DNA of 36,674 nucleotides from NCBI GenBank assembly GCA_024398595.1, contig JAKSIX010000023.1, positions 1-36,674 on the forward strand, written 5' to 3'. Source of the stretch: Bacteroidaceae bacterium (lineage in GTDB: Bacteria; Bacteroidota; Bacteroidia; Bacteroidales; Bacteroidaceae). The notes below the pieces were generated by a model. It had not been told where the DNA came from and made no database searches. It saw only the letters and a program-made list of their open reading frames with translations. This document shows positions 1-36,674 of this stretch, piece after piece (position 1 is the stretch's first letter; each line of letters begins with the position of its first letter). Both the position numbers and the translations under genes were made by a program.

Positions 1-10
1 AAAAAGAAGT

Positions 11-424
11 ATGAAACCTTCACACATTGAGCATTTAGGTATTGCAGTAACCTCTCTTGAGGAGACAATGCCATTCTTCGAGTTATTAACCGGCAGCAAG
101 TGCTACAACATTGAGGAAGTCGCTGACCAGAAGGTCAAAACCGCTTTCTTCAAGGTAGGCCAGACCAAGATCGAGCTCCTGGAGCCGACTTGTCCTGAAT
201 CGACAATCGCAAAGTTCATTGAGAAGAACGGCGGACGTGGCGGCATACATCACGTAGCATTCAACGTAGAGAGCGTAGCCGAGGCTCTGAAGGAGGCTGA
301 GGCAGCCGGCCTGAAGCTCATTGACATAGCTCCACGCAAGGGCGCTGAGAATCTGATGATCGCTTTCCTGCACCCGAAGAGCACCTGCGGTGTCCTGACA
401 GAGCTCTGCGAGCAGCCTAAATAA
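11..424 (+). CDS. mce: Methylmalonyl-CoA epimerase
   Basis: A 137-residue protein of the vicinal-oxygen-chelate (glyoxalase) fold that interconverts (R)- and (S)-methylmalonyl-CoA in the cytoplasm, linking succinyl-CoA to propionyl-CoA. Length is normal for the family. Visible landmarks are the N-terminal HLGIAV strand with metal-ligand candidate His8, the IELLEP strand (Glu55), GGIHHVAF around residues 78-84 with the second His ligand, and the final LTELCE with Glu131. The start at 11 follows an AAGAAG purine run. It is the first gene of a tight operon with the methylmalonyl-CoA decarboxylase subunits, 31 bp before mmdA, which confirms the pathway. The promoter lies outside the window. The family assignment is firm; the ligand residues are assigned by analogy. 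Confidence 0.95.
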   Translation: MKPSHIEHLGIAVTSLEETMPFFELLTGSKCYNIEEVADQKVKTAFFKVGQTKIELLEPTCPESTIAKFIEKNGGRGGIHHVAFNVESVAEALKEAEAAGLKLIDIAPRKGAENLMIAFLHPKSTCGVLTELCEQPK

Positions 425-455
425 GTTTCTCTGAATCACAAAAGCTGAAAAAGAT

Positions 456-2018
456 ATGGCAGACAATCAGAGCAAACTTCAGAAACTCGTGGAAAAACGC
501 GCCGAGGCACTGGCCGGAGGCGGCGAGAAGGCTGTTGAGAAGCATCACGCAAAAGGCAGCTACACTGCCCGTGAGCGCATAAACATGCTCCTTGACGAAG
601 GTTCTTTCGAGGAGGTCGATATGTTCCTGACACACCGTTGCAACGACTTCGGTATGGACAAGAAAGTGTTCCTCGGCGACGGTGTCGCTGTAGGTTCAGG
701 TACCATTGACGGACGTCTGGTATTCGTATTCGCACAGGATGCCACCGTAATCGGCGGTTCACTGTCCGAGACAATGGCACAGAAGATATGCAAGGTGATG
801 GATATGGCCGTCAAGCTCGGCGCTCCCATCATCGGCCTGAACGATTCAGGTGGTGCACGCATCCAGGAAGGTGCCTGCGCTCTGGCAGGATACGCTGAGA
901 TTTTCGAGCGCAACATCCTGGCTTCAGGTGTCGTTCCACAGATTTCAGTCATCTTCGGTCCGTGCGCCGGCGGTGCTGTATATAGCCCGGCATTGACCGA
1001 CTTCATCATGATGACTGAGCAGAACTCATATATGTTCATCACCGGTCCGAAGGTCGTGAAGAGCGTTACAGGTGAGGATGTATCCGTAGAGGAACTGGGC
1101 GGTGCACGCATCCACGCAACGAAGTCCGGCGTAACCCACTTCGTAGCCGCAACCGAGGAGGAGGCAATCCAGGAGGTCCGCCGTCTGGTAAGCTTCATCC
1201 CGCAGAACAATATGGAGGAGGCTCCGCTTGTAGAGTGTACCGACGATCCTGCACGTATCGAGGATTCACTCAACGACATCGTTCCGGCAGACCCGAACAA
1301 ACCATACGATATGAAGAACATCATCTACTCAATCGTTGACAATGGTGACTTCATGGAGGTTCAGAAGGACTACGCAAAGAACATCATCTGCGGTTTCGCA
1401 CGTTTCAACGGCCGTTCAACCGGTATCATAGCCAACCAGCCAAGCTGGCTCGCAGGCGTTCTTGACTGCGATGCTTCACGCAAGGCAGCCCGTTTCGTAC
1501 GTTTCTGCGATGCATTCAACATCCAGATACTGACACTCGTCGATGTTCCGGGATTCCTCTGCGGTACAGGTCAGGAGTATGCCGGCATCATCGATCACGG
1601 TGCAAAGCTGATGTTCGCTTACGGCGAAGCTACCGTTCCAAAGGTGACCGTAACAGTCCGCAAGTCTTACGGCGGCAGCCACATCGTAATGAGCTGCAAG
1701 CAGCTGCGCGGTGACATGTGCTACGCATGGCCTAACGCCGAGATTGCCGTAATGGGCGCAAGCGGTGCCGTAGGTGTACTTGAGGCCAAGGCTCTGAAGG
1801 CCATTGAGGATCCTGAGGAGAAGAAGAAATTCATCGCCGAGAAGGAAGCCGAGTACAAGGACAAGTTCGCTTCTCCTTACCAGGCAGCCAACCGTGGCTA
1901 CATTGACGATGTGATTGAGCCGCGCTACACACGTGCCCGCATTGTCCGCGCATTCGAGAACCTGCAGACCAAGCGACTGACGAACCCGCTCAAGAAGCAC
2001 AGCAATATTCCACTCTAA
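456..2018 (+). CDS. mmdA: Methylmalonyl-CoA decarboxylase alpha subunit (carboxyltransferase)
   Basis: A 520-residue acyl-CoA carboxyltransferase that moves the carboxyl group of methylmalonyl-CoA to biotin on the carrier subunit. Family marks are the N-terminal region YTARERINMLLDEGSF (about 36-51), the oxyanion-hole glycine motifs LNDSGGARIQEG (about 128-139) and FGPCAGGAVYSPAL (about 168-181), and in the C-terminal half the GFLCGTGQEYAGIIDHGAK segment and YGGSHIVM. The C-terminus RLTNPLKKHSNIPL is typical of the decarboxylase and propionyl-CoA carboxylase beta subunits. The neighbours decide the role: downstream are a delta-like membrane anchor, a biotin carrier and the sodium-pump beta subunit, and no biotin carboxylase gene lies in the operon. 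That supports a decarboxylase over an ATP-dependent carboxylase, although the alpha subunit could serve both. Confidence 0.93.
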   Translation: MADNQSKLQKLVEKRAEALAGGGEKAVEKHHAKGSYTARERINMLLDEGSFEEVDMFLTHRCNDFGMDKKVFLGDGVAVGSGTIDGRLVFVFAQDATVIGGSLSETMAQKICKVMDMAVKLGAPIIGLNDSGGARIQEGACALAGYAEIFERNILASGVVPQISVIFGPCAGGAVYSPALTDFIMMTEQNSYMFITGPKVVKSVTGEDVSVEELGGARIHATKSGVTHFVAATEEEAIQEVRRLVSFIPQNNMEEAPLVECTDDPARIEDSLNDIVPADPNKPYDMKNIIYSIVDNGDFMEVQKDYAKNIICGFARFNGRSTGIIANQPSWLAGVLDCDASRKAARFVRFCDAFNIQILTLVDVPGFLCGTGQEYAGIIDHGAKLMFAYGEATVPKVTVTVRKSYGGSHIVMSCKQLRGDMCYAWPNAEIAVMGASGAVGVLEAKALKAIEDPEEKKKFIAEKEAEYKDKFASPYQAANRGYIDDVIEPRYTRARIVRAFENLQTKRLTNPLKKHSNIPL

Positions 2019-2030
2019 ACTGCGAACGAT

Positions 2031-2399
2031 ATGACAGTATTACCATTAGTCGTAGATTGGGGTCAGACCTGGCTGGTTACAGGCGTGGGATTCGGAATGG
2101 TATTCGTACTGCTCGTTGTCCTCATCTTCATCCTCAAGCTCCTCGGCGTTGTGATGAACAGCTCCACAGGCAAGCCTGCAAAGAAGGCCGAAGCTCCCAA
2201 GGCAGCAGCCGCACCCGCAGCAGCACCGAAGGCTTCCGCATCCGAAGATGACGACCTGGCAGCAGTCGCCATGGCACTCCATCTGTATTTCAACGGAGTA
2301 CACGATGAGGAGCCGACCGAGATTACCCTCAGGAACATTGAGCGCCGTTATTCACCTTGGAATGACAAGGCATACGGAATGAACAATCTTCATCGTTAA
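2031..2399 (+). CDS. mmdD: Decarboxylase delta-like subunit (OadG family membrane anchor)
   Basis: A 122-residue small subunit of the membrane-bound decarboxylase. One transmembrane helix (about residues 14-41, rich in Val, Leu and Phe) is followed by an Ala/Pro/Lys linker (about 46-72). A conserved-looking C-terminal block then ends in RRYSPWNDKAYGMNNL, a tail I associate with Bacteroidales OadG-like proteins. OadG/MmdD proteins tether the carboxyltransferase to the membrane beta subunit. It starts 12 bp after mmdA, and the order alpha, delta, carrier, beta matches the classical Veillonella mmd cluster. The linker resembles that of the next gene. The role is inferred from size, topology and position, since the family is weakly conserved. 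Confidence 0.85.
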   Translation: MTVLPLVVDWGQTWLVTGVGFGMVFVLLVVLIFILKLLGVVMNSSTGKPAKKAEAPKAAAAPAAAPKASASEDDDLAAVAMALHLYFNGVHDEEPTEITLRNIERRYSPWNDKAYGMNNLHR

Positions 2400-2495
2400 A
2401 CCAAAGAAAATGCATTGTAGAGCAAGCCGAGAGCAGAAGAGTTCACTCTTATGCCGAGGCGCAGCCTACAATCTATTAAATTTAGAAGAAATTCA

Positions 2496-3233
2496 ATGAA
2501 AGAATTCAAATTCACAATAGACGGCAAGCAGTATCAGGCAGCCGTCAATGAACTTGAGGACAACAAGGCCGAGGTTACAGTAAACGGCAAGTCCTACAAG
2601 GTTGAGATAGAGAAAGAGGAGACTCCGACAGCTGCAATCCGCCGTCCGGCCGCAGCCGCTGCAGCTCCGAAGGCAGCCCAGCCGGGCGGTCTCATGACCG
2701 TCAAGTCACCGCTGCCAGGTTCAATAATGAAGGTTCTGGTATCTGCCGGTCAGGCAGTGAAGAAGGGCGACATCCTTCTGACCATGGAGTCCATGAAGAT
2801 GGAGAACAACATTATGGCCGATGCAGACGGAACAGTCAGGAACGTATTTGTAGAACCGGGTAAGAACGTAATGCAGGACGACAAGCTCGTTGAAATCGAG
2901 ACCGTCGCCGTAGCAGCAGCTCCGGCAGCCGCTCCAGCTCCTAAGGCAGCACCTGCACCGAAGGCCGCTCCGGCACCCAAGGCAGAAGCTCCCAAGGCTG
3001 CAGTTGACGTACCTGCAGGCGGATACAAGGTTACCAGCCCGCTCCCAGGTTCAGTCATCAAGGTCCTCGTATCAGAGGGTCAGAACGTGAAGAAGGGTGA
3101 CACCCTGCTTACACTCGAGAGTATGAAGATGGAGAACGCCATTATGGCAGACCGTGACGGTGTCGTTTCAAAGATTGCCGTTACCGCCGGTCAGAACGTG
3201 ATGCAGGAAGACCTGCTGGTAGTTCTCGGTTAA
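2496..3233 (+). CDS. mmdC: Biotin carboxyl carrier subunit with two tandem biotinyl domains
   Basis: A 245-residue carrier that ferries the carboxyl group between the alpha and beta subunits. After an N-terminal beta-rich segment (1-45) come two biotinyl/lipoyl-attachment domains, each with the ESMKMEN biotinylation motif. The target lysines are Lys101 and Lys211, exactly 110 residues apart. The domains open with near-identical SPLPGS blocks and are joined by an Ala-Pro-Lys linker in which APAPKA-type units repeat. Family members usually carry one biotinyl domain and about 140 residues, so this is an internal duplication. The reading frame is open further upstream (ATG at 2451). I chose the ATG at 2496 because MKEFKFTIDGK matches the normal start and an AGAAGAA run sits just before it. 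Confidence 0.92.
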   Translation: MKEFKFTIDGKQYQAAVNELEDNKAEVTVNGKSYKVEIEKEETPTAAIRRPAAAAAAPKAAQPGGLMTVKSPLPGSIMKVLVSAGQAVKKGDILLTMESMKMENNIMADADGTVRNVFVEPGKNVMQDDKLVEIETVAVAAAPAAAPAPKAAPAPKAAPAPKAEAPKAAVDVPAGGYKVTSPLPGSVIKVLVSEGQNVKKGDTLLTLESMKMENAIMADRDGVVSKIAVTAGQNVMQEDLLVVLG

Positions 3234-3268
3234 TGTCATTCAGTGTATTGGATAAATAAGGATACATT

Positions 3269-4447
3269 ATGGATGATATAATCAGATTCTTTGAAGGCAT
3301 GGGCTTCATGCAGATAACCTGGGGACAGGGAATCATGCTTATTTTAAGCTTCTTCCTGCTCTATCTGGCTATCGTCAAGAAGTATGAGCCTCTGCTGCTC
3401 CTGCCTATAGCATTCGGCATGCTGCTGACCAACCTTCCGGCTGCAGGCATGTATCACGCCGAACTGTGGACAGCGTTCCTGGACGAGTCCAGCCCCATGT
3501 ATCACAGCTACGGTGCCATCCTCAAGGAGGCCGGACTGCTTGATATAATGTATATGGGTGTCAAGATGGGACTCTATCCGTGTCTTATCTTCATGGGCGT
3601 AGGTGCCATGACCGATTTCGGTCCTCTGATTGCCAATCCTAAGAGCCTTCTGCTCGGTGCAGCCGCACAGCTTGGTATCTTCCTGACATTCATCTGCGCA
3701 AACGCTCTCGGTTTCACACCAGCCGAGGCCGGTTCAATCGGTATCATCGGTGGTGCTGACGGTCCTACCTCAATCTTCCTGACATCGAAGCTGGCTCCGC
3801 ATCTCCTTGGTCCTATCGCCATTGCGGCCTACTCCTACATGGCACTTGTTCCGGTCATCCAGCCGCCAATCATGAAGGCTCTGACCACCAAGAGCGAGCG
3901 AGCCATCAAGATGAAGCAGCTCCGCCCGGTCAGCAAGACCGAGAAGATTGTCTTCCCCATCGCCATCACCGCCATCGTAGCTCTCATTCTGCCGGATGCA
4001 GCTCCGCTTGTCGGCTGTCTGATGCTGGGTAATCTGGCAAAGGAATGCTGCGTTATCGACCGTCTGAGCGACACAATGCAGAACTCTCTGATGAATATCG
4101 TGGTCATCTTCTTAGGTCTTTCAGTAGGTGCTACAGCTACCGCTGAATCATTCCTGAACGTGAAGACCATCCTGATTCTCTGTATGGGTATCGTAGCATT
4201 CGGCTGCGGCACCGCAGGTGGCGTTCTGCTGGCAAAGCTTATGAACCTGTTCTCAAAGGAGAAGATCAACCCGCTGATCGGTTCAGCCGGTGTATCTGCA
4301 GTTCCTATGGCAGCCCGCGTATCACAGCAGGTCGGCCAAGAGGAGAACCCGAGCAACTTCCTGCTCATGCACGCCATGGGTCCGAACGTAGCCGGCGTTA
4401 TCGGTTCAGCAGTTGCCGCAGGTATCCTGCTCTCAATGCTGGGATAA
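3269..4447 (+). CDS. mmdB: Sodium-translocating decarboxylase beta subunit
   Basis: A 392-residue polytopic inner-membrane protein of the OadB/MmdB family. It decarboxylates carboxybiotin and couples this to sodium export. About nine or more hydrophobic segments are visible. The diagnostic core block [17 protein letters not shown] lies near residues 160-176 and contains the Asp that family studies tie to sodium binding. A second conserved block near the C-terminus contains [14 protein letters not shown]. Length is normal. It is the last gene of the operon, 35 bp after the biotin carrier, and a strong hairpin terminator follows directly. Confidence 0.95.
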
Positions 4448-4471
4448 CCGACAGTACGCTGTCACCAATAC

Positions 4472-4520
4472 AGAATCCCGGACGATTTCACAAGACTCGT
4501 CCGGGATTCTTGTATTATTC
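4472..4520 (+). terminator. Rho-independent terminator of the mmd operon
   Basis: A perfect 14-bp stem (4472-4485 with 4497-4510, AGAATCCCGGACGA and its complement) encloses an 11-nt loop and is followed by a T-rich stretch (TTGTATTATT). It lies 24 bp after the stop codon of the beta subunit. Confidence 0.85.
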
Positions 4521-4541
4521 GACGGTTTACATTTCTCGCAC

Positions 4542-4666
4542 GCTTTCGTGTGTGTAATCCTTCCGAAACTTCGCTTCGCTCATCCCTCCCACCGCTTCGC
4601 GTCGGGCCCCTCCCTCTCACGCACCGAGGGCGGTTACGGTTTCTGCAGGATTACACACACGAAAGC
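4542..4666. repeat. MITE-like palindromic repeat, complete copy
   Basis: A 125-bp GC-rich non-coding element with perfect 19-bp terminal inverted repeats, GCTTTCGTGTGTGTAATCC at 4542-4560 and its complement at 4648-4666. Its interior is nearly identical, in inverted orientation, to 6673-6763. No protein is encoded. Its placement suggests a small mobile or REP-like element. Confidence 0.8.
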
Positions 4667-4760
4667 TCCATCTTCGATGCTTCTTTCTGACTGAAAAATC
4701 TTCCGGCTTTCTTACCAACTTATTTTTTTGCGCTTACATAAAACCAGGTCTTGGAACCTG

Positions 4761-5015
4761 TTAGTCCTTAATCTGTTCAAGTTTATTCAATTCGTTCCAC
4801 ATTCCTATGGTCTCAACTTTCAGATCAGGTACAAACATCCAGTCGCAGTATGTCAAATCAAATTTGCCGTAATCCTCATATGGATACAGAATCTGTTCCC
4901 AATCACATTCCTCAATTTCATCGTCGGAAAAATCTGCTGGATTCACTTTGATGACAATCACCCTGCTAGTGCGTCTGTCAAGAACTATAGCAAACTTTAT
5001 ATCATTGATTTCCAT
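4761..5015 (-). CDS. Small protein of a tandem paralogous family (copy C)
   Basis: An 84-residue acidic protein of unknown function, last gene of a minus-strand operon, 9 bp after the preceding gene. It opens with a strand-turn-strand pattern (FAIVLDRRTSRVIVIKV) and ends its core with CDWMFVPDL. The same two blocks occur in the genes at 5025-5267 (IAVLNYETGKVDIL, IDYMVIDGV) and 5524-5754 (IIVLDCICNRVIKIKL, SQWMAIDEY), so the three look like diverged paralogues. There is no signal peptide or membrane segment, so it is probably cytosolic. I recognise the type as a hypothetical family recurring in Bacteroidales, but know of no assigned function. Confidence 0.72.
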   Translation of the reverse strand: MEINDIKFAIVLDRRTSRVIVIKVNPADFSDDEIEECDWEQILYPYEDYGKFDLTYCDWMFVPDLKVETIGMWNELNKLEQIKD

Positions 5016-5024
5016 GAGGATAGA

Positions 5025-5267
5025 TTATTTCATATCGATGTAGTTAACGCCATCAATTACCATATAATCAATCTCAGAGAGATGATAATTACATACCACA
5101 CTCAAGTATGTCTCAATAACGTCAAGCAAATCATCTTCTCGCGTCAGTCTGCGAAGAGTATGTTCAACGGGATGTTCAATGAAATAGGTTTTCAAATTAC
5201 CCGCCTCAGGGACATTTTCCAAAATGTCGACTTTCCCGGTTTCGTAATTCAATACAGCTATTCTCAT
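5025..5267 (-). CDS. Small protein of a tandem paralogous family (copy B)
   Basis: An 80-residue protein of unknown function. The N-terminal beta-hairpin-like block IAVLNYETGKVDIL and the C-terminal NYHLSEIDYMVIDGV correspond to blocks in the two sibling small proteins of this operon. Between them is a charged helix-rich segment (about residues 30-60). The frame is open from a TTG at 5276, but the ATG at 5267 gives the family-like start MRIAVLNY and is preferred. It is cytosolic by appearance and sits 57 bp after the 5325-5531 gene. Confidence 0.72.
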   Translation of the reverse strand: MRIAVLNYETGKVDILENVPEAGNLKTYFIEHPVEHTLRRLTREDDLLDVIETYLSVVCNYHLSEIDYMVIDGVNYIDMK

Positions 5268-5324
5268 AACACTCAACCTGATTAAAATACAACAATGAGC
5301 TTAATTCCACCTAAAAACAAAAAA

Positions 5325-5531
5325 TCAGCAATTAGAAGATAATCTCTTACAAGAAACCTCGGACCGATAATAGTCCCTTTTTACAATCCAAAAATTCTGT
5401 TTTAACATATTGTCCAATGCGTCATTTTCATCAACACCGCATGCTATACCCAGTAGTTGGCAATTCTCAATACTCTCACCATCAGGAGCATGTGTGAACC
5501 ATTCGGTTGTGTAAAAAATATATTCAGACAT
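5325..5531 (-). CDS. Small protein with IFYTTE N-terminal motif
   Basis: A 68-residue protein of a second small family. The motif order is SEYIFYTTEWFTHAPDGE, then ENCQLLGIACG, a short helix (DENDALDNMLKQ) and NFWIVKR. I have an impression of similar short proteins in other Bacteroidales but know of no function. The ATG at 5531 is chosen because it overlaps the stop of the preceding gene by 8 nt, implying translational coupling; the longer open frame upstream only shadows that gene. The Cys-rich end (CKRLSSNC) may have drifted. Confidence 0.65.
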   Translation of the reverse strand: MSEYIFYTTEWFTHAPDGESIENCQLLGIACGVDENDALDNMLKQNFWIVKRDYYRSEVSCKRLSSNC

Positions 5532-5754
5532 AATCATTATTTGTAAAGCCAAAAGAATCCTCTTTATACTCATCGATAGCCATCCATTGGCTATTCGACA
5601 ATGAAAAATGATATTTTTCCGATAATGTATCAACTAACTTATCCATGTCATCGAAGGATGAAGCTAATTGCTTTTCTTCATACGATAACTTTATCTTGAT
5701 AACTCGATTGCAGATGCAATCAAGAACGATTATATAGTTGGGAATATGCGTCAT
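5524..5754 (-). CDS. Small protein of a tandem paralogous family (copy A)
   Basis: A 76-residue protein of unknown function, first of four tiny genes after the HARE-HTH protein gene. It contains the family hairpin block YIIVLDCICNRVIKIKL and the terminal block LSNSQWMAIDEY shared with copies B and C. A central helix (FDDMDKLVDTLSEKY) separates them. The frame continues upstream into the HARE-HTH gene, but the ATG at 5754, 8 bp after that gene's stop, is the likely start. Its 3' end overlaps the next gene by 8 nt. Confidence 0.7.
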   Translation of the reverse strand: MTHIPNYIIVLDCICNRVIKIKLSYEEKQLASSFDDMDKLVDTLSEKYHFSLSNSQWMAIDEYKEDSFGFTNNDYV

Positions 5755-5762
5755 ATAAACAA

Positions 5763-6491
5763 TCAGATGAAACCTACGTTTTCTCTTGCCGCACACATTA
5801 TATCATATTGTCTCGAAACGTCTTCGTAAGTATGGAAGCCAACCCTATCACGAATATCTTTGAAAGCTGTTCTATTCATTACTTTTTCAAATTGTTCACG
5901 CCTATTTTGAGGAGCAACAATCAGAAAACGACTGTTGAAATCCTGTAGGTCACAAAATTTAGTTACAGAGTTTTGTATGTCGGTAGAGTGTTCAACCTCG
6001 AAAAAACTATTTGGCATGTTACGTTCGTTGAACCATATCACATCAACCGTGCGAGCCCGATTTGTTAGTTGCTCGAAGGAAAACTGTGGGATTTGAACAG
6101 TTGAGCAAATATCTTTCAACGGCTTCTCCAAAAACTTTCGATTTCTGTCTTGAGCAGGCACATATGTAGTGTAATGCTTCATATTTCCTATCTCGATTAT
6201 GAGCCCTTGATAGAATCCATGCGTAAAATGCTCATCGTCTTTTGCATCCTTGGTTTTGATCTCAAATTTGCGCAGCACCTCTTCCCGACATTCCACCAAA
6301 GCCCACAATCCAGGCTGAATCTTGAATATCTCATCAGATTGCTGCACGATTCTTCGAATGGACTCATTAGGCGTCTTCGTCGACCATACAGATGTATCTA
6401 CGAGATGATAGAGGCTACCTAAAGTAGCATAACCTCCATGTTGACGTAGAGCGTCAATAACCTGCTGTTCCTGAGTAAATTTCTTAGCCAT
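5763..6491 (-). CDS. HARE-HTH domain protein with restriction-endonuclease-like C-terminal domain
   Basis: A 242-residue protein. Residues 1-70 read as a HARE-HTH (HB1/ASXL) winged-helix domain: QQVIDALRQHGGYATLGSLYHLV, then SIRRIVQQSDEIFKIQPGLWAL. Such domains are known next to restriction nucleases. Residues about 90-215 form a second domain with motifs TRARTVDVIWFNERNMP and FFEVEHSTDI. The Asp in VDVIWF and the Glu residues in FEVEH resemble a PD-(D/E)XK active site, although no clear catalytic Lys follows, so nuclease activity is an inference. This fits a DNA-binding or DNA-cleaving regulator. It heads an operon of four tiny genes, and a 12-bp inverted repeat covers its putative promoter. 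Confidence 0.78.
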   Translation of the reverse strand: MAKKFTQEQQVIDALRQHGGYATLGSLYHLVDTSVWSTKTPNESIRRIVQQSDEIFKIQPGLWALVECREEVLRKFEIKTKDAKDDEHFTHGFYQGLIIEIGNMKHYTTYVPAQDRNRKFLEKPLKDICSTVQIPQFSFEQLTNRARTVDVIWFNERNMPNSFFEVEHSTDIQNSVTKFCDLQDFNSRFLIVAPQNRREQFEKVMNRTAFKDIRDRVGFHTYEDVSRQYDIMCAARENVGFI

Positions 6492-6512
6492 TGTTATATA
6501 TTGCTATCTTGC

Positions 6513-6567
6513 CATCGCATTCTTAATAGCATGCATTTAATGCAAATCTACAAAAAAGAATGCGATG
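6513..6567 (-). promoter_or_regulatory. Promoter with 12-bp inverted repeat for the small-protein operon
   Basis: A Bacteroidetes -7 element, TAGATTTG on the minus strand at 6543-6550, lies between perfect inverted-repeat arms CATCGCATTCTT (6513-6524) and AAGAATGCGATG (6556-6567). No good -33 element was found. Transcription would start near 6537, about 45 bp before the HARE-HTH start codon. The arms could be an operator or, in the RNA, part of a leader hairpin. Confidence 0.5.
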
Positions 6568-6672
6568 ATCTTATGTTCTGAACAGTTATTATTGAATAAC
6601 AATACGTAAGCGATAGTATGACCTAACACACAAAAGTTGTGAGAAATAGCATTCCTTCAACAGTGCGATTCC

Positions 6673-6763
6673 GGAGCTTTCGTGTGTGTAATCCTGTAGA
6701 AACCGTAACCGCCCTCGGTGCGTGAGAGGGAGGGGCCCGCCGCGAAGCGGTGGGAGGGATGAG
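6673..6763. repeat. MITE-like palindromic repeat, truncated inverted copy
   Basis: About 91 bp nearly identical to the complement of the element at 4542-4666, beginning GGAGCTTTCGTGTGTGTAAT and differing at only a couple of positions. Similarity stops near 6763 and the second terminal repeat is missing, next to the 3' end of the antitoxin gene (6774). With the first copy it brackets the small-protein operon. Confidence 0.8.
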
Positions 6764-6773
6764 TTTCGCTCTA

Positions 6774-7775
6774 CTATCCTTTCAGCAGCGCATCGGTGAA
6801 GTCTATCGGGAGATGGTTGCTGAAAGCGTTTTTCCATACGGAATCGGAACGGCTGAGTTCGGATAGTGCAGACGGGGTAATGTTGCGGAACTTTTGGGCT
6901 ATGGCTCGCATGCACTCCTTTTCCATGTCACTGAACAGTTCCGGATTGTACGGGGCTGTGGATTTCAGTTCAATTTCTTCAGTGCCATCAGGGTGACATG
7001 TCATTTCCATCTCAATTCCGTCCATCAGACAGAATGCCCTGCTCCAATGTTCCGGCCTCGGACCGTTGGGAACGGCCATGTAACTGAGACCGGTAATTGC
7101 TATGCCACGTTCACGGTAGGAATACATATCAAGGTAGAACAGGATGATGTTCATTTTTGAGACGGATAATGCATCGGCATTTTCAATCATGTAGGACATT
7201 ACGCTTTGCAGACGTTCCAAGTTCATTGGCGCATATCCGTTTCTGGAACTCCGCTCACGGGTACCAAATATCAGTTCCCTTATTGTGCGGTTGCAATTGC
7301 ACTCCTTACTCTTCGCATCAATGGCCGAATCAAGTGCGGAACAGTCCTTCTGTGACAACTGTTCACGTGAAGCTTCAACGAATGAACGGAATGTTTCCGG
7401 ATTACTTATAACGCTTCGTAGAATCCTGCCGTTCGAGAGGCTTGGCATCTCTCCGTTTTCGTAGAGTCGGTACTGGTTGTCACCAAATCCCATAATGACC
7501 GACATCTTAGCTGCGGACAGGCCGTAATCCTCACGGATTCGGCGAATCTCGTCCGTGAAGGGTATGCCGTATTTGGCACGATACTGATTATACACCTGCG
7601 ACAGACTGACCTCGTCCATCCAGCCCTCGGTAAATTCCTCACCGGAGTCAGGGCATTGCCAGAATGTGGCGACGTATCTGAATGTTTCCTTTCGAAATGT
7701 CACCTCACGCAACTCATGCACAATCCGCATCGGCTTGCCGGTCGCAGGACTCAATACAGTATCAAGTTTCTTCAT
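6774..7775 (-). CDS. Antitoxin: degenerate MqsA-type N-terminus, HTH and Panacea (SocA-like/DUF4065) domain
   Basis: A 333-residue protein, predicted antitoxin and autorepressor. Residues 1-55 match the YgiT/MqsA zinc-ribbon layout, but three of the four Cys positions appear replaced (Ser9, Thr12, Cys41, Ser44), so zinc is probably not bound. Residues about 72-125 are an XRE-like helix-turn-helix (REDYGLSAAKMSVIMGFGDNQ, then YENGEMPSLSNGRIL). Residues about 185-330 resemble the Panacea/DUF4065 domain (MNIILFYLDMYSYRERGIAITG, then LSYMAVPNGPRPEHW), which neutralises many unrelated toxins. The gene overlaps the upstream toxin gene by 14 nt in mqsRA order (toxin first), implying coupled translation. 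The HTH and Panacea calls are good; the partner class is less certain. Confidence 0.82.
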   Translation of the reverse strand: MKKLDTVLSPATGKPMRIVHELREVTFRKETFRYVATFWQCPDSGEEFTEGWMDEVSLSQVYNQYRAKYGIPFTDEIRRIREDYGLSAAKMSVIMGFGDNQYRLYENGEMPSLSNGRILRSVISNPETFRSFVEASREQLSQKDCSALDSAIDAKSKECNCNRTIRELIFGTRERSSRNGYAPMNLERLQSVMSYMIENADALSVSKMNIILFYLDMYSYRERGIAITGLSYMAVPNGPRPEHWSRAFCLMDGIEMEMTCHPDGTEEIELKSTAPYNPELFSDMEKECMRAIAQKFRNITPSALSELSRSDSVWKNAFSNHLPIDFTDALLKG

Positions 7776-8130
7776 TTCGCCCTTTTCTGAATGGATAACT
7801 CATAGGATGCTCCGAGATGTGGAATGATATGCAGATTGTATTGCTTCCGCTGAATCCCATTGCTATTTTGATATACACTTCCTGTCCTTTAACATCTTTT
7901 CCGAAAACCCACATTTCGGATCCTCTGTTCAACGTGTCAGCAATTGGTCCTTCACTGTAGTCGGTTACTTCAATCTGCCTGACCACCTGCAAGCGCTCCA
8001 TCATCGAGATATTCAGATCAACCAACGTCTGGATATTCTTGCCGCGATCATTGCGGAACACTATGCCGAAAACCTCCATCTTAACTTTGAACTGCTGGAG
8101 GAACAGTTCTACATCCTGTTGGGTTATCAT
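7762..8130 (-). CDS. MqsR-like toxin (predicted mRNA interferase)
   Basis: A 122-residue protein directly upstream of, and overlapping, the antitoxin gene. The C-terminal half follows the MqsR pattern: LQVVRQIEVTDYSEGPIAD, then WVFGKDVKGQEVYIKIAM, then CISFHISEHPMSYPF. The YIKI and ISFH strands match the MqsR/RelE-like beta-sheet core, and MqsR enzymes cut mRNA. A helical N-terminus (ITQQDVELFLQQFKVKMEVFG) precedes this. The ATG at 8130 is chosen over 8163 because MITQQD begins the conserved-looking part. I see no canonical promoter, but AAAAGTTGA (8194-8202) and its complement (8229-8237) form a possible operator upstream. Enzyme activity is inferred from fold resemblance and pairing. Confidence 0.7.
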   Translation of the reverse strand: MITQQDVELFLQQFKVKMEVFGIVFRNDRGKNIQTLVDLNISMMERLQVVRQIEVTDYSEGPIADTLNRGSEMWVFGKDVKGQEVYIKIAMGFSGSNTICISFHISEHPMSYPFRKGRNEET

Positions 8131-8193
8131 AATAAAAGATTTATCGCTGTAAAAGTAATGCAAAATTCAGAAAAGCGCTCATTATTTCAATTA

Positions 8194-8264
8194 AAAAGTT
8201 GAATATATCAGATAATTTTTTCCAATTATCAACTTTTAGATTGATATTCTTAGGGTCAGACCCT
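8194..8264. promoter_or_regulatory. Possible operator region of the toxin-antitoxin operon
   Basis: AT-rich sequence upstream of the toxin gene holds a 9-bp inverted repeat (AAAAGTTGA at 8194-8202, TCAACTTTT at 8229-8237). Further out is the short palindrome AGGGTCAGACCCT (8252-8264). No TAnnTTTG element was found. An operator role is inferred only from position. Confidence 0.3.
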
Positions 8265-8289
8265 CTTAGTCACCATGACAAGATTCAGC

Positions 8290-8463
8290 GTAGCAGCCAG
8301 TGTCTCCGGTGGGGCGTCTCTCGGAGAAGCCGATAAGCGAGTAGGAACGCAATCCGTAAAGAAACGCGGGTGTCTGAGCGCAGCGAGTTCCGCGTTTCAA
8401 GATTGCGTCCCGTAGCGAGCCGGCTTCGTAGAGCCTAGCCCCACCGGGGACACTGGCTGCTAC
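8290..8463. repeat. 174-bp element with 25-bp terminal inverted repeats
   Basis: GTAGCAGCCAGTGTCTCCGG and five more bases (8290-8314) are repeated in inverse at 8439-8463 with one mismatch. Inner arms also pair in order, including AACGCAATC with GATTGCGT and AAACGCGG with CCGCGTTT, so the whole element can fold into one long stem. No protein is encoded. It separates panD from the toxin-antitoxin genes and could be a MITE-like insertion or a structured terminator. Confidence 0.75.
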
Positions 8464-8514
8464 AGGGAACCGGACAGCGATTCCCTGGCAGAGAAAGGCT
8501 GGAAGTGGTACAAA

Positions 8515-8841
8515 TCAGGGGATGACGACGGTGGGTTTGAAGGTACGGGCCTCTTCGGGAGTCATCTGGGCATAGCACATGATGATGACGGTATCGCCCA
8601 CCTGTACGAGACGGGCGGCGGCGCCGTTCAGACAGATGCATCGGGAGCCGCGCTCGCCTTTGATGGCATAGGTAATGAGGCGGGAGCCGTTGGTAACATC
8701 GACCACGTGAACCTGTTCGCCCTCGATGATGCCGGCGGCATCCATCCAGTTCTCATCAATCGTGATGCTGCCGACATAGTTCAGGTTGGCATCAGTCACC
8801 TTTACGCGGTGAAGCTTCGACTTCAGTACAGTAATCAGCAT
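8515..8841 (-). CDS. panD: Aspartate 1-decarboxylase proenzyme
   Basis: A 108-residue pyruvoyl enzyme that makes beta-alanine from aspartate for pantothenate. The self-cleavage site is intact: YVGSITID places the scissile bond at Gly24-Ser25. Lys9, Arg54 and Tyr58, the usual active-site residues, are all present. The C-terminus is somewhat shorter than in many homologues. The start codon overlaps the panC stop (ATG inside AAATGCTGA), so the two are translationally coupled. Confidence 0.96.
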
Positions 8842-9686
8842 TTCTCGCGATATTTGATGTTGTCAATGAGTCTGACCTTACCGCAATGCACGGTGATGCA
8901 GCCTACGATATAATCACCGCTGCCCCATTTGGACAGTGGCTGAAGAGTATTTCCGTCAACAATCTCAAAATACTCCACCTCAAGCCCGTCAATACCGTTG
9001 ATGGTATCGGCCACATATTTAATGGTGTCCTCTATGGAATGGCTGTGTGCATAATTACGGCTCGCGAACAGTGTGCGGGATATGTTGGCCGCAGTCTTGC
9101 GCTCCGCTTTAGTAAGCAGGGCATTGCGCGAACTGAGAGCCATACCGTCCTCCTCACGGACAATAGGACAGCCCACTATCTGAACCTTCAGACCAAGCTG
9201 GCGCACCATCTCGCGGATAATGGCAAGCTGCTGGAAATCCTTTTCGCCAAAATAAGCACGGTCAGGCTCTACGGTATAGAAAAGTTTGCTGACAATCTGA
9301 GCCACACCGTTGAAATGTCCCGGACGATGAATGCCCTCCATAACCTTATCCAAAGGAGTGAAATCAAACTGACGTGTATCAGGCTCCGGATACATCTCCT
9401 CAACCGACGGAGTAAAAATATACTGCGCACCAATGCTCTCAAGCAAAGCACAGTCAGCATCCAGTGTACGCGGATAATTCTTCAAATCATTCTTGTCATT
9501 GAACTGCGTGGGATTTACAAAATCGCTGACAACGGTGACATCATTCTCACCTACACTGCGACGTACCAGAGACGCATGTCCCTCGTGCAAAGCTCCCATT
9601 GTAGGCACCAGGCCTACTGACTGTCCGGCCAAACGCGCCTGATTCAAGACAGCCTTCAAATCTGCAATTTTCCCAATTATCTTCAT
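8835..9686 (-). CDS. panC: Pantothenate synthetase
   Basis: A 283-residue ATP-dependent ligase joining pantoate and beta-alanine. Family motifs are in order: [15 protein letters not shown] with the HxGH nucleotide site, [32 protein letters not shown], and ALSSRN of the ATP-binding loop. The frame is open upstream to 9728, but the ATG at 9686 starts [11 protein letters not shown] and gives the family length. It forms a two-gene operon with panD, and the product of panD is its substrate. The start-to-start region (9687-9851) is shared with the divergent starch-synthase-like gene. Confidence 0.97.
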
Positions 9687-9772
9687 GATTAAACCAATAC
9701 GAGACACCGGTCTCAAATGAACGCGCAAAATAAATCAATTCTTACCACAAATCAAAAAGTGCCAGCAACAAG

Positions 9773-9805
9773 TTGTTTTTATCAGCGATTTTTTTTATAT
9801 CTTTG
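9773..9805 (+). promoter_or_regulatory. Bacteroidetes-type promoter for the starch-synthase-like gene
   Basis: TTG at 9773-9775 and TATCTTTG at 9798-9805 (consensus TAnnTTTG) are separated by 22 bp. Transcription would start about 40 nt before the ATG at 9852. Confidence 0.65.
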
Positions 9806-9851
9806 CAAAGTATCCTGAAAATAGGCAGAGTGTCATCTTAAGCAACCGGAC

Positions 9852-10661
9852 ATGGACAAGAAAAAAGTATTATACATATCCAGCGAGATTTTCCCATTCG
9901 TAAAAGAATCCGAGATATCCACGACCTGCAGCAAGCTGCTTACATCTATGCAGGAGGCCGGCCACGAGATACGCACGTTCATGCCCAAATGGGGACCTAT
10001 CAACGAACGTCGCAACCAGCTTCATGAAGTGATAAGACTGTCCGGAATGAACCTCATAATAGATGACACCGACCACCCGCTTCTGATAAAGGTAGCATCG
10101 CTCCCTGCCGCCAGACTTCAGGTGTATTTCATTGACAACGAGGACTATTTCCAGAATCACCTTTTCACGAATGACCGCGACGGTTCAGAATATCCCGACA
10201 ATGACGAAAGGACGATATTCTTTGCACGCGGCGTCCTGGAGACCGTCAAAAAACTACGCTGGAATCCAGATGTCATACATTGTTTCGGTTGGATATCGGC
10301 CCTCATACCCATTTATCTGAAAACAGGTTTCAAGGACGAGCCGACATTCCGTAACTCGAAGGTTGTTCTGTCCCTCTGCGATGAAGGTTTTACGGCTCCA
10401 TTGAATGACAGATACAACGAGAAGCTGCTTGTCCGCAATATGACGATCGCTGACATCGGAACATTTGCACCGCCATTCGGATTTGAGGAGCTTATGAAGA
10501 AATCCATAGAGTTCTCTGATGCAGTTGTAAAACATTCAAGAAACGCAGACAGGGACCTGTATCAATACGCCGGCAAACAGAAGAAACCCAGAATAGACTG
10601 TTCCTGCGGCACAGACACAAACGAGAAATTGGAAACTTTCTACGACTCATTGTTCCAATAA
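9852..10661 (+). CDS. Starch/glycogen-synthase N-terminal domain protein (GT5-like, half length)
   Basis: A 269-residue protein resembling only the N-terminal Rossmann half of GlgA-type glycogen synthase, which is normally about 480 residues. The opening VLYISSEIFPFVK aligns with the GT5 start, and DVIHCFGWISALIPIYLK matches the conserved DVxHxHDW region. The nucleotide-sugar loop KTGGL is degenerate: Lys18 is followed by ESEI. The C-terminal GT-B lobe is absent without a frameshift remnant; the next gene starts 8 bp later. It is therefore unlikely to be a synthase alone. Stable co-occurrence with the DUF4270 lipoprotein gene would suggest a scaffold, sensor or other envelope role, but this is inference. 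Confidence 0.82.
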   Translation: MDKKKVLYISSEIFPFVKESEISTTCSKLLTSMQEAGHEIRTFMPKWGPINERRNQLHEVIRLSGMNLIIDDTDHPLLIKVASLPAARLQVYFIDNEDYFQNHLFTNDRDGSEYPDNDERTIFFARGVLETVKKLRWNPDVIHCFGWISALIPIYLKTGFKDEPTFRNSKVVLSLCDEGFTAPLNDRYNEKLLVRNMTIADIGTFAPPFGFEELMKKSIEFSDAVVKHSRNADRDLYQYAGKQKKPRIDCSCGTDTNEKLETFYDSLFQ

Positions 10662-10669
10662 GGCTTATT

Positions 10670-12133
10670 ATGAACATCAAGACATCAGTATTCTGCCTTC
10701 TGGCAATTCTGGCATTGATTTCATGTGATGACAATACCGGTTCTATCGGAAGTTCAATTATACCGGGTGAGGATATTCTGTCAGTACACGACAGCACCTA
10801 TTACGCAACTTCAACGACTACCATTTCCGAAAGACAGCTTCTGGTTCGTGGCAGCGACTGCTATATAGGCAAGTTCTCTGACGTAGAAACCGGCGATACC
10901 ATGATAGCCGACTTCATCACCCAGGTCGGCTGTACCGAGAATTTCCAGTTCCCGGATTCAGTGTATGGATTGAGCCGGTTCCATTTTCCAAAAGAAATTG
11001 AGGAGCAGATGCAGGGTAAAAAGAGCCTCAGAGCAAACTTGAGACTTTACATATCGGAATACATAGGCGACCCCGAAAATGCAATGGGCATAGAGGTCTG
11101 GCCTCTGACAAAGACCCTTGACAACAAATCCAGATATTACAGCGACATTAATCCGGAAGAGTTCTACGATGCATCCGGCGAGCCTCTGTCACGCGTCACA
11201 GCATCTGCCACTGACTATGTGGAAAGCGACTCCATACGCGAAAAAGTCAGCGGATACATAAAGAACATCTATATAGCACTCCCCGACTCAATTGCCATAA
11301 ACATGCTGAACGGATATTATTCCGATGGTGGCAAGGAGAAATTCAAGAATACGCCGGCATTCATAGACAATATCTGCAAGGGATTTTACGTAAAATGCAG
11401 TCAGGGCGACGGTACTATGATGCGTATAAGCAAAGTAGCACTGGAAATTCATTTCTTCCATACTGAAGTGCAGAACGACACGACCAAACTGCTGTCTTCG
11501 TATGCAGAGTTCCTTGGCAATTCCGAGGTCATGCAGGTAACGCATTTTGAAAATAGGAACATTGAGAACCTGCTGGACGAAACGCGCTTCACATACATTT
11601 TGACACCATACGGAGTAAACACCGAAATGACACTTCCGATAGACGCGATTATCGGCAATACAAACAACATCATCAACTCCGCATCGCTGGTAATGAAGGC
11701 TCTGGTACCATTCACAGGCAAATATGCACTCGGCATCCCGAGTACGCTGCTGCTTATCAGGAAGGACGAGCTTAAGGATTTCTTTGAAGAACTGTCAACG
11801 GCAGACAACATAACGTCTTACAGTTCAACTCTTAACACGACCTACAACGAGTATCATTTCAACAATATATCCAGACTCATAATGAGATGCTCAAACGAGC
11901 GTCTTGAGTGGATAACCGATATGGGGATGGAATTCAACGATGAAAGTAAAGCCATCTACGAGACCCTGTTCCCGGACTGGAACAAAGTCACACTGATACC
12001 GGTGGAGTCAGTCAAAGACGTGGCCAACAATGTCGTATATATGACCATAGACCAGACACCGAAATGTGTCAGACTATGCGGAGGTGATTTGGGTGTCCAG
12101 ACCGCAATCAAGATTATAAAGACGGAATTCTAA
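10670..12133 (+). CDS. DUF4270 family lipoprotein
   Basis: A 487-residue predicted lipoprotein. The signal peptide ends in a lipobox (LALISC, lipidated Cys19) followed by DDNTGSIGSSIIPGED, a start typical of DUF4270 proteins, which are common in Bacteroidetes and of unknown function. Acidic residues right after the Cys fit the Bacteroidetes export signal for surface lipoproteins. The rest is beta-rich without transmembrane segments. It lies 8 bp after the half-length synthase gene, so the two are cotranscribed. It converges on the GH57-like gene with 5 bp between stops and no visible terminator. Confidence 0.88.
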   Translation: MNIKTSVFCLLAILALISCDDNTGSIGSSIIPGEDILSVHDSTYYATSTTTISERQLLVRGSDCYIGKFSDVETGDTMIADFITQVGCTENFQFPDSVYGLSRFHFPKEIEEQMQGKKSLRANLRLYISEYIGDPENAMGIEVWPLTKTLDNKSRYYSDINPEEFYDASGEPLSRVTASATDYVESDSIREKVSGYIKNIYIALPDSIAINMLNGYYSDGGKEKFKNTPAFIDNICKGFYVKCSQGDGTMMRISKVALEIHFFHTEVQNDTTKLLSSYAEFLGNSEVMQVTHFENRNIENLLDETRFTYILTPYGVNTEMTLPIDAIIGNTNNIINSASLVMKALVPFTGKYALGIPSTLLLIRKDELKDFFEELSTADNITSYSSTLNTTYNEYHFNNISRLIMRCSNERLEWITDMGMEFNDESKAIYETLFPDWNKVTLIPVESVKDVANNVVYMTIDQTPKCVRLCGGDLGVQTAIKIIKTEF

Positions 12134-12138
12134 AAGTT

Positions 12139-13485
12139 TCATTTCTTGGAATCCGCCTTTGCCTGCTTTTGCTTGGCTGCCTTGGGTTTTGTCTCTTTCG
12201 ATGCCTTGAGACGTGCAATCTGCTTCTCAAGAGACTGTATTTCCTTATCCTGATTACGTATAGTAGTCTGGAACGCATTGAGTTCTTCAATATCCATATC
12301 AGCCGGCATTGCCCAATATACGCGGTTGATGAAATCGGCCAGAATATTCATATAGTTCGTGAAAGCATCGTACGGCGACTCATATATTCCACGATCCATA
12401 GTCACGGCATTGTTCTTGGTTGTCATGAAACGGAAATTATTGCTTGCCTGCAGATAGTTCCAGTCCTGACGGATGCGGCGGTCTGTACAGAGACGCACAC
12501 GGTCACCGATGGAATAAAGCTTGTCAAACGCCTCACGCTGCATGACATTACCCAACCAGCAGCTGGTGTCACGTTCTTCGTCTACCCACGACATCGGATA
12601 AGCGACCTCCAACGGTGCTATCGACTTGTAGTTGTCTACCACCTCCGATGGTGTAGAGAATGTGATTCCGCGTTTTCTCGCAGCTTCCGGCAGAGCCTTC
12701 ATGAATTCCAGAATATTGGAACTGAGAGGCTGGTATATGCCAAAAGCGCACAGGTGCATAAAAATATTTATAACCTCTTCCTCTTCCGGAAACGATGCAA
12801 TCCAATCCACGTAAGTTCCGCTCATCAGCGGATATGACTTCCACGATGGGTTTGAGAATCTGAGGCTGATGTCATCGGACAGTTTGTAGTCACGGAGCAA
12901 TATCTTAAGATTCGGATTAAGAGCGCAATGATACAGATAATGGGGGCTCTTCCAGCCCAGTATATGCTTTGCACCCTCTGTAAGCACACCCTTGAAGCCC
13001 ATATCGGCGACAACAGAACCAATCTCATCATCGTATATGAGGCTTGAGTTCCTGAACACTTTCGGACGGCTGCCGAACAGTTCATATATCTTGTCGCAGA
13101 GCATCATCACATCCTCGCGGAACCCGTCCTCCCAATTCTCTGCCAGCGATGACAGACCGTGTGAATACGGCTCTGCCAGAAACTCACAGCAACCCGTCTC
13201 ATTCAGTTCCTTAAGCAGGTCTATCACGACAGGTGCATACTGTTCCAATTGCTCCAGACCTACGCCTGACAGGGAAAGAGCCACCTTGAAATATCCTTTG
13301 CTGTCCTTAGCCATCTGAATCAGTGTTTTCAGGGCCGGAATATACGAATTCTCAGCTATGTGGTTGATACTTGCCTCATTGGCATAGTCATCATAATAGT
13401 AATGATCCGTACCTATGTCAAAGAAGCGGTATCTCTTCAAATGTACAATCTGATGAATCTCAAAATACAGACAAATTGTTTTCAT
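12139..13485 (-). CDS. GH57-family alpha-amylase-like protein with altered catalytic acid site
   Basis: A 448-residue GH57-like protein. Conserved features are the N-terminal CLYFEIHQ, the RYRFFDIG and HYYYDDY segment, EFLAEPYSHGL with Glu105 at the expected nucleophile position, FRNSSLIYDDEIG, and LTEGAKHILGWKSPHYLY. The region that in related proteins I recall as FMDYETFGEH here reads FMHLCAFGIYQ, so the acid/base Asp is His244. HQP at the first motif is HQI. The protein may therefore be inactive or bind glucan without cutting it. The C-terminus (about 395-448) is a coiled coil with a Lys-rich tail. It is last in the glycogen operon, 23 bp after the GT4 gene. Confidence 0.87.
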   Translation of the reverse strand: MKTICLYFEIHQIVHLKRYRFFDIGTDHYYYDDYANEASINHIAENSYIPALKTLIQMAKDSKGYFKVALSLSGVGLEQLEQYAPVVIDLLKELNETGCCEFLAEPYSHGLSSLAENWEDGFREDVMMLCDKIYELFGSRPKVFRNSSLIYDDEIGSVVADMGFKGVLTEGAKHILGWKSPHYLYHCALNPNLKILLRDYKLSDDISLRFSNPSWKSYPLMSGTYVDWIASFPEEEEVINIFMHLCAFGIYQPLSSNILEFMKALPEAARKRGITFSTPSEVVDNYKSIAPLEVAYPMSWVDEERDTSCWLGNVMQREAFDKLYSIGDRVRLCTDRRIRQDWNYLQASNNFRFMTTKNNAVTMDRGIYESPYDAFTNYMNILADFINRVYWAMPADMDIEELNAFQTTIRNQDKEIQSLEKQIARLKASKETKPKAAKQKQAKADSKK

Positions 13486-13508
13486 ATATATTAATCCAAT
13501 TTAATTCA

Positions 13509-14768
13509 TTACCGGCCCAGAAGACTGTTATATCTGGACAATATTCTTTCACCGACCTTATCCCAAGTTATGGAATCGACTTCCTTCTTGCCTTCCACCT
13601 TCAGATACTCGTAAAGGGATCGGTTCGTACAGATGGAATATATGGCATCCGACAGAGCGTGTATATCCCAGTAGTCCACCTTGATACACTTACTTAGAAT
13701 CTCCGCACAGCCTGACTGTTTGGAAATGATGGTAGGTGTCATACACTGCATAGCCTCAAGCGGTGATATGCCGAATGGCTCAGACACCGACGGCATCACA
13801 TACACATCGCTCGCCTTCAGGCACTCATACACCTGACGTCCCTTCATAAAGCCTGGGAAATGGAACCTGTCCGCTATGCCACGCTGTGCGACAAGGCGTA
13901 TCATATCGTTCATCATATCGCCGTTGCCGGCCATACAGAAGCGCACATCGTGAGTACGGTTCAAGACCATCGAGGCTGCCTCAACGAAATATTCCGGACC
14001 TTTCTGCATAGTGATGCGTCCAAGGAACGTCACCCACTTCTCGTTCGGATGTTCAATGGGCTTGATGTCCTGAATCTCCTGAGGCAGAGGTTCTACGGCA
14101 TTGTGCATCGTTGACACCTTCCTTGGATCCTGATGGTATTTGTTGATGACTGTCTGGCGGGTCAACTCGCTCACACACATTATGTGGTCAGCATAGTCCA
14201 TACCATTCTTCTCGATGGCATAGACCGTCGGATTCACATTGCCACGGCTACGGTCAAAGTCTGTAGCGTGTACGTGTATGACCAGAGGCTTTCCGCTCAC
14301 CTGCTTGGCGTGTATGCCTGCCGGATATGTCAGCCAGTCGTGGGAGTGGATTATATCGAACTGCTCCGTACGTGCCACAACGCCGGCCACAATCGAATAA
14401 TTGTTTATCTCCTCCTGAAGATTGTCGGGATAACGGCCGGAGAAATTTATACAGCCCAGATCGTCAACACCTATATAATTGAAATCTGCATATATGTGGT
14501 CTCTGAAGCGGTAATAGTCGGAAGCATCCATCCAGGGATAGCGTGATTCCACATACGAACGGTCAGGATTGCGCCATACCACAGGAACAGTGTTCATGCC
14601 GACTATCTTCATGAAACTCTGATCCTCGTCACCCCAAGGTTTCGGCAGACAGAATGTGATGTTCACATTGCCCTGATGTGCCAGACCCCGCGTCAGGCCA
14701 TAGCTTGCCGTTCCCAGTCCGCCCAGTATATGAGGCGGGAACTCCCATCCAAACATCAATACGTTCAT
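13509..14768 (-). CDS. GT4-family glycosyltransferase (glycogen synthase-like)
   Basis: A 419-residue GT-B glycosyltransferase with an intact fold. The N-terminal acceptor loop is WEFPPHILGGLGTASYGL. HSHDWLTYPAGI lies in the first lobe, followed by the mid-domain motif VTFLGRITMQKGPEYFVEAA. The EPFGISPLE motif (ExxxxxxxE) contacts the nucleotide sugar. It lies between debranching-enzyme and GH57-like genes (12-bp and 23-bp gaps), an arrangement typical for Bacteroidales glycogen loci. It is therefore the likely alpha-glucan elongating enzyme here. Donor choice (UDP- or ADP-glucose) cannot be read from the sequence. Confidence 0.92.
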   Translation of the reverse strand: MNVLMFGWEFPPHILGGLGTASYGLTRGLAHQGNVNITFCLPKPWGDEDQSFMKIVGMNTVPVVWRNPDRSYVESRYPWMDASDYYRFRDHIYADFNYIGVDDLGCINFSGRYPDNLQEEINNYSIVAGVVARTEQFDIIHSHDWLTYPAGIHAKQVSGKPLVIHVHATDFDRSRGNVNPTVYAIEKNGMDYADHIMCVSELTRQTVINKYHQDPRKVSTMHNAVEPLPQEIQDIKPIEHPNEKWVTFLGRITMQKGPEYFVEAASMVLNRTHDVRFCMAGNGDMMNDMIRLVAQRGIADRFHFPGFMKGRQVYECLKASDVYVMPSVSEPFGISPLEAMQCMTPTIISKQSGCAEILSKCIKVDYWDIHALSDAIYSICTNRSLYEYLKVEGKKEVDSITWDKVGERILSRYNSLLGR

Positions 14769-14780
14769 ATAGCCGATTCT

Positions 14781-16718
14781 TTATTCAAATTCATTAATCA
14801 TCTTGACCGTACGCAGAATACCTGCCACATTCATTGCAAACGATACGGCTCCACGCCCCTTGAACGGAGGGTTTCCGTCAAACAGTTCCGGCAGTGAACC
14901 TATACAGTGCGATGTCATCTCATCTTCGTATCCTATCATATTGCGTTCAACGAATGATAGGCCGCTGCGGTGGAACACCTTAAGGTATGCCTCGAAATAG
15001 AAACTTGCCAGCCAGGGCCATGCCGTTCCCTGATGGTATGCATAGTCACGCTCACGCTGGGGACCGACGTAGTTCGGATTATAGCCTGCACTCTTGGGGC
15101 TCAGAGACCGCAGTCCCTTGGGAGTAAGCAGTTCCTTCGTGGCAATATCCACTATAGCCTTTCTCTGACGCGTATCAAGCGGGGAATAATCGAATGCCGC
15201 CGCAAATATCATATTAGGCCGCACGCTCCAGTCAGGTGTCGCGCCATCAACGAAATCAAACAGATAGCCATATTCATTCAGGAAAGTGTTCCTGAACGAT
15301 GCGGCCGTCACATTGGCCATTGTCTCAAAACGTATGGCCAATTCTTTCTTCCCGAATTCCATATTCATGTCAGACACGAACATAAGCGCATTGTACCACA
15401 AGGCGTTTATCTCTACCACATATCCGGTACGCGGCACTACAGGCCGGCCGTTGGCGGTAGAGTTCATCCATGTCTCGGCCACATCGCGCCCGTTTATATG
15501 CAGCAGGGCATTGTCGTGAAGGAAACAGTTCCGATGACGGTTCAGGCGTATGAATTCCACAATATCGGTAATCATCTTGCCGTAATTGTCCCACGCCTTC
15601 TTGCGGGATACTGATTTGGCGTACTGCTGTACAGCCCATATCGCCCACAGCAGGACATCAGGCTTGTCAATTTCCTCTATCTGGTTCCTCAGTTCGCGTC
15701 CCTTCAGGAAATCGCGTATGGCATCGCGGGCCGTTGACATGGCTGACTCAAACTCGAAATCCTCGCCGAGAGCAAGAGTCAGTCCCGGCAGCGATATGAA
15801 CATATCCCTTGCACGGCATTTGAACCATGGGTATCCTGCCAATATATAATGACATTTTCCCTGCTTGTTATGGAACTGATGGGCAGAATTCTTCAGACAA
15901 TGATAGAAGTTGTCCCGGGGTGTACGCTCATTGGCCTCCATCGTAAATGTACGTTTCAGGCCTTTCGTCCTGACTTCACTCACACCGGCGCTGAAGACAA
16001 TGCTCTCCCCCTTATCTATATTCATCTCGAAATAACCGGGCACGTACAGATCTTCATTGAAATCATATCCGCGCTCCAGTTCCTTGGAATACTCGAAGCG
16101 GCGGTACCAGTCCGGTGTAAATACGAAACGGCACTCCTTGCTGGTCTGCATATAAAGATCCGGGTATCCGGGATACATACAGGTGCGTATTCCATTCTCT
16201 ACCTCAAAATACTCACGGCTGGCCCGCCCGTTCTCGTGCGTAAACTGACGCACACTGCGGAACGCCAGATAAGGTCGGAGACGCAAAGTAGTTTCGGAGT
16301 GGGCATCCAACAGGGTGTAGCGTATCAGTATTCTGTTCTCGTTGTGTTCAAAAAGCTTTTCTTTCTTGAGCAGGACACCTCCGACGCGGTATATGGTAGT
16401 AGGCACCTTGTCGCAGTCGAATTCCCTTATGTATTTATTTCCTTTCGGACTGAAATTATACCCCCAGTACTGGTGGATTCCAAGGTTGAACTCTGCGCCA
16501 TGCTGCACCACAGTCTCGTCAAGCGATGAAATGAGTACGTGGGGGTCATTATCAAGCTCAGGTATAGGTATGACAAGCAGCCCGTGATATTTTCTGGTAT
16601 TGCAATCCACAATAGTGGTGCAATGATAGGCCCCGGACCTGTTCGTACGGAGAATCTCACGTGGGAGAGTCTCCTCAAGGTTCGTCATCAGGGTTTTGTC
16701 AAAATGTAAATAACTCAT
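14781..16718 (-). CDS. Glycogen debranching enzyme (amylo-alpha-1,6-glucosidase, GDE_N plus GDE_C)
   Basis: A 645-residue cytosolic debranching enzyme. The N-terminal beta-rich domain (about 1-270) contains REILRTNRSGAYHCTTIVDCNTRKYHGLLV, characteristic of the bacterial GDE N-terminal domain. The C-terminal (alpha/alpha)6 domain carries AGYPWFKCRARDMFISLPGL, AETWMNS, GYVVEINALWYNAL and QGTAWPWL, the conserved active-site loops. Length is normal. The ATG at 16718 (MSYLHFDKTL) is preferred to the open frame from 16748, which lies closer to the promoter. It is first in the three-gene operon and has a well-formed promoter. Confidence 0.93.
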   Translation of the reverse strand: MSYLHFDKTLMTNLEETLPREILRTNRSGAYHCTTIVDCNTRKYHGLLVIPIPELDNDPHVLISSLDETVVQHGAEFNLGIHQYWGYNFSPKGNKYIREFDCDKVPTTIYRVGGVLLKKEKLFEHNENRILIRYTLLDAHSETTLRLRPYLAFRSVRQFTHENGRASREYFEVENGIRTCMYPGYPDLYMQTSKECRFVFTPDWYRRFEYSKELERGYDFNEDLYVPGYFEMNIDKGESIVFSAGVSEVRTKGLKRTFTMEANERTPRDNFYHCLKNSAHQFHNKQGKCHYILAGYPWFKCRARDMFISLPGLTLALGEDFEFESAMSTARDAIRDFLKGRELRNQIEEIDKPDVLLWAIWAVQQYAKSVSRKKAWDNYGKMITDIVEFIRLNRHRNCFLHDNALLHINGRDVAETWMNSTANGRPVVPRTGYVVEINALWYNALMFVSDMNMEFGKKELAIRFETMANVTAASFRNTFLNEYGYLFDFVDGATPDWSVRPNMIFAAAFDYSPLDTRQRKAIVDIATKELLTPKGLRSLSPKSAGYNPNYVGPQRERDYAYHQGTAWPWLASFYFEAYLKVFHRSGLSFVERNMIGYEDEMTSHCIGSLPELFDGNPPFKGRGAVSFAMNVAGILRTVKMINEFE

Positions 16719-16753
16719 ACGCGGAATATTACACCTATTAATATACAATTCTA

Positions 16754-16785
16754 CAAATATAGATTAATTTGTTGCATTACGCAAA
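16754..16785 (-). promoter_or_regulatory. Promoter of the glycogen operon
   Basis: On the minus strand TTTG (16785-16782) and TATATTTG (16761-16754) are separated by exactly 20 bp, a textbook Bacteroidetes arrangement. Transcription would start close to 16747, about 30 nt before the chosen ATG, which disfavours the upstream ATG at 16748. Confidence 0.75.
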
Positions 16786-16824
16786 TTTAAGCGACAAAAA
16801 GACCTGCCGCTCACCTATTTGTTA

Positions 16825-16832
16825 TACCTTTG
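16825..16832 (+). promoter_or_regulatory. -7 element for the NfnA-NfnB fusion gene
   Basis: TACCTTTG fits TAnnTTTG and lies 33 bp before the ATG at 16866. No TTG is seen at the expected -33 distance, so only half of the promoter is supported. Confidence 0.5.
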
Positions 16833-16865
16833 CGCAATTATACGTTTTGACAAAACGACACAAAA

Positions 16866-19220
16866 ATGAATAGAATTCTATCAAAAGTTCAGTTTTCAGA
16901 GAATGTTTTCAAGTTTGAGGTTGAAGCTCCGCTGATTGCGCGTACACGCAAGGCCGGGAACTTCGTCATCATAAGAATAGGCGAAAAAGGCGAGCGCGTG
17001 CCATTGACAATAGCAGGTGCCGACATTGAAAAAGGCACTATCACGCTCGTAGTACAGCGCATAGGACTCACAACAAACCTGCTGTGCAAGCTTGAGCCGG
17101 GCGACTCGCTGACAGATCTGGTAGGCCCGCTCGGCCAGCCCACCCACATAGAGAAGTACGGCACAGTAGTATGTGCAGGCGGTGGCGTAGGCGTTGCTCC
17201 CATGCTTCCTATCATCCAGGCTCTGAAAGCCGCAGGAAACCGTGTCATATCCGTTTTGGCAGGACGAAACAAGGAACTGATAATCCTTGAGGACGAGGTC
17301 CGCAAATACTCCGACGAGGTAATCATTATGACCGACGATGGCTCGTACGGCAAGAAAGGCCTTGTCACGAACGGCATCGAGGAGGTGATACTCCGCGAGA
17401 AAGTCAATAAGTGCTTCGCCATAGGTCCGGCTATAATGATGAAATTCGTATGCCTTCTGACAAAGAAATATGAGATTCCTACAGATGTATCGCTCAACAC
17501 GATTATGGTAGATGGCACAGGAATGTGCGGAGCCTGCCGTGTGACGGTGGGAGGCAAGACCAGATTCGTCTGCGTGGACGGCCCTGAGTTCGATGGTCAT
17601 CAGGTAGATTTCGACGAGATGCTGAAGCGTATGGGCGCATTCCGCGACATAGAGAAAGAGGAGATGGCCAAGCTGGAGCAGTCAGTCTCCGGAGATGCCT
17701 GCAAGGCTGAGGTGCAGAATGCCACCCGGACTCCTGCCAAAGCCGGAACTGAGTCACTTGAGGTGCTTTGCGACAGGAACGCACAATGGCGCGTAGAGTT
17801 GAGAGACACAATGAAACCGAAGGAACGCACGGCGATAGAACGCTGCAAGATGCCTGAGCTTGACCCACAATACCGTCGTGGCGTGCGTCGCGAGGAGGTC
17901 AACCGCGGACTCAGCGAGGAGCAGGCCCTGCTGGAGGCAAAGCGCTGTCTGGACTGCCCGAACCCGTCCTGTATGGAAGGATGCCCGGTAAGCATAGAGA
18001 TACCTTCGTTTATAAAGAACATTGAAAGAGGCAATTACATAGCAGCCGCCAAAGTATTGAAGAAAACCAGTTCGCTTCCGGCTGTATGCGGACGCGTGTG
18101 TCCTCAGGAAAAACAGTGCGAATCCAAGTGCATCCACCTGAAGATGGGCAAAAAAGCCGTGGCAATAGGCTACTTGGAGCGTTTTGCGGCCGATTACGAG
18201 CGCGAGAGCGGAAACATATCAGTTCCGGAGACAGCAGCTGCAAACGGCATTAAAATAGCAGTGGTAGGCTCCGGTCCTTCAGGACTCACATTTGCCGGAG
18301 AGATGGCAAAGGCCGGATACAGCGTAACCGTGTTCGAGGCTCTGCACGAAATCGGAGGCGTACTGAAATACGGTATTCCAGAGTTCCGTCTGCCCAACAG
18401 GATTGTGGATGTTGAGATTGACAACCTGCGCAAGATGGGTGTCGGGTTCAGGAAAGACTGTATCATAGGCAAGACCGTTACAGTAAAAGACCTTGAGAAC
18501 GATGGCTTCAAGGGTATATTCGTAGGTTCGGGAGCAGGTCTTCCAAACTTTATGGGCATACCTGGCGAAAACCTCATAAACATCTTATCTTCAAACGAAT
18601 ACCTCACAAGAGTCAATCTGATGGATGCGGCTTCCAAGGACTCCGACACACCAATACGCTTCGGCAGGAACATTATGGTGGTAGGCGGTGGAAACACCGC
18701 TATGGACTCTGTAAGGACTGCTCTGAGACTTGGTGCAGAAAGAGCAATGATAGTCTATCGCCGTTCCGAGGAGGAAATGCCTGCACGTCTTGAAGAAGTA
18801 AGACATGCCAAGGAGGAAGGCGTTGAGTTTATGACGCTCTACAACCCCATTGAATACATCGGAGACGAGCAGGGACGCGTCACAAAGGCCGTGCTGCAGA
18901 AGATGGAACTGGGCGAACCCGATGCAAGCGGACGCCGCAGCCCTGTTCCTATGGAAGGCTGCACCGAGACTATCGACGTGGATCTTGTAATAGTAGCAGT
19001 TGGCGTATCACCAAATCCTCTTGTTCCGAAATCAATCGAGGGACTCGAGCTCGGACGCAAGAACACGATAGTCGTAGATGAGAACATGCAGTCTTCAATC
19101 CCTGGAATCTACGCCGGAGGCGACATAGTCCGAGGAGGAGCTACAGTGATTCTGGCTATGGGCGACGGTCGTCGCGCAGCAGCCAGAATACAGGAGCAGC
19201 TGGCAAAGTCCGGCAAGTAA
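16866..19220 (+). CDS. Fused NfnA-NfnB-type oxidoreductase (DHOD-B FAD/NAD subunit plus NADPH glutamate-synthase-like subunit)
   Basis: A 784-residue fusion. Residues 1-275 are a ferredoxin-reductase-like module (GNFVIIRIG, VCAGGGVGVAPMLPIIQA) ending in a [2Fe-2S] site, GMCGACRV with Cys221 and Cys224, then Cys236. Residues about 310-784 are a GltD/NfnB-type module. A Cys-rich 4Fe-4S region (CLDCPNPSCMEGCP, VCGRVCPQEKQCESKC) is followed by VVGSGPSGLTFAGEMAKAGY for FAD, VVGGGNTAMDSVRTALRLGA for NADPH, and PGIYAGGDIVRGGATV. Known NfnAB is a two-subunit transhydrogenase that bifurcates electrons between NADH, ferredoxin and NADPH; this is its single-chain form, which occurs in Bacteroidales. A glutamate-synthase or sulfide dehydrogenase role cannot be excluded. 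Confidence 0.92.
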   Translation: MNRILSKVQFSENVFKFEVEAPLIARTRKAGNFVIIRIGEKGERVPLTIAGADIEKGTITLVVQRIGLTTNLLCKLEPGDSLTDLVGPLGQPTHIEKYGTVVCAGGGVGVAPMLPIIQALKAAGNRVISVLAGRNKELIILEDEVRKYSDEVIIMTDDGSYGKKGLVTNGIEEVILREKVNKCFAIGPAIMMKFVCLLTKKYEIPTDVSLNTIMVDGTGMCGACRVTVGGKTRFVCVDGPEFDGHQVDFDEMLKRMGAFRDIEKEEMAKLEQSVSGDACKAEVQNATRTPAKAGTESLEVLCDRNAQWRVELRDTMKPKERTAIERCKMPELDPQYRRGVRREEVNRGLSEEQALLEAKRCLDCPNPSCMEGCPVSIEIPSFIKNIERGNYIAAAKVLKKTSSLPAVCGRVCPQEKQCESKCIHLKMGKKAVAIGYLERFAADYERESGNISVPETAAANGIKIAVVGSGPSGLTFAGEMAKAGYSVTVFEALHEIGGVLKYGIPEFRLPNRIVDVEIDNLRKMGVGFRKDCIIGKTVTVKDLENDGFKGIFVGSGAGLPNFMGIPGENLINILSSNEYLTRVNLMDAASKDSDTPIRFGRNIMVVGGGNTAMDSVRTALRLGAERAMIVYRRSEEEMPARLEEVRHAKEEGVEFMTLYNPIEYIGDEQGRVTKAVLQKMELGEPDASGRRSPVPMEGCTETIDVDLVIVAVGVSPNPLVPKSIEGLELGRKNTIVVDENMQSSIPGIYAGGDIVRGGATVILAMGDGRRAAARIQEQLAKSGK

Positions 19221-19223
19221 AAG

Positions 19224-19595
19224 TTATCGTTTGAGGAATGCGAAAAAAACTGCCGCAATCAGCAGCGCAAACGCTACTATATGGTTCCAATGGAACGTCT
19301 GGCTCTTGAAAACGAACGTCAGAATGAGCGTAAATACCACTAGAGATATTGCTTCCTGCATCACCTTCAGCTGGACAAGACTATAGGGTCCGTCATTGAT
19401 GTCGGAACCTATTCTGTTAGCCGGGATCATGAAGCAATACTCCAGAAATGCCAGTCCCCACGAGGCAAGAATTATCAGAATCAACGGCCAGTCCGTAGAT
19501 ACCTTCATTTCCTGAAGTTTCAGGTTACCATACCAGGCAAAAGTCATTACAACGTTCGACATCATCAGCAGAATTACAGTCAGAATACCCCTCAT
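19224..19595 (-). CDS. DUF486 (DMT superfamily) membrane protein
   Basis: A 123-residue protein with four hydrophobic helices. The NVVMTFAWYGNLK and FLEYCFMIPANRIG segments mark DUF486, a small drug/metabolite-transporter-like family of unknown substrate. Its stop lies 3 bp from the stop of the convergent oxidoreductase gene. Its promoter is interlocked with that of the divergent TPR/propeller gene. Confidence 0.9.
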   Translation of the reverse strand: MRGILTVILLMMSNVVMTFAWYGNLKLQEMKVSTDWPLILIILASWGLAFLEYCFMIPANRIGSDINDGPYSLVQLKVMQEAISLVVFTLILTFVFKSQTFHWNHIVAFALLIAAVFFAFLKR

Positions 19596-19615
19596 ATTGC
19601 TTTTAGGTTATTTTC

Positions 19616-19646
19616 TTGCAAAGTTAAAGCAAGAAGATTACCTTTG
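19616..19646 (+). promoter_or_regulatory. Promoter of the TPR/propeller gene, interlocked with the opposite promoter
   Basis: TTG (19616-19618), 20 bp, then TACCTTTG (19639-19646). The predicted start near 19653 leaves a leader of about 18 nt before the ATG at 19671, which rules out the open-frame ATG at 19644 inside the -7 element. Confidence 0.75.
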
Positions 19647-19649
19647 CAA
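19619..19649 (-). promoter_or_regulatory. Promoter of the DUF486 gene, interlocked with the opposite promoter
   Basis: On the minus strand TTG (19649-19647), 20 bp, then TAACTTTG (19626-19619). Each promoter's -33 directly abuts or overlaps the other's -7 within the inverted repeat TTGCAAAG (19616-19623) and CTTTGCAA (19642-19649). Confidence 0.7.
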
Positions 19650-19670
19650 TTAAAGTATTCAACAGAGACA

Positions 19671-21116
19671 ATGAATCAGTCAAAGTATATTATACTCTTA
19701 ATAATCAGTATACTATGCACTGCATCAAACGCGCAGACACTGCAAGAGGGACGTGACATGTTCCTGGCAGGCAACTACGGAGATGCCCTGCCGGTAATGC
19801 AGAAATACCTCAAACAGCAGCCTGACAATGCGTCACGCAATTTCTGGTATGGTGTATGCCTGTATGAGACAGGCCGCAGGGACGAGTGTCTGCCATACCT
19901 CGAAAAAGCCGCCAAGAAAAAAATCGTTAAGGCCTACAGGTATATGGGTCTGTATTATGCCGACATCTGCGACTATCCTGCGGCAATAGACTCATACGTG
20001 AAATTCGTCAATGGCATGAAAGCTGACAAGGCGTTACACGACGAAGCCATAGAGGAACAGTATATGTATAAGACCGACAGTCTGAAAAGGGTTTACAGGC
20101 TGTTCAGAAACACGGCCCGTATATGTTTCATTGACAGCTTTGCAGTAAGCAAAGACGACTTGCTGCAGACCTACATACTGGACGGGTCAGCCGGAAGTAT
20201 CGGTTCATACAGCGGGTTCTTCGGCAATGACGGAGACGGTGACGTATTTGTACCGGAAACAGGAACTGACGTATATTTCACATCGCAACTTGCAGACACG
20301 GGACGCTTTCAATTGCACAGGGCATACCGCAGTAACGGAGAATGGACAGATGTCACCAGTTTCAGACTGGGAGACGGCGAGGCTGACATACGTTACCCGT
20401 TCGTGATGAACGATGGCCTTACGCTCTATTTCGCCGGCAACGGTAAAGAATCATTGGGGGGCTACGATATATTCGTAACACGCTTCAACCCCGAGACAGG
20501 AACATATCTTACACCCGAAAATATCGGAATGCCTTTCAACTCAGGCGCGAACGACTATCTGTACGCCATTGACGAGGTAAACAATCTGGGATGGTTCGCT
20601 ACAGACCGCAATCAGCCTCAGGACAGCGTCTGCGTGTATGTATTTATACCTGACGAAACCCGTGCCACGTACAATGCCGAAACGGACGGCCTGCCGCTGA
20701 TGGCAAGGGCATCGAAAATAGTATCCATTGCGGAGACGCAGACAGACCCGGACAGGGTCAAATCAGCCAGACAAAGCCTTACCATATTGGCATACAGCCA
20801 TTTGAGCAGCAAGGAAGAAATCAATTTCTCATTTGTGATAGACGATCTGACAGACTATCACAGTGCCAATGACTTCCGCAGCGACGAAGCCCGAGCCATA
20901 TTCTCCAACTGGAAATCAATGAGCGACCAGCTGCACACCGACAGGCAGATGCTCCAGCGGCAAAGGGACAAATGGACCGGCAGCACCAGCAGGGAGCGTG
21001 AGAATATGCGCCAGGAGTTGCTTAGGCTTGAGTCTGAAGTAGAACAGTTGGAACGCAAGGTGATGGAAGCCGAAATCAAGGCACGCAACACTGAGATAGA
21101 GTTTCTGTCACGCTAA
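19671..21116 (+). CDS. TPR and PD40 beta-propeller periplasmic protein
   Basis: A 481-residue exported protein. A signal peptide (KYIILLIISILCTASNAQ) with a probable cut before QTLQEG is followed by TPR-like helices (about 20-105: AGNYGDALPVMQKYLKQQP, FWYGVCLYETGR). A PD40/WD40-like propeller follows (about 190-340), with TDVYFTSQLADTGRFQLHRA, LTLYFAGNGKESLGGYDIFVT and GWFATDRNQPQDSVCVYVF. The last 70 residues form a coiled coil. The OmpA peptidoglycan-binding domain usual after such propellers in Bacteroidetes is missing, so the protein is a shortened relative. It ends 6 bp before mnmE and is probably cotranscribed with it. Its role, perhaps in envelope scaffolding, is unknown. Confidence 0.83.
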   Translation: MNQSKYIILLIISILCTASNAQTLQEGRDMFLAGNYGDALPVMQKYLKQQPDNASRNFWYGVCLYETGRRDECLPYLEKAAKKKIVKAYRYMGLYYADICDYPAAIDSYVKFVNGMKADKALHDEAIEEQYMYKTDSLKRVYRLFRNTARICFIDSFAVSKDDLLQTYILDGSAGSIGSYSGFFGNDGDGDVFVPETGTDVYFTSQLADTGRFQLHRAYRSNGEWTDVTSFRLGDGEADIRYPFVMNDGLTLYFAGNGKESLGGYDIFVTRFNPETGTYLTPENIGMPFNSGANDYLYAIDEVNNLGWFATDRNQPQDSVCVYVFIPDETRATYNAETDGLPLMARASKIVSIAETQTDPDRVKSARQSLTILAYSHLSSKEEINFSFVIDDLTDYHSANDFRSDEARAIFSNWKSMSDQLHTDRQMLQRQRDKWTGSTSRERENMRQELLRLESEVEQLERKVMEAEIKARNTEIEFLSR

Positions 21117-21122
21117 CGGATA

Positions 21123-22493
21123 ATGCTTGACCAAAACGACACAATTTGCGCTGTAGCGACCGCAACGGGTGGTGCCCTTACGGTTATACGCATTTCAGGA
21201 ACGAATGCCATGAAGGCGGCGGGAATGGTATTTACGGCGAAATCCGGGAAACCTTTGGCGGCCTGTGCCCCATATTCTTCCTGTTTCGGCCAGATAACCG
21301 ATGAAAATGGTCAGGTATTGGACGAAGCCATCGCCACCATATTCCGCACTCCCCATTCCTACACAGGAGAGGACTGTGTGGAATTCTCGTGTCACGGTTC
21401 AGTGTATATAGCGCAACAAATCATATCACTGCTCATTATGCACGGGTGCAGACAGGCGGAACCTGGCGAGTTCACCCAACGTTCATTCCTGGCAGGCAAG
21501 ATGGATTTGAGTCAGGCAGAAGCTGTAGCAGACCTCATCTCCTCCACATCGGCAGCATCGCACAGGCTGGCCATGAACCAGATGAAGGGCGGTTTCAGCC
21601 GCAAATTGGGTGAGTTGCGCACAAAGCTGACTGAGCTCACATCGCTTATGGAACTGGAACTGGACTTCAGCGAAGAGGACGTCCAATTCGCCGACCGCTC
21701 CCGTATAGATGAACTCGCAGCCACGATAGAGCAGACCCTCACCACCCTCTCGGCATCATTCAGGACTGGACAGGCACTGCGCAACGGTGTACCCGTAGCC
21801 ATTATAGGCCGGACGAACACCGGCAAAAGTACCCTGCTGAACCTGCTTCTGAACGATGAACGCGCCTTAGTAAGTGACATCCAGGGCACCACGCGCGACA
21901 GCATCGAGGATACCGCCGTCATCAATGGTACGCTGTTCCGCTTCATTGACACCGCCGGCATACGAAAATCCGATGATGCCATAGAGCAGATGGGTATTGA
22001 ACGTTCCTTCCAGAAGGCCGCCCAGGCCGACATCATCCTGCTGCTGACCGACTGTTCCCAACCTGAAGAGGAACGCGATACAGAGCTTGAGAACAAGCTG
22101 ATGCCTATATGCCAGGGCAAAACCCTAATAAGGGTTCACAACAAATGCGACCTCCTCAAGAGCGTTCCGCAAGGTTCGGACAACGACATTTATATATCTG
22201 CGAAACAAGACACCAACTTACTTCAACTCAAACAGATTCTCGTCAAATCCGCCCCCACTCTGCAACCCGACGGCAACGATGTCATACTGACCAATATGCG
22301 ACACTTCCAAGCCGTCAACCGCGCACTGGACTGCATCACCCGCGTCCGTCAAGGCCTCACCGACGGCACCCCCACCGACCTCCTCAGCCAGGACACCCGC
22401 GAATGCATCCACCACCTCTCCGACATACTCGGCGAAGTCACCACCGACCAGGTACTCCAGAACATCTTCTCGCACTTCTGCATCGGGAAATAG
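21123..22493 (+). CDS. mnmE: tRNA-modification GTPase MnmE
   Basis: A 456-residue GTPase that with MnmG modifies the wobble uridine of certain tRNAs. The N-terminal folate-binding domain opens with DTICAVATATGGALTVIRISG and holds SYTGEDCVEFSCHGS. The central helical domain encloses the G domain, with G1 IIGRTNTGKSTLLN, G2 GTTRDSIED, G3 DTAGIR and G4 NKCD. The C-terminal CIGK carries the invariant catalytic Cys. In G1 the usual Pro of GxPNxGKS is Thr. All parts are present and length is standard. The coding sequence ends the conserved chromosomal stretch; the following 140 bp lead into the defence island. Confidence 0.98.
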   Translation: MLDQNDTICAVATATGGALTVIRISGTNAMKAAGMVFTAKSGKPLAACAPYSSCFGQITDENGQVLDEAIATIFRTPHSYTGEDCVEFSCHGSVYIAQQIISLLIMHGCRQAEPGEFTQRSFLAGKMDLSQAEAVADLISSTSAASHRLAMNQMKGGFSRKLGELRTKLTELTSLMELELDFSEEDVQFADRSRIDELAATIEQTLTTLSASFRTGQALRNGVPVAIIGRTNTGKSTLLNLLLNDERALVSDIQGTTRDSIEDTAVINGTLFRFIDTAGIRKSDDAIEQMGIERSFQKAAQADIILLLTDCSQPEEERDTELENKLMPICQGKTLIRVHNKCDLLKSVPQGSDNDIYISAKQDTNLLQLKQILVKSAPTLQPDGNDVILTNMRHFQAVNRALDCITRVRQGLTDGTPTDLLSQDTRECIHHLSDILGEVTTDQVLQNIFSHFCIGK

Positions 22494-22636
22494 GAAAGTC
22501 ATCGGTAGTAATTTTCATAAATCTGTCTTCCGGGCAGTACCATTCAAACAAATAACAATATGCAGCCTAAAAAAGAAAAGTACCAGACGGATGCAAAGAA
22601 AACTATTGTTGTTAATCTATTTAAGATGAATATGGG

Positions 22637-23749
22637 TTACAATCCCAGCTCTAATTGATCTATTTTTCCTTTGAGTCTAAAGTAAATCTTTCCCTTACTT
22701 TTGTATTCTTCTACAAAAGATAAACTACGTATATACGTCTTCATTTTATGGTCAGACCAGTTTAATCCTAACTTTTCAAGAATATATTTACTTGTAATGC
22801 TGCCCCCTGATTCGAGAATTTGCTTAATCTTGTCATCTCTATCTTTTTTGTCTTGGGTAAGCACATCATTGGAGCTAAAAACAACGAGATTCCCTTTGAT
22901 GTCAACTGCTATAGCACCTTTTTGTATTAACAAAAGATTGGCATTTCTTTCACCAACTTCAGGCATCCTTACAAAAATAGTTCTTTTCTTTCGTAATCCG
23001 TCCATAACACCTGACCACGTGCCGCCTTTATCGTCACTTTGTGCTACATAGATTTCATTAGCTAAACCATAGATATATGGGTTTCTTCTCATTGCAAATT
23101 CTACGCTCCATGGTGCATTTGGATGAAAAGCACTTAATACTAGTAAACGACCTTGCGTGATATACTTATAATACTGCTTAAAGCCAGATGCAAACGTCGC
23201 AATACCTTGAGGTAAAACAATTATACTTTTCCCTCCTGCCTCTAGGGCTGCATCTAATGCCATTCTATCTACTCCTTTTGCAAAGCCACTTACAACAATT
23301 TTACCTTCAGCAACACATTTTTTTGCCACTTCTGATGTAAACTGAAGAGATAAAGGATCTGCACTCCTTGAACCGACAATAGCTACTGCAGGTTCTTGTA
23401 AAAGAGCTTTATTTCCTTTAGTAAAAATAATACTAGGTGAAATTGTTTGAAGATTCAGTTTCAATGTCTTCGAATAGTCTAAACTATCCATTGGAATTAT
23501 ATCGTATCCTTGTGATAATAGGCTTTCTGCTAAGAAACTATTATTTGCCAATTCCGCTTTTGCATTTACAAGCAGATTTATTTCTTCAGAAGATAATCCT
23601 AAAGTTGACCATAAAGAACTGTCTTCAAACAACTGAACTATAGATATACGAGGATTGCTTTTATAGCAAGCTACATATATCTCATTCTTGCGTTTTAAGG
23701 TTATACCTTGTATAAAGTATAATGTAATCCAATAAGTTAACTCATTCAT
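22637..23749 (-). CDS. DprA/Smf-like protein, partner of the RecQ-PRTase
   Basis: A 370-residue DprA-family protein. A helical N-terminus (1-60) leads to the Rossmann core (about 100-290), with VAIVGSRSADPLSLQFTSEV, VVSGFAKGVDRMALDAALEAGG and IIVLPQGIATF, the DprA nucleotide or ssDNA-binding motifs. The C-terminal part (about 305-360) is a winged helix (DDKIKQILESGGSITSKYILEKLGLNW). It is distinct from a housekeeping dprA: its start overlaps the stop of the RecQ-PRTase gene by 4 nt and it is more AT-rich than the chromosomal genes. DprA-like proteins paired with PRTases act as antitoxins in the ShosTA defence system, so an antitoxin or ssDNA-sensor role is plausible. Confidence 0.85.
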   Translation of the reverse strand: MNELTYWITLYFIQGITLKRKNEIYVACYKSNPRISIVQLFEDSSLWSTLGLSSEEINLLVNAKAELANNSFLAESLLSQGYDIIPMDSLDYSKTLKLNLQTISPSIIFTKGNKALLQEPAVAIVGSRSADPLSLQFTSEVAKKCVAEGKIVVSGFAKGVDRMALDAALEAGGKSIIVLPQGIATFASGFKQYYKYITQGRLLVLSAFHPNAPWSVEFAMRRNPYIYGLANEIYVAQSDDKGGTWSGVMDGLRKKRTIFVRMPEVGERNANLLLIQKGAIAVDIKGNLVVFSSNDVLTQDKKDRDDKIKQILESGGSITSKYILEKLGLNWSDHKMKTYIRSLSFVEEYKSKGKIYFRLKGKIDQLELGL

Positions 23750-25995
23750 AATGGTGTACCTCCTACGGTTTTTGCAATTACTACTGGGGTGATATAATTA
23801 GCTTCTTTTTGAGTAAGCATCGAAGCGATTTCTTTTATTGTAGCACCGCTATCATAGATATCATCTATTAATATTATATTCTTGCCTTTGATATTTGCGG
23901 TAATATCAAAGGCGTCCTTGATGTTCTCTTGTTTACTATACGCATTTTGGAATATTTTTTGTTCATCAGTAATGCGAGTTTTGATCAAATCGTGAGATAT
24001 AGGAACCTTTATCACTCGTGCGAATTTATCAGCAATATTTTTTACTAAATCACCAGAGTGAGTTGGTGGTACATAAAGCACCAAATCATAATGGAACTTA
24101 CCGAACTTTTTTCCAAATGCTTTAAGCATTAAGCGTAATAGGAAATCCGGAAAATCTCCACCATTTTCATATTTCGAACGATGAATAGCTCCTCCAACAT
24201 TCGATACTCCATAGTAGGAAGCCGCTACACCATTTGTTATATGAGATTTCTTTTCTCTATGTGCAGGCAACAACTCTTGAAGTTTCTCTATTTCGTCAAT
24301 AGAAAAATCACTTCTGTTAACTTTTCCATTGTATCTGGCAACTAAAACTTTATCTCTAAAGACATCAACGACATTTGGATAAGGAACTCTTATCAACAAC
24401 TGAGTTTTTGTCTCTTCATCAACTCTAACATACCTAAGAGAAGACTCTGACAGTTCTAACTCCGGGAAATATGTTTCACGGAATTCTTGTAATTTATCTC
24501 GGAGATTGTTATCATCTTCAAAATATAATCTTGGTTGATTTGTATTGTCACAATTTGAATAATTTATATTTTCATCGCTATCAAGGAAAGAACATAAGTA
24601 TTTCATTCTTGGTTCTGAAGTGTTAACATAACCAATCATTGAGTCAAGATCTTTCAATTTAGCTAATCTCAGCGTCTCAAATCTAGAATAATCAAAATTT
24701 GGGGCATTATATTGATATTCAAACTTTTTTACCTTACCATAAAGAACTTCGTTAATTATTCCCTGATCAATTAAATCGTATTTTATTGTACGAACTTGAT
24801 TCGACTTAAAATTGCCTTTTCTGACAAGATCACGTTCAGACAACGGTTCTTCTTTAAGCATTTCTATTACTCGTTTGTACTTTCTTTCAGAAGGTCTTGC
24901 GCCGTCAATGAATGCCAATGGGAGTAACTTGTCGGTATCAACCTTATCTTCTCCAAATTTACTGTCATTATAGAAAAGAATAATGGTTGTAGGCTTTCCA
25001 TCACGACCTGCACGACCAATTTCTTGATAATAATGTACAGGTGAAGCTGGAATTTGTGTATGAATAACAAAGCGAATGTCTGGCTTATCTACACCCATAC
25101 CGAGTGCATTCGTTGACACAATACACTTCCAACGATTAACCATCAATCCATCTTCTATTGTTTTTCTTGTTTCGGCATCTAAACCAGCATTATAATCGAT
25201 GGACTCAATCTTGTTGTATTTAAGCCAATTAGAATATGTTTCAGTATCTACACGTGTTCCTGTATAGATTAGTCCTGTTCCAGGTAACGAATTAATGTTT
25301 TTCGCAAGCCATATCATCTTTTCGTCTTCTGATTTAACTTTAATGACATTTAAGATGAAATTAGGACGGATTAATGAGCCTCGAATTGTGGTTAATTGTC
25401 CTCCAATCTGTTTCTCAATATCAGCTTGAACTCTTTTTGTAGCTGTTGCAGTTGTTGCAAGTATAGGCAGTTTGGCAGGCAAAAGCTGTACGAGGTTTAT
25501 TATTCTACGAAACGCTGGTCTAAAGTCATGCCCCCAGGTTGAGATAGTATGTGCTTCATCAATGACAACCATTGAAAGATTCATCTGCTTTGTGGCTTCG
25601 ATCCATCTTTCATCTTCTTGTCTTTCGGGGGCTATATAAAGAATCTTTAGTTCACCATTCAGTGCTCTTTCAATTACATCTTGGTTTTCTTCGTTTGTTT
25701 GTTCAGAGTTAATATAGGCTGCACTAATTCCTTTACGGAGCAATCCTTTAACTTGATCTCGCATAAGCGCAATCAAAGGAGAGAATATTACCGTTATTCC
25801 GCTGAATTGAGTTGCAGGAAATTGGTAACACAAAGATTTACCAAAGCCTGTACGTTCTATCATGAGTATTCTTTCTCCTGATAGTATTCGTGATATGGCA
25901 GTCCATTGCTCATCATAAAAATGATCAATACCAAATATTCTCTTTAGTCGAATTTCTGCTGTAATTCTATCCATTATATTATTTTGTAAGGTCAT
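23746..25995 (-). CDS. RecQ-like helicase fused to a ComF-like phosphoribosyltransferase
   Basis: A 749-residue fusion. Residues 1-340 are a RecQ superfamily-2 helicase: Q-motif region FYDEQWTAI, Walker A ERTGFGKS (47-54), VIDEAH, SPLIALMRDQ, LATTATAT, then NALGMGVDKPDIRFVIH and YYQEIGRAGRDG. A possible RecQ-C/zinc-like region follows, but its Cys residues (LCSFLDSDENINYSNC) are incomplete. Residues about 590-749 resemble a type I PRTase of the ComF kind: LVLYVPPTHSGD and the PRPP loop NIILIDDIYDSGAT near 706-719. Base composition is visibly more AT-rich than the flanking genes, suggesting transfer. It is predicted to be a defence protein coupling DNA unwinding to a PRTase reaction. The start could also be the ATG at 25974. 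Confidence 0.88.
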   Translation of the reverse strand: MTLQNNIMDRITAEIRLKRIFGIDHFYDEQWTAISRILSGERILMIERTGFGKSLCYQFPATQFSGITVIFSPLIALMRDQVKGLLRKGISAAYINSEQTNEENQDVIERALNGELKILYIAPERQEDERWIEATKQMNLSMVVIDEAHTISTWGHDFRPAFRRIINLVQLLPAKLPILATTATATKRVQADIEKQIGGQLTTIRGSLIRPNFILNVIKVKSEDEKMIWLAKNINSLPGTGLIYTGTRVDTETYSNWLKYNKIESIDYNAGLDAETRKTIEDGLMVNRWKCIVSTNALGMGVDKPDIRFVIHTQIPASPVHYYQEIGRAGRDGKPTTIILFYNDSKFGEDKVDTDKLLPLAFIDGARPSERKYKRVIEMLKEEPLSERDLVRKGNFKSNQVRTIKYDLIDQGIINEVLYGKVKKFEYQYNAPNFDYSRFETLRLAKLKDLDSMIGYVNTSEPRMKYLCSFLDSDENINYSNCDNTNQPRLYFEDDNNLRDKLQEFRETYFPELELSESSLRYVRVDEETKTQLLIRVPYPNVVDVFRDKVLVARYNGKVNRSDFSIDEIEKLQELLPAHREKKSHITNGVAASYYGVSNVGGAIHRSKYENGGDFPDFLLRLMLKAFGKKFGKFHYDLVLYVPPTHSGDLVKNIADKFARVIKVPISHDLIKTRITDEQKIFQNAYSKQENIKDAFDITANIKGKNIILIDDIYDSGATIKEIASMLTQKEANYITPVVIAKTVGGTPL

Positions 25996-26031
25996 ACTGG
26001 GGAGATTCGATGCATGTAATAAGTTAATTAA

Positions 26032-27096
26032 TCATAAGGTTTTGGACACTTCATTCCAATAGAAGAATGCCTCAGGATGTGTCTTCTTGAGCTTGTTCAG
26101 CTTTGTCGGAAGAGGCTGTTGAATGACCAGATCCGCCAGTTCCCTCAATCCATCCGGAGAATAATGGCGGACTTCATTGATTCCGCAATCGAGTAATCGG
26201 CTAAGATAAGCCGCTTTTGAGGCGTTTACAATTGCCGAATCAAGATTGTATCTCACGCTGTGGATGAAGTTTCCTATACGGCTGATGCCATCCTGAAACA
26301 ATTTGAATTCTTCCGGTTCGCGGGTTCCTCTCATACAGATGCACAAAGCGCTTTGGAATATGTCATCCAACACAAGGCGAATATCATTTGGATCCAGATG
26401 ACGGTATTGCAGTTCTACCGCAGCGAATCGGGTGAAGGTTTCTCTGGTAACTGCCAGGTCATCCGTAATGTCAAACAATGATGCAACATCAAAGAGCTGC
26501 TTGATGATTTCCATGGTGCATTTCTTCTCTTTTTTGAAGAATGGAATGCCGGTAGTATGAGGAGCGAAAGCAGTCAGTTTATCGCCAAGCAGATCTTCGT
26601 GGCTTGGCAGATTGACCATCACGTCCGGCTCTTCAATGATAAGCAAGGGACTCTTGATTGGCCTGGATACTATCTTAGCATAGTGCGCATCTTCAAAGAG
26701 CACATCCAGCAGAATCTTGTCAGAACCCCCATTGCCGGGATAGCTGACCGTGTAGAAGAATTTCGCATGTCGCTTGGGAACGTCCGAAAGAGCAACCCTT
26801 TCAACAAGTTCAACTCTGCCGAAGCCGTATTCCTCAGAATGCTTTTCAAGATAGTCCTCTATTGCAGTACCCGGAGGACAGATGATGTCTATATCAATAG
26901 AGAGTCGCTTGCTCGTATTCATATGAAGCATGAGGGAACTTCCCCCTTTAAAGATGAAGGGACAGCCTGAACGCGCCAGCGCTTCCAGCAACGAAAATGC
27001 ACGAATTGTCTTCTCCACCAGAGCAACGTCATGGACACCAATCCGGCTGGCTGCATCTGTGATCCATTCAATGGACCTGCTTCTCTTGTCTATCAT
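26032..27096 (-). CDS. AbiEii-like nucleotidyltransferase toxin
   Basis: A 354-residue protein of the AbiEii/MenT nucleotidyltransferase family (DNA polymerase beta fold), toxins of type IV toxin-antitoxin and abortive-infection systems. Motifs are FKGGSSLMLHM (GGSS at 51-54), then RLSIDIDI with the metal-binding Asp68 and Asp70, and SHEDLLGDKLTAFAP near residue 165 with the conserved DKL. The C-terminal half is helical. It overlaps the upstream AbiEi-like gene by 29 nt, as expected for a coupled pair. Family members transfer nucleotides to tRNA or other targets; this target is unknown. Confidence 0.88.
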   Translation of the reverse strand: MIDKRSRSIEWITDAASRIGVHDVALVEKTIRAFSLLEALARSGCPFIFKGGSSLMLHMNTSKRLSIDIDIICPPGTAIEDYLEKHSEEYGFGRVELVERVALSDVPKRHAKFFYTVSYPGNGGSDKILLDVLFEDAHYAKIVSRPIKSPLLIIEEPDVMVNLPSHEDLLGDKLTAFAPHTTGIPFFKKEKKCTMEIIKQLFDVASLFDITDDLAVTRETFTRFAAVELQYRHLDPNDIRLVLDDIFQSALCICMRGTREPEEFKLFQDGISRIGNFIHSVRYNLDSAIVNASKAAYLSRLLDCGINEVRHYSPDGLRELADLVIQQPLPTKLNKLKKTHPEAFFYWNEVSKTL

Positions 27097-27820
27097 TGTT
27101 TATCGTACTTATTATTCGTTCGACTTGTTCTTTGCGGCCACGACGGGAAGCATATCTCAACAGCTTGCTCATATTGACATTGTTGCGTTCCCGCGCGTAT
27201 TCATAGATATTGTAAATCTCCGAGCCTCCTGCGAACAGCAGCTCGTCATCGCCGACCGCATCGACCAGCATCTTCTCTATTCGTGGCACGACGCAGCCAT
27301 TTACAGTTGTCAACGGAGACTGGCTGGTCAGTTGACGCACAACTATCGCATCACTTCCTGTAAGATACAAGTCGCAGTCTCTCGATGAAGGATCAAGAAG
27401 TACATTTCTGCCAAGGCTCATATCCTGCAGGGCATGGAATACTGACTCCATTCCATCTTTTTCTACATCCACGAAAATGTAGCCGATATCCGGTACATGG
27501 AGCATGAATGCAGATAGCGCCTTTGGGCTCCATATACAGAAATCAAGAAATGGGAACTGCTGTTTCAGATTCAAGAAGATTGACTGCTCGTCCTCGGACG
27601 GCATATATACGAACTCCGGCAGGTTGTGGTCGGCCAACCGATACTCCCCTCTCCCTTTCCGTACAAGCATCCCGGATGACACCATTCGTCCCAGCTGAAG
27701 ATCAACAGATCGTCGGGTAACATCAGTCGTCATTACATCAATCTCCCGAAGGAGATCTTTCCTCAGGAAAGTTCCCCCTTTAAGAACCGCATAGTTCAAT
27801 ATGGTCTCTGTCGTTGTCAT
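27068..27820 (-). CDS. AbiEi-like antitoxin/regulator (DUF6577-like)
   Basis: A 250-residue protein preceding and overlapping the AbiEii-like gene. The N-terminus (about 1-60) is a winged helix (LNYAVLKGGTFLRKDLLREIDV, SVDLQLGRMVSSGMLVRKGRGEYRL), the DNA-binding part seen in AbiEi antitoxins. The remainder matches the AbiEi/DUF6577-like pattern with FLDFCIWSPKALSAFMLH and a basic C-terminus (LRYASRRGRKEQVERI). AbiEi proteins repress their own operon and block the toxin. I found no clear TAnnTTTG element upstream. Confidence 0.82.
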   Translation of the reverse strand: MTTTETILNYAVLKGGTFLRKDLLREIDVMTTDVTRRSVDLQLGRMVSSGMLVRKGRGEYRLADHNLPEFVYMPSEDEQSIFLNLKQQFPFLDFCIWSPKALSAFMLHVPDIGYIFVDVEKDGMESVFHALQDMSLGRNVLLDPSSRDCDLYLTGSDAIVVRQLTSQSPLTTVNGCVVPRIEKMLVDAVGDDELLFAGGSEIYNIYEYARERNNVNMSKLLRYASRRGRKEQVERIISTINNDRQEKQVH

Positions 27821-28309
27821 ATCATTGAATCCTCTGTAAAATTACATCAATATTGTCAACACACAAAATAATTTGCCAAAAAAGAGATAATAAAGTCACA
27901 CTTTTGGTTCATAGCTGTGTTTGATATGACCACAGAATGATTGTCACCTATGGTTTGGTTTAATCTTTTGCTATATATTCAAACTAAACCATACTCCTTC
28001 TTATGAAAGAAAAATGACCAGAAGTGTCCATGTGTGCCAATGATTAATGAAGAGCTAGAAACCCACTCTTTCTTTTCATCAGAAAGAATATCTCCTCAAT
28101 TTCTATAACAGAAGTTAGAAATAGTATATTTGGCACACGTGTGCCAAAGGTTTTTGATATACTATTGATTAGCAGTAATTTGACAAATTTTCAAATTTTG
28201 AATTGGAAAGTTCAAAATATCTTGCATCGGGAAGTAGATAATCCTATGCAACTTTATATATTAGCATGGAAATGGGCCCGTCGAGAATTACCAAGGTAGG
28301 TTTTCTCAC
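27821..28309. other. AT-rich intergenic region with several inverted repeats
   Basis: No gene is seen here. Two structures stand out. The first is an imperfect 12-bp inverted repeat (ATGGTTTGGTTT at 27950-27961, AAACTAAACCAT at 27981-27992). The second is a perfect 20-bp palindrome at 28129-28148 with outer AATAGTATAT/ATATACTATT arms. It separates the minus-strand AbiE/RecQ/DprA run from the plus-strand AbiL-like pair, so it should hold divergent control signals. Confidence 0.6.
28129..28148. promoter_or_regulatory. Perfect 20-bp palindrome, candidate operator
   Basis: TTTGGCACACGTGTGCCAAA is its own complement. A half-site, GTGTGCCAA, recurs at 28032-28040, and AATAGTATAT (28120-28129) pairs with ATATACTATT (28157-28166) outside it. 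The geometry fits a dimeric repressor or a recombinase core site. No binder can be named. Confidence 0.5.
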
Positions 28310-28394
28310 ATCCGTTAAATTTTAACGGATAACAACAGAAAGTATTGGAATTTCGAATGAGAGCGCTTATATTTGCAACAGAAACCGTTAAATT
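28310..28394 (+). promoter_or_regulatory. Promoter of the AbiL-like operon bracketed by CCGTTAAA boxes
   Basis: TTG (28345-28347), 20 bp and TATATTTG (28368-28375) form a canonical promoter with a start near 28381. Just upstream is the palindrome ATCCGTTAAA-T-TTTAACGGAT (28310-28330). Downstream of the start a direct copy of CCGTTAAATT recurs at 28385-28394. Sites on both sides of a promoter suggest repression by a bound dimer or by looping. Confidence 0.65.
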
Positions 28395-28402
28395 CATTCG
28401 TT

Positions 28403-29755
28403 ATGATACTTCGAATTATCCTTCAAAATTTCTTTTCTTTTAAAGAGCAGACTGAATTTAACTTATTTCCGAGCAGCAGATCTACTCAGCTGACAGACCA
28501 TATAGTATCACAAGACCATACTAAAGTTTTGCGTATGAGTGCTATTTATGGGGCAAATGGCGCTGGCAAAAGTAACTTGATAAAAGCGGTATCAATTATT
28601 CAGCGAATAATCGTAGGTGGTTCTCTCGACAGAATATCTTCGACATTTTATAAAATGCCGTTCTTACTAAAGAAGGATGCTGCCGACGAGCCTGTCTCTG
28701 CTGCTGTGGAGTTTTATCATAATGGTATCATCTACTACTATTCGATTTCATTTGAGAAAAATTGTGTGGTTGGAGAGGAACTATATGTTTCGAAGAAGGA
28801 TTCTGATGAGCCTATCTTTTCAAGAAGGGTTGTCAATGGCATTCAGGAGATTGATTTTTGTAAGGCTTTTATGGAGAAAGATCCTAACAACCCTGTTTTC
28901 GCGAAAGCTCTTGCTGAAAAGATTCTTGCCAAGACTGACCTGCTTATTTCATTTATGGGAGAAAAGTACACGAATGAAATTGCAGCTATTTCGGATGCTT
29001 ACTCGTGGTTCTGCAATAATATGAAGGTTGTGGAGCCCAGCAGTATGAGCGGGATTACTGCACATCTGCTGGATAGTAACACAGAGATGCTGGCCCTTCT
29101 TAACAAGACTCTTCCCGAGATGAACACTGGCATTTCCAAAATTGAAATCAAAAAGATTGTTCTTCGTGAAGATGACGATACTCTTTCCTCCGGTCTGAAA
29201 CGTAGAATACAGCAGGCGAAAGAAAGTCCCGGCGTTGCTTTTCCTGCAGGAAACATACATGATTCCCGTGTTTATGCTTCTGTTGTGTATGAGAATAATG
29301 AGTGTATTCTGAAGATGATGCAGCCTCTTCATGTGGATGTAGAGGGGACGGAGTTTTTCATGCCACTTGAAAGCGAGTCCGATGGGACAATCAGGCTGAT
29401 TGATTACATTCCGTTCATTTATAGTATTTTACATGAGGACAAGGTGTATTTTATTGATGAAATAGAACGGAGTGTACATCCGATAATGATTAAGCTCATT
29501 GTTTCGAAGATTTCGGAGAATTCATCTTGCAGAGGGCAGCTGATTTTCACTACTCACGAGTCTTGTCTTCTTGACCAGAAAATTCTCAGAGCTGACGAGA
29601 TTTGGTTTGCCCAGAAGGATAGCGACCAGGCTTCGCACATCTACCCTCTAAGTGACTTCAACATACATAAGACTGCAAATATTGAGCTTGGTTATCTTAA
29701 TGGAAGATATGGCGGCATACCTTTCCTGTCCAATCTCAAAGATTTACACTGGTAG
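28403..29755 (+). CDS. AbiLi-like AAA (ABC-type) ATPase, RloA family
   Basis: A 450-residue SMC/ABC-like ATPase. Walker A is IYGANGAGKSNLIKA (Lys56), a signature-like stretch ESESDGTIRLIDYIPF lies late in the protein, and Walker B is KVYFIDEIERSVHP, followed by the switch His in FTTHESCLL. This layout is that of AAA15/RloA proteins. The start at 28403 (MILRIILQNFFSFKEQ) is typical of the family and lies about 22 nt after the predicted transcription start. It is followed 2 bp later by an RloB gene. An AAA ATPase with RloB matches the two-component AbiL phage-defence system, in which the ATPase is thought to sense or license the RloB effector. Confidence 0.9.
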   Translation: MILRIILQNFFSFKEQTEFNLFPSSRSTQLTDHIVSQDHTKVLRMSAIYGANGAGKSNLIKAVSIIQRIIVGGSLDRISSTFYKMPFLLKKDAADEPVSAAVEFYHNGIIYYYSISFEKNCVVGEELYVSKKDSDEPIFSRRVVNGIQEIDFCKAFMEKDPNNPVFAKALAEKILAKTDLLISFMGEKYTNEIAAISDAYSWFCNNMKVVEPSSMSGITAHLLDSNTEMLALLNKTLPEMNTGISKIEIKKIVLREDDDTLSSGLKRRIQQAKESPGVAFPAGNIHDSRVYASVVYENNECILKMMQPLHVDVEGTEFFMPLESESDGTIRLIDYIPFIYSILHEDKVYFIDEIERSVHPIMIKLIVSKISENSSCRGQLIFTTHESCLLDQKILRADEIWFAQKDSDQASHIYPLSDFNIHKTANIELGYLNGRYGGIPFLSNLKDLHW

Positions 29756-29757
29756 CC

Positions 29758-30426
29758 ATGATACAGAGGAAAAGAGTTTTCGAGAAGGCTGAGCCTACAA
29801 AGGATGCTCAGAAGATATATGTTTTCTGTGAGGGGGACACCCGCGAAAAGGATTACTTTGATTTCTTTGAGGGTATGTCTTCGAATTTGGAAATCATTCC
29901 TATTGCGCCGTACGACCACAAGTCATCTCCAAACAATCTAATCAACTACGCTGAGGTGTTATTCCACGGTGAGACACCGACATACGAGCTCGACTACAAG
30001 CAGAATGACAAGGTTTGGTTTGTCGTTGACACTGATCAATGGGAGGAGGATGGGCTAATTGACTTATTGAGAAATTACTGCATCAAAAAGAATACCGAAA
30101 ATCTTTGTCAAGCCTGGTATGTAGCACAAAGCAATCCTTCGTTTGAGATTTGGCTTTACTATCATATATATAGTACGAAGCCTTTAGAAAAGGAGGTTGC
30201 CAGATATTCTTCCTTCAAGGATTTTGTGAATAGCAAAATTGCTGGAGGTTTCGACAGCAGGACTATGCCGATTTACATTGAAGATGCTATTCGCAATTCA
30301 GAAGTCAACTATGATGAAGATGAAAATGGTCCATCATTGTACAGTACAGAAGTTCATATCTTAGGAGCTGATATTGTCAAGTACTCGAAACGAGAGCTTC
30401 AGATAAAGAAAAGGACGCTTGTTTAG
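29758..30426 (+). CDS. RloB (AbiLii-like) TOPRIM-type nuclease
   Basis: A 222-residue RloB family protein, the presumed effector of the AbiL-like pair. Motifs are IYVFCEGDTREKDYFDFF, where the Glu starts a TOPRIM-like active site, VWFVVDTDQW with the DxD, and AQSNPSFEIWLYYH. The length agrees with the family. Translational coupling to the ATPase is likely, with a 2-bp gap. Nuclease activity is known only by fold analogy; the substrate (tRNA or other RNA/DNA) is not predictable here. A hairpin with a T-run follows 48 bp downstream. Confidence 0.9.
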   Translation: MIQRKRVFEKAEPTKDAQKIYVFCEGDTREKDYFDFFEGMSSNLEIIPIAPYDHKSSPNNLINYAEVLFHGETPTYELDYKQNDKVWFVVDTDQWEEDGLIDLLRNYCIKKNTENLCQAWYVAQSNPSFEIWLYYHIYSTKPLEKEVARYSSFKDFVNSKIAGGFDSRTMPIYIEDAIRNSEVNYDEDENGPSLYSTEVHILGADIVKYSKRELQIKKRTLV

Positions 30427-30474
30427 CTTGACGTCAGGCAAAACGCTGCGAATATAATCAAAAACGGAAAACAG

Positions 30475-30526
30475 AGTCATCCCCACTCTACTGCGGAATG
30501 CAGGGTGCTGGGGATGACTGTTTTTT
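30475..30526 (+). terminator. Terminator after the AbiL-like operon
   Basis: AGTCATCCCCA (30475-30485) pairs with TGGGGATGACT (30509-30519). A small inner stem CTGC/GCAG sits in the loop, and TTTTTT follows at 30521-30526. Confidence 0.8.
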
Positions 30527-30577
30527 AGGACGGCCTTTTGGGTGCCTTGGGTTGGTAGCGTGATGCCGCTGCTGCTA

Positions 30578-30757
30578 TTAGGAGCTGACTGGCTCGAAGT
30601 AGGCGGTGAGCTCGACATCGTGGGTGACATCGAAGTAGCGTTCCGGTTCGGTGTATCCGTCGTTCCACTGGACGAAGCGGTAGCCCTGGGCTGGTTCGGC
30701 CATGACGCAGGCTTCCTCACCGAAGTGGTAGCTGTTCGGTATTCCGGTCCTGTTATG
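30578..30757 (-). pseudogene. Fragment of an InlB-type (Listeria-Bacteroides) repeat domain protein
   Basis: A 59-codon open stretch between stops on the minus strand with no start codon of its own. It reads in part SYHFGEEACVMAEPAQGYRF, then VQWNDGYTEPERYFDVTHDV, ending LTAYFEPVSS before the stop. The GYRFVQWNDG and TAYFEP pattern is that of the divergent InlB B-repeat / bacterial repeat domain in large surface proteins. No continuation is found further upstream on that strand, so this is the leftover 3' end of a deleted gene. Confidence 0.7.
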
Positions 30758-31126
30758 CTATGCGGGTTCTGGTGCGGGAGGCGGGCTGACTCTGTGCGTA
30801 GCCCGTAATGGCGCAGCCATGTAGGAATGCGTACTGTGTCAGACCGCCGGTGAAGACGGCAGTAAGGGTTCTGATGCCTGACAGCGGGAGTGGATACAGT
30901 GTGTCGTTGCGACGCAGTCGCAATGACTCTCTGCAGCCACGTGAAGACGGCAACCGGCGATGACGGTCCTCCGTGCTGTAACGGTAGGAGGTCTGACAGC
31001 GGTGATGATGTCTGCAGAAGACGAAGTCCTCGGAAGATGTCAGCACAGGTGGAGCCTTTTAAAAATAATGTATAACTTTACAACCAAAAGTGCTGTTACA
31101 CTGTCAAATCAAATTCAACATTATTT
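30758..31126. other. Intergenic region without a recognisable gene
   Basis: About 370 bp of mostly GC-rich sequence turning AT-rich after 31060. I see no intact gene and no perfect TAnnTTTG; TAACTTTA at 31073-31080 is a weak candidate -7 for the BspA-like gene at 31127. Confidence 0.5.
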
Positions 31127-32914
31127 ATGAAACGGTTTTTATCATCTCTAGTAGTTGTTCTGTTCACTGGCGCTTTCTATGCTGCAGACTTTAACGTGGA
31201 CGGCATTTCTTATAACATTGTCACCCTCAGTGAGTTGACATGCGAAGTGACGTTTCACTGCAGTGGTACCAACTTGGTCTTACCGAACACGGTTACTTAT
31301 AAGGGCCGAGAGTTCACCGTGCTGGGAATTGGCGACTACGCGTTCAACACTTCCGACATCGAGACGGTCGTGATCGGCGACAGGCTCCAATACATTGGCA
31401 GAGAGGCTTTTCATAGTTGCCTGAAACTTAAATCAGTTACCATTCCAGCTTCCGTCACGAAAATCGGTGAGGAAGCTTTCTACGGATGCGATGAACTTAA
31501 GGAACTTATTCTTGAGGACACAAGCGTTCCTCTGTCTGGAAAATTGTCGGATATTACGAGCATTACGAGAGTAACACCATTTTGGTGTGACAAGATCAAC
31601 AAATTGTACATAGGCCGTCCTATCAGCAGCAATCTCATGGTTGATGCATACAACTGGAGCATTCAGCAGTTGACTATCGGCGATCTGGTAACAGAGTTTT
31701 CAGATAAATATCTCTTGGAGAATGAATATAGTACGCTGGGCTCACTGCGTACCCTTACAATAGGTGCGGGACTTCATCTCGTACCCTATTTTCATGAGGG
31801 TGACAACATACGCTCTATCTATGTACGGACAAAAAAGCCTCAGATGTCGGCAGGTTTCAATGAGGGGACTTTCGTGATGGCTACGCTGTACGTCCCTAAA
31901 GGTACGAAGGCGCTATACGAGCAGGCTGATGTGTGGAAAAATTTCTGGGAGATACAGGAGTACGACTTTGAAGGTATCGGCGATGAGGAAGGAGGCAATG
32001 AACCTTATGTACCTGATTTCTACGCCAATGCTGTCCAGTACAGGGTGCTGGACTGGGATGCGAGAACTTGCGAGGTTATGAAAGCCCAAATTGCCGGAGA
32101 AGTGCGCATACCGGGACAAGTAAATTACAACGGACTGACATTTGATGTGCTGGGTATCGGTGAAGAAGCGTTCAGATCCAGCGCCATTACTTCGCTCGTC
32201 ATCGAAAACGGTCCAACCTATATCGGTAGCCACGGGGCAGCAGCGTCAAATCTGAAAAATATAGTCATTCCGCCATCTGTGACGACTATATCGGACTGGT
32301 GTTTTGCCGTCTGCACCGGACTGCAAACAGTCACCATACAGGACGGTACAGAACTGCTTGACTGGCCCGGATCTGAAGACATGTTCAGCAATGACAGCCA
32401 TCCTTTCAGAAGCACCACTCCCACGGTGCTGTATCTGGGACGAAACTGTAACCCAAAGATCCTGACGGGAACAGGTTTCTCTAGTTTGGAAGAACTGACC
32501 ATAGGTAATGCTGTCACCACCTGGGTGACGATGACACTGGGTTCGTTGTTGAAACTTACCATAGGCGAAGGGCTGGGATCTATACCTCAACTTCCTTATG
32601 CAACGAAACTGAAGGAGATTCACCTCACCAGTATCGTTCCTCAGCCTGCAGGCGGCTTTGCCGACAAAGCCTATACGGATGCTACGCTTTATGTGCCATT
32701 CGGCTCAAAGTTGGCTTATCAGAACGATCCCGTATGGGGTAAGTTCTGGAACATAGTAGAATCCGACAGTCCATTGGCTATCGAAAGCATAAAAGATGTC
32801 AATCCAGGAACTACAAGCGTTTACACACCGTCGGGAATTAAGACAGACAACAGTTCCAAAGGTATCCAGATTCTGCGTCAAGGAAACCGGACCATAAAGA
32901 TCATACGCAAATAA
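31127..32914 (+). CDS. BspA-like leucine-rich-repeat surface protein with an internal duplication
   Basis: A 595-residue exported protein with LRR_5/BspA repeats, a family linked to surface adhesion in Bacteroidales. After a signal peptide (RFLSSLVVVLFTGAFYAA) come units such as EFTVLGIGDYAFNTSDIETVV, SVTIPASVTKIGEEAFYGCDEL and LYVPKGTKALYEQADVWKNF. The protein has two matching halves: residues about 20-285 and 295-555 repeat the order YxIVTLSxLTCEV, FTVLGIGDYAF, YIG, LTIGxGL and ATLYVP. The C-terminus (SVYTPSGIKTDN, IQILRQGNRTIKIIRK) resembles the short tail domain of many secreted Bacteroidales proteins, perhaps for sorting. The host ligand is unknown. Confidence 0.88.
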   Translation: MKRFLSSLVVVLFTGAFYAADFNVDGISYNIVTLSELTCEVTFHCSGTNLVLPNTVTYKGREFTVLGIGDYAFNTSDIETVVIGDRLQYIGREAFHSCLKLKSVTIPASVTKIGEEAFYGCDELKELILEDTSVPLSGKLSDITSITRVTPFWCDKINKLYIGRPISSNLMVDAYNWSIQQLTIGDLVTEFSDKYLLENEYSTLGSLRTLTIGAGLHLVPYFHEGDNIRSIYVRTKKPQMSAGFNEGTFVMATLYVPKGTKALYEQADVWKNFWEIQEYDFEGIGDEEGGNEPYVPDFYANAVQYRVLDWDARTCEVMKAQIAGEVRIPGQVNYNGLTFDVLGIGEEAFRSSAITSLVIENGPTYIGSHGAAASNLKNIVIPPSVTTISDWCFAVCTGLQTVTIQDGTELLDWPGSEDMFSNDSHPFRSTTPTVLYLGRNCNPKILTGTGFSSLEELTIGNAVTTWVTMTLGSLLKLTIGEGLGSIPQLPYATKLKEIHLTSIVPQPAGGFADKAYTDATLYVPFGSKLAYQNDPVWGKFWNIVESDSPLAIESIKDVNPGTTSVYTPSGIKTDNSSKGIQILRQGNRTIKIIRK

Positions 32915-33043
32915 CTCTCAGAGTTATTGAAAATGTTCGCAAATAAGCGACTAAATGGGTCAAAACTCGTTAGTCACTGAAGAGTTCGCGGTAATGTATG
33001 CTCGTAGATTCGCTGTACTTGAGCTATTTGACATTGTATTTCC

Positions 33044-33457
33044 CTATTTAGCCATATCAATGATGTTGTCAATGAAATTCACCTGTTCTGGATTGAGTTG
33101 CTTAAACATCACGTATGGGCTAATTCCTATTTTATTGAGTGCGTTGAGTGACAGAGCTATTCCTTTATATTCGGTATCGAGCGTGAACTTGTAGCAGTGC
33201 TTGTCAGGAATGAATGGAACATTCCAGCAGGAGGAGTCTTTGCGCTCGCAGTCAATGTCGGTTACTGTGAGGCGGTAACGGATTCCGCAGTTTCTTGTTT
33301 TGGTAATGAACAGGTAAACGGTGTCGCCAAGTTCGAGATTCTTGTGGCTTTTCCGCCAGTACAGACAGCCAAGTTCGTTGATGCTTCTAACGTGGTTAAT
33401 CATTTGCTCGTTGCCCTTGATGATGAAATGGCGGGTGGAATGTGACTGATCTATCAT
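33044..33457 (-). CDS. EVE/PUA-like domain protein (hypothetical)
   Basis: A 137-residue protein with a PUA/EVE-like pattern: LGCLYWRKSHKNLELGDTVYLFITK, then IRYRLTVTDIDC, then ISPYVMFKQLNPEQVNFIDNI. EVE domains bind modified bases and occur near restriction and defence genes. Similarity is in motif order rather than clear identity, so the call is tentative. It stands alone, convergent to the BspA-like gene. The start could also be Met19 (about 33403). Confidence 0.6.
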   Translation of the reverse strand: MIDQSHSTRHFIIKGNEQMINHVRSINELGCLYWRKSHKNLELGDTVYLFITKTRNCGIRYRLTVTDIDCERKDSSCWNVPFIPDKHCYKFTLDTEYKGIALSLNALNKIGISPYVMFKQLNPEQVNFIDNIIDMAK

Positions 33458-33908
33458 ACTGTATGCGTTTTTATATTAATAAATCTGTGTAAAGATAGGT
33501 TTTTGTGTTGAATGTGTGGTTCTGGTCCGGCAATTTGCTCATGTTGCTGATGGCGGAATTGCCGTCTGGTGGCAATATCGGTTGCTGGAGGGGTTCGGCG
33601 TGAGCCGAACTAACGGAAGGGAAGACGGGTGCCTTTTGGCGGCTTTGCCGACATTTGGCACCCGGCTTTACCTACGGCTGACGTTCGCAATTTGTTGTAG
33701 GGCGGCTATGCCGACCGGAAAGAAATTGTGAATGGCTGACGCCAGCGACCGCCTGCGGTTGCGCCTGACGGGACGGGGCCGTTGAATGTCCGCTTGCTGA
33801 CGGTTGCTTCTATAATCTGAATCGGTTGCAGGTGCAGTACCCGTACCGGCGGGATGGCAGCGTGCGGATAGTAATGTTTGAAACGGTTCAGAACGCTGTA
33901 ATGGAGCC

Positions 33909-33990
33909 TTTTAACATAACGGGGATTATGCGTGCAGAGAGGAGTGCGCGACGAACGGAGAGCATAATTCAGCTTCACGTTATGTTAAAA
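33909..33990. repeat. 82-bp element with 13-bp terminal inverted repeats
   Basis: TTTTAACATAACG (33909-33921) is matched exactly by CGTTATGTTAAAA (33978-33990), and inner GATTATGC/GCATAAT bases also pair. It may be a small MITE-like element or a bidirectional hairpin. Confidence 0.6.
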
Positions 33991-34540
33991 ACGCGGTGAA
34001 GATGCTGACGGAAGGTAGTAGAAACTGATACTGCGCCCGCATGCGATGGTAATGTCTGTTATGGGCCGGATGGGATTGCAGCCGGACGGGTTTGGATTGA
34101 CTCCAAACTAAAAAGATGACTGTGCCGGTCGTGACGACTGGGGGATGGTTCAACAGCGCTATATGCTTGCTTCGGCACGAGGGGCACACACCATAATACG
34201 GTGAATCGGAGCGGTGCCGGTCCTGATGGCTATGATGTTCCAGAACGCGGTACTGTCGGTAACGGTGCTGTGCGCTGTAACGGTTGACCTGCGGTATGCG
34301 GGTGGTTGACGGACGGTTGCAGGAAATGATTGCCTATATGCCTGGCTGTAAGGGTGGTCGGAGGGGTTCGGCTTGATGCCGAACTAAGATGATGAGTGGG
34401 GCTCACGATGCATGGTGTGACGGGCTTCAGACCGGCGCACGATGTGGCGGGAGACCCACACCTTTTGGAAGGTAGAACATTGGTCGGAGTAGCAACAAAG
34501 GGTGATGGTTGCAACGAAAACATTGTTATCTAATTTGGAG

Positions 34541-34548
34541 TATCTTTG
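34541..34548 (+). promoter_or_regulatory. -7 element immediately before the esterase gene
   Basis: TATCTTTG matches TAnnTTTG perfectly and ends 5 bp before the ATG at 34554. No TTG at the right distance is evident. If active, the transcript would be leaderless or nearly so. Confidence 0.45.
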
Positions 34549-34553
34549 CAGAT

Positions 34554-35222
34554 ATGATTACTGAACGCTTTCACGGGCTTGAACTGGCTTTGGCGGGTGA
34601 CTCTCGCAGTTCCATCTGCTATCTGCTTATGCCGGCGGAATTGCCTGATGCGGAATTGCAGGCGTTGGATACTGTCGCTCACCGGTTTTCCGTCAGGATT
34701 GCCGTCATCAGCGGAATGGACTGGAATAAGGATCTTACTCCCTGGACAGCAAAGGGCATCAGGAAAAAGGATTCCGACTTTGGCGGTGGTGCAAGGATAT
34801 TCCTCGATGAATTGAAGGAAGAGGTGTTCCCATATATTGAAAGCGGAATGTCTGCCAACGGTTTGCATAGATATTTGATTGGCGTTTCTCTGTCGGGACT
34901 GTTCGCTGTCTGGGGTCTTTGCTCTGGCTTAGAAATGGACGGTGTTTGCTCCATATCAGGCTCATTCTGGTATGACGGATTCTGCGAATGGCTTGCACAG
35001 AACAGTACTTGCGTGTCAGGGAAACGTGTTTGTCTGTTGTTAGGTGACAGAGAGAAGGCGGCTCGTGATGCGAGGCTTGCATCTGTGGAATCGTGCACTC
35101 GGGCTGTCTGTGATACATTGGCATCGGCAGGAGCAGACTGCTCTTTTGAACTGGTACCAGGTACACATTTCTCTGACATTGCTCCGAGGCTGGAACGTGC
35201 GTTTGAATTGCTCTTTGAATGA
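34554..35222 (+). CDS. Alpha/beta-hydrolase, putative esterase
   Basis: A 222-residue alpha/beta-hydrolase. The nucleophile elbow is IGVSLSGLF with Ser112; candidate Asp is in LLGDREKAARDA (Asp165) and candidate His in VPGTHFSDI (His205). This order fits the Esterase D/Fes-like group. There is no signal peptide, so it is cytosolic; the substrate is unknown. The frame is open from 34509, but the ATG at 34554 follows directly on a -7 promoter element and begins a natural beta-strand (MITERFHGLELALAG). Its stop overlaps the next gene's start (ATGA). Confidence 0.8.
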   Translation: MITERFHGLELALAGDSRSSICYLLMPAELPDAELQALDTVAHRFSVRIAVISGMDWNKDLTPWTAKGIRKKDSDFGGGARIFLDELKEEVFPYIESGMSANGLHRYLIGVSLSGLFAVWGLCSGLEMDGVCSISGSFWYDGFCEWLAQNSTCVSGKRVCLLLGDREKAARDARLASVESCTRAVCDTLASAGADCSFELVPGTHFSDIAPRLERAFELLFE

Positions 35223-35803
35223 TGGAAGTCACCAATCTCCTAAACATAGGCACCCGTTCTGAACTATACCGGTGGTTTACAGATAATCACGATAAGGTCA
35301 GCGACTTCTGGCTTCGCGTAAACCGTGCCAATGCCGAATATCCGGGAGTTGTAAGATATGTGGATGCAGTGGAGGTTTCCTTGTGCTTCGGTTGGATTGA
35401 CAGCACTATGAAGCGCATTGATGACGGAAAACCGATTCAGCATTTCACTCCCAGACGCAGGGGCTGCAACTGGTGCGAGCAGAATCTGGAACGTTGCCGC
35501 AGACTGATCAAACTTGGCGAAATGACTCCCGCAGGAATGGCGGTCATACCGGACATTGATCCGTCGCATTTCGTATTTGAAGATTGGACAACAGATGAAA
35601 TAAGGAAGGATATGGTAGCGTGGGAGAATTATCTCTCATTTCCTGAGAATTACCGCAGAATCAAGCTGGACCGCATCCAGCATTACAGGAACACGGCCCG
35701 TTTGGAGCAGGCTGAGACTGCATTGCGGAACTTTATCAGAGATTGTCGCAACGGCAAGATGTCGCCCAACTGGAGCGATTTCGGCAGACTGGAAAACTAT
35801 TGA
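35219..35803 (+). CDS. YdeI/OmdA-like protein
   Basis: A 194-residue protein of the YdeI/OmdA family, named for a bacteriocin or polymyxin-resistance link in enterobacteria, with unknown molecular activity. Visible marks are ELYRWFTDNHDKVSDFWLRVNR, AVEVSLCFGWIDSTMKRIDD, QHFTPRRRGCNWCEQNLERCRRL, and a C-terminal helix block with AWENYLSFPENYRRIKLDRI. Length is normal. It overlaps the esterase gene by 4 nt, implying a coupled two-gene operon, and starts MM, either of which could be used. Confidence 0.87.
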   Translation: MMEVTNLLNIGTRSELYRWFTDNHDKVSDFWLRVNRANAEYPGVVRYVDAVEVSLCFGWIDSTMKRIDDGKPIQHFTPRRRGCNWCEQNLERCRRLIKLGEMTPAGMAVIPDIDPSHFVFEDWTTDEIRKDMVAWENYLSFPENYRRIKLDRIQHYRNTARLEQAETALRNFIRDCRNGKMSPNWSDFGRLENY

Positions 35804-35969
35804 GCTCTGCGCCTGCTTGCTTTTCAGTCGCCTTTGCGGCGATTTATTGCGGGTGGAATGGTCAACAGCCGTGTGCATCGACCTCCGCAATGAATCGGCG
35901 GAAAGACGAAACCTTTTCTTGCAGCGACATTGAACGAAGCGAATATAGTTGGTGCTGGATGCTACATCT

Positions 35970-36397
35970 TTAAAAATATAGCTTGATTTCTTCTTCACGG
36001 CGGTGCTGGAGACCTGGAAGGGTTTTGCCGTTTGAGTGAATCCAACGACGGAATTCGTCTGCTATGGCGGGTGTGTCTGGGTTTTGACGGATTATGTTGA
36101 GCAGTGTGCTGCCGGAAAAGGCTGATATGCCTATGTTGAAGATGAGTGAAGTAAGGGCATCGAACTGGTTTTGGTTGATATTGAGCTGCAGGCTGTTCAG
36201 ATAGGCTTCTATTGGTTCGATGTCAAGAAGAAGGTATTCAATGGCTTTGTCCGGGTGATGGTGTCACCTTTGCGGACGTTATTTGTGTGGCCGTAGCCGA
36301 TAGTCCAGATGCCGGAGGGACAGCGGTAGGCGGTGAGACGGAGTCCTTCGAACTGGCGGATGATGAGGAGTGAATATTGGGAGGCTTTCATGACCAT
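35970..36397 (-). pseudogene. GH24 phage-type lysozyme broken by a frameshift
   Basis: The 5' part encodes SQYSLLIIRQFEGLRLTAYR and PSGIWTIGYGHTNNVRKGDTIT, the GH24 active-site region with catalytic Glu in FEG and the Thr of TIGYGH. The frame then breaks. In the next frame the family sequence resumes with DKAIEYLLLDIEPIEAYL, QFDALTSLIFNIG, and LPGLQHRREEEIKLYF to a stop at 35970-35972. One missing C in the CCGGG tract at about 36251-36255 (plus strand) restores one 140-residue lysozyme. The start is the ATG at 36397 or 36391. This is a recent pseudogene or a sequencing error. Confidence 0.85.
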
Positions 36398-36420
36398 ACT
36401 TTGTATTGATGCGCTATATA

Positions 36421-36428
36421 CAAAGATA
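36421..36428 (-). promoter_or_regulatory. -7 element for the lysozyme gene
   Basis: TATCTTTG on the minus strand, about 24 bp before the start codon. No convincing -33 element was found. Confidence 0.4.
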
Positions 36429-36579
36429 ACCAATTATTTAGACACATTTTATACAATATTGAAATTTGTTCAGAGGACTTTTCTTTCTTAAATCTAGTAC
36501 CGCTATGACAATAATAACGCATATTAAAGCATGAATATAAAGCACCTTCTGACGAGGAAGAATACTGGCAATTTTGTGC

Positions 36580-36587
36580 TATATTTG
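36580..36587 (+). promoter_or_regulatory. -7 element for the partial gene at the window end
   Basis: TATATTTG on the plus strand, 33 bp before the ATG at 36621. The -33 element is not clear. Confidence 0.4.
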
Positions 36588-36620
36588 CTGGACAATATTG
36601 ATTGAGGGAAAGATATACCT

Positions 36621-36674
36621 ATGGAGGAAAAGAAGAAATATTTCTTATTTGCGGATGAGTGTGGAGATTCGAAC
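36621..36674 (+). CDS. Partial CDS, possibly a DUF3800 protein (5' end only)
   Basis: Eighteen codons run off the window end: MEEKKKYFLFADECGDSN. The YFLFADECGDS segment resembles the first strand of DUF3800 (usually an IDESGD motif), an RNase H-like fold of unknown role often found near defence and mobile genes. Too little is present to be sure. Confidence 0.45.
   Translation, partial: MEEKKKYFLFADECGDSN

Follow-up and report, generated by a model that had tools for sequence, protein, structure and literature searches.

A pair of overlapping genes in the window analysed here, a 36,674-nt stretch of DNA from a Bacteroidaceae bacterium (GCA_024398595.1, contig JAKSIX010000023.1), encodes a RecQ-like helicase fused to a phosphoribosyltransferase (PRTase) and a DprA-like partner, and is, as judged from its sequence, PsyrTA (RqlHI), a system of an already described kind and not a new one. 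Very probably it is a toxin-antitoxin system in which the PRTase of PsyrT is toxic, PsyrA restrains it and phage or DNA stress sets it free. What is new is modest: two small novelties, a β-rich insert of about 65 residues before the PRTase and the loss of most zinc cysteines.

The psyrA ATG (23749-23747) shares the tetranucleotide ATGA with the psyrT TGA (23748-23746), and the two reading frames and their 4-nt overlap lie exactly where a preliminary description had placed them. The helicase-PRTase fusion proposed there is borne out by Pfam matches above cut-offs within one 749-aa frame, to DEAD and Helicase_C (residues 29-333) and to Pribosyltran (654-739); the partner protein matches DNA_processg_A at 126 bits. 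Relative to the closest relative (L070, among the best 80 of 145), protein identity is 92% for the fusion and 84% for the partner, and dN/dS is about 0.03 and 0.06, respectively, rough values with dS near saturation that are nevertheless low, so that neither gene looks like a chance reading frame. The alignments of most homologues begin only at residue 7 or 8, so the true start of the fusion may be residue 8 and not residue 1.

Table 1. Features of the psyrTA locus and its surroundings, in window coordinates
Feature	Position	Strand	Evidence
mnmE, last 15 nt, possible attachment site	22479..22493	+	repeat search
psyrA (rqlI-like), DprA-like partner, predicted antitoxin	22637..23749	-	ORF, 370 aa
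PsyrA C-terminal winged helix, residues 299-360	22670..22855	-	structure model
PsyrA DprA Rossmann core with VGSR motif, residues 81-288	22886..23509	-	Pfam, alignment, structure model
psyrT (rqlH-like), RecQ-like helicase with C-terminal PRTase, predicted toxin	23746..25995	-	ORF, 749 aa; PsyrT 816 bits; Pfam; AlphaFold model, mean pLDDT 84.8
ATGA overlap, psyrT stop/psyrA start	23746..23749	-	sequence; -4 spacing also in 31/71 partner-bearing relatives
PsyrT type I PRTase domain, residues 583-745	23761..24249	-	Pfam; profile-structure match
PsyrT PRPP loop, residues 709-720, LIDDIYDSGATI	23836..23871	-	D711, D712, D715, S716, T719 invariant, n=44 sequences
PsyrT insert of ~65 aa, four β strands and a helix, residues 517-580	24256..24447	-	alignment; AlphaFold model
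PsyrT RecQ zinc-binding region, residues 437-485	24541..24687	-	alignment: of C462/479/482/485 only C482 kept
PsyrT HHH-β-β element, putatively winged-helix-like, residues 370-427	24715..24888	-	DSSP of model
PsyrT RecQ helicase lobes, residues 8-345	24961..25974	-	
PsyrT Walker B/DEAH box, residues 146-149	25549..25560	-	invariant, n=44 sequences
PsyrT Walker A, residues 49-54, TGFGKS	25834..25851	-	T49, G50, G52, K53, S54 invariant, n=44 sequences
abiEii-like nucleotidyltransferase	26032..27096	-	AbiEii E 2e-128; 36 nt upstream of psyrT
abiEi-like gene (DUF6577), overlaps abiEii	27068..27820	-	Pfam, PADLOC
14/15 copy of mnmE end, possible far attachment site	28223..28237	+	repeat search
AAA_21 ATPase and RloB pair, AbiLi/AbiLii-like	28373-30426	+	PADLOC

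By structure comparison, covering mainly residues 5-491, the model of PsyrT has a RecQ fold, in which residues 370-427 sit between helicase lobe 2 and a zinc-like hairpin. PsyrT is not the housekeeping RecQ, since it scores 356.8 bits against the TIGR01389 equivalog cut-off of 640, while passing that of the broader RecQ-family subfamily (TIGR00614, 314 against 220); the genome also carries two RecQ genes. An assignment to DpdF of the Dpd defence system is likewise rejected (NF041063, 180.8 bits against a cut-off of 550). The profile of the PRTase domain weakly matches the structures of PurF, HGPRT and PRPP synthetase (best E 1e-5). The preliminary description had called this domain ComF-like, and ComF (E 7e-10) is indeed among the best NCBIfam PRTase models for the C-terminal end; GntX (E 4e-10) is slightly better, and both fall far under their cut-offs. 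The alignments A1 and A2 comprise 44 sequences each (the window's protein plus 43 of 61 and 66 usable relatives); in PsyrT the predicted helicase and PRTase active-site sets are both intact.

The insert is present in 20 of 74 aligned PsyrT proteins (19 by count plus the misaligned L089). This 74-row alignment leaves out nine of 80 loci, among them L102, L111, L114 and L145, that lie outside 640-870 aa, are cut by a contig end or have a frame read as broken. Mirror-tree correlations between domains range from 0.58 to 0.87 and, being confounded by phylogeny, single out no interface. In six relatives, L132, L135 and L136 (Dehalococcoidia) and L122, L123 and L127, PsyrT frames of 785-869 aa extend past the PRTase.

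PsyrA has the fold of DprA by structure comparison and is distinct from the housekeeping DprA, with 105.9 bits on TIGR00732 against an equivalog cut-off of 191; on PF02481 the other DprA of the genome, encoded on a different contig, reaches 233 bits against 127 for psyrA. Both this score and the existence of another DprA count against a competence-type machine for DNA uptake, in which helicase, ComF-like PRTase and DprA would together handle incoming single strands. Such a machine could account for the DprA fold of the partner and for GntX and ComF being the best-scoring NCBIfam PRTase models, and ComFC is reported to bind PRPP and ssDNA (PMC9005727); yet it is barely credible here, as the neighbour families listed include no competence family.

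The window pair shares with RqlHI a RecQ-like helicase with a C-terminal PRTase and a DprA-like gene directly downstream, in the same order. Walker and PRPP-loop residues match by motif, with an E. coli plasmid pair standing in for the F11 proteins: K53, D146 and D715 of PsyrT, all invariant (n=44), correspond to K49, D148 and D663 of RqlH, and the PRPP loop matches DIVD663. The plasmid pair has the same gene order and 4-nt overlap; its proteins are 29% identical to PsyrT (764 columns) and 35% identical to PsyrA (232 residues). On the same PADLOC models the window pair scores below it, with 816 against 1019 bits for PsyrT (residues 12-745) and 251 against 577 bits for PsyrA (residues 45-298). 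Unlike RqlHI, the window's PsyrT carries the extra β insert, and of the four zinc cysteines present in the plasmid copy three are missing from it; PsyrA, with 370 against 400 aa, is the smaller partner protein. PsyrTA was reportedly described by Sberro et al. in 2013. That study is cited in PMC8790059, the helicase-PRTase fusion and its DprA link were described in 2017 (PMC5512222), and shosTA, syrTA and rqlHI have been grouped as systems with DprA-like antitoxins (PMC9122126).

The preliminary description, whose interpretation is supported in part, had pointed out a likeness to ShosTA. The 749-aa fusion is not a stand-alone PRTase toxin, which excludes membership: ShosT is without a helicase, its model of 237 positions matches psyrT residues 658-744 only, and the partner scores 109 bits with the ShosA model, below the 251 of PsyrA. 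An RqlH of Mycobacterium smegmatis was reportedly studied by Ordonez et al. in 2012. According to PMC4670107 this protein is also a helicase-PRTase fusion and, unlike the window pair, comes without RqlI.

A search for the fusion and its DprA partner across genomes, as the preliminary description had advised, finds a same-strand DprA-like gene downstream in 71 of the best 80 relatives (of 145 found in named genomes); in the remaining nine, either the fusion itself is truncated or disrupted, or the contig runs out in it or soon after it (in L110, 193 nt past the stop). Spacing is at most 30 nt, overlaps included, in 66 of the 71, and exactly -4 in 31; of the five with wider spacing, four have a fusion frame read as cut, and in the fifth, L139, 65 nt separate the two genes. 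When the order was sampled evenly, with the window's own genome counted, PsyrT exceeded 750 bits in 19 of 295 genomes, and PsyrA stands beside full-length PsyrT in 18 of these 19, one PsyrA (G242) having an internal stop. Across the order and phylum samples, window excluded, a DprA-like ORF lies within the 1.5-kb flanks at 44 of 47 places, a count that leans upward, as the partner HMM was built on relatives that may share species with the loci searched; two of the 44 are weak (L190, L191) and five score 58-76 bits. None was found in these flanks at L028, L188 or L206, the last being cut by the contig start. In Bacteroidota the pairing is close to obligate, which agrees with the 2015 count for RqlHI, in which 87.9% were paired in Gram-negatives (PMC4670107).

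PsyrT occurs in 32 of 395 phylum genomes (of 33 phylum matches besides the window, 29 had their loci examined and four were left out). Within the genus it is found in one of 37 genomes, and in one of the eight that are at least 90% complete. Phage records yield eight matches at E 1e-60 or better, all in the helicase part only, and among 50 matching plasmid records four carry copies that cover at least 80% of the query. L188, L190 and L191 belong to one genus of the phylum sample with full-length PsyrT, in which the DprA-like ORF was not found (L188) or is weak (L190, L191); this genus may have kept the toxin without an intact antitoxin. At L172:4149-9765 (G007:C24) there is a PsyrT-like fusion of 756 bits near which no PsyrA was found; the next ORF, which overlaps it, encodes a 1211-aa SNF2 helicase with DUF3670, ZorD/DpdE-like, possibly a different partner of the fusion.

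The defence-gene setting noted in the preliminary description is confirmed, with abiEi and abiEii upstream on the same strand and the AbiL-like AAA/RloB pair beyond. The genes abiEii, abiEi, psyrT and psyrA perhaps form one co-transcribed operon, and the GC contents of abiE and psyrTA (47% against 35%) suggest that the two are of separate origin. Linkage of AbiE to PsyrTA is not a rule, as none of the 80 relatives has an AbiE match at 1e-10. Around the relatives no recurrent third component was found, no Pfam family occurring more than three times among 108 neighbouring ORFs (of 208), and the PADLOC neighbour families listed are represented by one ORF each. These neighbours are mixed and not mainly defence genes, with restriction, BREX and Dpd families but also metabolic genes, and an enrichment for defence is not established by the 108 ORFs. 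The E. coli plasmid pair is embedded in a type I restriction locus, and an Acinetobacter pair lies beside the BREX gene pglX, settings that fit a defence role.

The pair shows signs of mobility. A copy of the mnmE end with one mismatch lies 5744 bp on, so that the two copies bracket psyrTA and abiE; in a test made after the repeat had been seen, none of 300 random 15-mers of the window had an equally good copy within the 6 kb that follow mnmE, and the segment holds other two-copy repeats of 15-16 nt and similar identity (D8, D13). GC is 35% in psyrTA, 47-48% in abiE and 48.5% upstream. Of 619 stretches as long as the segment bounded by the mnmE-end repeats, taken every 50 bases, none is as low in GC as that segment. 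SGI1 elements insert at the 3' end of trmE, that is mnmE (PMC8409611), and the repeats are possibly an integration site of this type. Since no integrase was seen after mnmE among 10 proteins from four relatives of the genus (Pfam), the attachment-site reading stays a lead. In the same genus, L174:5317-5353 (G299) has a second mnmE-end-like copy directly after the mnmE stop, with 4 mismatches in 18, which would fit repeated use of the mnmE site. No RNA family reaches its gathering score within the window.

This distribution bears on whether PsyrT and PsyrA might instead serve DNA maintenance, acting on host recombination or repair intermediates and becoming toxic only when their balance is broken. 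Russell and Mulvey preferred a cooperative role on DNA and reported no fitness loss without both genes (PMC4670107), and the folds are those of RecQ and DprA. With the pair in one of 37 genus genomes, low in GC and beside AbiE, without a fixed neighbour among the 108 ORFs and in a genome that has other RecQ and DprA genes, such a role is unlikely.

The toxin-antitoxin reading draws on RqlHI of extraintestinal E. coli, a co-transcribed operon whose DprA-like product holds a toxic helicase-PRTase in check (Russell and Mulvey 2015, PMC4670107). As reported there, the PRTase is harmful but insufficient alone, and its deletion, DIVD663EVME or D663A removes most effects; RqlI binds RqlH and rescues cells from it, its helix-turn-helix being dispensable; and helicase-dead RqlH still lowers viability and raises SOS induction. 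By analogy, PsyrT would be the toxin, its PRTase binding PRPP and harming the cell via nucleotide or DNA chemistry, and the RecQ-like motor would tie this activity to DNA and help to hold it back; that the motor restrains rather than only senses is suggested by the rise in SOS upon its loss in the published RqlH mutants. PsyrA, whose translation is probably coupled to that of PsyrT on a shared mRNA, would bind PsyrT and keep it harmless; once a phage or another DNA stress upset the complex of PsyrT, PsyrA and DNA, the freed PRTase would halt the infected cell. That the window copy acts as RqlHI does is inferred, as are translational coupling, triggering by phage and the proposed chemistry.

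Against this explanation, the alignment sets the window's branch apart from RqlH at two places, the zinc region and the insert. Toxicity may not be universal either, given that, of the strains carrying at least one of RqlH and RqlI, 55% have RqlH alone, mostly Gram-positives, nearly all of whose RqlH are without RqlI (PMC4670107), and that three of the 47 places above are without a partner. The literature searched lends weak support to protection from phage by PsyrTA: PMC12409345 reports none detectable for E. coli PsyrTA, in an expressing strain with a growth defect, and no mechanistic account under the name PsyrTA was found in that literature.

As to chemistry, the preliminary description had proposed, as a new mechanism, a PRPP-dependent modification of bases or nucleotides that unwound phage DNA would trigger. 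A single chain that joins helicase to PRTase, with both sets of predicted active-site residues intact, is compatible with modification of bases in such DNA, but the idea is not new: alteration of DNA bases by the PRTase with helicase help was already speculated for RqlH in 2015, its authors proposing an altered nucleotide in DNA as the product (PMC4670107). The literature searched reports no modified base, ShosT is reported to act as a PRTase and pyrophosphatase that disturbs the purine pool (review, PMC12593503; work of Pu et al. 2025), and unwinding is seemingly dispensable for toxicity, given the loss of viability and the SOS induction that RqlH caused even with a dead helicase; base modification is decidedly improbable. 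More elaborate, and very improbable indeed, is a functional variant in the Bacteroidales branch, in which the zinc module has been given up and the added β domain between motor and PRTase would let PsyrT respond to a new input, either a DNA structure or a protein of the phage; once freed, the PRTase would put a phosphoribosyl adduct on bases of motor-opened DNA.

In summary, this copy of PsyrTA is in itself ordinary: a clean and intact pair with an insert specific to its branch, from a group distant from the E. coli examples. Its value is as a second, divergent test case for the effect of the PRTase on the cell and for its release from the DprA-like partner, in which the invariant residues point out positions for mutational tests.
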